NCBI RefSeq assembly: GCF_000188155.2
Contig: NZ_KE124774.1
Location: forward strand, 3,168,356-3,232,355
Reading direction: 5' to 3'
Length of the DNA stretch: 64,000 nt
Origin: Methylocystis sp. ATCC 49242
GTDB taxonomy: Bacteria > Pseudomonadota > Alphaproteobacteria > Rhizobiales > Beijerinckiaceae
This document shows positions 1 to 64,000 of the stretch, piece after piece; within the stretch, counting starts at the first letter, position 1, and every line of letters starts with the position of its first letter. A program made the translations under genes and the position numbers. The notes beneath the pieces were generated by a model. The model saw only the letters and a program-made list of their open reading frames with translations, made no database searches and had not been told where the DNA came from.

Positions 1-16
1 CGCCCTGCAGGCGCGC

Positions 17-1303
17 ATGACCCGCGCGGGACGGCTCGAGGCGGCGGCGCGGCTTGCAGCGCTCGCGGCCTTGTTTCATCCGACCGCCGCCATGAGGTTT
101 ACCGCCGCCTTCGCCCACGCCGCCGCGCTTTCTGACCCGCAGGAGAAGGCGCGCGCCCTCGCCGCGCTCGCGAAGGAGGCGCCTCCGGCGCACAGATCGG
201 CGATCGAGGCGAGGCTCCTTGCGGAGCGCGGGGAGTGGGAGAGGCTTCTCGCCCTCGCCGCAGCGGACGGGAACGAGCGGCGGCTCGCCGGCTATCGTCT
301 GCGCGCCCTGGGAGAGACGGGGCAGGTCGAGGAGTTGATGCGCGACTACGAGCGCACGAAGGATCGCACGCCGGTCGAGCAGACCGTTTTTGGCTGGCTC
401 TTCGTTCTCGCCTTCGGCGGCCGGCCGCGGGAGGTCGAGCGGCTCGCCGCCCAGACCCTGAGGCTCGACGCCGACACGGTCGCCTACTGGCTCGCCGTCG
501 CGCGCGGGCAGGCGGGGGAACAGGCCACGGCGCGCGCCGAATTCGAGCGCCTCGCCGCCGGCCCTGCCGACCGGCCGGCGACGGCTGCGGCCCGCCGTCA
601 GCTCGAAAAGGGATGGACGCCGCCCGCCAAGCTATCGCCGGCGGCGCGGAAGACGGTCGAGGAGGTCGCCGCGCGGGTGGAGACGGAATGCGCCCGTCAC
701 GCGCGGGGCTGGCGCCTGCCGCGCGTCACTTTCGCGCTCGTCGCTGTCAACGCGCTGGTCTTCGTCGCGGAAATCGCGCTCGGCGGCTCGCAGAACCTCG
801 GGACGCTGGTGGCGCTCGGCGCGCTATGGGCGCCGCTCGTCCTGCAGCAGGGCGAGGACTGGCGCCTCCTCACCTCCGCCTTCCTGCATTTCGGCGGAAT
901 GCATTTCGCGCTGAACATGCTGATGCTGGCGCTCATCGGCCGCGACGTGGAGCATGAGATCGGCGCAATTCGCACGCTCGCGCTCTACCTCGGCGGCGCG
1001 CTCTTCTCGTCCGCCTTCGTATTGGGGCTGATGGCTTTCGGCTCCGTCGCCTATGGCCTTTACGTCGGCGCGTCGGGCGCGATCTTCGCGCTTTTCGGCG
1101 TCGTCGGCGCGCTGCGCGTCAGGGACTGGCTGCGTCATCGCGCGAGCCTCGACACCTTCCGCACGGCGGCTCTCGCCCTTGCGATCCTCGTTCAGATCGG
1201 CGCGGATTTCCTGCTGCCGATGTCGAGCCTCGCGGCTCACCTCTCGGGCTTCGGCTTCGGGCTCGTCGCCGGCTTCTTCGTGAAGCCGGGACGGGGCCGC
1301 TAA
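17..1303 (+). CDS. Rhomboid-family intramembrane serine protease with N-terminal helical region (5' end may lie outside the window)
   Basis: Membrane-embedded protease that cleaves transmembrane substrates within the bilayer. The first ~220 residues are Ala/Leu/Glu-rich and helical, resembling TPR-like repeats. The rhomboid core follows from about residue 235, with several hydrophobic segments. An HFGGMHFALNML stretch fits the conserved H-x2-x-H-x2-N region of TM2. The GASG motif places the nucleophile at Ser353, and His408 in a later helix completes the dyad. The 55-residue spacing is close to that of GlpG. The frame is open upstream of the ATG to the window edge, so the true start could be further 5'. 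The stop codon overlaps the dnaN stop, so the two genes converge. Substrate unknown. Confidence 0.85.
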   Translation: MTRAGRLEAAARLAALAALFHPTAAMRFTAAFAHAAALSDPQEKARALAALAKEAPPAHRSAIEARLLAERGEWERLLALAAADGNERRLAGYRLRALGETGQVEELMRDYERTKDRTPVEQTVFGWLFVLAFGGRPREVERLAAQTLRLDADTVAYWLAVARGQAGEQATARAEFERLAAGPADRPATAAARRQLEKGWTPPAKLSPAARKTVEEVAARVETECARHARGWRLPRVTFALVAVNALVFVAEIALGGSQNLGTLVALGALWAPLVLQQGEDWRLLTSAFLHFGGMHFALNMLMLALIGRDVEHEIGAIRTLALYLGGALFSSAFVLGLMAFGSVAYGLYVGASGAIFALFGVVGALRVRDWLRHRASLDTFRTAALALAILVQIGADFLLPMSSLAAHLSGFGFGLVAGFFVKPGRGR

Positions 1304-2418
1304 ACCCGCATCGGCATCAGCACATAGAGCGCGCTTGCGCCGTCGCGGTCCTGGATCAGCGTGGGCGAGCCGGGATCGGCGAGCTTGAAGAGCGCCGTGT
1401 CGCTGTCGAGCTGCTGGGTGATGTCCAGCAGATAGCGGGCGTTGAAGCCCACGTCGAGCGGCGCGCCGTCGTAATCGGCCTCCAGCTCCTCGACCGCCGA
1501 ACCCTGATCGGGATTGGTGACCGAGAGCACGAGCTTTCCTTCCGTCAGCGCCATCTTCACGGCCCGGCCGCGCTCGGAGGAGATGGTCGAGACGCGGTCG
1601 ACCGCCTTGGCGAAGACGTCGCGCTCCACGGTGAGGCGCTTGTCGTTGCCGGCGGGGATGACGCGGGAGTAATCCGGGAACGTGCCGTCGATAAGTTTGG
1701 TGGTCAGCAGCGCGTCGCCGAAGGAGAAGCGCATCTTGTTGGTCGAGAGCTCGACCGAGACGTCGCCCTGCGCGTCCTCGATGAGACGCTGCACCTCCGT
1801 CACCGCCTTGCGCGGCAGGATCACGCCCGGCATGTCGGCGCAGCCCGCGGGCGCCGGCAGTTCGAGCCGCGCGAGACGATGGCCGTCGGTGGCGACGGCG
1901 CGCAGCATCAGCTGGCCGTCGACGTCCATCGCATGAATGTAGATGCCGTTTAGATAATAACGGGTCTCTTCGCTGGAGATCGCGAATTGCGTCTTCTCGA
2001 TCAGCCGCTTGAGATCCGCCGGGGCGAGCTGGAAGCGATGGCTGAAATCCCCCGAGGTGACGTCCGGGAAGTCGCTTTCCGGCAGGGTCGAGAGGTTGAA
2101 GCGCGAGCGGCCCGAACGCAGGGTGAGCTGGCCCGCTTCGCCCGAGGCGTCGAGCGAGACCTGCGCGCCCTCGGGGAGCTTGCGCACGATGTCGTAGAGC
2201 GTGTGGGCGGGGAGCGTCGTCGCCCCCGGCTGGCCGACTTCGGCGGGCGCCTTCTCGGTGATTTCGAGGTCGAGGTCGGTCGCCTTCAGCGTCAGCGCGT
2301 CGTCCCGCGCGTCGATGAGGACATTGGCGAGAATGGGGATCGTGGTGCGCCGTTCGACTACACGGTGAACATGGCCGAGCGCCCGCAAAAGCGCCGCTCT
2401 CTCGATCGTGACCTTCAT
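1300..2418 (-). CDS. dnaN: DNA polymerase III subunit beta (sliding clamp)
   Basis: Ring-shaped clamp that tethers the replicative polymerase to DNA. The 372-residue product from the ATG at 2418 has the usual DnaN length and the typical MKVTIERA opening followed by an IPILANVL segment. It ends with MPMRV, the conserved C-terminus that lines the clamp's protein-binding pocket. The frame extends 27 codons upstream without an obvious family start, so 2418 is preferred. The gene is divergent from the penicillin-binding protein gene. The 220-bp region between them carries a CtrA-type box. It is not next to dnaA or recF in this window. Confidence 0.96.
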   Translation of the reverse strand: MKVTIERAALLRALGHVHRVVERRTTIPILANVLIDARDDALTLKATDLDLEITEKAPAEVGQPGATTLPAHTLYDIVRKLPEGAQVSLDASGEAGQLTLRSGRSRFNLSTLPESDFPDVTSGDFSHRFQLAPADLKRLIEKTQFAISSEETRYYLNGIYIHAMDVDGQLMLRAVATDGHRLARLELPAPAGCADMPGVILPRKAVTEVQRLIEDAQGDVSVELSTNKMRFSFGDALLTTKLIDGTFPDYSRVIPAGNDKRLTVERDVFAKAVDRVSTISSERGRAVKMALTEGKLVLSVTNPDQGSAVEELEADYDGAPLDVGFNARYLLDITQQLDSDTALFKLADPGSPTLIQDRDGASALYVLMPMRV

Positions 2419-2555
2419 CGCCTGAAAACCGTTTCCGCATTTTGCGCGGCGCCGCCGCGCGGGGGCGAAAACTTTGGCCCGCCGGGCGGCAAATCGCAAG
2501 GGGCGCGGGCCGCGAGCTTGTGAACAAATCCCATTTGCCGCAGTGCGGCGAACGC

Positions 2556-2570
2556 TTAACCGGCCCTTAA
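2556..2570. promoter_or_regulatory. CtrA-type binding site (TTAA-N7-TTAA) between dnaN and the PBP gene
   Basis: Two TTAA half-sites at 2556-2559 and 2567-2570 are separated by exactly 7 bp. This is the consensus spacing for CtrA, the alphaproteobacterial cell-cycle regulator. A third TTAA lies at 2581-2584. The site sits between two divergent genes with cell-cycle-linked roles, replication and cell-wall growth. In DNA this GC-rich a chance match is unlikely but possible. Binding is inference. Confidence 0.5.
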
Positions 2571-2638
2571 ACGGCCTTCCTTAAGTTTCAACATTCGGAA
2601 TTTGGACGGTCGCCGCCGCTGATCGAGGCGCGGCCAGG

Positions 2639-4957
2639 GTGAAGCGTATGGCGCGTAACGACAGACGTCGGGAACCGCGGTTCGACGACAGCGACGACGA
2701 CGGCGAGCTTCGCGCCGAACGGCGGCCGCCGCCGCGCGCCCGCGCCAAGAAGAAGGCGAAGGCGCGCCGGGCCTCTTCCGGCTCGCTTTTCGGCTCGTTC
2801 ATCTACTGGGCCTTCACGCTGGGACTATGGGGCGCGATCGGGGGCGGGGCGCTTGCAGTCTATTATGGCTCGCAATTGCCGCCGATCGACCAGCTCGCGA
2901 TTCCCAAACGCCCGCCGAACATCGCCATTCTTTCGGCCGAGGGCGAACTTCTCGCCAATCGCGGCGACACGGGCGGCGCGGCGATCCGCATCTCCGACCT
3001 GCCGCCCTATCTGCCCAAAGCCTTCATCGCCATCGAGGACCGGCGCTTCTATTCGCATTGGGGCGTCGATCCGCAGGGCATCGGCCGCGCGCTCCTGCGC
3101 AACGTCACGGGGCGGGGCGGCATGCAGGGCGGCTCCACGCTCACGCAGCAGCTTGCGAAAAACCTGTTCCTGACGCAGGAGCGCACCATCTCGCGCAAGA
3201 TTCAGGAGGCGATTCTCGCGCTCTGGCTGGAGCATAAATTTTCCAAGGACCAGATCCTCGAACTCTATCTCAACCGCGTCTATTTCGGCTCCGGCGCCTA
3301 TGGCGTCGAGGCGGCGTCGGAACGCTATTTCGGCCACAGCGCCAGGACCGCGACGCTGTCGGAGGCGGCGGTTCTCGCGGGTCTCATGAAGGCGCCGAGC
3401 AAGCTCGCGCCCGACCGCAATCCCCAGGGCGCGACCGAACGCGCCGCGCAGGTCGTCGCCGCCATGGCGCAGGAAGGCCATATCAGCGAGGCGATGGCGA
3501 AGACCGCGCTCGCCCATCCGGCGCGCGCGCGCCACGACACGGGCGCGGGGTCGATAAACTACGCCGCCGACTATGTCATGGACATGCTCGACGACACGAT
3601 CGGCGCGATCGATCAGGACATTGTCGTCACCACGACCATCGACGAGCGGCTGCAGACCGTCGCGGAAGGCGCGCTGAAGGAGGAACTCGACAGAAAGGGC
3701 GCCAAATTCGGCGTCACGCAGGGCGCGATCGTCTCGCTCGACCCCAATGGCGCGATCCGCGCGCTCGTCGGCGGGCGCGACTATTCGGAGAGTCAGTTCA
3801 ACCGCGCGGTCTCGGCGAAACGCCAGCCGGGCTCGGCCTTCAAGCCCTTCGTCTATCTCGCCGGCCTCGAACACGGGCTGACGCCGGATACCGTGCGCGA
3901 GGACGGGCCCCTGAACGTGAAGGGCTGGCAGCCGGAGAATTACAGCCACGAATATTTCGGCCCCGTCACGCTCACCCGGGCGCTGTCGCTCTCACTCAAT
4001 ACGGTCGCCGTGCGCGTGGGGCTCGAAGTCGGGGCAAAGACGGTCGTGAAGACGGCGCATCGGCTGGGCATACAGTCGGAGTTGCAACCCAACGCCTCCA
4101 TCGCGCTCGGCACGTCGGAGGTGACGCCGCTCGAACTCGTCGCCGCCTATGCGCCTTTCGCCAACGGCGGCATAGGCGTGCAGCCGCATATCATCACGAA
4201 GGTGAAGACGGCGGCCGGCAAGACGCTCTACCAGCGCAAGGCCGCCTCCTTCGGCCGGGTCATCGAGCCGCAATATGTGGCGATGATGAACACGATGATG
4301 CAGGAGACGCTCCTCACCGGCACGGCGCGCAAGGCGGAGTTGCCGGGCTGGCAGGCGGCGGGCAAGACCGGCACCAGCCAGGATTTCCGCGACGCGTGGT
4401 TCGTCGGCTACACGAGCCGGCTCGTGACCGGCGTGTGGCTCGGCAATGACGACAATTCGCCGACAAAGAAAGCCTCGGGCGGCAATCTGCCGGTCGAGAT
4501 CTGGAGCCGCTATATGACGATCGCCCACAAGGGCGTTCCCGTCGCCGGGCTGGCGTCGGGCGCGTGGCGTCCGGAAACGGCGGCGGCAGTCGACGAGGTC
4601 GTCGCCAAGCCGCTCGACGATCTCATCGGAATATTCACGGGCGCGGCTCGCCAGCCGGCGCCGCCGCGGGAATCGCGCGCCGCGCGTCCGGCGCCCGCCG
4701 CCGAGCGCCCGAGGGACGAGAAGCCCCCGGCGCAGACCGCTCCCGAGACCGACGAGACCGCGACGATCCCGCCGCCGCCGCCTCCCCGTCCGCGCGCCGC
4801 ACGGCCGCAGGCGATCGACGATCTGCTGCCGCCCGAGGACATTCCCGGCGCCGCCCCGGCCCCTGCCCGCCCCCATCGCGGAGAGCGCGCGCCGTCGCCT
4901 CCCTCGGTGGAGGAAGACGAGCGAAATTTCGTCGAGAAGCTTTTCGGCGGCGGCTGA
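2639..4957 (+). CDS. mrcA: Class A penicillin-binding protein (PBP1A type), bifunctional transglycosylase/transpeptidase
   Basis: Polymerises and cross-links peptidoglycan in the periplasm. The 772-residue protein has a basic cytoplasmic N-terminus and a transmembrane anchor at about residues 50-75. A GT51 glycosyltransferase domain follows, with catalytic Glu133 in an EDRRFYSHWG motif and a GGSTLTQQLAKN block. In the transpeptidase domain the SxxK motif is Ser399/Lys402, then SLN, and KTGTS at about 576-580. The last ~110 residues are a low-complexity Pro/Ala/Arg-rich tail, probably disordered. The GTG start gives MKRMAR; an ATG three codons later is an alternative. The stop lies 3 bp before the convergent Rieske gene. 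Confidence 0.93.
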   Translation: MKRMARNDRRREPRFDDSDDDGELRAERRPPPRARAKKKAKARRASSGSLFGSFIYWAFTLGLWGAIGGGALAVYYGSQLPPIDQLAIPKRPPNIAILSAEGELLANRGDTGGAAIRISDLPPYLPKAFIAIEDRRFYSHWGVDPQGIGRALLRNVTGRGGMQGGSTLTQQLAKNLFLTQERTISRKIQEAILALWLEHKFSKDQILELYLNRVYFGSGAYGVEAASERYFGHSARTATLSEAAVLAGLMKAPSKLAPDRNPQGATERAAQVVAAMAQEGHISEAMAKTALAHPARARHDTGAGSINYAADYVMDMLDDTIGAIDQDIVVTTTIDERLQTVAEGALKEELDRKGAKFGVTQGAIVSLDPNGAIRALVGGRDYSESQFNRAVSAKRQPGSAFKPFVYLAGLEHGLTPDTVREDGPLNVKGWQPENYSHEYFGPVTLTRALSLSLNTVAVRVGLEVGAKTVVKTAHRLGIQSELQPNASIALGTSEVTPLELVAAYAPFANGGIGVQPHIITKVKTAAGKTLYQRKAASFGRVIEPQYVAMMNTMMQETLLTGTARKAELPGWQAAGKTGTSQDFRDAWFVGYTSRLVTGVWLGNDDNSPTKKASGGNLPVEIWSRYMTIAHKGVPVAGLASGAWRPETAAAVDEVVAKPLDDLIGIFTGAARQPAPPRESRAARPAPAAERPRDEKPPAQTAPETDETATIPPPPPPRPRAARPQAIDDLLPPEDIPGAAPAPARPHRGERAPSPPSVEEDERNFVEKLFGGG

Positions 4958-4960
4958 GTT

Positions 4961-5392
4961 TCAGTCCGGCTGGATGACGATCTGCGGCATCTCGTCGTTC
5001 TCCGGCCGGTCGAGCCCGTCTTCCTCGGCGAGTTCGACGCCCGCGAGGCAGATGTCGTCGCCGTCCACCACCACCTCGATCTTCTCCAGCGCCGCGCCGG
5101 CGCAGGGGCCGTCGTGGCAATGGCCGGTGGCGATGTCGAAAAGCGCGCCATGCTTTCCGCAGACGATGGCGCGATGACCCTGGTCGAGAAACTGGCCCGG
5201 CTGGAAGTCGAGCCGTGTCCACTGATGCGGGCAGCGGTTGAGATAGGCGTGGTAGTTCCTGCCCTGGCGGACGATCACGACCGGGAAGGGGACAGTGCTG
5301 TCGCCGTCGCGGCGCGCAAGAACGAATCCGACAGCGCCGCGCTTGGCGACGTCATTGACATGACAGACGGCGAAGATTTCGGTCGTGGACAT
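4961..5392 (-). CDS. Rieske [2Fe-2S] domain protein
   Basis: Small (143-residue) iron-sulphur electron-transfer protein of the ferredoxin-like Rieske type. The cluster ligands are visible as a C-P-H motif (CPHQWT) and a C-x2-H motif (CGKHGA) about 29 residues apart. There is no signal peptide or membrane helix, so it should be cytoplasmic. The ATG at 5392 gives MSTTEIF and is preferred over an upstream in-frame ATG that adds an Arg/Pro-rich extension. It stands alone, with no oxygenase or reductase alongside, so its partner is unknown. DUF1150 lies just upstream on the same strand. Confidence 0.85.
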   Translation of the reverse strand: MSTTEIFAVCHVNDVAKRGAVGFVLARRDGDSTVPFPVVIVRQGRNYHAYLNRCPHQWTRLDFQPGQFLDQGHRAIVCGKHGALFDIATGHCHDGPCAGAALEKIEVVVDGDDICLAGVELAEEDGLDRPENDEMPQIVIQPD

Positions 5393-5450
5393 GGCGGCTC
5401 CATCGCGGGGCGCGCGCGGCGCCCCTCGCAATGGAAGCAAGATCCCTGCC

Positions 5451-5720
5451 TTAATGCAGGCTCACCATCTGAAGATCGTTCTCCCGCGCATTGCCGATCG
5501 CTGCGTCGGCCGAGTCGGCGAGCAGAATGGGCGCGCCATCCGCGCCGATCAGCGCGAAGATCGTCAGGCCGGGCGCGATTTCCGGCGCCTGCGGATAAAG
5601 ACGATTGATGTCTTCCGAGCGCATCGGCCGCACATAGGCGATCATGCCGTCGCCGAGGTGGGCGAACTGCTCCGGCGTCAGCGCTGGCGCCTTGGCTTCA
5701 AAAGTGTTTTTCGCGTCCAT
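5451..5720 (-). CDS. DUF1150 family protein
   Basis: An 89-residue soluble protein matching the DUF1150 pattern: LGDGMIAYVRPMRSED, then EIAPGLTIFALIGADG and PILLADSADAA, ending in VSLH. A strong AGGAGGG ribosome-binding site precedes the ATG. In many Rhizobiales this family is encoded directly beside a small heat-shock protein gene. Here the hsp20 gene is about 14 kb away. The molecular function is not known. Confidence 0.85.
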   Translation of the reverse strand: MDAKNTFEAKAPALTPEQFAHLGDGMIAYVRPMRSEDINRLYPQAPEIAPGLTIFALIGADGAPILLADSADAAIGNARENDLQMVSLH

Positions 5721-5833
5721 GACATCCCTCCTGAGGCGTTCAACTCGACCCGCCTGCCGTGCGCCTCCCCTCGGGAGCGCGCCGTCTGAAAGATTAGATG
5801 TGCATGTTTCGTGGAATTTGAAGGGGCTCGCCG

Positions 5834-7066
5834 TTACAGGGCAAGGGCGAGCCGCGCCGGGTCCTCCAGCGTTTCCTTCACCCGCACAAGGAAGGTCACC
5901 GCCTCCTTGCCGTCGACGATGCGATGGTCGTAGGAGAGCGCGAGATACATCATCGGACGGATTTCGATCTTGCCGTCCACGGCGACCGGCCGCTCCTGGA
6001 TCTTGTGCATGCCGAGTATGCCCGACTGCGGGGCGTTGAGGATCGGCGTCGACATGAGGGAGCCGTAGACGCCGCCGTTCGATATGGTGAAGGTGCCGCC
6101 CTGCAGGTCGGCGATGTCGAGCGCGCCGTCGCGCGCCTTCTTGCCGAGCGCGGCGATGGCCTTTTCGATCTCGGCGATCGACATGCGGTCGGCGTCGCGC
6201 ACCACCGGCACCACGAGGCCTTTGTCCGTGCCGACCGCTACGCCGACATGGCAGAAATGCTTGTAGACGATGTCGGTTCCGTCGATCTCCGCGTTGACGG
6301 CGGGAATTTCCTCCAGCGCCCCGCAGCAGGCCTTCACGAAGAAGCCCATAAAGCCGAGCTTCACGCCGTGCTTCTTCTCGAAAAGATCCTTGTAGCGCGC
6401 GCGCAGCGCGATCAGCGCGGACATGTCGACCTCGTTGAAGGTCGTGAGCATGGCCGCGGTGTTCTGCGCCTCCTTCAGCCGGCGCGCGATGGTCTGGCGC
6501 AGGCGCGTCATCTTCACGCGTTCTTCGCGCGCGCCGTCCTCCTGCGGAACGGGCGCCCGCGGGGCGGGCGGCGGCGGCTCGACGCGGGCCTCGACAGGCG
6601 CAGGGGCGGGCGCGGGAGCAGCCGGGGCGCGGGCGGCGAACTCCAGCACGTCGGACTTCAGCGCCTGTCCGCGCTTGCCGCTGCCCGTCACCTGCGAAAG
6701 GTCGATGCCCTGCTCGGCGGCGATCTTGGCCGCGGCGGGGGAGGGCGGCATGGCGGTCAAGGGCGCCGCGGCCGCCGGCGGCGCAGCCGGTTTTGGCGCG
6801 GGCGCCTCCGCGACGGGCGCAGCGGCCGCGACGCCTTCGGCGATCTGTCCGAGCAGCGCGCCCGGCGTGACGGTCTCGCCCTCCTTCGCGACGATTTCAG
6901 CCAGAACGCCCGTAGCGGGCGCGTTGACTTCCAGCGTCACCTTGTCCGTTTCGAGTTCGGCGAGGGTTTCGTCCGCCCGCACCGCCTCGCCGGCCTTCTT
7001 GAACCAGCGGCCGACAGTGGCCTCGCTCACCGATTCGCCCAGCGTCGGAACGCGAATATCAGTCAT
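5834..7066 (-). CDS. sucB: Dihydrolipoamide succinyltransferase, E2 of 2-oxoglutarate dehydrogenase
   Basis: Core of the 2-oxoglutarate dehydrogenase complex in the TCA cycle; transfers the succinyl group from lipoate to CoA. The 410-residue protein has an N-terminal lipoyl domain with lipoyl Lys42 in ETDKVTLE, then an Ala/Pro-rich linker and a peripheral-subunit-binding domain at about 105-140. A second linker leads to the catalytic domain, with His381 and Asp385 in DHRIVDG. It is the last gene of sucD-sucA-sucB, 57 bp after sucA. No lipoamide dehydrogenase gene follows; the next minus-strand gene is DUF1150. Confidence 0.97.
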
Positions 7067-7123
7067 TGGCGTCTCATTTCGTCGAATGGAGGCCGCGGCC
7101 CGGGCCGCGACGGAGAATGGCGG

Positions 7124-10108
7124 TCAGACGGCGAAGGCGTCTTCGAGGAAGGCCTTCAGCTGCGCGAGATGTTTCGACATCGTGCCCGCGGCGGTGGAGG
7201 CCGAGGCGGGGCGGCCGACATAGCGCGCGCGTTTCGCCTTGCCGCCGACCTGCGTCAGCACCCATTCGAGATAGGGCTCGACGAAGAACCAGGCGCCCAT
7301 GTTCTTGGGCTCCTCCTGACACCAGACGACGTCGGCGGTCCTGAAACGCGCCAAAGCGGTGACGAGGCCCTTGAGCGGGAAGGGATAAAGCTGCTCGACG
7401 CGCAGCAGATAGACGTCGTCGATCCCGCGTTTCTCGCGCTCTTCCAGAAGGTCGTAATAGACCTTGCCGGAGCACAGGATCACGCGGCGGATGTTCTCGT
7501 CCCCTTGCAACGCCGGCTTTTCCGTCGGCGCGGTCTCGGCGTCGTCGAGAAGAAGGCGCTGGAAGCTCGACGCCATGCCCATCTCGCCGAGCCGCGAGAC
7601 GCAGCGCTTGTGGCGCAGCAGCGATTTCGGCGACATCAGCACGAGCGGCTTGCGCACGCTGCGATGCAGCTGGCGCCGCAGGACGTGGAAATAGTTCGCC
7701 GGCGTCGAGCAGTTCGCGACCTGCATGTTGTCTTCAGCGCACAGCTGCAGGAAGCGCTCGAGGCGGGCGGAGGAGTGCTCCGGCCCCTGTCCCTCATAGC
7801 CATGCGGCAGCAGGCAGACGAGGCCGGACATGCGCAGCCATTTGCGTTCGCCGGCGGAGAGGAACTGGTCGAAGACGACCTGCGCGCCATTGGCGAAATC
7901 GCCGAACTGCGCCTCCCACAGCACCAGCGTGTCGGGCTCGGCGAGCGAATAGCCATACTCGAAACCTAGCACCGCCTCTTCCGAGAGCATCGAATTGATG
8001 ACCTCGAAACGGCCCTGTCCCTGCGAAATATGATCGAAAGGAACGTAACGCGCTTCCGTGTCCTGATCGATCAGCACGCTATGGCGCTGCGAGAAGGTGC
8101 CGCGTTCGCAATCCTGGCCGGACAGGCGCACGCCATGCCCTTCCTTGAGCAGCGTGCCGAAGGCCAGCGCCTCGGCGGTCGCCCAGTCGATCGCGAGACC
8201 TTCCTCGATCGCGTTCCTGCGATTGTCGAGGAAACGCTGGATCGTGCGGTGGAGGTGAAAATCCGGCGGCGTCGTGGTGAGCTTCGCGCCGATCTCGCGC
8301 AGCGTCTCCAGCGGCGCGCCTGTCTTGCCGCGGCGCTCGTCCTCGGAAACCTGATAGCCGGGCTTCATGCCCGACCAGCGGCCGTCCAGCCAGTCGGCCT
8401 TGTTCGGCTTGTAGGTCTGGCCGGCCTCGAACTCCTGCTCGAGACGGGAGCGCCAGTCCTCTTTCATTTTGTCGACGTCGGCGCGGGTTACCTGACCCTC
8501 CGCGATCAGCTTCTCGCCATAAAGATCGAGCGTCGTCTTGTGCGCGCGGATCTTTTTATACATCAGCGGCTGGGTAAAGCCCGGCTCGTCGCCCTCATTG
8601 TGGCCGAAGCGGCGGTAGCACCACATGTCGATGACGACAGGCTTCTGGAACTGCTGGCGGAATTCGGTCGCAACGCGGGCCGCGAAAACCACTGCTTCGG
8701 GATCGTCGCCGTTAACATGGAGGATCGGCGCCTCGACCATCTTCGCGACATCCGACGGATAGGGCGAGGAGCGCGAATAGCGCGGATAGGTGGTGAAGCC
8801 GATCTGGTTGTTGATGATGAAATGCAGCGAGCCGCCGGTGCGATGCCCCTTGAGCCCCGAGAGGCCGAAGCATTCCGCCACCACGCCCTGGCCCGCGAAG
8901 GCCGCGTCGCCATGGATCAGCAGCGGCAGAACCGCGCGGCGGTCGCCGCCATGCTGGTCCTGCTTGGCGCGGACCTTTCCGAGAACGACCGGGTCCACGA
9001 TCTCCAGATGCGACGGATTGGCGGTGAGCGAGAGATGCACCTTGTTGTTGTCGAACTCGCGGTCCGAGGAGGCGCCGAGGTGATATTTCACGTCGCCCGA
9101 GCCTTCCACCTCGTCGGGCAGAAAGGAGCCGCCCTTGAACTCGTGGAAGAGGGCGCGATGGGGCTTGCCCATAACCTGACAGAGCACGTTCAGGCGGCCG
9201 CGATGGGCCATGCCGAGCACGATCTCCTGAACGCCGAGCGCGCCGCCGCGCTTGATGATCTGCTCCAGCGCCGGGACGATGGATTCGCCGCCGTCGAGGC
9301 CGAAGCGCTTGGTGCCCGTGTATTTGACGTCGAGGAATTTCTCGAAGCCTTCGGCCTCGACGAGCTTGTTGAGGATCGCGCGCTTGCCCTCGCGGGTGAA
9401 GACGATCTCCTTCTTGGGGCCCTCGATGCGCGCCTGCAGCCAGGCCTTCTCCTCGGGATTGGAGATGTGCATGAATTCGAAGCCGATCGAGCCGCAATAG
9501 GTGCGGCGAAGGATCGTCACCATCTCGAAGACGCTGGCGTATTGCAGGCCGAGCACGCCGTCGATGAAGATCTTGCGGTCGTAGTCCTCGTCCTTGAAGC
9601 CATAGGTCTCGGGATGCAGCTCGCCATGGTCGTGGCGCTGCTCGAGGCCGAGCGGATCGAGATTGGCGTGGAGATGGCCGCGCATGCGATAGGCGCGGAT
9701 CATCATCAGCGCGCGCACCGAATCGCGCGTGGCGCGGACCACGTCTTCCGAAGTTGCCGCGGTCGGCGCGGCGATCGGCGCTTTCGCGCCCGGGGCGGGC
9801 GCGGGATAGTCGGCGGTGAGCGCGCTCACCCAGTCGCCGTTGGCGGCGGGCGGCCAGTCGCGCCGCGCCCATGACGGGCCCTCGCCGGCGCCATCGGGCC
9901 GGCGGGTTACGCCCATCTCGGAGAAGAACTTGCGCCAGTCGGCGCTTACCGAGGCGGGATCGGCCTCATAGGCCGAAAGCAATGCCTCGATATAGGCTGC
10001 GTTTGCGCCCTGGAGGAAAGAAGTGTTTGCGAAAGAGTCGTTTTGAGCAGTTCGGGTGACGACGGGGGCCGCAGGCCCCGCGCCGCCATTGGTTTCAAGA
10101 CGCGCCAT
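7124..10108 (-). CDS. sucA: 2-oxoglutarate dehydrogenase E1 component
   Basis: Thiamine-diphosphate enzyme that decarboxylates 2-oxoglutarate and succinylates the lipoyl arm of SucB. The product is 994 residues from the ATG at 10108 (MARLETNG), matching the usual alphaproteobacterial length. An in-frame ATG at 10192 would add 28 poorly conserved residues. Recognisable blocks include the N-terminal FLQGANAAYIE segment, RGRLNVL, the ThDP region with GDAAF and NNQIGFTT, and the C-terminal EEPKNMGAW. It lies between sucD (143 bp upstream) and sucB and is probably co-transcribed with both. Confidence 0.97.
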   Translation of the reverse strand: MARLETNGGAGPAAPVVTRTAQNDSFANTSFLQGANAAYIEALLSAYEADPASVSADWRKFFSEMGVTRRPDGAGEGPSWARRDWPPAANGDWVSALTADYPAPAPGAKAPIAAPTAATSEDVVRATRDSVRALMMIRAYRMRGHLHANLDPLGLEQRHDHGELHPETYGFKDEDYDRKIFIDGVLGLQYASVFEMVTILRRTYCGSIGFEFMHISNPEEKAWLQARIEGPKKEIVFTREGKRAILNKLVEAEGFEKFLDVKYTGTKRFGLDGGESIVPALEQIIKRGGALGVQEIVLGMAHRGRLNVLCQVMGKPHRALFHEFKGGSFLPDEVEGSGDVKYHLGASSDREFDNNKVHLSLTANPSHLEIVDPVVLGKVRAKQDQHGGDRRAVLPLLIHGDAAFAGQGVVAECFGLSGLKGHRTGGSLHFIINNQIGFTTYPRYSRSSPYPSDVAKMVEAPILHVNGDDPEAVVFAARVATEFRQQFQKPVVIDMWCYRRFGHNEGDEPGFTQPLMYKKIRAHKTTLDLYGEKLIAEGQVTRADVDKMKEDWRSRLEQEFEAGQTYKPNKADWLDGRWSGMKPGYQVSEDERRGKTGAPLETLREIGAKLTTTPPDFHLHRTIQRFLDNRRNAIEEGLAIDWATAEALAFGTLLKEGHGVRLSGQDCERGTFSQRHSVLIDQDTEARYVPFDHISQGQGRFEVINSMLSEEAVLGFEYGYSLAEPDTLVLWEAQFGDFANGAQVVFDQFLSAGERKWLRMSGLVCLLPHGYEGQGPEHSSARLERFLQLCAEDNMQVANCSTPANYFHVLRRQLHRSVRKPLVLMSPKSLLRHKRCVSRLGEMGMASSFQRLLLDDAETAPTEKPALQGDENIRRVILCSGKVYYDLLEEREKRGIDDVYLLRVEQLYPFPLKGLVTALARFRTADVVWCQEEPKNMGAWFFVEPYLEWVLTQVGGKAKRARYVGRPASASTAAGTMSKHLAQLKAFLEDAFAV

Positions 10109-10251
10109 TTTCTCGCTTCTCTTAAAGCCGCCGACAGCGCGTTCGCCGGGAAAAAGCCCGCCGCCGGAAGCTCGTTGGAGCGCCGCCGCCAATCACGGCG
10201 CCGCCCTTCGGATTCAAATTCGTCGAGGCGGGAGAGAAGGCGCCCCAGCGC

Positions 10252-11136
10252 CTAGCCCTTCAGCACCTCGACCAGCGTTTTGCCGAGCCGCGCGGGAGAA
10301 GGGGAAACCCTGATCCCCGCCGACTCCATCGCCGCGATCTTGCTTTCGGCGTCGCCTTTGCCGCCGGAAATGATCGCGCCCGCGTGACCCATGCGACGCC
10401 CGGGAGGCGCCGTGCGGCCGGCGATGAAGCCCACCATGGGCTTCTTGCGGCCGCGCTTTGCTTCATCTTTCAAGAATTGGGCCGCTTCCTCCTCGGCCGA
10501 GCCGCCGATCTCGCCAATCATGATGATGGATTTGGTCGCCTCGTCGGCCAAAAACAACTCCAGCACCTCGATAAAATCCGTGCCCTTGACCGGATCGCCG
10601 CCGATGCCGACGGCGCTGGTCTGACCCAGACCTTCGCGGGTCGTCTGGAACACCGCCTCATAGGTCAGCGTGCCGGAGCGCGAAACGACGCCCACCGAGC
10701 CGCGCGAGAAGATGTTGCCCGGCATGATGCCGATCTTGCTTTCGCCAGCCGTGACGACGCCCGGGCAGTTCGGGCCGATGAGGCGCGATTTGGAGCCGCA
10801 GAGCGCGCGCTTGACGCGGATCATGTCCTGCACCGGAACGCCCTCGGTGATGCAGACGATCAGCGGGATCTCGGCTTCGATGGCCTCGCAGATGGCGTCG
10901 GCCGCGCCCGGCGGCGGCACATAGACGACGGAGGCGTCGGCGCCGGTCTTTTCGCGGGCCTCGGCGACCGTGTCGAAGACGGGGAGATCGAGATGGGTGG
11001 AGCCGCCTTTGCCCGGGGACACGCCGCCGACCATCTTGGTGCCGTAGTCCATCGCCTGCACGGAATGGAAAGTAGCGGTCTTGCCAGTGAAACCCTGGGT
11101 GATGACTTTGGTGTTCTTGTCGATCAGCACGGACAT
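10252..11136 (-). CDS. sucD: Succinyl-CoA ligase, alpha subunit
   Basis: Alpha subunit of succinyl-CoA synthetase; carries the phosphorylated histidine and binds CoA. The 294-residue protein opens [16 protein letters not shown] and has the active-site His251 in RMGHAGAI. It heads the sucD-sucA-sucB cluster, but the usual upstream partners mdh and sucC are absent; the next gene upstream is an unrelated catalase-like gene. The paralogue mtkB at 55.8 kb is clearly different, so this copy is assigned to succinate rather than malate. Its beta subunit must be encoded elsewhere or be shared. Confidence 0.93.
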
Positions 11137-11252
11137 GAAGCGAAATCCTAAGGAAACGGCGGCGGCGGAAAAGCGACGAGGCCCTCGCCGAAGCGGCGTT
11201 CAGGCGTCATCGCGGCGATTATTCGCGCGCGGCCAAATTATTTAGAAGAGCG

Positions 11253-11268
11253 CCGCCTTACAAGGCGG
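11253..11268. repeat. Short perfect hairpin in the sucD upstream region
   Basis: CCGCCTT and AAGGCGG (7 bp each, 2-nt loop) lie about 120 bp upstream of the sucD start. The hairpin falls within a 271-bp gene-free stretch between sucD and the catalase-like gene. It could be a leader hairpin or an operator. I see no gene here. Confidence 0.35.
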
Positions 11269-11357
11269 AAAGCGCCCATGCGACAGGCCGCCGCGATGAA
11301 AAAAGAGGCGTGGGAACATTCCTGTCCATTTACGCGTCAAAACCCGGCCCCGGACGG

Positions 11358-11382
11358 AAAAGCCGGCGGTTCCCCGCCGGCT
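11358..11382 (-). terminator. Rho-independent terminator of the catalase-like/cytochrome operon
   Basis: A 9-bp perfect stem (11361-11369 with 11374-11382, 4-nt loop) is followed on the minus strand by a short T-run at 11361-11358. It lies 25 bp past the stop of the catalase-like gene. Confidence 0.7.
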
Positions 11383-11407
11383 CGTCAACGCAGCGTCGCG
11401 GGAGCGC

Positions 11408-12559
11408 CTATTTAGGCCATTGCGGATAACCCGACGGCTCCGTGGTCTGCGCGCGGCGCTTCGACGAGGCGATGTAGACGTCGCGGCGCAAGCGGTTGAT
11501 GCCCCCCAGAGGCTGATGGACGGTCAGGCCGTGCCAGGGGGTGAACACGAGATGTTCGCATTCGGTCGCCTGCAGCGGATGGTCGAAATCCTGCGGCTTG
11601 ATCGTGATCTCGGCGACATTCTGGAATTTCGCCGTTCCGTCGCTTTTCGGCTCCCATTTCTTCGCGGCGTTCTCGATGGGGTAGTCGCTGTCCATCGGCT
11701 GCAGCCCGTCGGGCCGCAACTGCACCTGGAAATCGAAGGTGACGGGGCGTCCGCTATAGAGCTCAAGGCTTTTTTTCATCGCCTCGCGCAGATAGTCGGG
11801 AGAGGGATTCTTCGGCGTCAGCGAGGGATTCGCCGGGTTTCTTGGCTGGGCGGCGAATTTGGCGACCTTGTCCGCGCCGAAAAGGAACGGCGAACCGGAA
11901 TGATAGGTCGCGTCGAGCGGATTGGCCAGTTGCGTCGGCGCGATGATTTTGGTCACGATCTCCGCGGTCGTCTTGTGCGCCGGGTCGGCAAGGAACGGCA
12001 GAAGGTTTTCCTTGTTCTCGAACTGGACTTTCGTGCCGGCGAGATATTCCGGGACATCCGGAAAGGCGAACATCGGCTGGTTGATCAGCAGGAAATCCTG
12101 GGTTTTCGCGCCGGGTTCGCCGAGCAGCGTCTCGCCCTCCACGCCCATGAGCTTGATCGCCATGCCGCGGCTCGACGCGCCGAGCTTCCCGACGTCGGCC
12201 GTCACCGTGCCCGTCGCGTTGGAGAAGCGGATCCAGGCCTCGTATTTCTTGCCCGGCGTCGCGAAGACGCCGACCCTGTAATTCTCGGGAATGTTGGCGT
12301 TGACGACGAAATCCGCCTTGACGCAGCCATGCGCCTTGGGATGCACGGCGCGCCGCGCCATCGTGTCGCCCGCGCTCTGGCCCGAAAGGGTCCCGTAGCG
12401 CTGCTCCAGCAGCTTTCCGGTGAGATCGACGATCTCGGCGATCTGCGCGCTTTCGCCGGGCTGAACCGCCTCGAATTTCGTGGGCGTGAATTCTGCGGCG
12501 CGGGCGCCGCCCGCGGCGGTCGTCGCGGCGATAGCAACGAATGCAAGCGTCTTTTTCAT
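11408..12559 (-). CDS. Exported catalase-like haem protein (SrpA-type catalase family)
   Basis: A 383-residue member of the short catalase-related family. A clear signal peptide (MKKTLAFVAIAATTAAGGARAA) predicts periplasmic location. The catalase-like fold is recognised from VHPKAHGCVKADF (candidate distal His region), RFSNATGT, SRGMAIKLMGV, DFLLINQPMF and the C-terminal HLVFTPWHGL segment. Full catalases are ~480 residues or longer, so this is the minimal form. It follows the di-haem cytochrome by 85 bp on the same strand, suggesting a two-gene operon handling peroxide or an oxidised organic substrate outside the cytoplasm. Actual catalase activity cannot be assumed. Confidence 0.85.
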   Translation of the reverse strand: MKKTLAFVAIAATTAAGGARAAEFTPTKFEAVQPGESAQIAEIVDLTGKLLEQRYGTLSGQSAGDTMARRAVHPKAHGCVKADFVVNANIPENYRVGVFATPGKKYEAWIRFSNATGTVTADVGKLGASSRGMAIKLMGVEGETLLGEPGAKTQDFLLINQPMFAFPDVPEYLAGTKVQFENKENLLPFLADPAHKTTAEIVTKIIAPTQLANPLDATYHSGSPFLFGADKVAKFAAQPRNPANPSLTPKNPSPDYLREAMKKSLELYSGRPVTFDFQVQLRPDGLQPMDSDYPIENAAKKWEPKSDGTAKFQNVAEITIKPQDFDHPLQATECEHLVFTPWHGLTVHQPLGGINRLRRDVYIASSKRRAQTTEPSGYPQWPK

Positions 12560-12644
12560 GGGTTTCGCTCTCGAAAAGTTTGGCGCGCCTTGGGGGCCGC
12601 GCCAAAAGATCAAAGTTCTCCGCGCCGGTTTTTTCCGGCGCGCG

Positions 12645-14402
12645 CTAAAGCGTCTTCAAATACTCGAGCAGCGCCTTCCTCTCTTCCGTCGTCAGCTTCG
12701 TGGTCCCGTATTCATGGCCGCAACGGCTGTCGCCGGAGTTCCGGTCCGAGCAATCCGTGGTCTTCATGGTGTAAGCGGACTTCGGCTGATCCGCCGCCAG
12801 TCCGACATTGACCACGTCATAGGCCGGTCCGATCTTGAAGCTCGCGACCCTGTCCTTCGCCGGCTTCAGCAATTCGACGAGACTGGGCGCCGAACCATTG
12901 TGGAGGTAAGGCGCGGCGGCCCATATCCCCTCGAGAACGCGCGCTTCATATCTGATCTTGCCCTCCGTCTGCGGCGCCGCGCAGGTCCATTTGGCGCCCG
13001 AGGACTGGTCGGGCAGCTTGTAGACACCCTTCAGCTCCTCGATCACCGGCTGCAGCAGCTTCAGCGTCAGATCGGCCTTCAGACGCTCCGCTGGATTCAG
13101 TGTGACCGGAAGGAAATGCTGAAGGATCGCGCCCTTGACGGAAGTCGACAGCACCGCGACCGCAGAATCGACCGGCTTCAGCGGCGGGGAGACGAAGGGG
13201 ATCGCCGCGCCGGTCAGCGCGCCTGTCTTCGCCGTATATTCGGGAGCCAGATATTTATATTCCCGCGAATCCGTTCCGACGTCCTGAACGGGCGTGCACC
13301 AGGTGTCCTTGTTCAGGACGCGCGGTTGCCCGGGCTTGATTCCGTGGCAATCGGCGCAGCCGTCGTCCTCGACGCTGCGCTCGAAGATTTCCTTGCCTCT
13401 TTCGGCGAGCGCCTTGTCCACCGGCCACGGCCATTTCGGCGGACCCATTTTCTCGACCAGATGCTCCAGCGCGATCAGCCCCATGAAATCCGCGGAGTTA
13501 TTGTCGACGTAATTGAAGCCGAGCAGATGCGAGGCGTCTTTCCTCGGGAAGAACTCGCCGAACACGCCATAGACCTGTCCGAGATTGCGCGCCATGGCGA
13601 GGATGCGGTCGCCATTGTCGGCGAAGCCGGGCCATTGGGTGTGGTCCTGCTTCGGCGCGTTCCACAGGAAGGGCGGGCGAACCGGCGCATCGGCCCGTCT
13701 GATATTCTCGGGGATCATGTGCGAGGGCGGCGGACCGATGTCGAGGCCCGTCACGCGGTTGAGGATCATGCCGACGGCGTCGAGACGGCCCGGCCCCCAG
13801 GGCTTGTCCGTGGGAAGTCCGCCCTTGGTGATGGCGTTGTGACGCGCGAACCAAGCATCCACGTCGCTGTGAAGCGCCGTTTCCCTTTGCGGCGAATAAG
13901 AGGCGCCGAGAACCGCCTTCGCAAAGTCTGTGAAGGCGGCGCCATCGCCCAGAATCTTGCCGACGGCCGTATCGAAGTCGGCCCACAGGGCGCCGATGTC
14001 CGCGAGCGCGGGGCCGCCGTCGATCCGCCAGGATTTCCCGTCCACCTCGATTTCGCGGGTGTGGCACGCCGCGCAGGTGGGGCCAAGGTAGCCGTCCGCG
14101 ACGACGAAGCCGACGGGCAGGCCCGGCGTCGGGCTCGCCGGATTGGGCAGGTAGCCGTAACGGGCGAGTCCGTCGGCCGTGAAGGACTGGCCGTTGGGCT
14201 GTTTCAGCGCCTTGATCCAGTCCCAGGGGATGAGGCGCGAACCCTGGCCGCGGCTGTAAAAGTCGTTCCACGCCCCTTCGGTCCAGCCGATCCCCTGATC
14301 GACCCGTTCGAGCGCCTGAACCCCTGCGGATGGAGAAACGAGGGCCGCCGCGATCGCAACGCCCGCGACGGACGCAACTCGAAAATGCTTTCTAATGCTC
14401 AT
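12645..14402 (-). CDS. RoxA-like di-haem c-type cytochrome (peroxidase/oxygenase superfamily)
   Basis: Exported 585-residue protein with a signal peptide (residues 1-30) and two haem-c attachment sites: CAACH at 110-114 and CADCH at 349-353. An APYLHNGSAPSL motif near residue 515 is typical of RoxA-like cytochromes and bacterial di-haem peroxidases. The two haems are about 240 residues apart, as in the RoxA/MauG/cytochrome-c-peroxidase arrangement. The ATG at 14402 is chosen because MSIRKHF begins the signal peptide; longer starts lose it. Paired with the catalase-like gene downstream. It could be a periplasmic peroxidase, or an oxygenase acting on a hydrophobic polymer or lipid; the substrate is not decidable here. 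Confidence 0.85.
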   Translation of the reverse strand: MSIRKHFRVASVAGVAIAAALVSPSAGVQALERVDQGIGWTEGAWNDFYSRGQGSRLIPWDWIKALKQPNGQSFTADGLARYGYLPNPASPTPGLPVGFVVADGYLGPTCAACHTREIEVDGKSWRIDGGPALADIGALWADFDTAVGKILGDGAAFTDFAKAVLGASYSPQRETALHSDVDAWFARHNAITKGGLPTDKPWGPGRLDAVGMILNRVTGLDIGPPPSHMIPENIRRADAPVRPPFLWNAPKQDHTQWPGFADNGDRILAMARNLGQVYGVFGEFFPRKDASHLLGFNYVDNNSADFMGLIALEHLVEKMGPPKWPWPVDKALAERGKEIFERSVEDDGCADCHGIKPGQPRVLNKDTWCTPVQDVGTDSREYKYLAPEYTAKTGALTGAAIPFVSPPLKPVDSAVAVLSTSVKGAILQHFLPVTLNPAERLKADLTLKLLQPVIEELKGVYKLPDQSSGAKWTCAAPQTEGKIRYEARVLEGIWAAAPYLHNGSAPSLVELLKPAKDRVASFKIGPAYDVVNVGLAADQPKSAYTMKTTDCSDRNSGDSRCGHEYGTTKLTTEERKALLEYLKTL

Positions 14403-14583
14403 GTCAAATCGTCCCAATAAATACTGGCTGCGAAAAATCTCGTCCGGGAGCGAAGCCTCGATCTGGTTCTTCCCGGACGGCGCGCCGATAAACTTGCCGC
14501 GGACGGTAAACGCGCGCCAATGATCGTGGTTCCGGGCGCCGACAAAAATTGCCGCGCAGCGCGCAGGCCAAGATGCGGCCGCA

Positions 14584-14618
14584 TAAATAAAAAAGCCGGC
14601 GGTCACCCGCCGGCTTTT
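14584..14618 (-). terminator. rplA: Strong intrinsic terminator after rplA
   Basis: A 9-bp GC-rich stem (14594-14602 with 14607-14615, extended by A-T pairs) is followed on the minus strand by a T-rich tract (complement of 14594-14584). It lies 24 bp beyond the rplA stop and ends the secE-nusG-rplK-rplA unit. The flanking A/T runs make it potentially bidirectional. Confidence 0.85.
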
Positions 14619-14641
14619 CGTATTTCGGACTGTCGGCCGGC

Positions 14642-15346
14642 TTACGCCGTCGTCGCGCCGAGGCTCGAGACGTCGACCTTCACGCCCGGACCCTGGGTCG
14701 AGCAGATGGCGACGCGCTGGATGTAGGTGCCCTTGGCGCCCTGCGGCTTGGCCTTGGCCACCGCGTCGACGAAGGCCTTGATGTTCTCGACGAGCTTACC
14801 GTCGTCGAAGGAGGCCTTGCCGACCGTGCCCTGCACGATGCCGGCCTTTTCGACGCGGAACTCGACCGCGCCGCCCTTCGAGGCCTTGACCGCGCCGGCG
14901 ACGTCCATCGTCACCGTGCCGACCTTCGGGTTCGGCATCATGCCGCGCGGGCCGAGAACCTTGCCGAGGCGGCCGACGAGCGGCATCATGTCCGGCGTCG
15001 CGATGCAGCGGTCGAACTCGATCGTGCCGGCGAGAACCGTATTGACCAGATCCTCCGCGCCCACGACGTCGGCGCCGGCGGCCTTGGCCTCGTCGGCCTT
15101 CGGACCACGGGCGAAGACGCCGACGCGCAGCACGCGGCCGGTGCCGTTCGGCAGATTGACCACGCCGCGCACCATCTGGTCCGCATGCTTGGGGTCGACG
15201 CCGAGGTTCATGGCGATCTCGACGGATTCGTCGAACTTAGCCTTGGCGCGCTCACGCACGAGCTTCACGGCGTCGTCGATCGGGTAGAGCTTCGTGCGCT
15301 CGATGCCCTCGCGCGACTTGGCGATGCGTTTTCCGATATGGGCCAT
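14642..15346 (-). CDS. rplA: Large ribosomal subunit protein L1
   Basis: Binds 23S rRNA at the L1 stalk and usually represses its own operon by binding the mRNA. The 234-residue product has the family length, begins MAHIGKR, and shows [13 protein letters not shown], the characteristic L1 block, and a FxxxG-type TVGKASF segment. Four bases separate it from the rplK stop, with a GGTGGAG ribosome site inside the end of rplK. It is the last gene before a strong terminator: rplJ, rplL and rpoB do not follow. Confidence 0.97.
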
Positions 15347-15350
15347 CGTC

Positions 15351-15797
15351 TTACTCCACCACCTGGAGGCCCATCGCGCGGGCCGAGCCTTCGATCATCG
15401 ACATCGCGGATTCGATCGACGAGCAATTCAGATCGACGATCTTCTTCTCGGCGATCTCCTTGACCTGCGCCTTCGTCACCTTGCCGACGACGTTGCGGCC
15501 GGGGGTCTTGGAGCCGGAGGCCGGCTTCTTGCCGATCTTCAGACCGGCGGCCTTCTTCAGGAAGAAGCTGACCGGCGGCTGCTTCATCTCGAAGGTGAAG
15601 GAGCGGTCCTGATAGGCGGTGATGATGACGGGGATGGGCGTCCCCTTCTCCACCTGCGCCGTCTTGGCGTTGAACGCCTTGCAGAATTCCATGATGTTCA
15701 GGCCGCGCTGACCCAGCGCGGGACCGATCGGCGGCGAGGGGTTCGCCGCGCCGGCCGGCACTTGCAGCTTTATGTAGCCGGCAATTTTCTTCGCCAT
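15351..15797 (-). CDS. rplK: Large ribosomal subunit protein L11
   Basis: Component of the GTPase-associated centre of the 50S subunit, needed for elongation-factor function and the stringent response. At 148 residues it is slightly longer than the E. coli form. It begins [32 protein letters not shown], split here as the KLQVPAG and [11 protein letters not shown] signature blocks. It lies between nusG (143 bp upstream) and rplA. Confidence 0.97.
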
Positions 15798-15940
15798 TTG
15801 CTTTCTCCAACGAATGACGCGCGGCGGGCCTCAAGAGCCAACCGGCGCCGGTTGCAGTTCGTGGTCCGGTCCGTTTTCCCCGATGGCGTCGGGGCGGACC
15901 CGCCACGTTTGTCCGGCGCGGCGAACCGCGCCGAATTCCT

Positions 15941-16471
15941 TTAAACCTTCTCGACCTGTCCGAACTCCAGCTCCACAGGCGTGGGTCGGCCGAAGATCGA
16001 CACTGCGACCTTGAGGCGGGAGCGCGCCTCGTCGACTTCCTCGACGAGGCCGTTGAAGGAGGCGAAGGGCCCGTCCGCGACGCGCACGGTCTCGCCGACC
16101 TCGAAGCTGATCGTGGGCTTGGGGCGCTCGACGCCCTCGGCGACCTGGCCCTTGATGCGCATGGCCTCCTCTTCGGAGATCGGCATCGGCTTGTTGTCGG
16201 CGCCCAGGAAGCCCGTGACCTTCGGCGTGTTCTTGATGAGCGAGAAGACCGGGTCGGTGAGATTGCACTTCACCAGCACATAGCCGGGAAAGAACTTGCG
16301 CTCGGTCGAGACCTTGCGGCCGCGGCGCACCTCGACCACCTGCTCGGTCGGCACGAGGATCTCTTCGAAAGCGTCGGTCAGACCCCGCTGCGCGGCGCCC
16401 TCGCGAATCGACTCCGCGACCTTCTTTTCGAAGTTCGAATAGGCGTGGACGATATACCAGCGCATGCTCAT
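15941..16471 (-). CDS. nusG: Transcription termination/antitermination factor NusG
   Basis: Elongation factor that binds RNA polymerase through its N-terminal NGN domain and links to Rho or ribosomes through the C-terminal KOW domain. The 176 residues contain [16 protein letters not shown] at the start, FFPGYVLV in the NGN core, and a KOW segment with [16 protein letters not shown] at about 125-140. It is 28 bp after secE and upstream of rplK, the classic order. Confidence 0.97.
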
Positions 16472-16499
16472 GAGGGCGACATCAGCTCCAGATGAAACC

Positions 16500-16691
16500 T
16501 TACTGACCGACGCGCAGCATCAGGCCGACGCCGAAGCGCAGCGCCGAGTCGACGATGACGAAGAAAAGGCTGGCGAAGAGCACCATGAGGATGACGAGGC
16601 CGGTGGTGATCATCGTCTCGCGGCGCGACGGCCAGGTGACTTTTCTCGCCTCGGCGCGGACTTCCTGCATGAATTGAAACGGATTCACCAT
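16500..16691 (-). CDS. secE: Preprotein translocase subunit SecE
   Basis: Small essential SecYEG subunit in the inner membrane. At 63 residues it is the short single-helix form: a cytoplasmic amphipathic segment ([17 protein letters not shown]) with the conserved KVTWPSR motif, then one transmembrane helix at about 28-50. First gene of the secE-nusG-rplK-rplA unit. No tRNA-Trp gene is visible upstream, although many bacteria have one there. Confidence 0.95.
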
Positions 16692-16869
16692 TGGCTCAAC
16701 CGGTCGCTAGCTGCCGCCGACGCCTGCGCCTGAACCTTCAGGCGACGCCTGCCGCAAAACAGTCGCGGCGCGGGCCCTGTCGGACGCGCGCCACGTATTC
16801 GGACACGCTTATAGCTGCTCGGCCCCCATACGCCAAGTGGAAAAGCGAGAGGTCCCGCCGGGCCGCGCT

Positions 16870-18072
16870 TCAGGCGACCGCGCGGGCGAGCTTTGCGAGT
16901 TCCGCCGGCAGCATCTCCAGCTCCTCGCGGGTCGGCGGCGCGATTTTCGCCGCGAGCCCGGTCGCGGCGGCGCTCCTGAACTCGGCCGGAAGGTTCTTCG
17001 GATCATAGGCCACGCCGTCCTTGTCGTCGATGCGGCAGGGGCGGCCGAGCTTGGCGAGCACGCTCCAGTGCAGGCGCTCGTTGATATGCTTCTCCTTCGC
17101 GTCGCCGGCGTTGGTGAAATAGCTGTGGCCGAGGGCGTCGGGCGAGAACATCCGGCGGTAGCGCGGGAACATCGTGTCGATCACCCAGCCCCTGGAGGAA
17201 TTGTAGATTTCGCCGTCGATGTCGGGCTTCACGAGATTGCGGACCTCGTCGAGGTCGAAGGCGAGGCCGGTGAGGGCGCGCGTCCTGGCGATCATCCACA
17301 GCAGCGCGATGTCCGAGAGGCCCGGATTGGGATAGCCGCCGCCAACATTGCAATGGACGCCGGGGAACCAGTTCTGTTCGACATTGTCCGGCATGGGCGC
17401 GTCCTTCTCGATCGTCCAGAAGGTCGGCGTGAAGGGCCGGCGATGTTCGTCGACGCCGATGGCGTGAAGGCCATGGTCGACCTGGGGGCAGAATTTCGTG
17501 TCCTGAAAACCGAAGACCGCGAGCGAGAGGTAGCGCGCGAGCGGCGCGAGGCCGACGCCCGCCGGAACGCCATAGGAGCCGACCGTGTCGAAGACCCCGA
17601 GCAGCTTGATGCGATTGTTGGTCTGGTAGTCGGGGCCGCGAGGGGTCGTTCCCCGGCGCGAGTCCCTGCGCGCGCGGAAATTGGTCCAGGCGATGTCGAG
17701 AAGCTTCTTGTCCTTTCTCTTCGGGATGCCGGCCGCGCCGATCAGGCCGGCAAGCGCCCGTGCGGCGTAGGCGCCGCGGGAAAAGCCGAAGATGTAAAGC
17801 TCCTGATCGTCCTGGTAATTGTCGATTACGCATTCATAGGCGTCCTGCACGATCTTGCGCAGGCCGATGCCGATCGCGCCGCCGAGGAGCCGCTCGAGCA
17901 CGAGCCCGTCCGAGCCGACGCCGTCGAAATAATGAAGGCGCTGCTCGACCCCGCCGCTCTCGCGCAGAATGAGCCGGGCGAAGGTCTGTTTCGCCGCGGC
18001 GAGCGTGGAAATATTGGTGTGGTCGCGCGGCGTGTTCCAGGTGCCGTCGAGCAGAATGACATTGCGGATCAT
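16870..18072 (-). CDS. DUF2235 alpha/beta-hydrolase (Tle1-like phospholipase fold)
   Basis: A 400-residue protein of the DUF2235/Tle1-like catalytic family. It opens MIRNVILLDGTWN, containing the family GTWN motif. The nucleophile elbow GFSRG (residues 96-100) gives Ser98, followed by AYAARALAGL. An HCNVGGGYPNP block in the C-terminal half is also family-typical and may carry the catalytic His. No signal peptide. The ATG at 18072 has a GGAGGG ribosome site; the frame runs 38 codons further upstream without family similarity. Some relatives are type VI secretion lipases, but no secretion genes are nearby, so it is more likely a housekeeping or accessory hydrolase. Substrate unknown. Confidence 0.85.
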   Translation of the reverse strand: MIRNVILLDGTWNTPRDHTNISTLAAAKQTFARLILRESGGVEQRLHYFDGVGSDGLVLERLLGGAIGIGLRKIVQDAYECVIDNYQDDQELYIFGFSRGAYAARALAGLIGAAGIPKRKDKKLLDIAWTNFRARRDSRRGTTPRGPDYQTNNRIKLLGVFDTVGSYGVPAGVGLAPLARYLSLAVFGFQDTKFCPQVDHGLHAIGVDEHRRPFTPTFWTIEKDAPMPDNVEQNWFPGVHCNVGGGYPNPGLSDIALLWMIARTRALTGLAFDLDEVRNLVKPDIDGEIYNSSRGWVIDTMFPRYRRMFSPDALGHSYFTNAGDAKEKHINERLHWSVLAKLGRPCRIDDKDGVAYDPKNLPAEFRSAAATGLAAKIAPPTREELEMLPAELAKLARAVA

Positions 18073-18249
18073 GGTCCCTCCAATCGGCGCCGCGCGGAAG
18101 AACAAATTCGGGAGCGAACAAAAGGTCTTGGGCTTATGCCGGCGCGTCGACAATGGTGGCGCCGTTCCCGGGCGGCGGCAAGCCATTGCCGGGCGCGGGT
18201 CTCAGCCGCTATGAAAACAGGGCTTCGCACGCAGCAGTGGAGGATTTTC

Positions 18250-18594
18250 ATGCGCGCTCACCCGCTTTTCGTCGCCGGACTCGCCGCAGTAGCGCTCGCC
18301 GGCTGCAACGCCGGCCGCTCGCCGCAGGTTGCGACGATCCCGCCGGGCCCTCCGTTGCGCGCGCCGTCGGCGGCGGATTTCCAGTCGCCGGAAGGCTCGG
18401 GCTGCGCCGGCGCGATCAGCCGCTATCGCTCGGTCATCGAGAACGATCATTCGATGGGCCATGTGAACCAGAGCGTCTACAACCAGATCCAGGGTGAGAT
18501 TTCGGAAGCCTCTTCCGCGTGTTCGGGAGGACAGGACGCCAAGGCCCTCTCGCTCGTGCGCGCCTCGAAGTCGCGTCACGGCTATCCGGGCTGA
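18250..18594 (+). CDS. Small putative lipoprotein
   Basis: A 114-residue protein with a lipoprotein signal peptide: basic start, hydrophobic core and a lipobox LAGC with the lipidated Cys at about residue 19. The mature part has two further Cys residues that could form a disulphide, and a segment with RYRSVIENDHSMGHVN. A GGAGG ribosome site lies 5 bp before the ATG. I do not recognise a named family. It is divergent from the DUF2235 gene, 177 bp away. Confidence 0.7.
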   Translation: MRAHPLFVAGLAAVALAGCNAGRSPQVATIPPGPPLRAPSAADFQSPEGSGCAGAISRYRSVIENDHSMGHVNQSVYNQIQGEISEASSACSGGQDAKALSLVRASKSRHGYPG

Positions 18595-18647
18595 TGGGCT
18601 TGTGTCGGAAAAAAGACAGTCGAAAGTAAGAAAAAGGCCAATCAATA

Positions 18648-18670
18648 CAGTCTGGAAACAATCCAGACTG
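18648..18670. promoter_or_regulatory. Perfect inverted repeat upstream of the cupredoxin/FTR1 genes
   Basis: CAGTCTGGA (18648-18656) and TCCAGACTG (18662-18670) form a 9-bp perfect dyad around a 5-nt centre. It is 53 bp past the lipoprotein stop and 65 bp before the cupredoxin start. No T-run follows, so it is either a weak terminator of the upstream gene or an operator for the iron-uptake pair. It does not match a RirA or Irr box that I recognise. Confidence 0.45.
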
Positions 18671-18734
18671 GGCCCTTTGACGTTTGCGATTCCGGCGCCT
18701 ACGTTGATGTTGCCATCCTCAACAAGGAACCAAG

Positions 18735-19079
18735 ATGCGTAATTCGGGAAAGGCGTCTTTTTTGCGCGTCGCTTCGGCGGCGTTTTTCGCGGCCGGTTTT
18801 GCAGGGGCCGCGGCCGCCGAGACCTATACGCTGACCATCAAGGATCATCGCTTCGATCCTGCGGAGCTGCGCATACCCGCCGACAAGGCGGCGACGCTCG
18901 TCGTGAAGAACCTCGACGCGACGCCGGAAGAATTCGAGTCGAAGCCGCTCCGCATCGAGAAGGTCGTGCCCGCGAACAGCGAGGCGACCTTCCAGATTCG
19001 CGCGCTGAAAGCCGGCCGCTACAAATTCTTCGGAGAGTTCCACGAGGACAGCGCCAAGGGCGAGATCGTCGCGGAATAA
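18735..19079 (+). CDS. Periplasmic cupredoxin-domain protein, partner of the FTR1 iron permease
   Basis: A 114-residue exported protein: signal peptide to about residue 29 (ending AGAAAA), then one cupredoxin_1 domain (YTLTIKDHRFDPAELRIPADK ... GRYKFFGEFHED). No Cys is present in the mature domain, so a classical type 1 copper site cannot form; only His and acidic residues remain as possible ligands. It is 3 bp upstream of the FTR1 permease, resembling the FtrB-FtrC arrangement of ferrous-iron uptake systems. The likely role is binding or oxidising iron, or delivering it to the permease in the periplasm. Confidence 0.8.
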   Translation: MRNSGKASFLRVASAAFFAAGFAGAAAAETYTLTIKDHRFDPAELRIPADKAATLVVKNLDATPEEFESKPLRIEKVVPANSEATFQIRALKAGRYKFFGEFHEDSAKGEIVAE

Positions 19080-19082
19080 TCC

Positions 19083-19913
19083 ATGCTCGGCGCGCTCATC
19101 ATCGTCTTCCGCGAGGCCATTGAAGCGGGCCTCATCATCGGCATCGTCGCGGCCGTGACGCGCGGCGTCGCCGGTTCGCGCGGCTTCATCGCGGGCGGCG
19201 TCGGGGCCGGCGTCATCGGCGCGATGATTGTCGCCTTCTTCGCCGACCGCCTGTCGCAATCCTTCGCCGGCAGCGGGCAGGAGCTGTTCAACGCGGCGGT
19301 GCTCGCGCTCGCCGTCGTCATGCTCGCCTGGCACAACATCTGGATGTCCCGCCACGGCCGCGAGCTTGCGCAGGAGCTTTCGGACGTCGGCCGCGCCGTG
19401 GCGCGCGGCGACCGCACGCTGTTTGCGCTCGCAACGGTCGTGGGGCTCGCCGTGCTGCGCGAGGGCGCGGAAGTCGCCTTGTTTCTCTACGGCGTTCTCG
19501 CCTCGGGCGAGTCGGCGTGGGATGTTTTCGCCGGCGGGCTCGCGGGCCTCGGCCTCGGCGCCGTCACCAGCGTCGCGACCTTCTATGGCCTCGTCACCAT
19601 TCCGCCGCGCCATCTCTTCGCCGTCACCACGACGCTGATCACGCTGCTCGCGGCGGGCCTCGCGGCGCAGTGCGTCGCCATCCTGCAGCAGGCGGGGATC
19701 GTCACCGCGCTTTCCGACACGCTGTGGGACACGTCCTGGATTCTCTCGGACAAGAGCATCGCAGGCCGCGTTCTGCACACGCTGATCGGCTATGCGGACC
19801 AGCCGTCGCAAATGCAGGTCGTAATCTATGTGGCGACCATCGTCGCGATCGTCGCGGCGACGAAACTCACCGCGCTGCGTCCGCCTGCAGCCGTGCGGGC
19901 GCCGGCGGAGTGA
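19083..19913 (+). CDS. FTR1-family iron permease (EfeU/FtrC type)
   Basis: Inner-membrane high-affinity iron permease, 276 residues with about seven transmembrane segments. Two R-E-x-x-E iron-binding motifs are visible, one in helix 1 (REAIEAG, near residue 10) and one in REGAEVA (near residue 125). Translation begins 3 bp after the cupredoxin stop, so the two are co-translated. The FtrA/P19-like and FtrD ferredoxin-like genes of four-gene systems are absent here. Confidence 0.9.
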   Translation: MLGALIIVFREAIEAGLIIGIVAAVTRGVAGSRGFIAGGVGAGVIGAMIVAFFADRLSQSFAGSGQELFNAAVLALAVVMLAWHNIWMSRHGRELAQELSDVGRAVARGDRTLFALATVVGLAVLREGAEVALFLYGVLASGESAWDVFAGGLAGLGLGAVTSVATFYGLVTIPPRHLFAVTTTLITLLAAGLAAQCVAILQQAGIVTALSDTLWDTSWILSDKSIAGRVLHTLIGYADQPSQMQVVIYVATIVAIVAATKLTALRPPAAVRAPAE

Positions 19914-19922
19914 GGGCGCGGT

Positions 19923-20348
19923 TCAGTCCCGCGTCGCAATATTGATCTTCTTGATCACACGCTCGGGCTCCGGCCTCACGAGGTCGACCGACAGCAGCCC
20001 GTTCACCAGATCGGCGCCCAGCACCTGCATGCCCTCGGCGAGGAGGAAGGCGCGCTGGAACTGGCGCGCGGCGATGCCGCGATGCAGGAAGTGCCTCTCG
20101 CGCTCCTCCGCCTGCCGGCCGCGGATGACGAGCTGATTCTCTTCGAGCGAGACGTCGAGCTGATCGCGGGTGAAGCCGGCGACGGCGAGCGTGATGCGCA
20201 ACCGCTCCGGCTCGCTCTCGCTCCTCGGCAGGCGCTCGATGTTGTAGGGAGGATAACCGTCCGAGCCGCTGCGCGCGACGCGGTCCAGAGCGCGTTCGAT
20301 TTCGTCGAAACCCAAAAGAAATGGCGAATTAAGCGGCGGACGTGACAT
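19923..20348 (-). CDS. Small heat-shock protein, Hsp20/alpha-crystallin family
   Basis: ATP-independent holdase chaperone of 141 residues. It starts MSRPPLNSPFLLGFDEIERALDR, a class A rhizobial sHsp-type N-terminus, with YPPYNIER leading into the alpha-crystallin domain. LRITLAVAGF and LLSVDLVRPEPER are typical strands, and an I-x-I-type tail (INIA) ends the protein. An excellent RpoH-type promoter lies about 60 bp upstream. In many relatives DUF1150 is the neighbour; here it is not. Confidence 0.93.
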   Translation of the reverse strand: MSRPPLNSPFLLGFDEIERALDRVARSGSDGYPPYNIERLPRSESEPERLRITLAVAGFTRDQLDVSLEENQLVIRGRQAEERERHFLHRGIAARQFQRAFLLAEGMQVLGADLVNGLLSVDLVRPEPERVIKKINIATRD

Positions 20349-20409
20349 GTCGCGAAGCCCTTCTGGCGCCTCAAATCCCGGAACCCTTCAGGCGTCCCGG
20401 CCCCGACTT

Positions 20410-20438
20410 ATATGGCCGAGCGGGCGCGCCGGTTCAAG
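20410..20438 (-). promoter_or_regulatory. RpoH (sigma-32)-type promoter of hsp20
   Basis: On the minus strand CTTGAA (20438-20433) and CCATAT (20415-20410) are separated by 17 bp, matching the alphaproteobacterial heat-shock consensus CTTGAA-N16/17-CCATNT. The predicted start is near 20402, giving a leader of ~55 nt before the hsp20 ATG at 20348. Confidence 0.75.
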
Positions 20439-20511
20439 ATTGCCGCCATTGACGGCGCGGCGCGGAGCGCCCATCTGCGGACAATCGTTTCTCGCGCCCC
20501 GAAGAGTCCTC

Positions 20512-20937
20512 ATGCAACAGCGGCTGGGCCTTGCCGTTTCTTTCGACCTTGCGGCGATGTTTCTCGCCGGGAGCGCCCGCGCCGAGGAGCCGCCGCCCGT
20601 CGTCGCGCCCGAGGGCGACCGTTTTTCGCTCACCCCCGCCGACGGCGGCTTCCTGCGGCTCAACAAGGACACGGGGGCGGTCTCCTATTGCTCGGTGAAG
20701 GACGGCGTCTCCGTGTGCCGGCTGGGCGCCGACGAACGCGCGGCGCTGGAGGCCGAGATCGCGAGGCTGCGTGCGGAAAACGCGCAACTGAAGGCTGCGG
20801 CTAGCGCCGCGCCGGGCCGTCCCTCGACGCTGCCGGGCGAAGAGGAGTTCGAGCGCGCGCTCTCCTTTACCGAGCGGTTTCTGCGACGCATAATGCGACT
20901 CTTCCGCGAGGAAGCGCCGGCGGGAGGCGGGCTGTGA
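20512..20937 (+). CDS. Exported protein with a C-terminal coiled coil, unknown function
   Basis: A 141-residue protein: signal peptide (residues 1-24, ending GSARA), a short domain with GGFLRLNKDTGAVSYCSVKDG and two Cys residues, then a coiled coil (ALEAEIARLRAENAQLKAA) and a C-terminal basic/amphipathic segment. The 'L-N-K-x-T-G-x-V-x-x-C' pattern recurs in small alphaproteobacterial periplasmic proteins. Its stop overlaps the GTG start of the next gene (GTGA), so it heads a three-gene coupled operon. Confidence 0.75.
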   Translation: MQQRLGLAVSFDLAAMFLAGSARAEEPPPVVAPEGDRFSLTPADGGFLRLNKDTGAVSYCSVKDGVSVCRLGADERAALEAEIARLRAENAQLKAAASAAPGRPSTLPGEEEFERALSFTERFLRRIMRLFREEAPAGGGL

Positions 20938-21332
20938 CGGATCAGGGACCCTTCGCCAACTGGCCGCATCTGGACAAGCCAAAACCGCCGCGTCCGGAGC
21001 GCGAATTTCTCGTCCTTCCCGGCTCTACGGAAACGGAACCCGAACCCATGGCGTCGAACAACAACGCGCTCGAAAATTTCCTCGGCGGCTCGCCGCTCAA
21101 CGTCTTCGTGCGGCTGTTCTTCATCTCGCTCGTCGTCGGCGCGCTGCTGATGTGGCTGGAGCTGCGGCCGATCGACATTCTGCGCGGCGTGCAGGCCTTC
21201 TTCGACCGCATCTATCAATTGGGCTTCGGCGCGGTGAAGGAGGTCGCGAGCTATGTGCTGGCCGGCGCCGTCTTCGTCGTGCCGGCGTGGTTCGTGTTGC
21301 GACTGCTGAATATCGGCGGAGGCAAGCGGTGA
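20934..21332 (+). CDS. DUF6460-like integral membrane protein
   Basis: A 132-residue protein with a Pro-rich cytoplasmic N-terminus. It has a FLGGSPLNVFVRLFFISLVVGALL segment (read as motif FLGGSPL plus TM1) and a second transmembrane helix at about 102-125. The internal MASNNNALENFLGG is where shorter homologues begin, so the N-terminal 38 residues may be an extension or the start may be at 21048. The GTG at 20934 overlaps the preceding stop, favouring the longer form. Function unknown; probably an inner-membrane protein working with its two coupled neighbours. Confidence 0.7.
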   Translation: MTDQGPFANWPHLDKPKPPRPEREFLVLPGSTETEPEPMASNNNALENFLGGSPLNVFVRLFFISLVVGALLMWLELRPIDILRGVQAFFDRIYQLGFGAVKEVASYVLAGAVFVVPAWFVLRLLNIGGGKR

Positions 21333-21616
21333 AACGCGCTGTTTTTCTTTCACTTGTTCTCGCTGGCTCGCCCGCCGTCGCGGCGAGCCCCGACGCGTGG
21401 GAAGAATTTCGCGCCAATGTGAAGAAGGCCTGCGCGAAACTTGCGGCCGCGGAGCTGGAAAATCCCTCGATCTGGGTCGACCCCTTCGGCACAGAAAGCT
21501 ATGGCGTCGCCATCGCGAAGGGCCCGTCAAAATACGACAAGTCGCAACAAGAGGTTGTCTGCGTCTTCGACAAGCGGAGTGAGAAGGCGGAAGCGACTTC
21601 CGCATTCAAGCGCTGA
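21329..21616 (+). CDS. Small secreted protein, unknown function
   Basis: A 95-residue protein starting with GTG inside the stop of the previous gene (GTGA overlap). A signal peptide (MKRAVFLSLVLAGSPAVAA) is followed by a mature part with two Cys residues and a WVDPFGTESYGVAIAKG segment. I do not recognise a characterised family. The third and last member of a tightly coupled periplasmic/membrane/periplasmic trio. Confidence 0.7.
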   Translation: MKRAVFLSLVLAGSPAVAASPDAWEEFRANVKKACAKLAAAELENPSIWVDPFGTESYGVAIAKGPSKYDKSQQEVVCVFDKRSEKAEATSAFKR

Positions 21617-21636
21617 ACGGGCGCTCATCCCGCCAT

Positions 21637-21685
21637 AGAGCGCGTTCAGGAAAAGTGTCGGCGGTTTTCCGTTCGAACGCGCGAC
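21637..21685. repeat. Palindromic intergenic repeat of the rhizobial RIME/REP-like type
   Basis: Imperfect palindrome: GCGCGTTC (21640-21647) pairs with GAACGCGC (21675-21682), and GGAAAA (21649-21654) with TTTTCC (21665-21670), around a GTGTCGGCGG loop. The GAAAAGTGT...GGTTTTCC layout is the hallmark of a dispersed palindromic element common between genes in Rhizobiales. Only one copy was seen in this window. Confidence 0.65.
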
Positions 21686-21702
21686 AAGTTATGAAGCGAG
21701 AC

Positions 21703-21734
21703 CAAATTCGACGAATTGGAATTCGCCGAATTTG
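21703..21734. terminator. AT-rich hairpin between convergent genes
   Basis: CAAATTCG pairs with CGAATTTG (outer 8 bp) and GAATT with AATTC (inner 5 bp). It lies between the convergent stops at 21616 and 21737. It lacks a clear T-run, so it is a weak or bidirectional terminator candidate. Confidence 0.45.
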
Positions 21735-21736
21735 AT

Positions 21737-22648
21737 TTAGCGCCGCCTTCTGATGCTCGACGTCAGATCGGGTTGATCGTCGGGCGTTTCCTCGAGCGCA
21801 TCCCGGCGCGGCGGAACCGGCGTCGCGGCCGCGTTGATCGGGCCCAACCCGTCTCCTCCGCCCTCGAAGGCGGCGAGCGGCGGCTTGCCGGTCGTGTCGT
21901 TGTCCGTCTCCTCGCCGGCGCCGGCCTTTGCATTCTGCATCGCGACGAGCGGCGACTGATCCGGCGGCGGCAGGGTTTCCTGCGGCGCGGGCTTGCAGAT
22001 GGTGCGGCCCGAGCGGCCGTGCTGCGCCAGATCCACATGAATATGATTGTAGTGGAAGGCGTTGGATCCCGGCGACAAGACGGTCGAGAAATGGCCGCAG
22101 GAGCCGCGATGCACGTCCATCAGAAAGGCGCGGGTCTGCTCGTCGCCGCGCCACCAGTCGCGCACCAGCGTGATCTGACGTCCGTCGGCGAGCACGAAGC
22201 CGCCGATGTCGAGCGCATTGCCGAAGGAATGTTCCGAGAGCTGCGCGCCGCGCATATTGTTCATGCCCCGGCAGGCGTAGGAGCCCATCGAGTTGATCTG
22301 CACGACATTCTGGCCGAAGCGCGCCTGGGCCGCGGGCTGCACGGTATCGGCGAGCCATTGGTCGAGCTCCGCCACCATGGGGCAGTCGAGCGTCGCAGTG
22401 GCGTTGAACGTCACCGCCCCGCCCTGCAGCGCGGTCACCTTGAAGGGTTTGGTCAGCCCGCAAATGCCGGGGCCGTCGACCTCATTGGCGAGGGCGATGA
22501 ATTCGGAAGGGTGGACTTTTCTCTGCGCGATACAGGCGTTTTCGGCATGGGTCCGCCAGGCGGGGCGCTGGGGCCTGAAGGGCGCGGAACAGCCGGCGAG
22601 CGTCGCAAGAAACGCGAGGAGGAGGGGGAGCGAGACGCGGCGGGCCAT
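21737..22648 (-). CDS. Extensin-like C-terminal domain lipoprotein (M15-peptidase-like fold)
   Basis: A 303-residue envelope protein. A lipoprotein signal with lipobox LAGC (Cys at about 20) precedes the Extensin-like_C domain. This includes C-x-C spaced residues, SYACRGMNNM, the metal-site motif SEHSFGNALDIGGF and HYNHIHVDLA. The His/Asp set resembles LAS/M15 zinc peptidases (D,D-carboxypeptidase or endolysin type), so a peptidoglycan-processing role is likely. The last ~90 residues are low-complexity and probably disordered. Confidence 0.85.
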   Translation of the reverse strand: MARRVSLPLLLAFLATLAGCSAPFRPQRPAWRTHAENACIAQRKVHPSEFIALANEVDGPGICGLTKPFKVTALQGGAVTFNATATLDCPMVAELDQWLADTVQPAAQARFGQNVVQINSMGSYACRGMNNMRGAQLSEHSFGNALDIGGFVLADGRQITLVRDWWRGDEQTRAFLMDVHRGSCGHFSTVLSPGSNAFHYNHIHVDLAQHGRSGRTICKPAPQETLPPPDQSPLVAMQNAKAGAGEETDNDTTGKPPLAAFEGGGDGLGPINAAATPVPPRRDALEETPDDQPDLTSSIRRRR

Positions 22649-22717
22649 GCCGCGAAGTCTGCGGCGCGGGCGTTAATGCGAAGTCGAAAAATTTAGTTAA
22701 TAGTGAGATATTTCATG

Positions 22718-22745
22718 ACTGTGGCCGGGGAGCCCCGGCCACAGT
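22718..22745 (-). terminator. Very stable hairpin after the DUF2852 gene
   Basis: A perfect 13-bp GC-rich stem (22718-22730 with 22733-22745, 2-nt loop) lies 11 bp past the DUF2852 stop. No strong T-run follows on either strand; it may act as a terminator or as a 3'-end stabiliser. Confidence 0.6.
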
Positions 22746-22756
22746 GGAACGCATCT

Positions 22757-23230
22757 TTACTGCGTCCCGCCCTTGCGGGCGCGCATGAAGGAGTCGAACT
22801 CCGCCCGGTCGCGGGCGCGGCGCAGCTCCTCGATATGTTCGGCGAATTCGCGCTCGGCCTCCGCCAGCTTGCGGCGCTCTTCCTCGAGCCGGGCGAGTTC
22901 GCCCTCGCGCCATTCGTCGAAAGCGGCGTTGCCCGACGAGCGCATGAAGGACGGACCGCCCCAGCCGCGCGAGGCGTCGCGGGACACGTCTCCGAAGGCG
23001 GATTTCATCCGCGCCCCTTGTTCGCTGGCGAAGGAAAAGAGGTCGCCCTCATAGCCCCAGCCGCGCTGCCAGACCTTCCAGCACAGGATCGCGAGGCCGA
23101 GCGGCCAGAAGATGAAGAAGCCGAGGACAACCGCGGCGATTTCGTAAGGCTTCCAATGCGCGCACCCCTGGCGTCCCCAAGGGGAGTCCCCGGACGAGGA
23201 CGACATGCGGGAATAACGATGGCAGCTCAT
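22757..23230 (-). CDS. DUF2852 membrane protein
   Basis: A 157-residue protein. One transmembrane segment at about 29-50 (AAVVLGFFIFWPLGLAI) is followed by CWKVWQRGWGYEGD, then a long charged coiled coil (ARLEEERRKLAEAEREFAEHIEEL) at about 110-135. These match the DUF2852 pattern of Rhizobiales. The ATG at 23230 has a GGAG ribosome site 7 bp upstream; a second Met at codon 9 has none. A 27-bp palindrome lies just upstream, between this gene and tetR, and both genes point the same way. Function unknown. Confidence 0.8.
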   Translation of the reverse strand: MSCHRYSRMSSSSGDSPWGRQGCAHWKPYEIAAVVLGFFIFWPLGLAILCWKVWQRGWGYEGDLFSFASEQGARMKSAFGDVSRDASRGWGGPSFMRSSGNAAFDEWREGELARLEEERRKLAEAEREFAEHIEELRRARDRAEFDSFMRARKGGTQ

Positions 23231-23280
23231 GTTCGGCTCCGTTGCGATTACGCCGGGGCGGACCGTCGGGCCAGTCCGGC

Positions 23281-23307
23281 GATGTGAATGTTATAAACAT
23301 TAACATC
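23281..23307. promoter_or_regulatory. 27-bp palindrome, candidate TetR-type operator
   Basis: GATGT (23281-23285) and AATGTT (23287-23292) mirror AACATT (23296-23301) and ACATC (23303-23307) around ATA. One base pair between the arm blocks is not complementary. It is AT-rich against a GC-rich background. It lies 51 bp before the DUF2852 start and 56 bp after the tetR stop. Confidence 0.55.
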
Positions 23308-23362
23308 GCGTCCGGCAAGTCTCTCGCCGGCCCGATCGATATCGTCACTGCGCAGGAGCGGT

Positions 23363-23983
23363 TCAAGCCGGAGCGGCGCGGGCTCTTGCGACGGCGGCTT
23401 CCATGACGCCCTGCACGGCGCCTTCGAGAACCAGCGCGGGGTCGGCGGTGCGGGCGGGGTCGAAATGTCCGGAGACCGTGAGCATGGCGACGCCATGGGC
23501 CAGCGCCCAGACCTGCAAGGCGACATGACGCGCGCCCTGCGCAGGCGCGCGGGCCTCCTGCAGCCATGCGACCACGGCGCGCCAGAGAATTTCGAGCGCA
23601 TGGTCGGCCGCGCCGCCGGCCTGTGGATCGGCCAGCGTCGCCGCCTGTCCGAACATCGCCGTGTAGAGGCCCGTCTCCTCGTGGGCGAATTTGAGATAGG
23701 CTCCGCACATGGCGCGCATGGCGCTTTTTGCGTCGGGTCGCCCCTCGTTCCAGGCGGCCTCGATGCGCTCGCCGAAGATCTCGAATCCCTGCCGCGCCAG
23801 TTCGGCCAATAGAGCGTCGCGGCCGCTGAAATGCCGGTAGGGCGCGGCGGGCGTGACTCCGGCGCGGCGCGCCGCCTCCGCGAGCGTGAGCGCCGAGGGG
23901 CCGCCCTCGGCGAGAAGCTCGATCGCCGCGTCGACGAGCGCCTGCTTGAGCGATCCGTGATGATAGCGCCGCTTCTGATGCAC
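23363..23983 (-). CDS. TetR/AcrR-family transcriptional regulator with WHG-type C-terminal domain
   Basis: A 206-residue one-component regulator. The N-terminal helix-turn-helix spans about 10-57 (ALVDAAIELLAEGGPSALTLAEAARRAGVTPAAPYRHF, by motif: LTLAEAARRAGV and YRHFSGRDALL). The ligand-binding domain carries W-x-x-x-H-G-like ALAHGVAML. It probably represses its own transcription unit and perhaps the DUF2852 gene downstream. The palindrome between the two genes is a candidate site. Confidence 0.88.
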   Translation of the reverse strand: MHQKRRYHHGSLKQALVDAAIELLAEGGPSALTLAEAARRAGVTPAAPYRHFSGRDALLAELARQGFEIFGERIEAAWNEGRPDAKSAMRAMCGAYLKFAHEETGLYTAMFGQAATLADPQAGGAADHALEILWRAVVAWLQEARAPAQGARHVALQVWALAHGVAMLTVSGHFDPARTADPALVLEGAVQGVMEAAVARARAAPA

Positions 23984-24129
23984 TGGCCGCCTCTTCCCCG
24001 GGCGCCGGCGTCATCCCGCCGCCCCGATCAGAAGAACAGGGTTGCGGACGCGCCGAATGGCGTTAACCTTGCATCGACACCGCGCCGTCTACGCCCGTCG
24101 TCACGGGCGCCGCCGACAGGAGCGCCGCA

Positions 24130-24213
24130 ATGGCAAAGACCCAGATCCTCGATCTCGTCGCCGTCCTCGCCGCCTTCGCCTTCGCCAGCGCCGTCATCAT
24201 CAGCGCCTGGTGA
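24130..24213 (+). CDS. Possible 27-residue single-pass membrane peptide
   Basis: Open frame encoding a 27-residue peptide with a short polar start (MAKTQ) and one hydrophobic helix (VAVLAAFAFASAVIISAW). An AGGAG ribosome site lies 8 bp upstream. It sits between the divergent tetR and convergent yebC genes. Too short for standard prediction. The ribosome site and clean hydrophobic profile support it, but there is no homology evidence. Confidence 0.45.
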   Translation: MAKTQILDLVAVLAAFAFASAVIISAW

Positions 24214-24218
24214 GAGAA

Positions 24219-24965
24219 TCAGCCGGCGAGCTTGGCCATCAGCGCGTCGGAAATTTCGAAATTGGCGTAGACGTTCTGCACGTCGTCATTGTCCTCGAGC
24301 GCGCCGACGAGCTTGAGAATTTTTTCGCCCGCCTCGTCGTCGACCTTGATCGTGTTCTGCGGCCGCCAGACGAGCGCCGCCTTGCGCGGCTCGCCGAATT
24401 TCTCTTCCAGAGCCTTGGCGACGTCGCGCAGGGACTCGACGGAAGTGATGATTTCATGGGCTTCGTCGGTGGTGGAGACGTCGTCCGCGCCGGCCTCGAT
24501 GGCCGCTTCCATCATTGCGTCCTCGGAGGCGACCTTCTTGTCGAATTCGACGAGGCCCACGCGGTCGAACATGAACGAGACCGCGCCCGTCTCGGCGAGC
24601 GATCCGCCGGCCTTGGTGAAATAGGAGCGCACTTCGCCGGCCGTGCGGTTGCGGTTGTCGGTCAGCGCCTCGATGATGACCGCGACGCCGCCGGGGGCGT
24701 AGCCCTCGTAGCGCACCTCGTCGTAGTTCTCCGAGTCGGCGCCCGACGCCTTCTTGATCGCGCGGTCTATATTGTCCTTGGGCATGTTCTCGGCCTTGGC
24801 GGCGAGAACAGCGGCGCGCAGGCGGGCGTTCATGTTGGGGTCGGGCAGGCCCGCCTTGGCGGCGACGGTGATTTCGCGGGCGAGCTTGGAGAAGAGCTTG
24901 GAGCGGATCGCGTCCTGCTTGCCCTTCTTGTGCATGATGTTCTTGAACTGACTGTGCCCGGCCAT
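24219..24965 (-). CDS. YebC/PmpR-family DNA-binding or translation-associated regulator
   Basis: A 248-residue cytoplasmic protein with the unmistakable YebC start [18 protein letters not shown] (AGHSQF and NIMHRK-type block). It also has [18 protein letters not shown] and [12 protein letters not shown]. Members act as transcriptional regulators or relieve ribosome stalling at proline stretches. Single gene, divergent from the LOG-family gene. Confidence 0.95.
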
Positions 24966-25066
24966 CTCGCTTCGCCCTATGTCCTCTCGAATTCGCCCCG
25001 AAGGCTTTCCGGCGCGTCATATACGCCGGGGCGGAACGGAAATAAAGAAAAGGACCACATTCTTCC

Positions 25067-26032
25067 ATGAGCGCAGAAAACGATACGTCCGCCCGGAGCC
25101 GATGCGTCCCCGAGCCGCCCGACCCCGTCGAGCGGAGAACGCCGCTGCCGGGAACCCGGCCAAAGCCGGATCACGAGGATCCCGCCGCCTCGGAGCGGGT
25201 GCGGGCGATCATTGAAAACCCCGCCTATCGCGAGGCGGATTCCGACGTCGATTTTCTCAACGCCGACAGGGCGCGCGGCCCGCGTCTCCAGCTCGACTAT
25301 CTCAAGCCCCAGACGATCATGGAGCGCGAGGGGCTGACCGACGCCATCGTGGTCTTCGGCTCGACCCGGCTCAGGGAGCCGAGCGCCGCGCGCATGCGCG
25401 TCCTGGAGGCGCGCGAGGCCTGCAAGGTCGCGCCCGACGACCCCGCGGCCCGCGAGAGGCTGGCCGTCGAGGAGCGCCTTCTCGAAAAGGCGCGCTATTA
25501 CGACGTCGCGCGGGAGTTCGGAGCGCTCGTCGGCGCCGCCTGCGACTGCGGCGCGGGACGTCGGATCGCCATCGTCACCGGCGGCGGCCCCGGGGCGATG
25601 GAGGCGGCCAATCGCGGGGCCTTCGACGTCGGCGCGCCCTCGGTGGGGTTGAATATCGCCCTGCCGCGCGAGCAGTTCCCCAACCCGTATGTCACGCCGG
25701 GCCTGTGCTTCCGTTTTCACTATTTCGCGATGCGAAAGCTGCATTTCCTGCTGCGGGCGCGTGCGCTCGTCGCCTTTCCCGGCGGCTATGGCACCTTCGA
25801 CGAATTGTTCGAGACGCTGACGCTGGTGCAGACGCGCAAGATCGCGCCGCTTCCGGTCGTGCTCGTCGGCGAGGCCTTCTGGCGGCGCGCCTTCGACGTC
25901 GACTTCCTCGTCGACGAAGGCGTCATCGATCCGGAGGATCGCGACCTTTTCTGGTACGCGGAGACGGCGTCACAGATATGGGAAGGCGTTCTGAGCTGGT
26001 GCGAAAAGGCCGGCGAGCCCCTGATCTGTTGA
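25067..26032 (+). CDS. LOG-family protein (nucleotide 5'-monophosphate phosphoribohydrolase-like)
   Basis: A 321-residue Rossmann-like protein with the family signatures GGGPGAMEA (172-180) and PGGYGTFDE (238-246). Family members hydrolyse nucleotide or cytokinin monophosphates; many are misnamed lysine decarboxylases. This is the long form with an ~80-residue charged N-terminal extension and an extra helical insertion around 110-145. It stands alone. Substrate not determinable. Confidence 0.88.
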   Translation: MSAENDTSARSRCVPEPPDPVERRTPLPGTRPKPDHEDPAASERVRAIIENPAYREADSDVDFLNADRARGPRLQLDYLKPQTIMEREGLTDAIVVFGSTRLREPSAARMRVLEAREACKVAPDDPAARERLAVEERLLEKARYYDVAREFGALVGAACDCGAGRRIAIVTGGGPGAMEAANRGAFDVGAPSVGLNIALPREQFPNPYVTPGLCFRFHYFAMRKLHFLLRARALVAFPGGYGTFDELFETLTLVQTRKIAPLPVVLVGEAFWRRAFDVDFLVDEGVIDPEDRDLFWYAETASQIWEGVLSWCEKAGEPLIC

Positions 26033-26205
26033 GAAATTCACAAGCTATGCTTCGATCGTCACAGCGCTTTTGCCGCTCTGCGACAATATTCCCCGCCTGC
26101 GCCATTGAGAGTCTTCCGGGCGCCCCCTATCTTTTCAGCGGTGGCGCCGCGCCGCTCGAGTTTTCATGCGGAGGATTCGAAATGAGTTCGGAAGGAGAAT
26201 CGAAA

Positions 26206-26547
26206 ATGAGTTGGTTTAAAGCGATCGCCGGCGGCGTGATCGGCGCCGAGGCTCTTAGCCTCATCAAGGAATATGTCGAGAAGCAGGGCGGCCTCGACGC
26301 CGTCGTCAAGAATTTTCAGGACGGAGGCTTCAAGCGCCAGGTCGACTCCTGGGTCTCCACCGGCAAGAATGAGGCGATCAACGCCATCGAGGTCGGACAG
26401 GCCGTCGGCGTCGAAAAACTGAAGAAACTCGCGGAAGCCACTGGCGTCGATTACGACAAGGCGCGCGATCTCCTCGCCGAATATCTGCCGATCGCGATCG
26501 ACAAGTCGACGCCCGAGGGCAAGCTGCCGCCGAAGGATCAGGCGTAA
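26206..26547 (+). CDS. YidB/DUF937-like small protein
   Basis: A 113-residue protein from the ATG at 26206 (MSWFKAIAGG). A Gly/Ala-rich N-terminal helix precedes a YidB-like region: GGLDAVVKNFQDGGFKRQVDSWVSTG and a C-terminal LLAEYLPIAIDKSTPEGKLP. Two in-frame ATGs, at 26182 and 26206, each have their own GGAG-type ribosome site in a near-duplicated stretch, so a 121-residue form is also possible. Function unknown in the family. A terminator follows. Confidence 0.8.
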   Translation: MSWFKAIAGGVIGAEALSLIKEYVEKQGGLDAVVKNFQDGGFKRQVDSWVSTGKNEAINAIEVGQAVGVEKLKKLAEATGVDYDKARDLLAEYLPIAIDKSTPEGKLPPKDQA

Positions 26548-26597
26548 ACCGCCGGTCATATTTTAATTCGGGTAGCGTTTGCGTAGCTATGTCCTGG

Positions 26598-26625
26598 CCG
26601 CCGGTCCGTGATTTCGGGCCGGCGG
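26598..26625 (+). terminator. Hairpin terminator after the YidB-like gene
   Basis: A 10-bp stem with one G-T pair (26598-26607 with 26616-26625, 8-nt loop) is followed by a T-rich stretch TCTTCGTCTTTG. It lies 50 bp after the stop codon. Confidence 0.65.
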
Positions 26626-26831
26626 TCTTCGTCTTTGAGGGCGGGACATCGTCGCGGACGCCCTTGCCACCGCTGCGACGATTTTGTAAGGCCGGTGGCG
26701 CGCCGGGGCTCGGCGAGGCTTTCGGGCCCGAGCGGCCAAGGCGCGCATCGCGAAAATAAATTCGTAGCGCTTCAACCGCCCGCATTGCGCAAGACCGGCG
26801 TATGTATGCGCGCATTCGACAAGGACGATAG

Positions 26832-27818
<987 letters not shown>

Positions 27819-27836
27819 TTTCGACAGGGCGCGGCG

Positions 27837-28820
27837 ATGGCGGCCTTCCAGAGCATTCTCGTGACGGGCGGCTCCGGCTTCGTGGGCTCCCACATGTCCG
27901 CGGCTCTGGCTGAAGCCTATCCGCAGGCCGCCCGGGCAATGCTGATGCGTCCCGGCGAGAGCGGCGGACATCCGGCCTTCGAGACCTTCACGGCCGATCT
28001 CCTCGATGAAGCCGCTCTCGACCGGCTGGTCGAGAAAAGGCGGCCGGACCTTGTGGTCCATCTCGCCGGACAGGCCTCGATCACGGAAGCCGCCAAATCC
28101 GCCGAACAGACCTGGCGGGTGAATTTTCACGGCTCTTTCGCGCTGGGAGCGGCGGTGGCGCGCTATGCGCCGCAGGCGGTCTTTCTCTTCGCCTCCACCG
28201 CGCAGGTCTATGGCGCGAGCTTTCGCGAGGGCGTGCTGACGGAAGAAGCGCCGCTGCGGCCGCTCGACGTCTACGCCCGTTCGAAAGTCGCCGCGGAGGG
28301 CGCGCTCGCCGACGTGCTGGGGAAGGATGCTCGGCTGATCGTCGTGCGTCCGGTCAATCATTCGGGCCCCGGCCAGCGCAACCGGAGTTTCGTCCTGGCC
28401 TCCTTCGCGGCGCAGATCGCCGCGATCGAGGCCGGGCGGGCCGAACCGCGCCTCAGGGTCGGCGATCTCTCCAAGGCGCGGGACTTTCTCGACGTGCGCG
28501 ACGTGATCGACGCCTATATGCGGCTGATCGCGGCCGCGGGCGATCTGCCCGACCGCGCGTCGGTCTTCAACGTCGCCTCGGGCCAGCCGCGCAGCATCGC
28601 GTCGCTGCTCGACGTGTTGCGGGCGCGGGCGCGCAAGCCTTTCGAGGTCGAGGTCGAAGAGCAGTTGCTGCGCCCGTCGGCGATCGACATTCCCAGCGTC
28701 GCCTGCGACGCCTCTAAGCTGCGCGCGGCGACCGGCTGGAGCCCGCAGCATCCGCTCGAAGAAATGGCGCAGGCGCTGCTCGACCAATGGCGTGCGGCGC
28801 AGGCGAGCGGCCGCGCATGA
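27837..28820 (+). CDS. NAD-dependent epimerase/reductase, probably GDP-6-deoxy-D-mannose reductase (Rmd-like)
   Basis: A 327-residue extended-SDR protein with the GGSGFVGSHM nucleotide-binding motif and a YARSK catalytic motif at about 141-145. Position directly after gmd suggests it reduces GDP-4-keto-6-deoxymannose to GDP-D-rhamnose. A GDP-fucose synthase-type epimerase-reductase cannot be excluded. Its last 4 bp overlap the start of the glycosyltransferase (ATGA). Confidence 0.82.
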   Translation: MAAFQSILVTGGSGFVGSHMSAALAEAYPQAARAMLMRPGESGGHPAFETFTADLLDEAALDRLVEKRRPDLVVHLAGQASITEAAKSAEQTWRVNFHGSFALGAAVARYAPQAVFLFASTAQVYGASFREGVLTEEAPLRPLDVYARSKVAAEGALADVLGKDARLIVVRPVNHSGPGQRNRSFVLASFAAQIAAIEAGRAEPRLRVGDLSKARDFLDVRDVIDAYMRLIAAAGDLPDRASVFNVASGQPRSIASLLDVLRARARKPFEVEVEEQLLRPSAIDIPSVACDASKLRAATGWSPQHPLEEMAQALLDQWRAAQASGRA

Positions 28821-30238
28821 GCGGCGAGGATCCGTCCGCTAGGGAGGCCGAGCGCGAACGAATCCGTCTGCTCGAATTCCAGCTCGACTATCTGCGCGCG
28901 GAACTGCTGCATCTGACGCATGAGCGCTACCGGATGATCTATTCGGTCTCCGGCCATGTCTATCGCTTCCTTCGCCCGATCGAACAGCGGATCGCGGACG
29001 CCGCCGCGGCGCTATTTGCGAAATTTCGCCCAAGTCGCGCCGACGCGCCGGCTCCCGTCGAGGCGCCGCCCCCGCCGATCGCGGCCCTGCGCCTGCCGGC
29101 GCGCCGTCTCCTCATCGACGTGACGGGCACGATCAAGCGCGACGCCGGCACCGGCATTCAGCGCGTGGTGAAGGAGGTCGTGCGCGCTTGTCACGGCGGC
29201 GCGCGTTTCGAGATCCCGGCCTTCGCCGTCCGCTGCGAGAACGGCAGGCTCTACACCGCCAACGCCTTCACCGCGTCGCTCGGGGGCGGGGAGACGGGGC
29301 CCGACACGGAAGTCGACGTCGCGCCCGGCGACCGCTTTCTCATGCTCTCCGACAGCTGGAACGCCTTCGAGGAGCTTGCGCCGGTCTTCGGGCGCATCCG
29401 CGCGCAGGGCGGCGAGATCGTCACCTGCATCTTCGATCTCATCCCCGAGCTTTACCCGCACGCCTGTCACGAAGTGACCGTTCCGCGCTATCGCGCATGG
29501 TTGCGCAAGGCGCTGCTCGAGAGCGACGCCTTTCTCGCCATATCCCGCACGGTCGCCGGAGAACTCGCCGATTTTGTCGTCGAGACGGGCCTGCCGCATC
29601 GCCCCGATCTGAAGATCGGATGGTTTCATTGCGGCGCCGACATCGCTGCGCCTGCAACCGCGACGCCCCGGGAAAAGATCGCCGCCGCCGTCGCGGGAGA
29701 GACGCCCGCCTTTCTCGCGGTCGGCACCCTCGAGCCGCGCAAGGGCCATCGCGTCGCGCTCGCCGCCTTCGACGAACTCTGGGAGCAGGGGGTCGACGCG
29801 AGACTCGTTGTCGTCGGACGGCGCGGCTGGTTCGAGGAGGCGCTGGCCGCCTCCATCGCCGGCCACCCGGAATTCGGCAAGCGGCTGTTCTGGTTCGACG
29901 ACGTCGACGACGGCGAATTGTCCTATCTTTACGATCGCGCCGAAGCGCTCGTCTTCCCCTCCTACGCCGAGGGCTTCGGCCTGCCGATCGTCGAGGCGGC
30001 GCTGCGCGGGCGCATGGTGATCTGCAGCGACATCCCGGTGTTTCGGGAGGTGGGGCGGGAAGGCGCGATCTATTTCCGGGTCAATGACCCGCATGCGCTC
30101 GCGCGCGCGATCCGCGGCGTTCTCGCCGGCGATCTTTCGGCCGATCCCGGCCGCGCGCTCGGCGCATCCTGGGGCGAGGCGGCGCGGCGCATTGTCGAGG
30201 TCGTGGCGCATGAGGACTGGCTGCGGCGCCTTCCGTGA
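28817..30238 (+). CDS. GT4-family glycosyltransferase with N-terminal coiled-coil extension
   Basis: A 473-residue glycosyltransferase. The first ~75 residues are charged and coiled-coil-like (LLEFQLDYLRAELLHLTHERYR). The GT-B core follows, with RLLIDVTGTIKRDAGTGIQRVV in the acceptor domain and the donor-domain blocks VGTLEPRKGH, VVVGRRGWFEE and FPSYAEGFGLPIVEA (E-x7-E motif). It probably transfers rhamnose or mannose from the GDP sugar made by its neighbours onto an envelope polysaccharide. The ATG overlaps the previous stop by 4 bp. Confidence 0.85.
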   Translation: MSGEDPSAREAERERIRLLEFQLDYLRAELLHLTHERYRMIYSVSGHVYRFLRPIEQRIADAAAALFAKFRPSRADAPAPVEAPPPPIAALRLPARRLLIDVTGTIKRDAGTGIQRVVKEVVRACHGGARFEIPAFAVRCENGRLYTANAFTASLGGGETGPDTEVDVAPGDRFLMLSDSWNAFEELAPVFGRIRAQGGEIVTCIFDLIPELYPHACHEVTVPRYRAWLRKALLESDAFLAISRTVAGELADFVVETGLPHRPDLKIGWFHCGADIAAPATATPREKIAAAVAGETPAFLAVGTLEPRKGHRVALAAFDELWEQGVDARLVVVGRRGWFEEALAASIAGHPEFGKRLFWFDDVDDGELSYLYDRAEALVFPSYAEGFGLPIVEAALRGRMVICSDIPVFREVGREGAIYFRVNDPHALARAIRGVLAGDLSADPGRALGASWGEAARRIVEVVAHEDWLRRLP

Positions 30239-30425
30239 GCCTTGACCTCCGCTCTGGCCGGCGGCGCGCCGCAACTTGGCGGGTTTCGCTGTTTTCGCCG
30301 CTCGGGAAAGCATGTTAGAGAGGCGTCAATCGGTCGCGCCTTCGGGGCTCTCGGGCTCCGGAGGCTGCGGCTTTTGACTGAAGACGCTCGCGCCGCCCCG
30401 GCGCGCCGATCAAGGGACCGCATTC

Positions 30426-30956
30426 ATGGCGCTCAATATTCCGTTCATCAACGAGCAGACGCCCAAGACATTTTTCAAGATGCTCAATCTGGAGGCGTCG
30501 CAGCTGTCGCTGCCGGAATCGAAGCAGCTGATGCAGGGAATGCTGGTCGCCTATGTGGTGTTGCAGACCGGCGCGCAATTCTTCAGCCATTCGCTGCTGG
30601 TCAGCATCTTCTATGGCGTCGCCAGCGCCGCCTTTCTCTATGGCGCGACCGTCTACCTGCTGCGTTATCTCAAGCAGGAGGAAAAGTTCGTCCGCACGCT
30701 GACGGCGCTCGCCGCCATGGGCGCCGTCGCCGCGCTCGCCTACATCATCCTCCACCTCATCGTCGGCGTCGCGCTCCCGCCGCCGCTGCCGACGGATCGC
30801 CTTGCGCGCTTCCTGCTGTTCCCGATCATCGTCTGGACGGCTTTCATGTACGCGTTCCTCTTCCGCCATGTCGCGCTGCGGCCGATCCCGGCCTTCGTGA
30901 CTGCGGCGCTCTACGTCCTCGTCATCGAGATCGTGCTCTCGGCGATCAAGTTCTGA
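30426..30956 (+). CDS. Multi-pass membrane protein of unknown function
   Basis: A 176-residue protein with a polar N-terminus and about four to five transmembrane helices. A cytoplasmic KQEEKFVRTL linker connects helix 2 to helix 3. A 187-bp non-coding stretch separates it from the glycosyltransferase, so it is probably transcribed separately. A strong terminator follows. I do not recognise a family. Confidence 0.75.
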   Translation: MALNIPFINEQTPKTFFKMLNLEASQLSLPESKQLMQGMLVAYVVLQTGAQFFSHSLLVSIFYGVASAAFLYGATVYLLRYLKQEEKFVRTLTALAAMGAVAALAYIILHLIVGVALPPPLPTDRLARFLLFPIIVWTAFMYAFLFRHVALRPIPAFVTAALYVLVIEIVLSAIKF

Positions 30957-30985
30957 CGCGCCGCAGCGCAAGGGCCCTTGAACGA

Positions 30986-31022
30986 ACCGGCGTCCGCGAC
31001 AACGGGCGCCGGTCTTTTTTTG
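30986..31022 (+). terminator. Rho-independent terminator
   Basis: An 11-bp stem (30986-30996 with 31003-31013, one G-T pair, 6-nt loop) is followed by seven T residues (31015-31021). Classic intrinsic terminator, 29 bp after the membrane-protein stop. Confidence 0.9.
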
Positions 31023-31061
31023 CCTGACGCGCGTACAAATATTGTCTAAAGCGTGGCCATA

Positions 31062-31076
31062 TTAAGCGGGCATTAA
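31062..31076. promoter_or_regulatory. CtrA-type box (TTAA-N7-TTAA) upstream of the outer-membrane protein gene
   Basis: TTAA at 31062-31065 and 31073-31076 are separated by exactly 7 bp, and a third TTAA follows at 31079-31082. It lies 77 bp upstream of the ATG of the outer-membrane barrel protein, a usual distance for a CtrA-controlled promoter. Binding is inference. Confidence 0.5.
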
Positions 31077-31152
31077 GCTTAACAGTTCACTCTTCCTTCA
31101 TTCCCGCGCCGGGCCCCTCGCGACCGGCCGGCGCATAGCAAGGAAGAAGTCC

Positions 31153-31956
31153 ATGGTCCGCCCGTTCTTGCGCGCCCGCGCGACAATTTTCACCGCGATG
31201 GCCGCCGCGCTCGTCGCGTCCGCGGCGCAGGCCGCCGACATGCCGTTCCCGGTCGAGACTCCCACGCCCGTGAACGAGGGTCCGGTGGAATGGGGTTCGA
31301 ACTGGTATCTGCGTGGCCAGGTCGGCGCCGCAGACCACAATATCTCGACCGTCGACGGCATGAGGCTGTCGACGAGCTGGCCGTCGAACTGGACCATCGG
31401 CCTTGGCGGCGGCTACCAGTTCACCAACTGGCTGCGCGCCGATGCGACGGTCGATTATCAGGAGCTGTGGGATCGCAACGGCCTCCAGTTCGGCCAGCCC
31501 TGCGTCGGCATGGATATCTACGGTCCCGGCGGAATCGTGGTGAATGCGCCCTATCCCGCTATCTGCACGCCCGGCGTCAAGAATCGCGCCGAATCGATCT
31601 CCTTCATGGCGAACGCCTATCTGGATCTCGGCAACTGGTGGGGGTTCACGCCTTACGTGGGCGCCGGCGTCGGCGCCAATCTCTTCATCCAGCGGCACAA
31701 TGTGATGTGGTCGCCGGCCTTCTACCCTTACGTCAATTTCGCGCCCGCGACCGGCGTTTCGAGCGATTATCTGCGCTTCGCCTACGCCGGCATGGCGGGC
31801 GTGAGCTACGACATCGATTCGCACTGGAAGATCGACCTCGGCTACCGCTTCATCAATCTCGGTCAGCTGCAGGGCTTCGACATCTACAATCAGCGCATCT
31901 CGCGGGACATGACCAGCCACCAGTTGCGTCTGGGCTTCCGTTACGTGATCGACTGA
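31153..31956 (+). CDS. Outer-membrane beta-barrel protein (Omp25/opacity type)
   Basis: A 267-residue protein: signal peptide to about residue 27 (AAQAA), then an eight-stranded-type barrel with alternating aromatic strands (WYLRGQVGAADHN, IGLGGGYQF, ADATVDYQE, YVGAGVGANLF, IDLGYRFINLG). It ends in LRLGFRYVID, a C-terminal strand suitable for BAM insertion. Two Cys in the loop region (QPCVG and AICTPG) could form a surface disulphide. Function probably structural or adhesive. Confidence 0.85.
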   Translation: MVRPFLRARATIFTAMAAALVASAAQAADMPFPVETPTPVNEGPVEWGSNWYLRGQVGAADHNISTVDGMRLSTSWPSNWTIGLGGGYQFTNWLRADATVDYQELWDRNGLQFGQPCVGMDIYGPGGIVVNAPYPAICTPGVKNRAESISFMANAYLDLGNWWGFTPYVGAGVGANLFIQRHNVMWSPAFYPYVNFAPATGVSSDYLRFAYAGMAGVSYDIDSHWKIDLGYRFINLGQLQGFDIYNQRISRDMTSHQLRLGFRYVID

Positions 31957-32005
31957 CGCGCGCCGCCGCTCTAGGCGCGCCCGCCACGCAATGTTAAACA
32001 ACCGG

Positions 32006-32042
32006 CCGGCCGATCCGTACGTGATCGGCCGGTTTCGTTTTT
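32006..32042 (+). terminator. Rho-independent terminator of the outer-membrane protein gene
   Basis: A 10-bp perfect stem (32006-32015 with 32023-32032, 7-nt loop) is followed by TTTCGTTTTT. It lies 49 bp after the stop. Confidence 0.88.
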
Positions 32043-32075
32043 CGCGCATGCGCCCTTGAACCGGATCGCCGCCTC

Positions 32076-33074
32076 ATGACTTCTCTCGATGTCCTCGGCA
32101 TTGGCAACGCCATCGTCGACACCATTTCCCGCGCCGACGACGACCTCCTCGTCGCCTCGGGCCTCAACAAGGGCTCCATGGCGCTCGTGGACGAGGCGCG
32201 CGCTGCTGCGCTCTATGAAAAGATGGGTCCGACGACGGTCATTTCCGGCGGTTCCGCCGCCAACACCATGGCGGGGCTCGCGAGTCTGGGCGCCAGGGCC
32301 GGGTTCGTCGGGAAGGTGAAGAACGACGACGCCGGCCGCGAGTTCACGCACGACATCCGCAAGGCGGGCGTCGCCTTCGACACGCCGCCGGCGGCCGACG
32401 GCGCCGCAACCGCGCGCTGCCTCATCTTCGTCACGCCCGACGGCCAGCGCACGATGAACACTTTCCTCGGCGCCTGTCAGGCGCTGGCGCCGGAGGACAT
32501 CGACGAGGCGCGCGTCGCCGATGCGAAAGTTCTCTATATGGAAGGCTATCTGTGGGATCCGCCGGGCGCCAAGGAGGCCTTCCTGAAGGCCGCGAAGGTT
32601 TCGCGCGCAAAGGGCCGCAAGGTGGCGCTGACCCTTTCCGACAGCTTCTGCGTCGATCGCTATCGCGGCGAGTTCCTTTCGCTCATCCGCGACCGCGTCG
32701 TCGACATCGTCTTCGCCAATGAGAGCGAATTGCACGCGCTCTACGAGACCGCCGATTTCGAAACGGCGATCGCCGCGCTGCGCGCGGAGAAGGATCTGCT
32801 CGGCGTCGTGACGCGTTCGGAAAAGGGCTGCATCGTCGCCGACAGCGCGAATCTGCTGTCCGCCCCGGCTTTCCCGGTCGAGGAAGTCGTCGACACGACG
32901 GGCGCCGGCGATCTTTTCGCCGCCGGCTTCCTCGCCGGCTACACGCGGGGCCTGCCGCATGAGCGCAGCGCCGCGCTCGGCGCCCTTGCGGCGGCGGAAA
33001 TCATCTCTCATGTTGGCGCGCGCCCGCAGAAGGATCTTCTGCAGCTCGCGCGCGACAATGGCGTTCTGGCTTGA
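32076..33074 (+). CDS. PfkB-family sugar kinase, probably adenosine kinase
   Basis: A 332-residue ribokinase-fold kinase. [16 protein letters not shown] (from about 58) is the substrate and lid region, and DTTGAGD (273-279) carries the catalytic base Asp279 and the anion hole. The overall pattern matches the alphaproteobacterial adenosine-kinase branch (salvage of adenosine, for example from S-adenosylhomocysteine recycling), but other nucleosides or sugars cannot be excluded. The FKBP gene starts 30 bp downstream. Confidence 0.85.
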
Positions 33075-33103
33075 GCGATCAGACCAATAATCGGAGGAAA
33101 AGG

Positions 33104-33547
33104 ATGCGTTCTTTCACGAAGACACTGGCGGTCGCGCTCGTCGTCGCCTCGGCCGGACTGGCGCTTGCGCCGACCATGGTCCGCGCCGAACCCGAAACGA
33201 CGCTCACCGCGAGCGGCCTGAAGATCATCGACAACAAGGTTGGAACCGGCGCCGCCGCAAAGTCCGGCCAGACCGTTTCGGTGCATTACACGGGCTGGCT
33301 CTACAATAACGGAGCCAAGGGCAAGAAGTTCGACAGCTCGCGCGATCGCGGCGAGCCTTTCGAGTTTCCGCTCGGCGGCGGGCAGGTCATCGCGGGCTGG
33401 GACGAGGGCGTCGCCGGCATGAAGGTGGGCGGCAAGCGCACGCTCATCATTCCGCCGGAGCTCGGCTATGGCGCGCGCGGCGCAGGCGGCGTGATTCCGC
33501 CGGGCGCGACGCTGATGTTCGACGTCGAACTCGTCGGCGTGAAGTAA
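33104..33547 (+). CDS. FKBP-type peptidyl-prolyl cis-trans isomerase, exported
   Basis: A 147-residue periplasmic folding catalyst. A signal peptide to about residue 30 (MVRAEP junction) precedes a single FKBP domain: [39 protein letters not shown] in outline, [15 protein letters not shown], and [17 protein letters not shown]. The ATG at 33104 with a GGAGG site 8 bp upstream is preferred over an in-frame TTG at 33071. A perfect 12-bp hairpin follows the stop. Confidence 0.93.
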
Positions 33548-33555
33548 GAGCCTTC

Positions 33556-33582
33556 GTCAACCGGCTCCCCGAGCCGGTTGAC
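33556..33582 (+). terminator. Hairpin between FKBP and the fluoride riboswitch
   Basis: A 12-bp perfect stem (33556-33567 with 33571-33582, CCC loop) lies 8 bp after the FKBP stop and 31 bp before the riboswitch aptamer. No T-run, but it cleanly separates the two transcription units. Confidence 0.65.
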
Positions 33583-33612
33583 AATGTTCGCTGCGGCTTG
33601 ATTTAATGCAAG

Positions 33613-33685
33613 CAGGCGATGGGGTTCGCCTTGTAACCGCCCTCGGGGCTGATGACTCCTGCATATGTCTGCACGGCGGGAGTCT
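33613..33685 (+). ncRNA. Fluoride riboswitch (crcB motif RNA) leading the cation:proton antiporter
   Basis: Matches the fluoride aptamer layout. P1 is GGCGA/TCGCC (33615-33619 with 33626-33630) closing the loop TGGGGT. An AACC junction leads to the second stem GCCC/GGGC (33639-33642 with 33646-33649), then the invariant CTGATG (33649-33654). ACTCC (33655-33659) pairs with loop GGGGT to make the pseudoknot. Downstream, GACTCC (33654-33659) can instead pair with GGAGTC (33679-33684), forming an expression-platform hairpin exclusive with the pseudoknot. The antiporter ATG is 110 bp further on. A second copy at 39424-39495 shows compensatory changes. Confidence 0.93.
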
Positions 33686-33771
33686 GCATGAAAACGATAA
33701 ACTTTGCCCTTTTGAAATCGACGCTCGCGCCACGCTCTTCTGTCGGACGGGTGAGTAGGACAGAGCTGGCC

Positions 33772-33788
33772 GCCCTCTCGCGGAGGGC
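33772..33788 (+). promoter_or_regulatory. Hairpin hiding the antiporter ribosome-binding site
   Basis: GCCCTC (33772-33777) pairs with GAGGGC (33783-33788) around a 5-nt loop. The 3' arm contains the GGAGG ribosome-binding site of the antiporter (ATG at 33795). This suggests control at translation initiation, possibly linked to the upstream fluoride riboswitch. Confidence 0.55.
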
Positions 33789-33794
33789 TGCGCA

Positions 33795-35021
33795 ATGACC
33801 CCGATCTGGGCGCAGGCCGCTCTGGTTTTCGGGCTCGCATTGATCGCGAGCCTCTTCGCGCATCGCTTCCGTCTCTCGACCGCGCTCGTTGAAATCATCA
33901 TCGGCCTTCTCGCGCGGACCGTGCTGGGGCTGACGCTGGGCGCGGAGGTCTTCGCCGTCAACGAGCCATGGGTGAAGACGCTCGCCGGCATTGGCGCGAT
34001 CTTCCTCACCTTCCTCGCCGGTGCCGAACTCGATCCCGACGTCTTCAAGATGAAATGGAAGGAGGCCGCGGCCATCGGCGGCGCGAGCTTCCTCGTTCCC
34101 TCGGTCGCGTGCTGGGCCGCCGCGCATTATCTTCTCGGCTGGGAGTCGTCGCCCGCGATCCTCGCCGGCATTGCGCTCGCCGCCACTTCGGTCGCCGTCG
34201 TCTACACGGTGATGATGGAATATGGCTTCAACCGCACCGATTACGGCAAGACGATCCTCGCCGCCTGTTTCATCACCGATCTCGGCACGGTGGTGACGCT
34301 CGGCCTCGTCTTCGCGCCTTTCACATGGAAGACGCTCCTCTTCGTCGCCGCGCTCGGCGCCGCCTTTGTCGGCCTTCCGAAGATCACGCCCGTCGCGTTC
34401 GAAAAATTCGGCGGGCGCCCGTCGGAGTTCGAGGCGAAATTCCTGCTGTTCGCGCTCATGTTGCTCGGCGCGCTCGCGACATGGGCGGGGAGCGAGGCCG
34501 TGCTGCCGGCCTATCTCGTCGGCATGGCGCTCGCGGGCGGCGTCGGGCGCGACAGCGCGCTGGTTCGCAGACTGCGCACCATCACCATCGGCCTGCTGAC
34601 GCCCTTCTATTTCATCCGCGCCGGCTATTTCGTCTCGCTGCCCGCGGTCGTCATGGCGCCTGTCGGCGTCATCGTCTTTCTGCTGGTGGAGATGGCGAGC
34701 AAGGTCGTCAGCGTCTATCCCGTCGCGCGCGCTTTCATGTCGCCGCACAAGGATGCGATGTATACGACGCTGCTGATGGCGTCGGGCCTGACCTTCGGCA
34801 CGATCTCCGCGCTCTTCGGTCTTTCCAACAAGATCATCGACGAATCGCAATATTCGACGCTCGTCGCCGCGATCATCGCGACGGCCGTCGTCCCGACGCT
34901 GATCGCCAACAGATTCTATCTGCCGCGCCATCACCTGCCCAAGGATGAAATCGAGCAGGCGCTCGCCGCGCATGACGCAGAGGCGCAGGAGGCCATCGAC
35001 GCGTCCGAAGTGCGTTCGTAG
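33795..35021 (+). CDS. Kef-type (CPA2) cation:proton antiporter under a fluoride riboswitch
   Basis: A 408-residue inner-membrane transporter with about 11-13 transmembrane helices and the Na_H_Exchanger fold. It has TALVEIIIGLLARTVLG near the start, FLAGAELDPDVF (the conserved acidic region), GIALAATSVAVVYTVM, and ITDLGTVVTLG with the ion-binding Asp. It lacks the C-terminal RCK/TrkA domains of true Kef channels and ends in a short acidic tail. CPA-type antiporters are a known, less common gene class behind fluoride riboswitches, so it likely counters fluoride-linked acid or ion stress. Its stop is 7 bp from the convergent HlyD stop. Confidence 0.9.
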   Translation: MTPIWAQAALVFGLALIASLFAHRFRLSTALVEIIIGLLARTVLGLTLGAEVFAVNEPWVKTLAGIGAIFLTFLAGAELDPDVFKMKWKEAAAIGGASFLVPSVACWAAAHYLLGWESSPAILAGIALAATSVAVVYTVMMEYGFNRTDYGKTILAACFITDLGTVVTLGLVFAPFTWKTLLFVAALGAAFVGLPKITPVAFEKFGGRPSEFEAKFLLFALMLLGALATWAGSEAVLPAYLVGMALAGGVGRDSALVRRLRTITIGLLTPFYFIRAGYFVSLPAVVMAPVGVIVFLLVEMASKVVSVYPVARAFMSPHKDAMYTTLLMASGLTFGTISALFGLSNKIIDESQYSTLVAAIIATAVVPTLIANRFYLPRHHLPKDEIEQALAAHDAEAQEAIDASEVRS

Positions 35022-35028
35022 ATTTACG

Positions 35029-36222
35029 TCAATTGCCGGCGGCGCATTCGGATGTTTCGATCGCGACGGGAAGATTTTCCTTCACGATCGACGCCGCCGT
35101 CGCTTTGCCCTGCGCCAGATCGTTGCTGTAGACGTCGGTGGCGTATTCGGGCGAGGCGGTTTTCGTTTTCGAGGCGTTGGGCTGCGTCTCGATGTTCGTC
35201 ACGTCGATCGTGATGTTGGTCGAAAGGCCCGGCCGCAGCGGATGTTTTTCAATTTCATCCGGGCGCAGCGCGATGCGCACGGGCACGCGCTGCACGATGC
35301 GGATGAAATTGCCCGTGGCGTTGTCGGGCGGCAGGAGCGCGAAGACGCTGCCGGAGCCCGGCACGATGCCGTCCACCGTCCCATGGAAGCGCGGGCTGTC
35401 GCCATAGAGATCGACCCTGATGTTCACCGGCTGCCCCGGCCGCACCCGCTCGAGACGGTTCTCCCAGAGATTGGCCTCGATCCACAGATGATCGAGCGGC
35501 ACGATGGTCATCAGCTGGTCGCCGGGCTTCACGCGCTGGCCGACCTGCGCCTTGCGCTTGGCGATGAAGCCCGAGGCCGGCGCCCGCACCTGCTGGCGCA
35601 CATATTCGATATGCGCGTCGAGATATTTCGCGCGGGCCGCTTCGACATCCGGGTGGGTCGCGGGCGTGACGCCGTTCACGCGCGCTTCGATTGCGTGAAG
35701 CTCCGCGCGCGACTCGCGCAGATCGGCTTCGAGCGCGGCGAGCTGGTCGCGCGTGTTCTGCACCTGCTGCTGGGAGACGGAGCCGGTCGTCGCCGCCTGC
35801 TGGTAGCGCGCAAGGTCATGGCGGGCGCGGTCGCGCAGCGCGGCGCGCGAGGCGATCTTCTCGCAGACCTGCCGCCGCGTGGCGAAGAGCGCGCCCACAT
35901 TGCGCGTCGTGCGCGCGAGATCGCCCGCGGCCTGAAGCAGCGAGGCTTCCGCGCGCTGCCTGTCGAGCAGCATGAGAACGTCGCCTTTCTTCACGCTCTG
36001 CGTTTCCTCGACCCGCACGTCGGAGACGATGCCGGTGGCGTCGGCATAGACCGGAATGAGATTGCCGGTCACGAAGGCGTTGTCGGTGGATACGAAAAAA
36101 CGATCCTTCACGAGCCATTTCCCGCCGAAGAAGAGTCCGGCGAGAGCAACGACGACTCCGACGCCCGCAAGCAGCAAGTTGCGGCGCGCGCGAATGGATT
36201 TACGGGCGAAGGGCGTTTGCAT
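35029..36222 (-). CDS. HlyD-family periplasmic adaptor (EmrA-like)
   Basis: Membrane-fusion protein linking the inner-membrane MFS pump to the outer-membrane channel. The 397 residues have one N-terminal transmembrane helix (about 16-36) and DAFVTGNLIPVYADATGIV, the biotinyl-lipoyl half motif. A long alpha-hairpin of coiled coil (about 90-200) is followed by VRAPASGFIAKRKAQVGQRV, the second lipoyl half, and a beta-barrel domain. Its ATG overlaps the stop of the outer-membrane factor gene (TGATG). It is the last gene of the riboswitch-led efflux operon. Confidence 0.92.
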   Translation of the reverse strand: MQTPFARKSIRARRNLLLAGVGVVVALAGLFFGGKWLVKDRFFVSTDNAFVTGNLIPVYADATGIVSDVRVEETQSVKKGDVLMLLDRQRAEASLLQAAGDLARTTRNVGALFATRRQVCEKIASRAALRDRARHDLARYQQAATTGSVSQQQVQNTRDQLAALEADLRESRAELHAIEARVNGVTPATHPDVEAARAKYLDAHIEYVRQQVRAPASGFIAKRKAQVGQRVKPGDQLMTIVPLDHLWIEANLWENRLERVRPGQPVNIRVDLYGDSPRFHGTVDGIVPGSGSVFALLPPDNATGNFIRIVQRVPVRIALRPDEIEKHPLRPGLSTNITIDVTNIETQPNASKTKTASPEYATDVYSNDLAQGKATAASIVKENLPVAIETSECAAGN

Positions 36223-37763
36223 CAGCCCCCGCCGAGGGATTGGATGACGTCGACGACAGGCGTGATATTGTCTTTCTCCGGGTTGATCGGCGCCTGCATG
36301 GGGCCTTCCGTATAGCCGCCGCCGAGCGCCTGAAAAAGATCCACCGTGGCGGCCTGATTGTCGCCCTCGAGCGCCGCCTGCGCATAGCTCTGGTCGAGCA
36401 CGCCGAGCGCCAGCAGCACGATCTCGCGGCGATCCCTGATTCCGTTGCGCCAGCGCGAACGCGCCATGTCGAGCTCCGTGCGCCGCGCGGCGACGAGCCG
36501 GTTCTGCGCGTCGAGCGCCGTGCGCGTCTGCTTCACATTGGCGAGCGCGTCGGCGACCTGCTGCGCCGCCGCGAGCAATGTTTCATTGTAGGAGTCGACC
36601 GCCTCGTCATATTCCGCGCGCCGTCCTTCGAGCCTCCCCGAGAGTCGCCCGCCCTGAAAGATCGGAAGGTGAAAACCCGGCGTGACGGCGTAGCTGAACG
36701 CCGAGGAGCGAAAGAGGAATTTCCCGAGTTCGCTGATCTGCGTGCTGTTACGCGAAGCCTCGAGCCCCGCGAAGCCGACGAGGTCGATCGAGGGGAGAAT
36801 TTCCGCCTTGGCGGCGTGAATGCGTTCGGCCGCGGCCTCGGCGCGATGCATGGCGGCGGAAAGATCGGGGCGATGGGCGAGCATCTCCACGGGAAGTTTC
36901 GCCGGCGGCGCGAGACGGACAGAGGCGACGAGATGTTTGCCGGCGAAGAGGTCGCGCGCGGCGTCGGGCCCTTCGCCCATCAACCGCGCGAGAAGATCCT
37001 GTTGAAAGGCGAGCAGGGCGCTCGCGCCGGCTTCGCGCTTGATCGCCGCCTCGACTTCGGCCGTGGCCTGCGCAATCGCGTCCTGCGTGTCGACGCCGGT
37101 GCGGAAGCGGTTCTGCGCAATGGCGACCAGCTCGCGGCGAAGCTTCGTCATCGCCTGCGCGATGGCGAGCTGGCGCGCCGCCGCGCGGCCGCGGAAGTAG
37201 GCGCGCGCGACGCCCGCCGACAACAGCAGACGCGTCTGCGCATATTCGGCCTCCTGCGCGGCGGTTTCGCCGAGCGCCGCGTCGAGCGCCGCGCGGTTCT
37301 TCCCCCAGAAGTCGAATTCGTAGCGGAAAGACAGCGGATTGATGAAAGCCATCGTCCGCTCGGTTCCCGCGAGCGCGCGATTATAGGAGGCGACGACGCC
37401 ATGCGTGGGGATGCGGGTCTGCCGCATGCCCATGTCGAAATCGAGCAGCGGCAAAAGGCGCGCGCCCTCGACCTCGGAGACGGCTTCGGTCTGCCGCAGC
37501 CGGTCGGCGGCTTTGTGCAGGCCGGGACTGTCGGCGAGAGCCTTGTCGACGACGCGGTCGAGTTCCGCGTTGCGGAAGCGGCGCCACCAGTTTTCTTCCG
37601 GCCAGCCGGCGCGAGACGAGGCGCCGGCCTGCGCGAGCGTGCGCTCCATGGCGGGGGGATCGGCGAATTCGGCGCGCTCGGGCGCCGTGGCCTGACAGGC
37701 GGCGAGAGGCGCAAGCGAAAGCGCGATCAGCGCGCGTCGACGAAGACCCCGCCCCCGAAGCAT
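36222..37763 (-). CDS. TolC/NodT-family outer-membrane efflux lipoprotein
   Basis: A 513-residue outer-membrane factor. A lipoprotein signal with lipobox LAAC (Cys about 23) is followed by two OEP repeats with long helices. Landmarks are the WWRRFRNAELDRVVDKAL entry block, the YEFDFWGKNRAALDAA segment characteristic of the NodT branch, and PIFQGGRLSGRLEGRRAEYDEAV in the second half. The ATG at 37763 shares a base with the MFS stop (TGATG). Middle gene of MFS-OMF-HlyD: the unit encodes a complete trans-envelope pump. Confidence 0.92.
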   Translation of the reverse strand: MLRGRGLRRRALIALSLAPLAACQATAPERAEFADPPAMERTLAQAGASSRAGWPEENWWRRFRNAELDRVVDKALADSPGLHKAADRLRQTEAVSEVEGARLLPLLDFDMGMRQTRIPTHGVVASYNRALAGTERTMAFINPLSFRYEFDFWGKNRAALDAALGETAAQEAEYAQTRLLLSAGVARAYFRGRAAARQLAIAQAMTKLRRELVAIAQNRFRTGVDTQDAIAQATAEVEAAIKREAGASALLAFQQDLLARLMGEGPDAARDLFAGKHLVASVRLAPPAKLPVEMLAHRPDLSAAMHRAEAAAERIHAAKAEILPSIDLVGFAGLEASRNSTQISELGKFLFRSSAFSYAVTPGFHLPIFQGGRLSGRLEGRRAEYDEAVDSYNETLLAAAQQVADALANVKQTRTALDAQNRLVAARRTELDMARSRWRNGIRDRREIVLLALGVLDQSYAQAALEGDNQAATVDLFQALGGGYTEGPMQAPINPEKDNITPVVDVIQSLGGG

Positions 37764-39349
37764 CACGGCTGCTCCATGAGTTCTTCGGCCTCGAGGCGAA
37801 TCAGATCGGGCTTCGGCTCGGGTTTCGCGGCCGGCCGCGCGAGCCATACGAAGCCGGCCAGACAGACGAATATGAATCCGCCCTGCAGGAAGGCGTCGCC
37901 GAGACCGAGAAGCTGCGACTGCTGTCTTATCATTCGTCCCATCAGGCTGCGCGTCACGGCTTCGCTGAGGCCCATCGCCTGTAATTTTTCGTTGAGCTGC
38001 CCGAGGAGATCGAGCGAGGCGAATCGCCGCCCGCCGAAGAAATCCGCGAGGTCGAGCTGATGGAAGGGCGAGCGCCTGAACTGCACGACATATTGCAGCG
38101 AAATGCCATAGGCGCCGGCCGCGGTGCGCAGCATCGCCATCTCCTCGGCGGCGCGAATCAGTCGCTGGCCGGAAAGCCCCTGCATGCCGATCGCCGCCGG
38201 CGGCGCAAAGAATGTCGCGAGCGAAAAGCCGAAGAAGACCATCGGCGCGGCAATCTGATCGAACGACGCCGGTTTGTCGAACATGCCGAGCCAGGTCAGC
38301 GTCACCCCGAAGCCGATGAAGTTGAGGCTGGCCAATAGCCGCAGATCCACATTGCGCACGAGTTCGTGCACGATCGCGACCAGCGGCACGGCGAGGAAGG
38401 CCATCAACAGATAGACGACGCCCGCGAGCGACGACGTGTAGCCGAGCAGCAATTGCAACTGCCCGACGAAGACGGACAGCGAGCCCTGCACCACCAGAAA
38501 GCCCATCACCGAACAGATCGTCGCGACCGCATAATTGCGGTGGGCAAAGAGCCGCAGATCCAGCACCGGATGGCGTTCGCCGAGCTCCCAGACGACGAAG
38601 GTCGGCAGGGCGATGAGAACCGCGACGAAGATCGTCATCAGCAAGGGCGAGGCGAGCCAGTCGAAGTCATTGCCCATGTTGAGAATCGTTTGCGCCCCCA
38701 CCAACACGATGGTCAGCAGCAGGAAGCCGACCCAATCGAAACGCGTGATGCGGCGCTCGTAGCTGCGCCCGTAAAGCAGCGCCCCCACGACGCCGGCGAT
38801 CGGCAGGCCGAGCGCGATGTTGGAAATGAACAGCGTGCGCCAGTCGAAATATTCGGCCCAGAAGCCGCCCATGAAGACGCCGAGCGTGAAGGGCGCCATG
38901 CTCAGCACGCCCCACAGCGCGACGCCGAAAGTGCGATAGCGTTCGGGATATTCGCCGAGAGCCAGCGCCTGCCCGAGCGGGAGAATGACTCCGCCGGCGA
39001 GGCCGAGCAAAAAGCGGAACGGCACGAATAGCCATATCGTCTCGCTCATTGCGCAGAGCAGGGAGAAAAAGGCGTAGGCGAGGAAGGCCGCCACATAGAC
39101 GCGATGGTTGCCGTAGCGCCCGGAGAGCCAGCGCGCGAAGGGCAGGCCCATCACGATTCCCATCATGTGGTCTGTCGTTCCCCAGGTGCCGAAGCTCGGC
39201 GTGACGCCGCCGAGATCGCCCGACACATAGGGCACCATGATGGTGTAACCGGGCACGTTGGAGAGCGCGATGACATTCGCCGCGCCGAGGGCGACATTGA
39301 GGAGCAGAAAGCGCCAGCCGGTCAGTTTTTCGTCCGCCGCCGCCGTCAT
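37763..39349 (-). CDS. MFS efflux pump, EmrB/DHA2 type, under a fluoride riboswitch
   Basis: A 528-residue inner-membrane drug:H+ antiporter with about 14 transmembrane helices. FRFLLGLAGGVILPLGQAL (motif C-like region), GRYGNHRVYVAAF (motif A-like loop) and WGVLSMAPFTLGVFMGGFWAEYFDWRTLFISNI (DHA2 block) fit the EmrB group. The ATG at 39349 is chosen by homology (MTAAADEKLTGWRFL); an upstream extension would run into the riboswitch. First gene of the coupled MFS-OMF-HlyD operon, with a 75-nt leader after the riboswitch platform. The exported substrate is unknown. Confidence 0.9.
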   Translation of the reverse strand: MTAAADEKLTGWRFLLLNVALGAANVIALSNVPGYTIMVPYVSGDLGGVTPSFGTWGTTDHMMGIVMGLPFARWLSGRYGNHRVYVAAFLAYAFFSLLCAMSETIWLFVPFRFLLGLAGGVILPLGQALALGEYPERYRTFGVALWGVLSMAPFTLGVFMGGFWAEYFDWRTLFISNIALGLPIAGVVGALLYGRSYERRITRFDWVGFLLLTIVLVGAQTILNMGNDFDWLASPLLMTIFVAVLIALPTFVVWELGERHPVLDLRLFAHRNYAVATICSVMGFLVVQGSLSVFVGQLQLLLGYTSSLAGVVYLLMAFLAVPLVAIVHELVRNVDLRLLASLNFIGFGVTLTWLGMFDKPASFDQIAAPMVFFGFSLATFFAPPAAIGMQGLSGQRLIRAAEEMAMLRTAAGAYGISLQYVVQFRRSPFHQLDLADFFGGRRFASLDLLGQLNEKLQAMGLSEAVTRSLMGRMIRQQSQLLGLGDAFLQGGFIFVCLAGFVWLARPAAKPEPKPDLIRLEAEELMEQP

Positions 39350-39423
39350 GCGCGCGTTCCGGGTCTCTGTGCGCAACGCGTTGTTCTGGTTTGCAGATTT
39401 TGCGCAGTTTGCGTTTTCACGCG

Positions 39424-39495
39424 GACTCCTACCGTGCGGATGCAAGTAGGAGTCATCAGCCCCGGGGGCGGTTACAAGGTGAACTCCATCACCTC
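39424..39495 (-). ncRNA. Fluoride riboswitch (crcB motif RNA) leading the MFS-OMF-HlyD efflux operon
   Basis: Minus-strand RNA. P1 is GGTGA (39493-39489) with TCACC (39482-39478), closing loop TGGAGT. An AACC junction and a GCCCCCGGGGC stem precede the invariant CTGATG. ACTCC (39453-39449) pairs perfectly with loop GGAGT, forming the pseudoknot. The platform stem GACTCCTAC (39454-39446) with GTAGGAGTC (39432-39424) is 9 bp, perfect, and competes with the pseudoknot. Compared with the copy at 33613, the C-G pair in P1 has become U-A. The MFS ATG lies 75 bp downstream. Confidence 0.93.
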
Positions 39496-39509
39496 TATAA
39501 TCTTAAACG

Positions 39510-39892
39510 AAAGGCGCCCGGGCTTGTCAACCTGCGTAAAGCGCCGGTCCAGCTGGCGGGGAAAAGCGCCAGAGCAGCGGCGCCACTTGTGTGCTCCTCG
39601 ACTACGAACCCTCGTTCGCGCCGGTTCTTGAACGCGAAATCTCGGTAGGGCCGTCGTTTTCATATCCGGCTCGAAAAGCATTGCGCCGTCCGGCCGCGCG
39701 CCGCGGGCAAGCGATGGAGGTTTGACGACATTTGTCGCCGCGAGCTCCTGTCGCTGCGGTTTTCCATGCAGCAAGCCCCGCGGAGAGGGCGCCGCCCCGC
39801 GCGGAGCTTCGGATTTCGCCTGTGGCCAATTTGCCACGCGCCTTCGCAAAAATTCCGCAGCCGCCAGGAAACGCGATCGACGACGCTGAATT
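39510..39892. other. Gene-free stretch between the riboswitch and the outer-membrane protein gene
   Basis: About 380 bp without a convincing coding region. Open frames on the minus strand (for example 39472-39921) are Arg/Ala-rich, lack a good ribosome site and resemble no family. The promoter of the riboswitch-led operon should lie at its left end. Nothing else is recognisable. Confidence 0.5.
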
Positions 39893-39914
39893 TTGAGTAA
39901 ACTCAAGGTTGAGT
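39893..39914. promoter_or_regulatory. TTGAGT half-site cluster upstream of the double-barrel outer-membrane protein
   Basis: TTGAGT (39893-39898) and ACTCAA (39901-39906) form a dyad with a 2-bp centre, and a third direct TTGAGT follows at 39909-39914. It lies 72 bp before the ATG. Possible operator; no regulator identified. Confidence 0.35.
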
Positions 39915-39985
39915 ATGGCAATCATTTCGTGCGCCGCTTGCGCGGCGTCCCCCGCCCCGACGCTGCATTACCGGGATGTTTCGTG

Positions 39986-41734
39986 ATGTTCTTCGGAAAA
40001 TCCGTTACGCGCCGCTTCGCCGCCTGCGCCCTGACATTCGCCGGTTTCTGCGCCCCGGCTTCGGGAGCGGACCTGCCGTCGTTCAAAGGGGCACCGGTCG
40101 CGCCGCCGCCGGTCTTCACCTGGACGGGTCTGTACGTCGGCTTCAACTTCGGCCACACATGGACGGCGAGCGATCCGGTTTCGATCGGCTCCGTCAATCC
40201 GTTCGATCTGTCGGGGGCGGGATTCGGGCCAGCGTCGGCCCTCGGCGCCACGGGCGCGGTCGATGCGCGCCTCGGCGGTTATTTTTTCGGCGGGCAGGCG
40301 GGTTACAACTGGCAGTTCTCCGAAAAGCTGATCGCGGGTTTCGAGGCCGACATTCAGGGGGCCGGCGTGCGCGGCGGCGGCCATCTCGCCAGCATCCTGC
40401 CGGCGCCGGCCGGCTTCGCGGTCTCGGGAGTCAAGCTCAGTCGCGGTCTCGAATATTTCGGCACGGTGCGTGGACGCTTCGGCTACGCCGTCACGCCGAC
40501 CTTCATGGCCTATGTGACGGGCGGCCTGGCCTATGGCGGCGTCACCGCTGATTCGGCGATCCGGCAGAGCCTCACGCCGTCGCTCCTGCTCGCCGAGCCG
40601 GGGAAGCTCGATTATTTCGACAATCGCGTCGGCTGGACGGTCGGCGCGGGCGGCGAAGTGGCGCTCTCCCGAAATATCAGCGCGAAGCTCGAATATCTCT
40701 ATTACGATCTCGGCGGCGTCACGCTCTCGACCCCGTCCTATTTTCCCCTCACCTTCAGCGATGTCCAGACGAAGGCGCTGACCCTCGCCGACGCGTCGCG
40801 CTATACGACGCGATATAATGGCCACACCCTGCGCGCTGGCCTCAACTATCGCTTCGACTGGAGCATTCCTGAAACCCCCGGCTCGTCCGCGACGCCGCTC
40901 TTCGCGAGCCCGCAATTCGCCATGGCCGAGAAGCCGGCCCCGGCCGACTGGAGCCTGAGAGTCATTCCCTATCTCTGGGCGCTCAACACCAATGGCTCGT
41001 TGAAATTGCGCGATGAATCGCTCGCCGCCAATACGACGATCATCGACGCCATCGCCAAAAGCAGCTCTTTCCCGCTCCCCTTCATGGGACGCGTCGAATT
41101 GAGCAACGGACCCTGGTCGGCCTATGGCGATTTCGTCTGGACGCAAATGCGCTTCTCGGGTTCGACGCTGACCCTGCGCTCGCCTGTCGCGGACATCGCG
41201 CTCGCCCTGAATTCCGGCGGGCATTTGCGGCAGACATTCGCCGTCGGGGAAGCTGGCGTCGGATATGAACTCGCGCGTTTCAGCTTGATGAGCGCGCCGC
41301 AGTCCGTCACCTCTTTCGACGCTTACGCCGGCGCGCGTTATGTCTATCTGGGCCTCGATCTCACGCTCGACGCCCTCGGCGCCGTGAATTCGTCGGCGCT
41401 CGGGGCGCAGGCGCTCATCGCGCGCAATATCGAGAGCAAAGCGCGGATGGAATGGGTCGATCCCCTCGTCGGTCTGCGCATGCGCCACAGTTTCGCGCCG
41501 GGCGACGCTTTCGAGCTGCGGGGCGATGTCGGCGGTTTTGGCGCGGGAAGCAATTTCAGCTGGCAGGCCTATGGCGGCTACACCCATGATTTTGAATTCG
41601 AGGGGGTGAAGCTGGCCGGCCTTATCGGCTATCGCGCGCTGAGCCTCGATTATTCGAAATGGGTCAAGGGAAGGGAAAACGGGGTCAACGCCATTTTCCA
41701 CGGGCCTGTCGTCGGCGTCGGCGCGCGCTTTTGA
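39986..41734 (+). CDS. Large outer-membrane protein with two beta-barrel-like domains
   Basis: A 582-residue exported protein. The signal peptide runs to about residue 25 (ASGA). Residues ~30-285 form an Omp25/porin-like barrel: TWTGLYVGFNFGHTW, FGGQAGYNWQFSEKLIAGFEADIQG, KLEYLYYDLGGV and the closing HTLRAGLNYRFDW. A linker (about 290-325) leads to a second beta-rich domain of ~260 residues (WSLRVIPYLWAL, GPWSAYGDFVW, YAGARYVYLGLDL, YGGYTHDF), ending in GVGARF. Each half looks like a complete barrel with its own closing strand. The ATG at 39986 is chosen because it starts the signal peptide. Confidence 0.8.
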   Translation: MFFGKSVTRRFAACALTFAGFCAPASGADLPSFKGAPVAPPPVFTWTGLYVGFNFGHTWTASDPVSIGSVNPFDLSGAGFGPASALGATGAVDARLGGYFFGGQAGYNWQFSEKLIAGFEADIQGAGVRGGGHLASILPAPAGFAVSGVKLSRGLEYFGTVRGRFGYAVTPTFMAYVTGGLAYGGVTADSAIRQSLTPSLLLAEPGKLDYFDNRVGWTVGAGGEVALSRNISAKLEYLYYDLGGVTLSTPSYFPLTFSDVQTKALTLADASRYTTRYNGHTLRAGLNYRFDWSIPETPGSSATPLFASPQFAMAEKPAPADWSLRVIPYLWALNTNGSLKLRDESLAANTTIIDAIAKSSSFPLPFMGRVELSNGPWSAYGDFVWTQMRFSGSTLTLRSPVADIALALNSGGHLRQTFAVGEAGVGYELARFSLMSAPQSVTSFDAYAGARYVYLGLDLTLDALGAVNSSALGAQALIARNIESKARMEWVDPLVGLRMRHSFAPGDAFELRGDVGGFGAGSNFSWQAYGGYTHDFEFEGVKLAGLIGYRALSLDYSKWVKGRENGVNAIFHGPVVGVGARF

Positions 41735-42006
41735 TGGACGATCGACGCCCGGCGCCCTCGTCTCGGAGCGGTTTCGACGCGGCGCATTCATGACAGAAAC
41801 ACTCGGACAGGCAACTGGACGCCGCCGACCGGCGACTTAGGTTACGTCGGGGCGCGTGCGTCTTTCCTGTGGAAAGGACGCCGCTCCCGCGCAGTAGCAA
41901 GACTGAGCGCAACCTCTGGTTGCAAATGATTGCGCGGCGCTGTTATTTTGTTGCGGCGCAGCGGGACCTTTGTACGCGCCGGGATTTTTTCAAGGAGGAT
42001 GCGGAT

Positions 42007-43329
42007 ATGTCGAATTTCTCGCCAACGGATGTTATCGCGCCGAGGGGGGGCGAAACCGCGCCGCTGCGTGAAAAATGGGGCTGGATGGTCGCCTTCGGCG
42101 CCGTGCTGGCGCTCGCGGGCTTCATCGCCCTGGGCAGCGTCGTGACGGCGACTTTCGCCAGCGTCTTCGTTGTCGGAATCGCGATGATCGCCAGCGGCGT
42201 CGTGGAGATGATCTACGCGGTCGTCGTGCGCTCCTGGAAGAAATTCTTCCTTTGGTCGCTCATCGGACTTCTCTATGTGGTCGCCGGCGTCGGCGTCGTC
42301 GAGAACCCGCTGTTGGCCGCAAAGTTCCTGACGCTTTTGATCGGCTCGGGCCTGATCGCCTCCGGGCTGGTGCGCACCTTCCTCGCTTTTCAACTGCCGA
42401 AGGAGGCCCCCTGGGTTTTCGTCGCGCTGTCGGGCGTCGTCACGCTGTTGCTCGGGCTGCTGATCATCATGCAGTGGCCGGTCTCCAGCCTCTGGGTGCT
42501 CGGCGCGTTTCTGGGCGTGGATCTGATTTTCGCGGGATCGAGCTGGATTGGAATGGGACTTTCTCTCAAGCGCGGCGAACCGGCCGGCCGCTTGGGCGTC
42601 ATTGGAGATGAAACCGGGAGCATCGTTATGCAAAGTGGATTTGGTCGCAAGCTTTTCGCCGAGTTTCTCGGCACGTTTTGGCTCGTCTTCGGCGGTTGCG
42701 GCAGCGCGCTGATCTCCGCCGGCTTCCCGCAGCTCGGCATCGGCTTCACGGGCGTCTCTCTCGCATTCGGCCTGACCGTGCTGACCGGCGCCTACGCCTT
42801 CGGGCATGTGTCCGGCGGGCACTTCAATCCGGCGGTTTCGCTCGGTCTCGCCGCCGCGGGCCGCTTCTCCTGGAAGGAGCTCGGGCCATACTGGATCGTG
42901 CAGCTTCTCGGCGCGACCTTCGCCGCCTTCGTGCTACTGAAGATCATGCAGGGAAACATCGACTTCTCGCTCGCCAACGGCTTCGCTGCGAATGGTTATG
43001 ATGAACATTCGCCCGCCGGTTTCACGATGCAGTCGGCCCTCATCATCGAGACCGTGCTGACGGCCTTCTTCCTTCTCGTCATCCTCGGCGTGACCGAAGG
43101 ACGCGCTCCCGTCGGTTTCGCGCCCCTGGCGATCGGTCTGGCGCTGACGCTGATCCACCTCGTCGACATCCCGGTCACGAACGCTTCGGTCAACCCGGCG
43201 CGCTCCACGAGTCAGGCGCTGTTCGTCGGGGGCTGGGCCATGGAGCAGCTATGGCTGTTCTGGGTGGCTCCGCTGCTGGGCGGGCTGATCGGCGGCGTCG
43301 TCCATCGCTTCACGCTTGCGGAAAACTGA
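42007..43329 (+). CDS. HdeD-family membrane protein fused in frame to aquaporin Z
   Basis: A 440-residue protein. Residues ~20-190 are an HdeD/DUF308 six-helix domain ([49 protein letters not shown]). From Met208 a complete AqpZ follows: [21 protein letters not shown], the first NPA in [10 protein letters not shown] and the second in NASVNPARS, ending HRFTLAEN. AqpZ alone would be 233 residues, the usual size. No stop separates the two, but Met208 (42628) has a GGGAG site 8 bp upstream, so free AqpZ could also be made. The first ATG has an AAGGAGG site. Probably water/osmotic and acid-stress related. Confidence 0.85.
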
Positions 43330-43439
43330 GCGGGACGCGGCTTCGCTTTCCGCAGCATGATTGCGGCGCGGTTCGGCTGATAGACCGGACCGCGCCGTTT
43401 CCTTTTGAAATCATGGCGCGCCAGAGACGGCGCAAAGGG

Positions 43440-43928
43440 TCATGCGAGGGCCTCGGCGATCGCATCCGGCAGATTGGCCGGGATGAGTTTCTCGACCGAG
43501 AGAACGCTGATGAGATCGTCATCACGCGGGATCAGCCCGCGCAGAACTTTTCCCGAAGACGTCGAGGCCGTCTCCGGCGCCGCCTGAATTGCGTCGGGCG
43601 CGATTTCGAGAATCTCGGAAACCGAATCGACGAGATAGCCGACATCCTGGCCCGGCGACTCGATCACGATTACCGCATGCCGGGACGTGGGTTCGATCTG
43701 CGTGAAGCCCAGACATGCGGCGAGATCGATGACCGGCAGCACGGCGCCGCGCAGATTGACGACGCCGCGGACGTGTTCCGGCGCGAGCGCCAGCGGCGTC
43801 GCCGGCGTCCAGCCGCGAATTTCCCTGACCGACATGATGTCGACGCAGAAGCGTTGCGCGCCCAGCATGAAGGCCACGAATTTGACCGCGTCGCCGCTCA
43901 TGACGGCCTTGTCTGTCTGTTTCTGCAT
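43440..43928 (-). CDS. CheW-like chemotaxis adaptor
   Basis: Couples chemoreceptors to the CheA kinase in the cytoplasm. The 162-residue protein has a single CheW domain: FVAFMLGAQRFCVDIMSVREI, PEHVRGVVNLRGAVLPVIDLA (the classic NLRG-x-V-x-P-V-I-D block) and YLVDSVSEILEI. Its ATG overlaps the stop of the chemoreceptor gene (TGATG), so the two are co-translated. A dedicated receptor-adaptor pair; no cheA or cheY here. Confidence 0.92.
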   Translation of the reverse strand: MQKQTDKAVMSGDAVKFVAFMLGAQRFCVDIMSVREIRGWTPATPLALAPEHVRGVVNLRGAVLPVIDLAACLGFTQIEPTSRHAVIVIESPGQDVGYLVDSVSEILEIAPDAIQAAPETASTSSGKVLRGLIPRDDDLISVLSVEKLIPANLPDAIAEALA

Positions 43929-45553
43929 CAGAATTCCTCCCAGTTCTCTTCATCGGCGAGGGGCGCGGTCTTGCGGACGGCGCCGGCGTTCGAGACATGT
44001 TTGAGCGCCGGCGCGCCGCGACTCCTTTGGACGGAGATCGGGGCGGCGCCGCTCCTTCGATCCGGATTCCGCACGCCGACGCCAAATCCGGCGACGAGTT
44101 CGACCATCGCTTGCGTCTGCCGCCGCAGGCCCTGCGTCGCCGCGGTCGTCTCCTCGACCATCGCGGCGTTCTGTTGTGTGTTCTGGTCCATGCTGGAAAT
44201 GGCGACGTTGATCTCCCGTACTGTCGTCGCCTGCTCTCTCGCATTGCCTGAAATGTCCCTGACGAGACCGTCGACCTCCCTGATCTGATCGACCATTCTG
44301 GAGAGCGCCCCGCCGGTCCGATCGACGAGTTCGACGCCTCTGGCGACTTGGGAGGAGGAGGCCGAGATGAGCGACTTGATCTCCTTCGCGGCCTCGGCGG
44401 AACGCTGGGCGAGCGATCGCACTTCCGAGGCGACCACCGCGAAACCCCGTCCCGCCTCTCCCGCCCGCGCGGCCTCGATGCCGGCGTTGAGCGCGAGAAG
44501 ATTTGTCTGGAAGGCGATTTCGTCGATGACGCCGATGATCTGGCCGATGTCAGCTGATGATCTGTCGATCAGGCCCATGGCTTCGACGGCCTCTGCGACG
44601 ATTGCGCTGCTCGACTGGGCGTCGTCCTTCATGGCGCTGACGATGCTGCTCGCGCTGGCGGCCCCGTCGGCCGCGCGCTGCGCCGTGCTCGTGACCTGCT
44701 CCATGGCGGCCGATGTTTCTTCCAGCGCCGCCGCCTGTTGCTCCGTGCGCCTGGAAAGATCATCGGCGGCGGCGGCGATCTCGTCGGTCATCGCGCCGAT
44801 TTCCCCTGCGTTGCCGGTGATTTCGGAGACCGCGCCCTCGAGCAGTTCGAGCGCCCTGTTGAAATCGTTCTGCACGCCGGCGTAGGCCTCGGGCATATCG
44901 TCGTCCACGCGACACGTCAGGTCTTTCGACGCAAGCTTGCCGAGCGCGGCGCCGATGGAGTTCGTCACGAGCGCGCGTTCGCTCGCCTTCGCTTCCGCTT
45001 CGCCCTTCAGACGCGCCTCCTCGGCGGCGTCGAGATAGACGGAAATCGCAATATCCATGTCGAGCAGGACGGCCTTGACGAGAGAGGCGAGCGCGGCCCC
45101 GATCTCCGCGCCCGTTTCCCTGCTCCCGCGCTGGAAGAGACTTCCCTTCGGCCAGACGTCGGCGACAATGGACGCAATGAGATGTTCCAGGATCAGCGCA
45201 TAGCCGCCGATATACCAGCGCGGCTCCAGCCCGATGCGGGCGTGCGCCATGCCGATCGCGCGCACATTGCTGGCGAAGCGGTCGTCGAAATTGCCGGAGC
45301 TGATCGATTCCCAGTGACCGATCTGCGCTTTCCGGGCGCCGGTGAGATGCGCGTCGTCCCGGAACAGGCGGCGCATCTGCGGCGTCGCCCGCACGGTCGC
45401 GTAGAATTTGTCGAGCGCAACGGGAAGCTCGCGTTGGACGACAGGCTGGAGGCGACGAATGGACTCGGATGCGGATTGGTTTAGCCCGATGAAAGACATG
45501 CGTTCTGCAAGGTCGACGTTCATTTGAACGGGAGGAGAATTCATTGCCGTCAT
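43928..45553 (-). CDS. Soluble methyl-accepting chemotaxis protein with globin-coupled sensor domain (HemAT-like)
   Basis: A 541-residue cytoplasmic receptor without transmembrane segments. Residues ~15-175 are a protoglobin sensor. His104 in [16 protein letters not shown] is the expected haem-proximal ligand, so it likely senses O2 (or NO/CO). A linker and a long coiled coil lead to the signalling tip [23 protein letters not shown] near residue 375, the universal MCP hairpin. The start is uncertain between 45553 ([12 protein letters not shown] very close) and 45544. It is translationally coupled to cheW downstream. Confidence 0.9.
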
Positions 45554-46058
45554 TTTCCTGGTCTGTGAGATCGGAAAGCGTCGCTCCAGTTTGGCTTCAT
45601 CAGGAGGATCAAAGGCCTTCAACCGGGAAGCCGGTCGCGTCGCTCCACGGGAGGAGACGCTGCGTCAATCGGAGGGAGCGCGCGTCGCGCCCGCGACCTT
45701 CAAAGGCGTCGCGAGGGCGTCCCGTCTCAATTTCTTTCTTGATTGGTCACTTCATTCCGGTCGCGCCGGCGCGATCTGGCGGCTTCATGCCTCCGGGCGG
45801 CGGCTGAAAATCACGCCCCCGGCAAATCGATGTCCCGCTTTAACGGTCAGGATCTTTTATAACCGCTTCTGATTAACGTAGTCTTTTACACACTTCGTTG
45901 AAAAAGGCGCGCAGCCGCGTTTTCAGCCTGCCCGCGAGCTTTCGTTCTGCCTCGGAAAGTGGACGCAATGAAATGACGCGTAATGGCGCCATGAATTTAA
46001 ATGCTGGCTGGGCGTCGGGCCGCGTTTAAACCGCAGCCCCGCTTCGATTATTGTGAGT
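45554..46058. other. Gene-free region between the chemoreceptor and the FAD oxidoreductase
   Basis: About 500 bp upstream of the minus-strand chemoreceptor gene and downstream of the minus-strand oxidoreductase gene. It contains AT-richer patches (45855-45900 and 45985-46035) that may hold promoter elements. I see no convincing gene, RNA or strong terminator. Confidence 0.5.
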
Positions 46059-47633
46059 TCATCCTTCGGCGCCGGCGGAAAGTCGCCTCTCGGCCATTCG
46101 CGCGGCCTCCGCGCCGGAGAGCATCGCGCCATTGAAGCCATGTTCGCCGCCGAAGGCGGAGGCGAGATAGAGCCCCTGAATGGGCGTCGCCGGCGTGCGC
46201 GGAAAGCCCGACAGAATCGGCTCCTCGGCCGGCAGGGCGGCGAAACCGTAGACCGCGCCCTCGGGCGTGTTGAGATAGCTCGACATGGAGAAAGCGTTGA
46301 GCAGCATGCGCGACGTCACGAGTTTGGAGAATCCCGGATAGTCGCGCTCCAGCGACGCCTGGATCGCGTCGAGCCAGCGCTCGCGGCGTTCGAGCGCCGT
46401 TTCCTTCGACACGCCTTTCCAATTGTCGAGCCGATCGAGCCCCAGCACGCTGAGCAGGATCGGCGGCTCGTCCCAGAGGCCGGAATCCACGGCCGTGAAA
46501 TTCGCGATCGTGTGCAGCGGCAATTCGCCTTTCGGCACGTCCGCCATCGCGGAGGCGCCGTCGCCATATTGATCGAAGCGCTGCATGCCGTCCGGCATCA
46601 CGATGGTCGAAAAATCCTTCAGACCGACGGTCGAGGGTTTCGCGCTGAGGCCGAAATTGGCGGAAAACAGCGAGGTCGAAAGACGGCGGGCCCCGAAGGC
46701 TTCCTCCATCTTTGCGCGCGCGGGAGCGTCCATCATTGCGGCCGCGACGGAGGGCGCGCAATTGGCCATGACGACACGCGCTTCGACGCGTTCCTCATTG
46801 TCGCCGGCGCGTCGCGCGACGTGCCGGATCGCGACGGCGTTTCCATCCGCATCGGTCTCGATCTTCGTGACGAGGCGGCCCATGCGCACGACCCCGCCGC
46901 TCTTTGTGATGACCTTCGCCAGCTTGAGGCTCAGTTGCCGCGAGCCTCCCTTGATATAGGCTCCGCCGGAGGCGATGTAGCCGCCCTGCGCGAGCGCGTA
47001 AAATATCCACCACAGATTGCGCGGATCGTCGCCATAATAGGCGAGATTGGCGCCGAGCGCGCATTTCAATCCTTCCGCGCCGGCGAAGTCGCGCGTGAAA
47101 ATCTCGTCGAGCGAATTCTGCCAGCCCGCGGCGGCGGGCGCGACCTCCCAGAGCCCTCGCGTGAATTTGGCGAGCGAACCTTCCGCGCGCGCCTGTTTCA
47201 GCGTCCACATGGCGTCGTGGATCTGCTCCACCTCGCCGAGGAAGCGCTTGATGGCGGCGCGCTTGTCGGGGAAACGCGCGGCGAGCGCCTCATACGCGGC
47301 CTCGAATCCGCAGGGAAGCTCGAAGGCTTCGCCGATCGGGCCGCCGCGAACCTTGTAGAGCGGTCCGGTGGGTTGCCATTCGATCTCGTTCAGAATTCCG
47401 AGCTGGCTCAATATGTCGTGTTTCACGTCGCGCGGATTGCGCGCGTCGGACGTCTGGTGCAAAGAGGCTTCGATCGAAAGATCGCCGACCTTGTAGACCG
47501 AGGCGGCGCCGCCGAGGCTGAAGTTTCGCTCCAGCAGACAGACGCTGTATCCGGCGTGCGCCAGCAGCGCCCCCGCGGTGAGGCCGCCAAGTCCGGAGCC
47601 GATCACCACGGCGTCGAATTTCTTGTCTGTCAT
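46059..47633 (-). CDS. FAD-dependent oxidoreductase of the phytoene desaturase/carotenoid isomerase (CrtISO-like) family
   Basis: A 524-residue flavoprotein with an N-terminal dinucleotide-binding motif AVVIGSGLGGLTAGALLAHAG and ERNFSLGGAASVY. The mid-region motif YYGDDPRNLWWIFYALAQGGY and the C-terminal FAD-contact block GLYLASAFGGEHGFNGAMLSG are also present. The layout matches CrtISO/retinol-saturase-like enzymes, acting on polyene or isoprenoid substrates. No carotenoid synthesis genes are adjacent. The ATG at 47633 (MTDKKFDA) is placed by the family start; its ribosome site is weak. Confidence 0.82.
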   Translation of the reverse strand: MTDKKFDAVVIGSGLGGLTAGALLAHAGYSVCLLERNFSLGGAASVYKVGDLSIEASLHQTSDARNPRDVKHDILSQLGILNEIEWQPTGPLYKVRGGPIGEAFELPCGFEAAYEALAARFPDKRAAIKRFLGEVEQIHDAMWTLKQARAEGSLAKFTRGLWEVAPAAAGWQNSLDEIFTRDFAGAEGLKCALGANLAYYGDDPRNLWWIFYALAQGGYIASGGAYIKGGSRQLSLKLAKVITKSGGVVRMGRLVTKIETDADGNAVAIRHVARRAGDNEERVEARVVMANCAPSVAAAMMDAPARAKMEEAFGARRLSTSLFSANFGLSAKPSTVGLKDFSTIVMPDGMQRFDQYGDGASAMADVPKGELPLHTIANFTAVDSGLWDEPPILLSVLGLDRLDNWKGVSKETALERRERWLDAIQASLERDYPGFSKLVTSRMLLNAFSMSSYLNTPEGAVYGFAALPAEEPILSGFPRTPATPIQGLYLASAFGGEHGFNGAMLSGAEAARMAERRLSAGAEG

Positions 47634-47763
47634 TGGAGCGTCGTCGCCTCTTTCTTCGTCTCGCCGCATATAGACATGCGGGCGCTCTCTGGCCAAAGCC
47701 GGAATCCGCTCCAACATAGCATGGCGCGACGCTTGGTCGCGGTCCCCCTTCGAGGAAGCGTCA

Positions 47764-48165
47764 ATGAGCGATGAAAGCTTTCCGGTCACGCGCAGCGACG
47801 AGGAATGGCGCGCGCGCCTCACGCGCGAGCAATATGAGGTGATGCGCGGCCACGGCACCGAAAGGCCGGGAAGTTGCGCCCTCAATCACGAGAAGCGGTG
47901 CGGCGTATTTCAATGCGCGGGCTGCGATCAGCCCCTGTTTCGCTCGGGGGAGAAATTCGACAGCGGCACGGGCTGGCCGAGCTTCTTCGATCCTCTCCCC
48001 GACGCGCTCGGCTCGACGGTCGACCGCAGCTACGGCATGATTCGCACGGAAGTGCACTGCAGCCGCTGCGGCTCGCATCTCGGCCATGTCTTCCCTGACG
48101 GTCCGCCGCCGACAGGGCTGCGCTACTGCATCAATGGCGTCGCGCTGAATTTCATTCCCGAATGA
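47764..48165 (+). CDS. msrB: Peptide-methionine (R)-S-oxide reductase
   Basis: Repairs oxidised methionine in proteins. The 133 residues show two zinc-binding C-x2-C pairs (CAGC and CSRC), [16 protein letters not shown], and the catalytic Cys in [11 protein letters not shown]. No signal peptide, so cytoplasmic. Divergent from the FAD oxidoreductase gene, 130 bp away. Confidence 0.96.
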
Positions 48166-48836
48166 AATGAGTCGTCGATACGGCTTTGCGATAGGCCGAT
48201 AGAGTCAACCCTGCGACAGCGCCTGCGACAAAATATTTTTGTGCGTATCTCGGAAACGGGTCTCGCCCGCCCTTAACCTCCATGGCCGGATAGGCATGGG
48301 CGGGCCTTCAATTCGACCGTGGGACGGAAAGCTTCGCAAGACAGCCCATCACATCGGACTTGGCCGTGCCGGGAAAAGCATAAAGTTTCCAAACTTTTTT
48401 ACCCTTTGGACATCGGTAATTCAAAGCCAGTCTTTTCGGGCGGGTCATGGGTAGGCATGGCGCCCGGCTTGTCGAATATGCGACATCGCCCGGCGCGTCG
48501 TCGCGAGAATGGGCGCCGTTGCAAAATTCATGACGAATCCCGCACGCCGCCGCATGGCGGCCCGCTTGACGCGCAATTTTGATTCCCGTCATACGAAACT
48601 CGCGGAACTGGAATTTGACGCGAGACGGGCGCGCGGGCGGCGGCACCTGCGGCAAGCGGCGCTCTTGATGCGTAAACGGTAACTAACTACGGTCGCGGAA
48701 AAAGGCTGGAGCCTGACGTGAAATCAGGCGATCGGCCCGGCCGCGGGGGGTGGCGCGGCGCGCCGCTGTTCGCTCCAGACGACCGAATAAATTTCCAGGG
48801 CCTGTGCAACGCAGGCCCGAGAGGGAGTGGAGCTAT
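48166..48836. other. Long upstream region of the serine-cycle operon
   Basis: About 670 bp without a convincing gene. It holds an 8-bp GCCCGCCC/GGGCGGGC dyad (48265-48272 with 48298-48305), which may end msrB transcription. There is a short GCCTGA/TCAGGC hairpin near 48714-48732, and a 7-bp GGGCCTG/CAGGCCC hairpin at 48798-48818 just before the ftfL ribosome site. The operon promoter presumably lies here. I looked for known folate or ZTP riboswitch signatures and found none. Confidence 0.5.
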
Positions 48837-50573
48837 ATGTCGTCAACAACGTCAGCCGCCGCGCCGGGCGCGAGCGGAAAAGACAACCAGCATCTCGCGC
48901 CCAAGTCGGACATCGAGATCTCCCAGGCCGCCAGAATGCGGCCCATCGTCGATGTCGCGCGCGACAAGCTCGGCATCCCCGCCGAACATGTGCAGCCCTA
49001 CGGCCATTACAAGGGCAAGATTTCGCTCGATTACATCGCCTCGCTCGAAGGCAAGCCCGACGGCAAGCTGATCCTCGTCACCGCGATCACGCCGACCCCC
49101 GCGGGCGAGGGCAAGACGACCACCACGGTCGGCCTCACCGACGGCCTCAACCACATCGGCAAGAAGGCGCTCTGCTGCCTGCGCGAGCCGTCTCTCGGCC
49201 CGTGCTTCGGCGTCAAGGGCGGCGCGGCCGGCGGCGGCTACGCCCAGGTCGTGCCGATGGAGGACATCAACCTCCACTTCACCGGCGACTTCCACGCCAT
49301 CGGCGCGGCGAACAATCTGCTCGCGGCGCTGATCGACAATCACATCTACTGGGGCAATCAGCCGGCGATCGACTCGCGCCGCGTCAGCTGGCGCCGCGTC
49401 GTCGACATGAACGACCGCGCGCTGCGCTCGGTCGTTTCGTCGCTCGGCGGCGTCGCCAACGGCTTCGCCCGCGAGGACGGCTTCGACATCACCGTCGCGT
49501 CGGAAGTGATGGCGATCTTCTGTCTGGCGTCGAACTTCGCCGATCTCCAGCAGCGCCTCGGCAACATCGTCGTCGCCCAGACGCGAGACAAGAAGAACGT
49601 GCGCGCGAGCGAGGTGCATGCGGCGGGCTCCATGGCCGCGCTGCTCAAGGACGCCATCGCGCCCAACCTCGTGCAGACGCTCGAGAACAACCCGGCGATC
49701 ATCCATGGCGGCCCCTTCGCCAACATCGCCCATGGCTGCAACTCGGTCATCGCCACCAAGGCCGGCCTCAAGCTCGCCGACTATGTCGTGACGGAAGCCG
49801 GCTTCGGCGCCGATCTCGGCGCGGAGAAGTTCTTCGACATCAAGTGCCGCAAGGCCGGTCTCAAGCCCGACATCACCGTCATCGTCGCGACCATCCGCGC
49901 GCTCAAGATGCACGGCGGCGTCGCCAAGGAAGACCTGAAGGCCGAGAACGTCGAAGCCGTCGAGAAGGGATTTGCGAATCTCAAGCGCCACATCGGCAAC
50001 GTGCGCAAGTTCGGCGTGCCGGTGCTCGTCACGGTCAACAAGTTCTCGTCCGACACGCCGGCCGAGATGGCGGCGCTCGACAGGCTCTGCAAGAACGAGG
50101 CGGTCGAGTGCGTCGTGGCGGACAATTGGGGCTCCGGCGGCGCGGGCGCGGCGGATCTCGCGACGGCGGTCGTCAAGACGATCGAGACGCAGCCGTCGAA
50201 CTTCAAGCCGCTTTATCCCGACGAGACGCCGCTCGCCGAAAAGGTGCGCACCATCGCCAAGGAGCTCTACGGCGCCGCCGACATCTCCTACGACGCGAGC
50301 ATCAAGGCGCGATTTGCGGAGTTGGAGAAAGAAGGCTTCGGCAATTTCCCCGTCTGCATCGCCAAGACGCAATACAGCTTCTCGACCGACGCCAATGCAA
50401 AGGGAGCGCCCTCCGGATTCACCATCCCGATCCGCGAGCTGCGTCTTTCGGCCGGCGCCGAGTTCATCGTCGTGGTCTGCGGCGACATCATGACCATGCC
50501 CGGCCTGCCGAAGGTCCCGGCCGCCAACAATATCGCGGTGGACGCGAACGGCCGTATCGCCGGCCTGTTCTAG
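48837..50573 (+). CDS. ftfL: Formate--tetrahydrofolate ligase
   Basis: ATP-dependent ligation of formate to H4F, the entry of C1 units into the serine cycle in methylotrophs. The 578-residue protein has the family ATP-binding block [16 protein letters not shown] (85-100), then [22 protein letters not shown] in outline, and the C-terminal [12 protein letters not shown]. It has ~20 extra N-terminal residues relative to many homologues. The ATG at 48837 has a GGAG site 6 bp upstream. First gene of the operon, 94 bp before sgaA. Confidence 0.97.
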
Positions 50574-50667
50574 TCGCCCGCGCGATAGCCAAGAAATCCG
50601 CGGCGCCGCTCGTCGGCGCCGCTGGTCGATCATCCTGGAAATCAATCTGCTCGAAAGGAGCCAGCTA

Positions 50668-51861
50668 ATGTTGAATTCCCGCGTCCCCGGTAAGAATTTC
50701 CTTTTCGTGCCGGGCCCGACCAACCTTCCCGACCGCGTCGTGCGCGCCATGGCCGTCGCCTCGGAAGACCATCGCTCGCCGACCTTCCCCGATCTGGTGA
50801 AGCCGCTTTTCCCCGGCCTGAAGAAGGTGTTCGGCACGGAGAAGGGCCACGCCTTCATTTTCCCGGCTTCCGGCACCGGCGGCTGGGAAGCGGCGATCAC
50901 CAACACCCTGTCGCCCGGCGACAAGGTTCTCGCCCAGCGCTTTGGCCAGTTCTCCCATCTTTGGATCGACCTGTGCCGCCGTCAGGGCCTCGAGGTCATC
51001 GTGCAGGAGCGTCCGTGGGGCACCGGCAATGATCCGGAGCTGATCGAGGAGACGTTGAAGGCCGACAAGAACCACGAGATCAAGGCCGTTCTCGCCACGC
51101 ACAATGAGACCGCCACGGGCGTGACCTCGGACATTGGCGCCGTCCGCAAGGCGATCGACGCGGCCAAGCATCCGGCGATGCTCTTCGTCGACGGCGTGTC
51201 GTCTGTCGCTTCGCTCGAGTTCAAGATGGACGAATGGGGCGTGGACGTCATTGTCTCCGGCTCACAGAAGGGCTTCATGCTGCCGGCCGGCCTGCTGCTG
51301 ATGGCGGCGAGCCCGAAGGCGATCGAGAAAGGCAAGACCAACAAGGGTCGCCGCGCCTATTTCGAGTTCCAGGACATGATCGCCCAGAACGCGAACGGCT
51401 ATTTCCCCTATACGCCGTCCGTTCCGCTGCTCTACGGACTCAAGGAAGCGCTCTCGATCCTGTTCGAAGAAGGCCTCGACCAGGTCTACAAGCGCCACCA
51501 TCATCTCGCCGAAGGCTGCCGCGCGGCGGTTGCGGCCTGGGGCCTGAAGACCTGCGCCAAGGAGCCGAAGTGGAATTCGGACACGGTGACGGCCATCGTC
51601 GTGCCGGAAGGCTTCGACGCCGCCAAGGTCATCGAGACCGCCTACAAGCGCTATAACCTCGCGCTGGGCGCCGGCCTGTCGGAAGTCGCCGGCAAGGTGT
51701 TCCGCATCGGCCATCTCGGCGACCTCAACGAGCTGATGCTGCTCGGCGCCATCGCGGGCGCGGAAATGGCGATGCTCGACAACGGCATCAAGATCCAGCC
51801 CGGCTCCGGCGTCGCGGCCGCTCAGGCCGTCTTCCGCGCCAATCCGCTGCTGAAGATGTAA
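50668..51861 (+). CDS. sgaA: Serine--glyoxylate aminotransferase
   Basis: PLP enzyme converting serine plus glyoxylate to hydroxypyruvate plus glycine, the key step of the serine cycle. The 397 residues begin with the FVPGPTNLPDRVVRAM block, and Lys201 in SGSQKGFMLPAG binds PLP. The preceding DGVSSVASLEF contains the PLP-stabilising Asp. A GGAG ribosome site precedes the ATG. It is followed by a hairpin and then hprA, which uses its product. Confidence 0.97.
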   Translation: MLNSRVPGKNFLFVPGPTNLPDRVVRAMAVASEDHRSPTFPDLVKPLFPGLKKVFGTEKGHAFIFPASGTGGWEAAITNTLSPGDKVLAQRFGQFSHLWIDLCRRQGLEVIVQERPWGTGNDPELIEETLKADKNHEIKAVLATHNETATGVTSDIGAVRKAIDAAKHPAMLFVDGVSSVASLEFKMDEWGVDVIVSGSQKGFMLPAGLLLMAASPKAIEKGKTNKGRRAYFEFQDMIAQNANGYFPYTPSVPLLYGLKEALSILFEEGLDQVYKRHHHLAEGCRAAVAAWGLKTCAKEPKWNSDTVTAIVVPEGFDAAKVIETAYKRYNLALGAGLSEVAGKVFRIGHLGDLNELMLLGAIAGAEMAMLDNGIKIQPGSGVAAAQAVFRANPLLKM

Positions 51862-51871
51862 TCTGAAAATC

Positions 51872-51901
51872 GCCCTCTCCCTGCCCGCGCAGGGGGAGGG
51901 C
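51872..51901 (+). terminator. Intergenic hairpin between sgaA and hprA
   Basis: A 12-bp stem with one G-T pair (51872-51883 with 51890-51901, 6-nt loop), 10 bp after the sgaA stop. There is no T-run, so partial attenuation or mRNA end protection is more likely than full termination. Confidence 0.55.
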
Positions 51902-51957
51902 CTCCGCGTCGCCGCGGAAAAAAGCGCTGAAAAAAGCAAAAGAACCGGGGGAAGTTC

Positions 51958-52899
51958 ATGTCGCACAAAATCGTTTTTCTCGATCGCGAAACGCTCGACG
52001 CCAATGTGCGCAAGCCGAATTTCCCGCATGAATATACGGAATATGCGCAGACCAGCCCCGACCAGATCGTCGAGCGCGCGAAGGACTGCGACATCATCAT
52101 CACCAACAAGGTTCCGCTGCGCGAGGCGACCCTGAAGCAGCTTCCGAAGCTGAAGCTGATCGCGGTTGCCGCCACCGGCACGGACGTGATCGACAAGGCC
52201 TATACGACGGCCAATGGAATCACGGTCTCGAACATCCGCAACTACGCCTTCAACACGCTGCCCGAGCATGTCTTCGCGCTGCTCTTCGCGCTGCGCCGCA
52301 ATCTCGTGAACTATTACAATTCGGTGCGCCAGGGCCGCTGGGGATACGCCAACCAGTTCTGCTATTTCGACTATCCGATCTATGACATCGCCGGCTCGAC
52401 GCTGGGCATCATCGGCTATGGCGCGCTCGGCAAGGAAGTCCAGAGGCGCGCCGAGGCGCTCGGCATGAAGGTGCTCGTCAACGACGTCATGGACATTCCC
52501 GGCAAGGTCGACGTCGCAACGATCCTGCGCGAGGCCGATGTCGTCACGCTGAACATTCCGCTGACCCCGCAGACGAAGAACATGATCGGCGCGAAGGAGC
52601 TCGCGTCGATGAAGAAGTCCGCCTGCATCATCAACACCGCGCGCGGCGGCATCATCGACGAGGAGGCGCTCGCCGACGCGCTGCGCAAGGGCGTGATCGC
52701 CGGCGCGGGCCTCGACGTTCTCACTGTCGAGCCGCCGAAGAACGGCAACATCCTGCTCGATCCGACGATCCCGAATCTGATCATCACCCCGCATGTCGCC
52801 TGGGCCTCGAAGGAGGCGATGCAGGTGCTTTCGGACCAGCTGATCGACAATATCGACGCCTTCGTCGCCGGCAGCCCGCGCAACGTCGTCACGGCGTAA
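51958..52899 (+). CDS. hprA: NAD(P)H-dependent hydroxypyruvate reductase
   Basis: Reduces hydroxypyruvate to D-glycerate. The 313-residue D-2-hydroxyacid dehydrogenase has a Rossmann motif GIIGYGALGKE (150-160) and the catalytic triad Arg229 (NTARGG), Glu258 (TVEPP) and His279 (TPHVAWA). The substrate is supplied by SgaA and the product goes to glycerate kinase, encoded ~8 kb downstream. Confidence 0.96.
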   Translation: MSHKIVFLDRETLDANVRKPNFPHEYTEYAQTSPDQIVERAKDCDIIITNKVPLREATLKQLPKLKLIAVAATGTDVIDKAYTTANGITVSNIRNYAFNTLPEHVFALLFALRRNLVNYYNSVRQGRWGYANQFCYFDYPIYDIAGSTLGIIGYGALGKEVQRRAEALGMKVLVNDVMDIPGKVDVATILREADVVTLNIPLTPQTKNMIGAKELASMKKSACIINTARGGIIDEEALADALRKGVIAGAGLDVLTVEPPKNGNILLDPTIPNLIITPHVAWASKEAMQVLSDQLIDNIDAFVAGSPRNVVTA

Positions 52900-52920
52900 G
52901 GCGCGACGCCGACAAGAAAC

Positions 52921-52949
52921 GAAGCGGCGACGGTTTTGAGCGCCGCTTC
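52921..52949 (+). repeat. Intergenic hairpin between hprA and mtdA
   Basis: A 9-bp perfect stem GAAGCGGCG/CGCCGCTTC (52921-52929 with 52941-52949) with an 11-nt T-rich loop, 21 bp after the hprA stop and 77 bp before mtdA. Possible RNA processing or attenuation signal. Confidence 0.5.
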
Positions 52950-53026
52950 TGGGAATTCGATTGGCCCGCTGTGGCGGCAATGACGCTTCCGGCCCCGCCC
53001 GCGGCCACAAATAGAACGAGACGCAA

Positions 53027-53887
53027 ATGACCAAGAAACTTCTCTTCCTCTTCGACACCGATCCCGTTCCCAGCGTCTTCGACACAGTTGTGGGATATGA
53101 CGGCGGCGCCGATCGCATCATCGGCTATGGCGGCGTGAACCCGGAGAACGTCGGCGCGCTCGTCGACGGCTGCATCTACACGCGCGGCCCGAAGGAGAAG
53201 CAATATACGGCGATCTTCGTCGGCGGCGGCTCCATGACCGCCGGCGAGGCGGTGTTCAAGGCGGTGAAGAAGCGCTTCTTCTCCAACTTCCGCGTCTCCG
53301 CCATGCTGGATTCGAACGGCTCCAACACGACGGCCGCGGCCGGCGTCGCGCTGCTCGCCAAGGCGAAGCCGCTCGCCGGCAAAAAGGCCGTGGTGCTCGC
53401 CGGCACCGGCCCCGTCGGCATGCGCGCCGCCGCGATGCTGAACATCGAGGGCGCGGAAGTCGCCATCACCTCGCGACAGCAGTCGCGCGCGGACGCCGCC
53501 GCCAAGGCCATTCAAGAGCGCTTCGGCTTCCTGCCGGCGGCGATCGAGGCCGTGGACAACGCCGCGCGCGCGCAGGCCGTGAAGGGCTCGCAGATCGTCT
53601 TCGCGGCCGGCGCCATCGGCGTGCCGCTGCTCGACGAAAAGGACTGGCAGAACGATCCGACGATCGAACTCATCGCCGACTGCAACGCACAACCGCCGCT
53701 CGGCATTGGCGGCGTCGAGGCGATCGACAAGGCCAAGGAGCGCCATGGCAAGATCGTCATCGGCGCGCTGGGCCTCGGCGGCCTCAAGCTGAAGCTGCAT
53801 CGCGAATGCGTCGGAAAGCTCTTCGAGAGCGCCGACCAGGTGTTCGACTGCGAGAACATTTACGCCCAGGCGAAAGAACTGGCCTGA
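53027..53887 (+). CDS. mtdA: Methylene-tetrahydrofolate/methylene-tetrahydromethanopterin dehydrogenase (NADP)
   Basis: Interconverts methenyl- and methylene-H4F with NADP(H), setting C1 flux between assimilation and oxidation. The 286 residues start MTKKLLFLFDTDPVPSVFD and include GGGSMTAGEAVFKA and DSNGSNTTAAAGVALL. The NADP-binding motif VVLAGTGPVGMRAAAML is near residue 125. It lies 14 bp upstream of fch, its functional partner. Confidence 0.97.
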   Translation: MTKKLLFLFDTDPVPSVFDTVVGYDGGADRIIGYGGVNPENVGALVDGCIYTRGPKEKQYTAIFVGGGSMTAGEAVFKAVKKRFFSNFRVSAMLDSNGSNTTAAAGVALLAKAKPLAGKKAVVLAGTGPVGMRAAAMLNIEGAEVAITSRQQSRADAAAKAIQERFGFLPAAIEAVDNAARAQAVKGSQIVFAAGAIGVPLLDEKDWQNDPTIELIADCNAQPPLGIGGVEAIDKAKERHGKIVIGALGLGGLKLKLHRECVGKLFESADQVFDCENIYAQAKELA

Positions 53888-53901
53888 TTTCGAGGATTGA
53901 C

Positions 53902-54534
53902 ATGAGCGCTAAGAACGAAACGATCGGCAAATTCCTCGACGAACTCGCCAGCGACGCGCCGACCCCGGGCGGCGGCGGCGCGGCGGCGCTCTCCGGCGCC
54001 ATGGGCGCGGCGCTCGTGTCGATGGTCTGCAATCTCACGATCGGCAAGAAGAACTACGAGGCCGTCTCCGAGGATCTCAAGAAGACGCTCGCGAAGGCCG
54101 AAGAGCTGCGCGCCGAGCTGACCAGGGGGATCGACGAGGACGTGGTCGCCTTCAACACGCTGATGGGCGCCTATGGCCTGCCCCGCGCGACCGACGAGGA
54201 AAAGGCGAAGCGTTCGGAAGCGATCCAGTCCGCGCTGAAGGCCGCGACGCTCGCGCCGCTGCACACCTGCAAGATCTGCTACGACGTCATCGCTCTCTCG
54301 AAGGAAGCGGCCGACAAGGGCAATCTCAACGTCATCAGCGACGCCGGCGTCGCCGTGCTGGCGGCCAATGCGGGCCTGCGTTCCTGCGCGCTCAACGTCT
54401 TCATCAACGCCAAGTCGATCAAGGACCGCGACTTCGCCGAGAAGCAGCTCGCCGAGGTCAATGCGCTGCTCGCCAAGGCGGCGACGGAGACCGAAGCGGT
54501 CTACCAGACGGTGAAAGACAAGATCGGCGGCTGA
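53902..54534 (+). CDS. fch: Methenyltetrahydrofolate cyclohydrolase
   Basis: Hydrolyses methenyl-H4F to formyl-H4F, linking FtfL and MtdA. The 210-residue cyclodeaminase/cyclohydrolase-family protein begins [30 protein letters not shown] ([10 protein letters not shown] signature) and contains [12 protein letters not shown] and [19 protein letters not shown]. The ATG at 53902 follows the mtdA stop by 14 bp with a GAGG site. Confidence 0.97.
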
Positions 54535-54575
54535 TTTCAGCCGCGCGACAAAAGCATTGCGAGGGGAGGACCGAG

Positions 54576-55748
54576 ATGGACGTCCACGAGTATCAAGCCA
54601 AGGAAATTCTGGCGAGCCATGGCGTGGCGATCCCGCCGGGCACCGTGGCGTTCAGCCCGGACCAGGCGGTCTACGCCGCCACCGAACTCGGCGGCTCGCA
54701 TTGGGTCGTGAAGGCGCAGATCCACGCCGGCGCGCGCGGCAAGGCGGGCGGCGTGAAGCTCTGCCGTACCTACCATGAAGTGCAGCAGGCGGCCCGCGAT
54801 CTCCTCGGCAAGCGGCTCGTCACGTCGCAGACGGGCCCCGAGGGCAAGCCGGTCCAGCGCGTCTATGTCGAGGTCGCCGATCCCTTCGAGCGCGAGATCT
54901 ATCTCGGTTACGTTCTGGACCGCAAACTGGAGCGCGTGCGCGTCATCGCCTCCAAGCACGGCGGCATGGACATCGAGGAGATCGCCCGCACCGCGCCGGA
55001 CGAGCTGCTTCAGGTGATCGTCGAGCCGGCGGTCGGCCTCCAGCAGTTTCAGGCGCGCGAACTCGCCTTCCAGCTCGGCCTCAATCTCAAGCAGGTGTCG
55101 CGCGCGGTCCAGACGATCATGGGCGCCTATCGCGCCTTCCGCGACAATGACGCGACCATGCTCGAGATCAACCCGCTCGTCATCACCAAGGACGACAAGG
55201 TTCTCGCGCTCGACGCGAAGATGTCCTTCGACGACAATGCGCTGTTCCGTCGCCGCAACATCGTCGACATGAACGATCCCTCGCAGAGCGACCCGCGCGA
55301 GGCGCAGGCGGCCGAGCACAGCCTCAATTACATTGGCCTGGACGGCGAGATCGGCTGCATCGTCAATGGCGCGGGCCTCGCCATGGCGACCATGGACATG
55401 ATCAAGCACGCCGGCGGCAATCCGGCGAACTTCCTCGACGTCGGCGGCGGCGCCTCGCCCGAGCGCGTCGCGACCGCCTTCCGCCTCGTTTTGTCCGACC
55501 GCCGCGTGAAGGTGGTGCTGGTCAACATCTTCGCCGGCATCAACCGCTGCGACTGGGTGGCGCAGGGCGTCGTCGACGCGGTGCGCGCCGAGAAGCTCGA
55601 GGGAGTCCCGCTCGTCGTGCGTCTCGCCGGCACCAATGTCGAAGCCGGCAAGAAGATCATTTCCGAGAGCGGCATTCCGATCATCCAGGCCGATACGCTC
55701 GCCGACGCCGCCCAGAAGGCCGTCGCCGCCTATCTGAGCACGAAATAA
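54576..55748 (+). CDS. mtkA: Malate--CoA ligase (malate thiokinase), beta subunit
   Basis: ATP-grasp subunit of malate thiokinase, activating malate to malyl-CoA for cleavage by Mcl. The 390 residues begin [17 protein letters not shown] and have [24 protein letters not shown] and GGGASPERV, all typical of SucC-like proteins. Assignment to malate rests on its place between fch and mtkB/ppc/mcl. It has a GGGGAGGA ribosome site and lies 18 bp before mtkB. Confidence 0.95.
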
Positions 55749-55766
55749 TCGCCGGGGAACGACATC

Positions 55767-56654
55767 ATGAGCATTCTCATCGACGAAAAAACGCCCATCC
55801 TCATCCAGGGCATCACCGGCGACAAGGGCAGCTTCCACGCCAAAGAGATGATCGAATACGGCAGCAATGTCGTGGCCGGCGTCACTCCTGGCAAGGGCGG
55901 CAAGACCCATCACGGCGTTCCGGTCTTCAACACGGTGAAGGAAGCGGTGAAGGCGACCGGCGCGCAGGCGTCGATCACCTTCGTCGCCCCGGCTTTCTGC
56001 GCGGACGCGATCATGGAGGCGGCCGACGCGGGCATCCGCCTCATCTGCTCCATAACCGACGGCATTCCGGCGCAGGACATGATGAAGGTGAAGCGCTATT
56101 TCCTGCGCTTCCCCAAGGACCGCCGTCCGATGATGGTCGGCCCCAACTGCGCCGGCATCATCTCGCCGGGCAAGGCGATGCTCGGCATCATGCCCGGCCA
56201 CATCTACGCGAAGGGCTCGGTGGGCCTCATCTCGCGCTCCGGCACGCTCGGCTATGAGGCGGCGTCGCAGCTCAAGGAATTGGGCCTCGGCATCTCGACC
56301 TCGGTCGGCATCGGCGGCGATCCGATCAACGGCTCCTCCTTCCTCGACCACCTCGTCCTCTTCGACAAGGACCCGGAGACCGAGGCCGTGCTGCTCATCG
56401 GCGAGATCGGCGGCCCGCAGGAGGCTGAGGCCTCCGCCTGGATCAAGGAGAATTTCTCCAAGCCCGTGATCGGCTTCGTCGCCGGCCTCACGGCGCCGAA
56501 GGGTCGCCGCATGGGCCACGCCGGCGCGATCATTTCCGCGACGGGCGACAGCGCGGCGGAGAAGACCGAGATCATGAAGTCCTACGGTCTGACCGTTGCG
56601 CCGAATCCGGCCGAGTTCGGCACGACCGTCGCCAAGGTTCTCAAGCGCGCCTGA
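55767..56654 (+). CDS. mtkB: Malate--CoA ligase (malate thiokinase), alpha subunit
   Basis: CoA-binding, phosphohistidine-bearing subunit paired with MtkA. The 295 residues begin MSILIDEKTPILIQGITGDKG and have His251 in MGHAGAI. It is clearly diverged from the sucD paralogue at 10.3 kb, including VKRYFLRFPKDRRPMMVGPNCAG where SucD has a shorter segment. It is followed by a large hairpin and then ppc. Confidence 0.95.
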   Translation: MSILIDEKTPILIQGITGDKGSFHAKEMIEYGSNVVAGVTPGKGGKTHHGVPVFNTVKEAVKATGAQASITFVAPAFCADAIMEAADAGIRLICSITDGIPAQDMMKVKRYFLRFPKDRRPMMVGPNCAGIISPGKAMLGIMPGHIYAKGSVGLISRSGTLGYEAASQLKELGLGISTSVGIGGDPINGSSFLDHLVLFDKDPETEAVLLIGEIGGPQEAEASAWIKENFSKPVIGFVAGLTAPKGRRMGHAGAIISATGDSAAEKTEIMKSYGLTVAPNPAEFGTTVAKVLKRA

Positions 56655-56724
56655 CGCGCCGGCTTCGCGCCAACGACTGACGGATATAGGCGGCGTAGCC
56701 GCCGCCGTCCCGAGGTTCGCCAGA

Positions 56725-56754
56725 CCCGTCTTTCCCGCACGCGGGCGAGACGGG
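56725..56754 (+). repeat. Stable hairpin between mtkB and ppc
   Basis: CCCGTCT/AGACGGG (7 bp, 56725-56731 with 56748-56754) encloses CCCGC/GCGGG (5 bp, 56734-56738 with 56741-56745). A smaller GGCGGC-GTA-GCCGCC hairpin lies ~20 bp upstream. No T-run. Candidate attenuation or processing site in a 152-bp gap. Confidence 0.55.
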
Positions 56755-56806
56755 GGCGAACCGAACCGCCGCATCGACGATGGCGTCGCACGCGCAGGGA
56801 GTTCCC

Positions 56807-59560
56807 ATGACCGCCGAGACACAGAAGATCAGCAGCGCCGCCCCGACAGCTCTGCCGTCCGCTTTCGCGACGCGTTCGGTCACGGAGGCGTCGGCCTTCC
56901 TGCGCGATCAGTTGCTGGCCGTCATCCACCGTCACATGCCGGAGATCGAGGCCGTCGTGCGCGACTCGAAAGCCGGGGCCGGCCTTGCGCCGAAGCAGAT
57001 GGCGCGCGCGCTTCAGGCGCAAGGCATCATCTTCCAGCTCGTCTCCATCGCCGAACAGGCCTACGCCATGCGCCGGCGCCGGCGCATCGAGCGCGAAAAG
57101 GGCCACGACAAGCTGCTCGGCACCTTCGACTATGTGCTTTCCAGCGCCGCGGCCGCCGGCGTGACGCCGGAAGAGCTTCACGCGCAGCTGCAGACGCTGC
57201 GCATTCGCCCTGTCATCACCGCCCACCCGACCGAAGCCAAGCGCGTCTCGATCCTCGAAAAATACCGCCGCATCTATCTGCTGCTGCGCGAACTCGAATC
57301 CACGCGCTGGACCGACCGCGAGCGCGAGGCGCTGGTGAAGTCGATCTACGATCAGGTCGAACTGCTGTGGCTCACGGGCGAGCTGCATCTGGAAAAGCCG
57401 ACGGTCGAACATGAAGTCGCCTGGGGCCAGCACTTCTTCCAGGAGAGCATTTTCGACCTCGCGCCCGAGCTTCTCTCCTCCTTCGAGCGGGCGCTGAAGC
57501 GCCATTACCCCAACGAAACATTCGAGGTCACGCCCTTCTTCCAGTTCGGCTCCTGGATCGGCGGCGATCGCGACGGCAATCCTTTCGTCACCAATGAGGT
57601 GACGCGCCGCACGATGCGCGACAACGCCACGGCGAGCCTGAACTACTATCGCAGCCGCGTCGTCGATCTCATTCGCGCGCTCTCGATCAGCGAGCGCGCC
57701 ACGACGATTCCCGACGCTTTCCGCACGGAGCTCGCCCGCCGCCTCGAGCAGCTTCCCGACGGCGCGGCGATCGCCGCGCGCAATCACAACGAGCCCTATC
57801 GCCAATACGTCACCACCGTCCTGCGCAAGATCGATCAAACGCTCCTCGCCACGAAGGACGAGCCGACGGCCGGGCCGCGTTATGGCAGCGCCGACGAATT
57901 GATCGGCGATCTCCTGCTGCTCGAAGCCGCGCTGAAGGAGATCAAGAGCGACGCGCTGGCGAATGATCTCGTCCGGCCGTTCCGCCGCGCGGTGGAGATC
58001 TTCCGCTTCAGCACGGTGCGTCTCGACATCCGCCAGAATACGACCCGCACCACCCAGGCGCTGCACGAAATCTGGCGCGTGAAAACCGGAGGCGAGACGC
58101 CGCCTGAAAGGCAGTCGCCCGAGTGGCGGGAATGGCTGCTCGCCGAACTCTCGGCGCCGCGCGGCGCGCCCATTCCGCGCGACAGCCTTTCGCCCGAGAC
58201 GCGCGACGTGATCGAGATGTTCGAAGTTGTCGCCGACCTGCGCGCGCGGCTCGACCGTGAGGCCTTCGGCAGCTTCATTCTGTCGATGACGTCGTCGGCG
58301 TCGGATGTGCTGGGCGTCTACCTGCTCGCGAAAGAGGCGGGTCTCTTCGCCGACAAGGCCGGCGTCGACCATGTGACCCTGCCGATCGTGCCGCTCTTCG
58401 AGACCATCACCGATCTGCAGGCGGCGCCCGCGATCATGCGCGACCTGCTGCAGATTCCGGTCGTGCGCCGCAGCACGCAATCGCAGGGCGATCTTCAGGA
58501 AGTGATGATCGGCTACTCCGACAGCAACAAGGACGGCGGCTTCCTCTCGTCGAACTGGGAGCTGTTCAAGGCGCAGGCGCGCCTCACCGAGGTCGGGCGC
58601 GAGATGGACATCGCGATCGCCTTCTTCCATGGTCGCGGCGGCTCGGTTTCACGCGGCGGCGCGCCGACGGGGCACGCCATCGCCGCGCAACCCGCGGGCT
58701 CCATCCGCGGCCGCTTCCGCGTAACGGAGCAGGGCGAGGTCGTCTCCTTCAAATACGCCAACCGCGGAACGGCGGCCTATCAGATGGAGCTGCTCGCCTC
58801 GTCGGTCTTCGCCCATGCGCTGAAGTCGGAACGTGAGGAAGCGCTGGCGCCGCACGCCGAATTCGACGCGGCGCTCGACGAAATTTCGGCCGCGTCCTTC
58901 GCGTCCTACGCGAAATTCGTCGGCGACCCGGACCTTGTCGTCTATTTTCAGGCGGCGAGCCCGCTCGAGGAAATTTCGCTGCTCAACATCGGCTCGCGCC
59001 CGGCGCGCCGCTTCGGCGCAAAGAGCCTCGCCGATCTGCGCGCGATCCCGTGGGTCTTCGCATGGGCGCAGAACCGCCATTCGATCACCGGCTGGTATGG
59101 CGTCGGCTCGGGCCTGAAAGCCTTTCTCGACGCGCGCGGCGACCGCGGGCTCGAACTTCTGCGCCGCATGTTCGAACATTCACGCCTCTTCCGCCTCATT
59201 CTCGACGAGGTGGAGAAGACTCTCGCGCTCGTCGACATCTCCATCGCCCGGCAATACGCCAGCCTCGTCGAGGACGAAGCCGTGCGAGAAAAGGTCTTCA
59301 AAGCGATCGAGGACGAATATGCGCTGACGCGCGACATCGTGCTGCGCGTCACCGGCAGCGCCGAATTGTGCGACCGCTTCAAGGAATATCAGGCGCGTCT
59401 GTCGCATCGTCTGCAGACCATCAATGAAGTGAACCGCGAGCAGGTGGAATTGCTGCGCCGGTTCCGATCCGCGCAGGACGAAGCAGCGAAAGAGGAAGTG
59501 AAAGTGCCTCTGCTGATTTCGATCAGTTGCATCGCCGCTGGCCTCGGGGCCACCGGCTAA
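56807..59560 (+). CDS. ppc: Phosphoenolpyruvate carboxylase
   Basis: Fixes bicarbonate onto PEP to make oxaloacetate, the CO2-fixing step of the serine cycle. The 917 residues contain catalytic His140 in TAHPTEAKR, the GSWIGGDRDGNPFVT block, GYSDSNKDGG and FHGRGGSVSRGGAP. The C-terminus reads CIAAGLGATG rather than the RNTG or QNTG ending of most PEPCs. The ATG at 56807 has a GGGAG site; an in-frame ATG 9 codons upstream is an alternative. It lies 25 bp before mcl. Confidence 0.95.
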   Translation: MTAETQKISSAAPTALPSAFATRSVTEASAFLRDQLLAVIHRHMPEIEAVVRDSKAGAGLAPKQMARALQAQGIIFQLVSIAEQAYAMRRRRRIEREKGHDKLLGTFDYVLSSAAAAGVTPEELHAQLQTLRIRPVITAHPTEAKRVSILEKYRRIYLLLRELESTRWTDREREALVKSIYDQVELLWLTGELHLEKPTVEHEVAWGQHFFQESIFDLAPELLSSFERALKRHYPNETFEVTPFFQFGSWIGGDRDGNPFVTNEVTRRTMRDNATASLNYYRSRVVDLIRALSISERATTIPDAFRTELARRLEQLPDGAAIAARNHNEPYRQYVTTVLRKIDQTLLATKDEPTAGPRYGSADELIGDLLLLEAALKEIKSDALANDLVRPFRRAVEIFRFSTVRLDIRQNTTRTTQALHEIWRVKTGGETPPERQSPEWREWLLAELSAPRGAPIPRDSLSPETRDVIEMFEVVADLRARLDREAFGSFILSMTSSASDVLGVYLLAKEAGLFADKAGVDHVTLPIVPLFETITDLQAAPAIMRDLLQIPVVRRSTQSQGDLQEVMIGYSDSNKDGGFLSSNWELFKAQARLTEVGREMDIAIAFFHGRGGSVSRGGAPTGHAIAAQPAGSIRGRFRVTEQGEVVSFKYANRGTAAYQMELLASSVFAHALKSEREEALAPHAEFDAALDEISAASFASYAKFVGDPDLVVYFQAASPLEEISLLNIGSRPARRFGAKSLADLRAIPWVFAWAQNRHSITGWYGVGSGLKAFLDARGDRGLELLRRMFEHSRLFRLILDEVEKTLALVDISIARQYASLVEDEAVREKVFKAIEDEYALTRDIVLRVTGSAELCDRFKEYQARLSHRLQTINEVNREQVELLRRFRSAQDEAAKEEVKVPLLISISCIAAGLGATG

Positions 59561-59585
59561 TAACTCCAACAGAAGGGGAATTGAT

Positions 59586-60560
59586 ATGAGCTTCACTTTG
59601 ATCGAGCAGGCCACGCCGCGCCTGCACCGCTCCGAACTCGCCGTGCCGGGCTCGGCGCCGGGCATGTTCGAGAAGGCCGCGCAGTCGAAGGCCGACCAGA
59701 TCTTCCTCGACCTCGAGGACGCGGTTGCGCCCGACGACAAGGAGCAGGCGCGCAAGAACATCATCCAGGGCCTCAACGACATCGATTGGGGCAAGAAGGT
59801 GATGACGCTGCGCATCAACGGCCTCGACACGCAGTACTGCTACCGCGACGTCGTCGACGTGCTCGAGAACTGTCCGCGTCTCGACGTGGTGCTGATTCCC
59901 AAGGTCGGCGTGCCGGCCGACGTCTACGCGATCGACATGATGATCACGCAGATCGAGCAGTACAAGAAGCGCACCAAGCGCATCGGCATCGAAATCCTGA
60001 TCGAGACCGCCCTCGGCATGGCGAACGTCGAAGCCATCGCCCAGTCGTCGAAGCGCCTCGAGGCGATGTCCTTCGGCGTCGCCGACTACGCCGCGTCGAC
60101 CCGCGCCCGCACCACCGTCATCGGCGGCGTGAACCCGGATTACGGCGTGTTGTCCGACAAGGACAAGGACGGCGCCCGCGAGTATTTCTGGATGGACCAG
60201 TGGCACGCGGCGCAGACGCGCATGATGGTCGCCTGCCGCGCCTACGGCCTGCGTCCGATCGACGGCCCGTTCGGCGACTTCAACGATCCGGAAGGCTACA
60301 TCGCCGCCGCCAAGCGCGCCGCCGTGCTCGGCTATGAAGGCAAGTGGGCGATTCATCCGTCGCAGATCGAGCTGGCCAACCAGGTGTTCACGCCCTCCGA
60401 GGCGGAAGTCACCAAGGCCCGTCGCATTCTCGACGCGATGGCGCAGGCCGCGAAGGAAGGCAAGGGCGCTGTGTCGCTCGACGGCCGTCTCATCGACATC
60501 GCTTCGATCCGCATGGCCGAAGCGCTGATCGAAAAGGCCAACGCGATGGCCGAGGCGTAA
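59586..60560 (+). CDS. mcl: L-malyl-CoA/beta-methylmalyl-CoA lyase
   Basis: Cleaves malyl-CoA to glyoxylate and acetyl-CoA, closing the serine cycle. The 324-residue CitE-like protein has RSELAVPGSAPGMFEKA, the metal-binding FLDLEDAVAPDDK, GIEILIETALGMAN with the catalytic Glu, and KWAIHPSQIELAN. An AAGGGGA ribosome site precedes the ATG. A T-tailed terminator follows 96 bp later. Confidence 0.96.
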   Translation: MSFTLIEQATPRLHRSELAVPGSAPGMFEKAAQSKADQIFLDLEDAVAPDDKEQARKNIIQGLNDIDWGKKVMTLRINGLDTQYCYRDVVDVLENCPRLDVVLIPKVGVPADVYAIDMMITQIEQYKKRTKRIGIEILIETALGMANVEAIAQSSKRLEAMSFGVADYAASTRARTTVIGGVNPDYGVLSDKDKDGAREYFWMDQWHAAQTRMMVACRAYGLRPIDGPFGDFNDPEGYIAAAKRAAVLGYEGKWAIHPSQIELANQVFTPSEAEVTKARRILDAMAQAAKEGKGAVSLDGRLIDIASIRMAEALIEKANAMAEA

Positions 60561-60656
60561 AAAACGCCTCCGCGCCTCTTCCGACCTTCCTCGCAGAAGG
60601 GGAAAATGGCCGGGGCGCCGCGCCAGCGTTTCCGCTAACGCTGATCGCCGATACTC

Positions 60657-60685
60657 CCTCTCCCGCGACGCGGGGGAGGTTTTTT
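60657..60685 (+). terminator. Rho-independent terminator after mcl
   Basis: A 9-bp GC-rich stem with one G-T pair (60657-60665 with 60671-60679, 5-nt loop) is followed by six T residues (60680-60685). It lies 96 bp after mcl and 46 bp before gck, so it may end or attenuate the main serine-cycle transcript. Confidence 0.8.
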
Positions 60686-60731
60686 GGGGCGGCATGCCGC
60701 AAATCCCGAAAGTTTCTCTCGGAAAGAACCA

Positions 60732-62096
60732 ATGTCTGACGATCCCCGCCAGCTACTCCGCGCCATGTTCGACGCCGCCGTCGGCGCCGCGCATCCTTCC
60801 GTCTGCCTGCCGCAGCATCTCGAGAAGATCACGCCGCCCAAGGGCCGCACGATCGTCATCGGCGCCGGCAAGGCGGCCGCTTCCATGGCGGCGGCGGTCG
60901 AAAAGCACTGGAAGGGCGGGCCCCTCGAAGGCCTCGTCGTCACGCGCTACGAGCATGGCGCGGAAACGAAGCAGATCGAGGTGATCGAGGCCTCGCACCC
61001 GGTCCCCGACGCCGCCGGCCGCGAGGCCGCGAAGCGCATCCTGCAGAAGGTTCAGGGCCTCACCGAGGACGATCTCGTGCTGGCGTTGATCTCCGGCGGC
61101 GGCTCGGCGCTGATGGCGCTTCCGGCCGAGGGCGTGACGCTCGAAGAAAAGCAGGCGGTCAACAAGGCGCTGCTGAAGAGCGGCGCCAATATTTCCGAGA
61201 TGAATTGCGTCCGCAAGCATCTCTCGGCCATCAAGGGCGGCAAGCTCGCCGCTGCGGCCGCGCCCGCGCGCGTCGTCGCGCTGATGATTTCCGACGTGCC
61301 GAACGACGATCTTTCCGTCATCGCTTCCGGCCCAACCGTTCCCGATCCGACGACGCGCGAGGATGCGCTCGCGGTCATCAGGAAATATGGCATCAACGCG
61401 CCGGAAGCTGTGCTGACGCACCTCTCCAGCCCTGATTGCGAGACCCCCAAGCCGGGCGACGCCATCTTCAACCGCGTCGAGAACATTCTCATCGCGACGC
61501 CGCAGGGCTCGCTCGACGCCGCCGCCGCCGTCGCGCGCGATGCGGGCTTCACGCCCTGCATCCTCGGCGACCTCGAAGGCGAATCGCGCGACGTGGCGCT
61601 GGTCCATGCCGGAATCGCCCGACAGATCGCGCTTCACGGCCAGCCATTCGAGCCGCCCGTCGCCATCATCTCCGGCGGCGAGACGACGGTCACCGTACGC
61701 GGCAATGGCAAGGGCGGGCGCGACGCGGAGTTCCTGCTCGGGCTCACGCTGGCGCTGGAGGGTTTCGGCGACATTTCGGCCATCGCCTGCGACACGGACG
61801 GCATCGACGGCGTCGAGACCAACGCCGGCGCCATCATGACCCCCGACAGTTTCGCGCGCGCGCAAGCGAAGGGCGTCGACCTCAAGGCGCTTTTTGCCAA
61901 TAACGACGCCTTCACGGCCTTCGAGGCGCTCGGCGATCTGGTGGTGACGGGCCCGACGCGCACCAACGTCAACGATTTCCGCGCGATCCTCGTGCCGCGC
62001 CGCGCGAAGGCCGACGAGCCGCGCCCCACGGCCTCAGTCGAGAAGAGCGACGGCATCGGCGGGCAGGTCCTGCGCTGGCTCGGGCTCGGGAAATGA
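60732..62096 (+). CDS. gckA: Glycerate 2-kinase (MOFRL/TtuD family)
   Basis: Phosphorylates D-glycerate to 2-phosphoglycerate, feeding HprA's product back towards PEP. The 454 residues open MSDDPRQLLRAMFDAAVGAAHP. They have the Gly-rich GAGKAAASMAAAVE, ISGGGSALMALPAEG, ASGPTVPDPTT, and the C-terminal MOFRL region GGETTVTVRGNGKGGRDAEFLLG and TDGIDG. The ATG at 60732 has a GGAAAGAA site. A terminator lies between mcl and this gene. Confidence 0.93.
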   Translation: MSDDPRQLLRAMFDAAVGAAHPSVCLPQHLEKITPPKGRTIVIGAGKAAASMAAAVEKHWKGGPLEGLVVTRYEHGAETKQIEVIEASHPVPDAAGREAAKRILQKVQGLTEDDLVLALISGGGSALMALPAEGVTLEEKQAVNKALLKSGANISEMNCVRKHLSAIKGGKLAAAAAPARVVALMISDVPNDDLSVIASGPTVPDPTTREDALAVIRKYGINAPEAVLTHLSSPDCETPKPGDAIFNRVENILIATPQGSLDAAAAVARDAGFTPCILGDLEGESRDVALVHAGIARQIALHGQPFEPPVAIISGGETTVTVRGNGKGGRDAEFLLGLTLALEGFGDISAIACDTDGIDGVETNAGAIMTPDSFARAQAKGVDLKALFANNDAFTAFEALGDLVVTGPTRTNVNDFRAILVPRRAKADEPRPTASVEKSDGIGGQVLRWLGLGK

Positions 62097-62102
62097 CGAT
62101 CT

Positions 62103-62129
62103 CCACCCTCCCCCTCTTTGGGAGGGTGG
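62103..62129 (+). terminator. Hairpin after glycerate kinase
   Basis: A perfect 10-bp stem CCACCCTCCC/GGGAGGGTGG (62103-62112 with 62120-62129, 7-nt loop), 6 bp after the gckA stop. No T-run. Its GGGAGGG arm resembles those of the hairpins at 51872 and 60657. Confidence 0.55.
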
Positions 62130-62275
62130 GCCGCGCGTAACGTCTACGTATTGCTGCAGCGCCGCGAGGTTCTTGGAGCGGCGCTCGCGGCTTGCTAGAT
62201 TGACCGGGACATGCGCCAGGCTCTCGCGCCCGGCGCCGCTATTTACGGCCCCGCCGAGAAAATCCTGGAAGACAG

Positions 62276-63127
62276 ATGAACAAGCCCGTCACCCCCGACA
62301 CTTTCGACGCGCGCGGCGCCGCCGCCATGTTCGAGCGCTACCGGCGTGCGGATTCGCCGCGTCCGGCGATCTGGAACGACACGCTCGATCTCATTCTCGC
62401 GCATCGCTCGCACCGCAATTATCTCGATCAGCCCCTGCCGCCCGGCGCGCTGGAGACCATCGTCGCCGCCGCGCAATCGGCTTCCACCTCCTCCAATCTT
62501 CAGGTCTGGAGCGTCGTCGCGGTCGAGGACGAGGACCGCAAGATTCGTCTCGCTGACCTCGCCGGCGGGCAGAAGCACATTCGTGACTGCAAGCTTTTCC
62601 TGATCTGGCTGTGCGACCTCGCGCGCCTCGAAAATCTCGGGCGCGAGAAGGGCCGCGACGCCGCCGCGCTTCCCTATCTCGAAATCTTCATGACCGGCGT
62701 CGTCGACGCCGCGCTCGCCGCGCAGAACGCCGTCGTCGCGCTGGAGGCGCTGGGGCTCGGCTGCTGCTACATCGGCGCCATGCGCAACAAGCCCGAGGAA
62801 GTGGCGAAGGAACTGAACCTCCCGCCCAATGTCTTCGCGGTTTTCGGCATGACCGTCGGCGTCCCGGACCCCGCGGCCAACGCCGGCGTCAAGCCGCGCC
62901 TCGGTCAGGCGGCGGTGCTGCATCGTGAACAGTATCAGTGGGGCGACGCGCAGCGCGAGGCGATCGAGACGCTCGACGCGAAGTTCAAGGATTTCCAGAA
63001 GGAGCAGGGCCTCCCCGAACAGGGCTGGATCCGTCAGGTGCTTTCGCGCGTGCGCGGAACCGACGCCATGAGCGGCCGTGACCGGCTGCGCGCGGCGCTG
63101 AACGCGCTCGGCTTCGAATTGCGCTAG
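62276..63127 (+). CDS. Nitroreductase-family flavoprotein (NfsA/FRP-like)
   Basis: FMN-dependent NAD(P)H oxidoreductase of 283 residues. The AHRSHRNYLDQPLPPGALETIVAAAQSASTSSNLQ region binds FMN (HRSHRNYLDQ and AAQSASTSSN motifs). A central NAVVALEALGLGCCYIGAMRN and MTVGVPDP match the NfsA/FRP group. A GGAAG ribosome site precedes the ATG. It follows the serine-cycle genes by ~180 bp and shares one base with the start of the downstream permease. The natural substrate is unknown; possibly quinone or flavin reduction. Confidence 0.88.
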   Translation: MNKPVTPDTFDARGAAAMFERYRRADSPRPAIWNDTLDLILAHRSHRNYLDQPLPPGALETIVAAAQSASTSSNLQVWSVVAVEDEDRKIRLADLAGGQKHIRDCKLFLIWLCDLARLENLGREKGRDAAALPYLEIFMTGVVDAALAAQNAVVALEALGLGCCYIGAMRNKPEEVAKELNLPPNVFAVFGMTVGVPDPAANAGVKPRLGQAAVLHREQYQWGDAQREAIETLDAKFKDFQKEQGLPEQGWIRQVLSRVRGTDAMSGRDRLRAALNALGFELR

Positions 63128-64000
63128 TGACGGACGTCCTCGCCCGCTCGGCTCGACAAACGGCGCAGGAGATCGACGGAGAGCGGGTGGTCGCAAAAGT
63201 CGCGCGACGGCTCATCCCGATCCTCGTCACCGCATTTTTCGTCGCCTATCTCGACCGGGTGAATGTCGGCTTCGCCGCCCTCACCATGAACAAGGATCTC
63301 GGTTTCACGCCGGAATTCTTCGGCTGGGCGGCGGGCTCCTTCTTCATCGGCTATTGCTTGCTGGAGGCGCCGAGCAATTACATCCTGCACCGCGTCGGCG
63401 CGCGCGTCTGGATGGCGCGCATCATGGTGAGCTGGGGGCTGGTTTCCGCGCTCACCGCCTTCGTGTGGGATGGAACCAGTTTCGTCGTGCTGCGCGTGAT
63501 GCTGGGCGTAGCGGAGGCGGGCTTTTCGCCGGGCGTCATCCTCTATCTCACCTACTGGATACCGGCGGCGCAGCGCGCGCGCATCATCGGCGCCTTTTTG
63601 CTGGCCCTTCCGCTGTCGAGCGTCGTGGGCGCTCCTCTCTCGGGACTTATCCTCTCCGGGCTGGACGGCGTCTTCGGCGTCGCCGGCTGGCGATGGCTTT
63701 TCTTCATCGAAGCGGCGCCGGCGATGCTTTTGGGCGTCGCGTGCTATTTCTATTTGCCCGACCGCCCCTCCGACGCCTCATGGCTCACGCCGCAGGAGCG
63801 CGACTGGCTGCTGGCGGAGCTCGCGCGCGAGGGCGGACCCGTGGACGAAAGCCCATGGCGCGCTCTGCGCGATCCGCGCGTGCTGACGCTCGGCGTCGCC
63901 TATTTCGGCATTATCGTCGCGCTCTACGGGCTCGGTTTCTGGCTGCCGCAGATCATCAAGGCTTTCGGCGTCGATGTCGTCGCCGCGGGTTTCCTTACGG
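63127..64000 (+). CDS. MFS permease, anion:cation symporter (ACS) type, truncated by the window edge
   Basis: The frame is open from a GTG at 63127 (overlapping the nitroreductase stop by one base) to the window end, about 291 residues. Visible are the first helix with FFVAYLDRVNVGFAALTMNKDLG, an ACS signature, then GSFFIGYCLLEAPSNYILHRVGARVW and RVMLGVAEAGFSPGVILYLTYWIP, all typical of the ACS branch (phthalate, glucarate and other organic anions). Coupling to the nitroreductase suggests uptake of an organic acid or aromatic. Its 3' part is outside the window. Confidence 0.85.
   Translation, partial: MTDVLARSARQTAQEIDGERVVAKVARRLIPILVTAFFVAYLDRVNVGFAALTMNKDLGFTPEFFGWAAGSFFIGYCLLEAPSNYILHRVGARVWMARIMVSWGLVSALTAFVWDGTSFVVLRVMLGVAEAGFSPGVILYLTYWIPAAQRARIIGAFLLALPLSSVVGAPLSGLILSGLDGVFGVAGWRWLFFIEAAPAMLLGVACYFYLPDRPSDASWLTPQERDWLLAELAREGGPVDESPWRALRDPRVLTLGVAYFGIIVALYGLGFWLPQIIKAFGVDVVAAGFLT

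Follow-up and report, generated by a model that had tools for sequence, protein, structure and literature searches.

The locus described here lies in a window of 64,000 nucleotides (the whole stretch of DNA that was analysed) and, as we judge with about even confidence, is a fluoride-inducible envelope module of Methylocystis, in which riboswitches would act through short leader open reading frames (ORFs) on genes for the relief of acid-anion stress and ion imbalance. The regulatory part of this proposal appears fairly well supported by the sequence, and the functional part, namely the substrate and role of the pump and the antiporter, is the weaker. The main RNAs and genes are as follows.

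33606..33668, + strand: left fluoride riboswitch aptamer (RF01734; 57.4 bits, E 2.6e-13, full length in the Rfam search)
33795..35021, + strand: cation/proton antiporter of CPA2 type (PF00999; 408 aa), lacking an RCK domain; its ion site contains T161-D162 and K303
35029..36222, − strand: EmrA/HlyD-like periplasmic adaptor, 397 aa (TIGR00998 275.6 bits, below the cut-off of 390.8)
36222..37847, − strand: NodT-type outer-membrane factor (OMF; TIGR01845 286.9 bits, cut-off 210.05), likely start 37763
37763..39349, − strand: EmrB-like MFS transporter, 528 aa; Asn31 where EmrB has Asp29
39440..39502, − strand: right fluoride riboswitch aptamer (RF01734; 57.9 bits, E 1.9e-13, full length in the Rfam search)

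A preliminary description had reported two inward-facing crcB-motif RNAs, the left leading the antiporter and the right leading MFS-OMF-HlyD. The covariance-model search bore this out, since both RNAs matched RF01734 over its full length and above the Rfam gathering score of 34, although their end points had been placed about 7 bases off. The left aptamer scored 67.2 bits with our own model R2, which was trained on a set including the window. Both RNAs are putative fluoride sensors, and no third copy was found in the 4.7-Mb Methylocystis genome. The genes form two convergent units with 7 bases between their stop codons (35021/35029), as described. The antiporter had been called Kef-type; its fold fits this name (PF00999 121.1 bits, cut-off 26.2, the sole Pfam match), but the Pfam search of the protein found no RCK domain and its scores are below the CPA2 subfamily cut-offs (TIGR00932, 97.5 versus 238.3; KefC, 41.6 versus 752). 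It shares with the CPA2/Kef and NapA antiporters the fold, a profile match to KefC and NapA, and the conserved Asp162 and Lys303, whereas it has TD where KefC has QD and NapA has DD, and is only 408 aa long. Antiporters had also been regarded as minority targets of this riboswitch class; this is contradicted by a 2024 review, the excerpt of which ranks Na+/H+ antiporters as the next commonest fluoride-riboswitch-associated class after exporters (PMC11139923).

The pump genes encode an MFS transporter, an HlyD-type adaptor and an OMF together, as in the tripartite EmrAB-TolC (8zal; PMC13139468, excerpt), and the MFS protein gave a 281-bit profile match to EmrB over almost its entire length. The gene order MFS-OMF-HlyD differs from OMF-HlyD-MFS in the ordinary EmrAB-like loci that were recovered with all three genes, and the proteins scored below the curated EmrB and EmrA cut-offs (TIGR00711, 215.9 versus 230.2; NF000391, 256.9 versus 925; TIGR00998, as listed). 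TGATG overlaps with the preceding stop codon mark possible starts of the OMF (37765-37761) and HlyD (36224-36220) genes; because of the overlap with the MFS stop, the OMF probably starts at 37763 and not at the ATG farther upstream (37847). In motif D, where EmrB has Asp29, Arg109 and Gln112, the window MFS has Asn31, Arg112 and Leu115. We compared this motif in sequences sorted by identity (39% or more versus under 32%; L276 scored below the limit and is absent): Asn was present in 67 of 69 pump-subfamily sequences, the other two being fragments at the site, and Asp in all 12 ordinary EmrB-like MFS proteins, with Arg kept in both groups. The subfamily thus naturally carries the residue that cost EmrB its drug resistance. 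In the excerpt of PMC13139468, EmrB D29N/D221N kept antiport in vesicles, though D29N lost resistance, so that Asn31 is no proof of a different coupling.

A fluoride switch was present in 37 of 39 Methylocystis genomes, and pump genes were under it in 35 (OMF/HlyD in 30, MFS in 22), versus one of 43 other switch-bearing family genomes with loci examined, a survey that left the hits of G154, G145, G123 and G071 unread. CrcB was under the switch in at least 11 of the 39, a lower bound from one query (cluster c2 adds G199 and G214); in the genus count, nine genomes received additional entries by hand, and the remaining genes were labelled by BLAST against one reference protein each. Compared with the known RF01734 regulon, the aptamer is the same and the antiporter is an established target (PMC11139923, excerpt), whereas in Methylocystis the pump genes (OMF/HlyD and MFS) were counted most often as targets, ahead of CrcB. 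Literature searches found no paper that names a tripartite pump as a fluoride riboswitch target and no description of a fluoride-switched module of pump and antiporter. The recurrence of switched pump and antiporter genes across the genus suggests an undescribed means of coping with fluoride. The regulon is relevant to how Methylocystis, an oxidiser of methane, tolerates fluoride and organofluorine breakdown.

The MFS and antiporter genes were at most 6 kb apart in 29 of the 32 genomes containing both, as counted from 49 of 63 MFS matches (at least 60% identity; 14 at 48-50% were excluded) and all 39 CPA matches. Their orientation was divergent in 17 pairs, convergent in seven and same-strand in six. 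Hence the claimed set of fluoride-controlled pump and antiporter recurs genus-wide, while its bracketed layout, seen again in a search of related genomes, is rare and not a conserved unit: inward switches were detected on both genes in two of the seven convergent pairs (the window genome and G202), and elsewhere in the genus the same genes share an operon, are divergently paired or stand at separate loci. Another partner at the switch is a plasma-membrane-type H+-ATPase, which stands under it together with a related adaptor and OMF in 17 of the 39 genomes; in 12 a polyphosphate kinase is included as well. One scanned copy of the ATPase matches TIGR01647 (proton-efflux ATPase) with 930 bits against a cut-off of 615.5, and PPK2 follows it. 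Of the 79 MFS loci in named genomes, 15 had a credible switch, and many Methylocystis-type MFS loci had none detectable. Fluoride is not the sole trigger, since the CPA-MFS pair occurs without a switch at ten loci (L206, L211-L214, L219, L220, L222, L230, L253). The pump subfamily also occurs switch-free in Nitrospira, Methylomonas and Methyloversatilis, where no credible switch was found at the pump loci (only two hits with E 0.7-0.9 in L248). At two Nitrospira loci tested by Pfam, a formate/nitrite-channel gene is directly upstream of the pump.

According to the excerpt of the review, fluoride exporters comprise Fluc and CLC-F, with accessories around both (PMC11139923). The absence of crcB noted for the window extends to the genome, which gave 0 matches to PF02537 (Fluc/CrcB) in a search that detected 10 of 14 controls. 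The only CLC recovered (L003) was considered as a hidden fluoride exporter and rejected, because it matched ClcA-type chains with up to 231 bits but the fluoride CLC 6d0j with 28.8 bits, which makes it chloride-type, so that no Fluc or CLC-F member was recognised in this genome. A switch without a PF02537 match was seen in 14 of 30 high-quality Methylocystis genomes. CrcB and CPA are not strict alternatives, as the CrcB-positive G089 and G214 also have a switch-controlled CPA; CPA and CrcB share one operon in G214 and, by cluster membership, in G090. Under the fluoride switch of Methylocystis, a two-membrane pump is thus commoner than Fluc, and no known exporter was found in the genome; how fluoride is disposed of or takes effect thereby becomes a directly testable question.

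For the functional part, we favour relief of acid-anion stress and ion imbalance. HF entering the cell would yield F- and H+ inside, blocking enolase and pyrophosphatase; the CPA2 antiporter may restore ion and pH balance, and the MFS-HlyD-OMF conduit may export directly to the outside an acid anion that accumulates under fluoride, for which an organic metabolite is the likeliest candidate. The H+-ATPase and polyphosphate kinase that share the switch fit such an emergency of protons and energy. A fluoride or acid-defence role of the locus is to this extent presumed. It is unlikely, though a serious possibility, that the genes instead encode a Kef-like antiporter and a common multidrug/uncoupler pump of EmrAB type, which came under the switch on account of the weak-acid stress that HF exerts and whose substrate has nothing to do with fluoride. 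E. coli EmrB is the closest solved relative, EmrAB-TolC makes cells resistant to the uncoupler CCCP (PMC13139468, excerpt), and the subfamily is switch-free elsewhere; but the Asp whose D29N change abolished EmrB resistance is Asn in nearly the whole subfamily (67/69), and the association of switch and pump throughout the genus argues for a fluoride-linked need.

Direct export is rather unlikely; here the antiporter would be an F-/H+-type exchanger, or F- would cross both membranes through the MFS conduit. This would account for a genome in which two fluoride switches were found but no gene of a known exporter, and for the 14 of 30 genomes mentioned above; the retained Arg112, lacking its Asp partner, may be an anion site, and the gene beside the pump at the two Nitrospira loci encodes a small-anion channel. 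However, F- leaks through porins, so that a trans-envelope conduit gains little, and the CPA site (TD and Lys) aligns with the cation antiporters KefC and NapA. The operons with CPA and CrcB together imply that CPA is no simple Fluc substitute, and the CLCs of the genus were counted, that of the window genome alone being typed. A wider version is a long shot: the subfamily with the Asn/Arg motif D would export small weak-acid anions as a tripartite system and, in Methylocystis, together with CPA2 and via leader relays, would be a fluoride exporter replacing lost Fluc and CLC-F.

The regulatory part of the proposed module is built on a candidate switching helix and a short ORF in each leader.

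33676..33684, + strand: anti-aptamer GCGGGAGTC, pairing at 9 of 9 positions (one G-U) with the aptamer's GACTCCTGC; includes the leader ORF's Shine-Dalgarno (GGAG)
33688..33798, + strand: leader ORF, 36 codons (ATG), stop overlapping the antiporter start (ATGA)
33772..33788, + strand: candidate hairpin (predicted fold) that could mask the antiporter's own GGAGG Shine-Dalgarno before leader translation
39346..39420, − strand: leader ORF, 24 codons (GTG), stop overlapping the MFS start (ATGA)
39424..39432, − strand: anti-aptamer GTAGGAGTC, pairing at 9 of 9 positions with the aptamer's GACTCCTAC; includes the leader Shine-Dalgarno

Nine pairs were reached in 0 of 300 shuffles on either side. The left anti-aptamer hairpin forms part of the minimum-energy fold (z −1.88 over 95 nt), and the right 95-nt leader folds with z −4.78; the stability of the hairpin at 33772..33788 equals that of shuffles (z −0.10). 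Both window RNAs look like translational ON switches working via the leader ORF. Without fluoride, the 3' strand of the aptamer (GACTCCTRC) would pair with GYRGGAGTC and hide the Shine-Dalgarno; binding of fluoride-Mg would lock the aptamer and release this site, the 24- or 36-codon ORF would be translated, and the ribosome would re-initiate at the overlapping ATGA of the antiporter or MFS gene. The TGATG overlaps may carry translation onward to OMF and then HlyD.

We scored the pairing leader by leader, as a MAFFT leader alignment misplaced several rows. It covered 8 or 9 of 9 positions in 16 of 26 leaders, with 0-13% of shuffles reaching the value of the given leader; the other ten paired at just 7, no better than shuffles, of which 20-65% reach that. 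The choice of partner at variable positions exceeded permutation (p 0.012, with the partner placed from constant positions only), to which positions 8, 9 and 10 contributed single p values of 0.008, 0.14 and 0.86; an earlier test gave p 0.006 but let the tested positions take part in choosing the partner and was biased in favour, and all these values are uncorrected for relatedness. Covariation of the predicted helix rests mainly on one position.

The leader frame fits the stop-start overlap (length 2 modulo 3) in 19 of 20 leaders, or 13 of 14 distinct lengths (binomial 6e-6). These 20 were taken from the 26, leaving out near copies (L043, L149, L155, L161), L059 (its gene is not CPA by BLAST) and L049 (its ORF stops after 2 codons; at 97 nt, 1 modulo 3, it is contrary). 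The in-frame fusions, L034 and L137 MFS, do not belong to the 20 either. When L049 and the two fusions are counted as contrary, 13 of 17 fit (3.4e-4). Three of the 20 (L035, L056, L159) fail to reach the gene start properly. It is quite improbable, in our judgement, that the leader ORFs are incidental, the ATGA overlaps arising by chance and the switch acting through Rho-dependent termination or on the transporter start itself. Shuffled leaders ended near or fused to the gene start in 11.4 of 26 on average, versus 22 observed (L059 included), two real leaders are fused in frame, and other family members use terminator-like or direct platforms; but this shuffle test holds the real start-to-start distance and frame constant and is weak, the frame test is the stronger, and Rho control and leader translation are mutually compatible. 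That the RNAs are relics or sense something besides fluoride is highly improbable, for both full-length matches are far above the cut-off and 18 columns show no variation among 42 aligned copies, the two window RNAs included.

The predicted relay from riboswitch to leader ORF resembles that of M. tuberculosis ppe2, where, in the excerpt of PMC11260477, a B12 riboswitch acts via a short ORF whose stop overlaps the gene start (AUGA). That one is an OFF switch for B12, whereas the one predicted here is an ON switch for fluoride and is repeated at many transporter genes, with the Shine-Dalgarno in the switching helix and the stop-start overlap in both window leaders.

Covariance-model search confirmed both crcB-motif RNAs of the preliminary description as good matches to the fluoride riboswitch family, and a genome-wide search (4,726,034 bases, 6 contigs, completeness 100) found these two only. 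The described absence of crcB/fluc extends past the window, as the genome-wide search detected no PF02537 gene; the single CLC detected in the genome is ClcA-like. The switches and the antiporter lie as follows.

33606-33668, + strand: left fluoride riboswitch
33795-35021, + strand: antiporter, Pfam match to PF00999
39440-39502, - strand: right fluoride riboswitch, heading MFS-OMF-HlyD

We surveyed 39 Methylocystis genomes, of which 37 had fluoride riboswitch matches. Pump genes (MFS or OMF/HlyD) were under a switch in 35 of the 39, and in 28 of the 30 genomes with ≥90% completeness and ≤5% contamination. By gene, the switch preceded OMF/HlyD in 30 of the 39 genomes, MFS in 22 (in 5 of these, the switch fell short of the family cut-off score), the H+-ATPase in 17, PPK2 in 12, and the CPA2-type antiporter (CPA) in 10; for CrcB, the count was 11 genomes or more. 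The one ATPase copy scanned matched TIGR01647, the plasma-membrane proton-efflux ATPase, at 930 bits. Outside the genus, a pump was under a switch in one (G105) of 43 switch-bearing Beijerinckiaceae genomes whose loci were read. Typical arrangements were the following.

Switch-controlled arrangements, by surveyed locus
switch-OMF-HlyD-ATPase-PPK2 operon: e.g. L038
switch-MFS-OMF-HlyD-CPA operon: L041, L043, L036
switch-CPA alone: L035
switch-MFS beside convergent CPA: L037, L148, L149

Of the 32 genomes holding both CPA and MFS, 29 had the two no more than 6 kb apart, and 30 such pairs comprised 17 divergent, 7 convergent, and 6 same-strand arrangements. The convergent layout described for this locus recurs in related genomes, but its bracketing by inward switches was largely not shared: switches were detected on both genes in only two of the seven convergent pairs, this window and L137 of genome G202. 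A CrcB match was lacking from 14 of the 30 genomes in the high-quality set. In G151 (98% complete, 200 contigs), CrcB, CLC, MFS, and CPA were all unmatched at the limits used, for which fragmentation may be part of the explanation, and the only switch-controlled genes were OMF-HlyD and a small, probably secreted protein. Such a protein of 88-108 aa followed OMF-HlyD in four genomes, in operons that showed no MFS or ATPase gene; the one copy scanned had no family match.

Copies of the small, probably secreted protein
L033:2104-2370
L042:9383-9706
L142:2371-2697
L153:150-476

The gene lists of Baker et al. 2012 may contain an MFS entry. A review describes extensive riboswitch control in Methylobacterium DM4 and antiporters as the second target class, and 'mfs' is absent from its main text (PMC11139923).

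The right-hand unit, MFS-OMF-HlyD, has TGATG overlaps at both junctions. Unlike this order, ordinary EmrAB-like loci with all three genes (n = 9, ~30% identity) read OMF-HlyD-MFS, as does the shortened locus L276. The window order also occurs in Methyloversatilis, Methylococcaceae, Nitrospira, and Methylomonas, at whose loci no credible switch was found. A credible upstream switch was present at 15 of the 79 MFS loci that came from named genomes; the MFS proteins of these 15 were 61-74% identical to that of the window, and their hosts were Methylocystis, Methylocystaceae, or alphaproteobacterial records less closely classified. Directly 5' of the pump genes, the two Nitrospira loci tested (L235, L240) carry a formate/nitrite transporter gene (PF01226, 208-210 bits), and related ORFs of similar size stand there in further Nitrospira loci; with L235's own counted in, at least six measure 290-318 aa. 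A related ~295-aa protein precedes the pump in at least nine gamma- and betaproteobacterial loci, with no Pfam match in any of the four copies scanned. In Methylomonas and Methyloversatilis (L226, L254), this protein occupies the place of the formate/nitrite transporter and has a signal sequence that is lipoprotein-like by eye.

For each of 26 MFS or CPA leaders, we took the downstream segment that pairs best with the aptamer strand GACTCCTRN and counted its base pairs. Sixteen reached 8 or 9 of 9 pairs, as did 0-13% of same-leader shuffles; the remaining ten had 7 of 9, matched by 20-65% of shuffles. The window's two leaders each had 9 of 9 pairs (0 of 300 shuffles each) and differ in the base pair at position 8 (A-T vs G-C). 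When partners, placed via the constant positions only, were permuted among 21 distinct leaders, variable-position pairing fell from the observed 44 to an expected 39.5 (p 0.012), a signal stemming mainly from position 8. Most leaders have GGAG within the partner, followed by a start codon; elsewhere in the family, terminator-like or direct Shine-Dalgarno platforms were found.

The leader ORF ended ≤10 nt from the transporter start or was fused with the transporter in 22 of the 26 leaders (11.4 by chance, from frame-preserving shuffles). Measured between the start codons of leader ORF and gene, the spacing was 2 modulo 3 for all but one of 20 leaders, which accounts for 13 of 14 distinct lengths (binomial 6e-6); counting L049 gave 13 of 15 (3.1e-5), and counting also two fusions 13 of 17 (3.4e-4). 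Two of the 19 leaders with this spacing, L035 and L159, end 38 and 14 nt before the gene. Because no leader-peptide sequence was shared by eye except among close relatives, selection seems to act on the frame, not the peptide. In their AUGA-type stop-start overlap, the window leaders resemble the B12 riboswitch/uPPE2 relay, a tested precedent (PMC11260477). A literature search limited to CC-licensed PMC papers found no fluoride example of such a relay.

According to PMC13139468, D29 of EmrB contacts R109 and Q112, and resistance is lost with D29N or R109A, whereas D29N/D221N nevertheless retains antiport in vesicles. These residues, whose spacing in the 8zal chain agrees with the alignment, correspond to Asn31, Arg112, and Leu115 of the window MFS. 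Among 69 sequences with ≥39% identity, many of them near-identical so that independent cases are far fewer, Asn occupied the D29 position in 67 (the other two, from L225 and L264, are truncated or fragmentary in this region) and Arg the R109 position in 68 (one gap); at position 115, 49 of the 67 carried Leu and 18 Gln. All 12 ordinary EmrB-like sequences below 32% identity had Asp and Arg. As the arginine lacks its partner, the alignment suggests an anionic cargo or other coupling.

The antiporter profile aligns with KefC and NapA. Its ion-site pair is T161-D162, compared with QD in KefC and DD in NapA, and K303 aligns with the lysines of both. A single Asp with Lys is associated with electroneutral exchange.

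What carries the argument is the frame test of the leaders, together with the riboswitch scores and the survey of the genus. The co-controlled H+-ATPase, PPK2, and CPA2, with Usp adjoining some CPA genes, point to proton and energy stress, and in relatives outside the genus the riboswitch precedes enolase (ORF cluster c15), a classical fluoride target. Because of these two observations, we favour acid-anion export with ion balancing: fluoride would stall metabolism, the acid anion that accumulates would be exported by the pump, and the antiporter would balance ions. The main rival is direct export of fluoride, since the searches of this genome found none of the known fluoride exporter genes.

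Further genes, several of them switch-linked, were also observed. An unannotated 148-aa family (cluster c3, L047:6089-6532 and 20 more ORFs), often a tandem pair, lies behind fluoride riboswitches in Methylocystis and genomes matching Methylosinus; it shows two hydrophobic segments by eye and 74 relatives, and the one copy scanned had no Pfam or NCBIfam match. This genome's copy (41% identical) is on the same contig, outside the window and away from both switches. One family genome, G013 (L075-L078), has 13 fluoride riboswitch matches in two regions, and the genes that follow cluster with CLC, MutS, Usp, enolase, and cyclopropane-fatty-acid-synthase genes. The synthase gene lies 3' of a riboswitch at L072:4118-5353 (scanned) and L076:15471-16736 (by clustering), and perhaps alters membrane permeability to HF. 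Just upstream of the right riboswitch and divergent from it, 39893-41734 encodes a 613-aa outer-membrane beta-barrel protein, with its PF13505 match confined to residues 76-321. A DUF308 (HdeD-like) domain is fused to aquaporin Z at 41869-43329, and a relative lies just 5' of the MFS gene, divergently, in L202 and L261.
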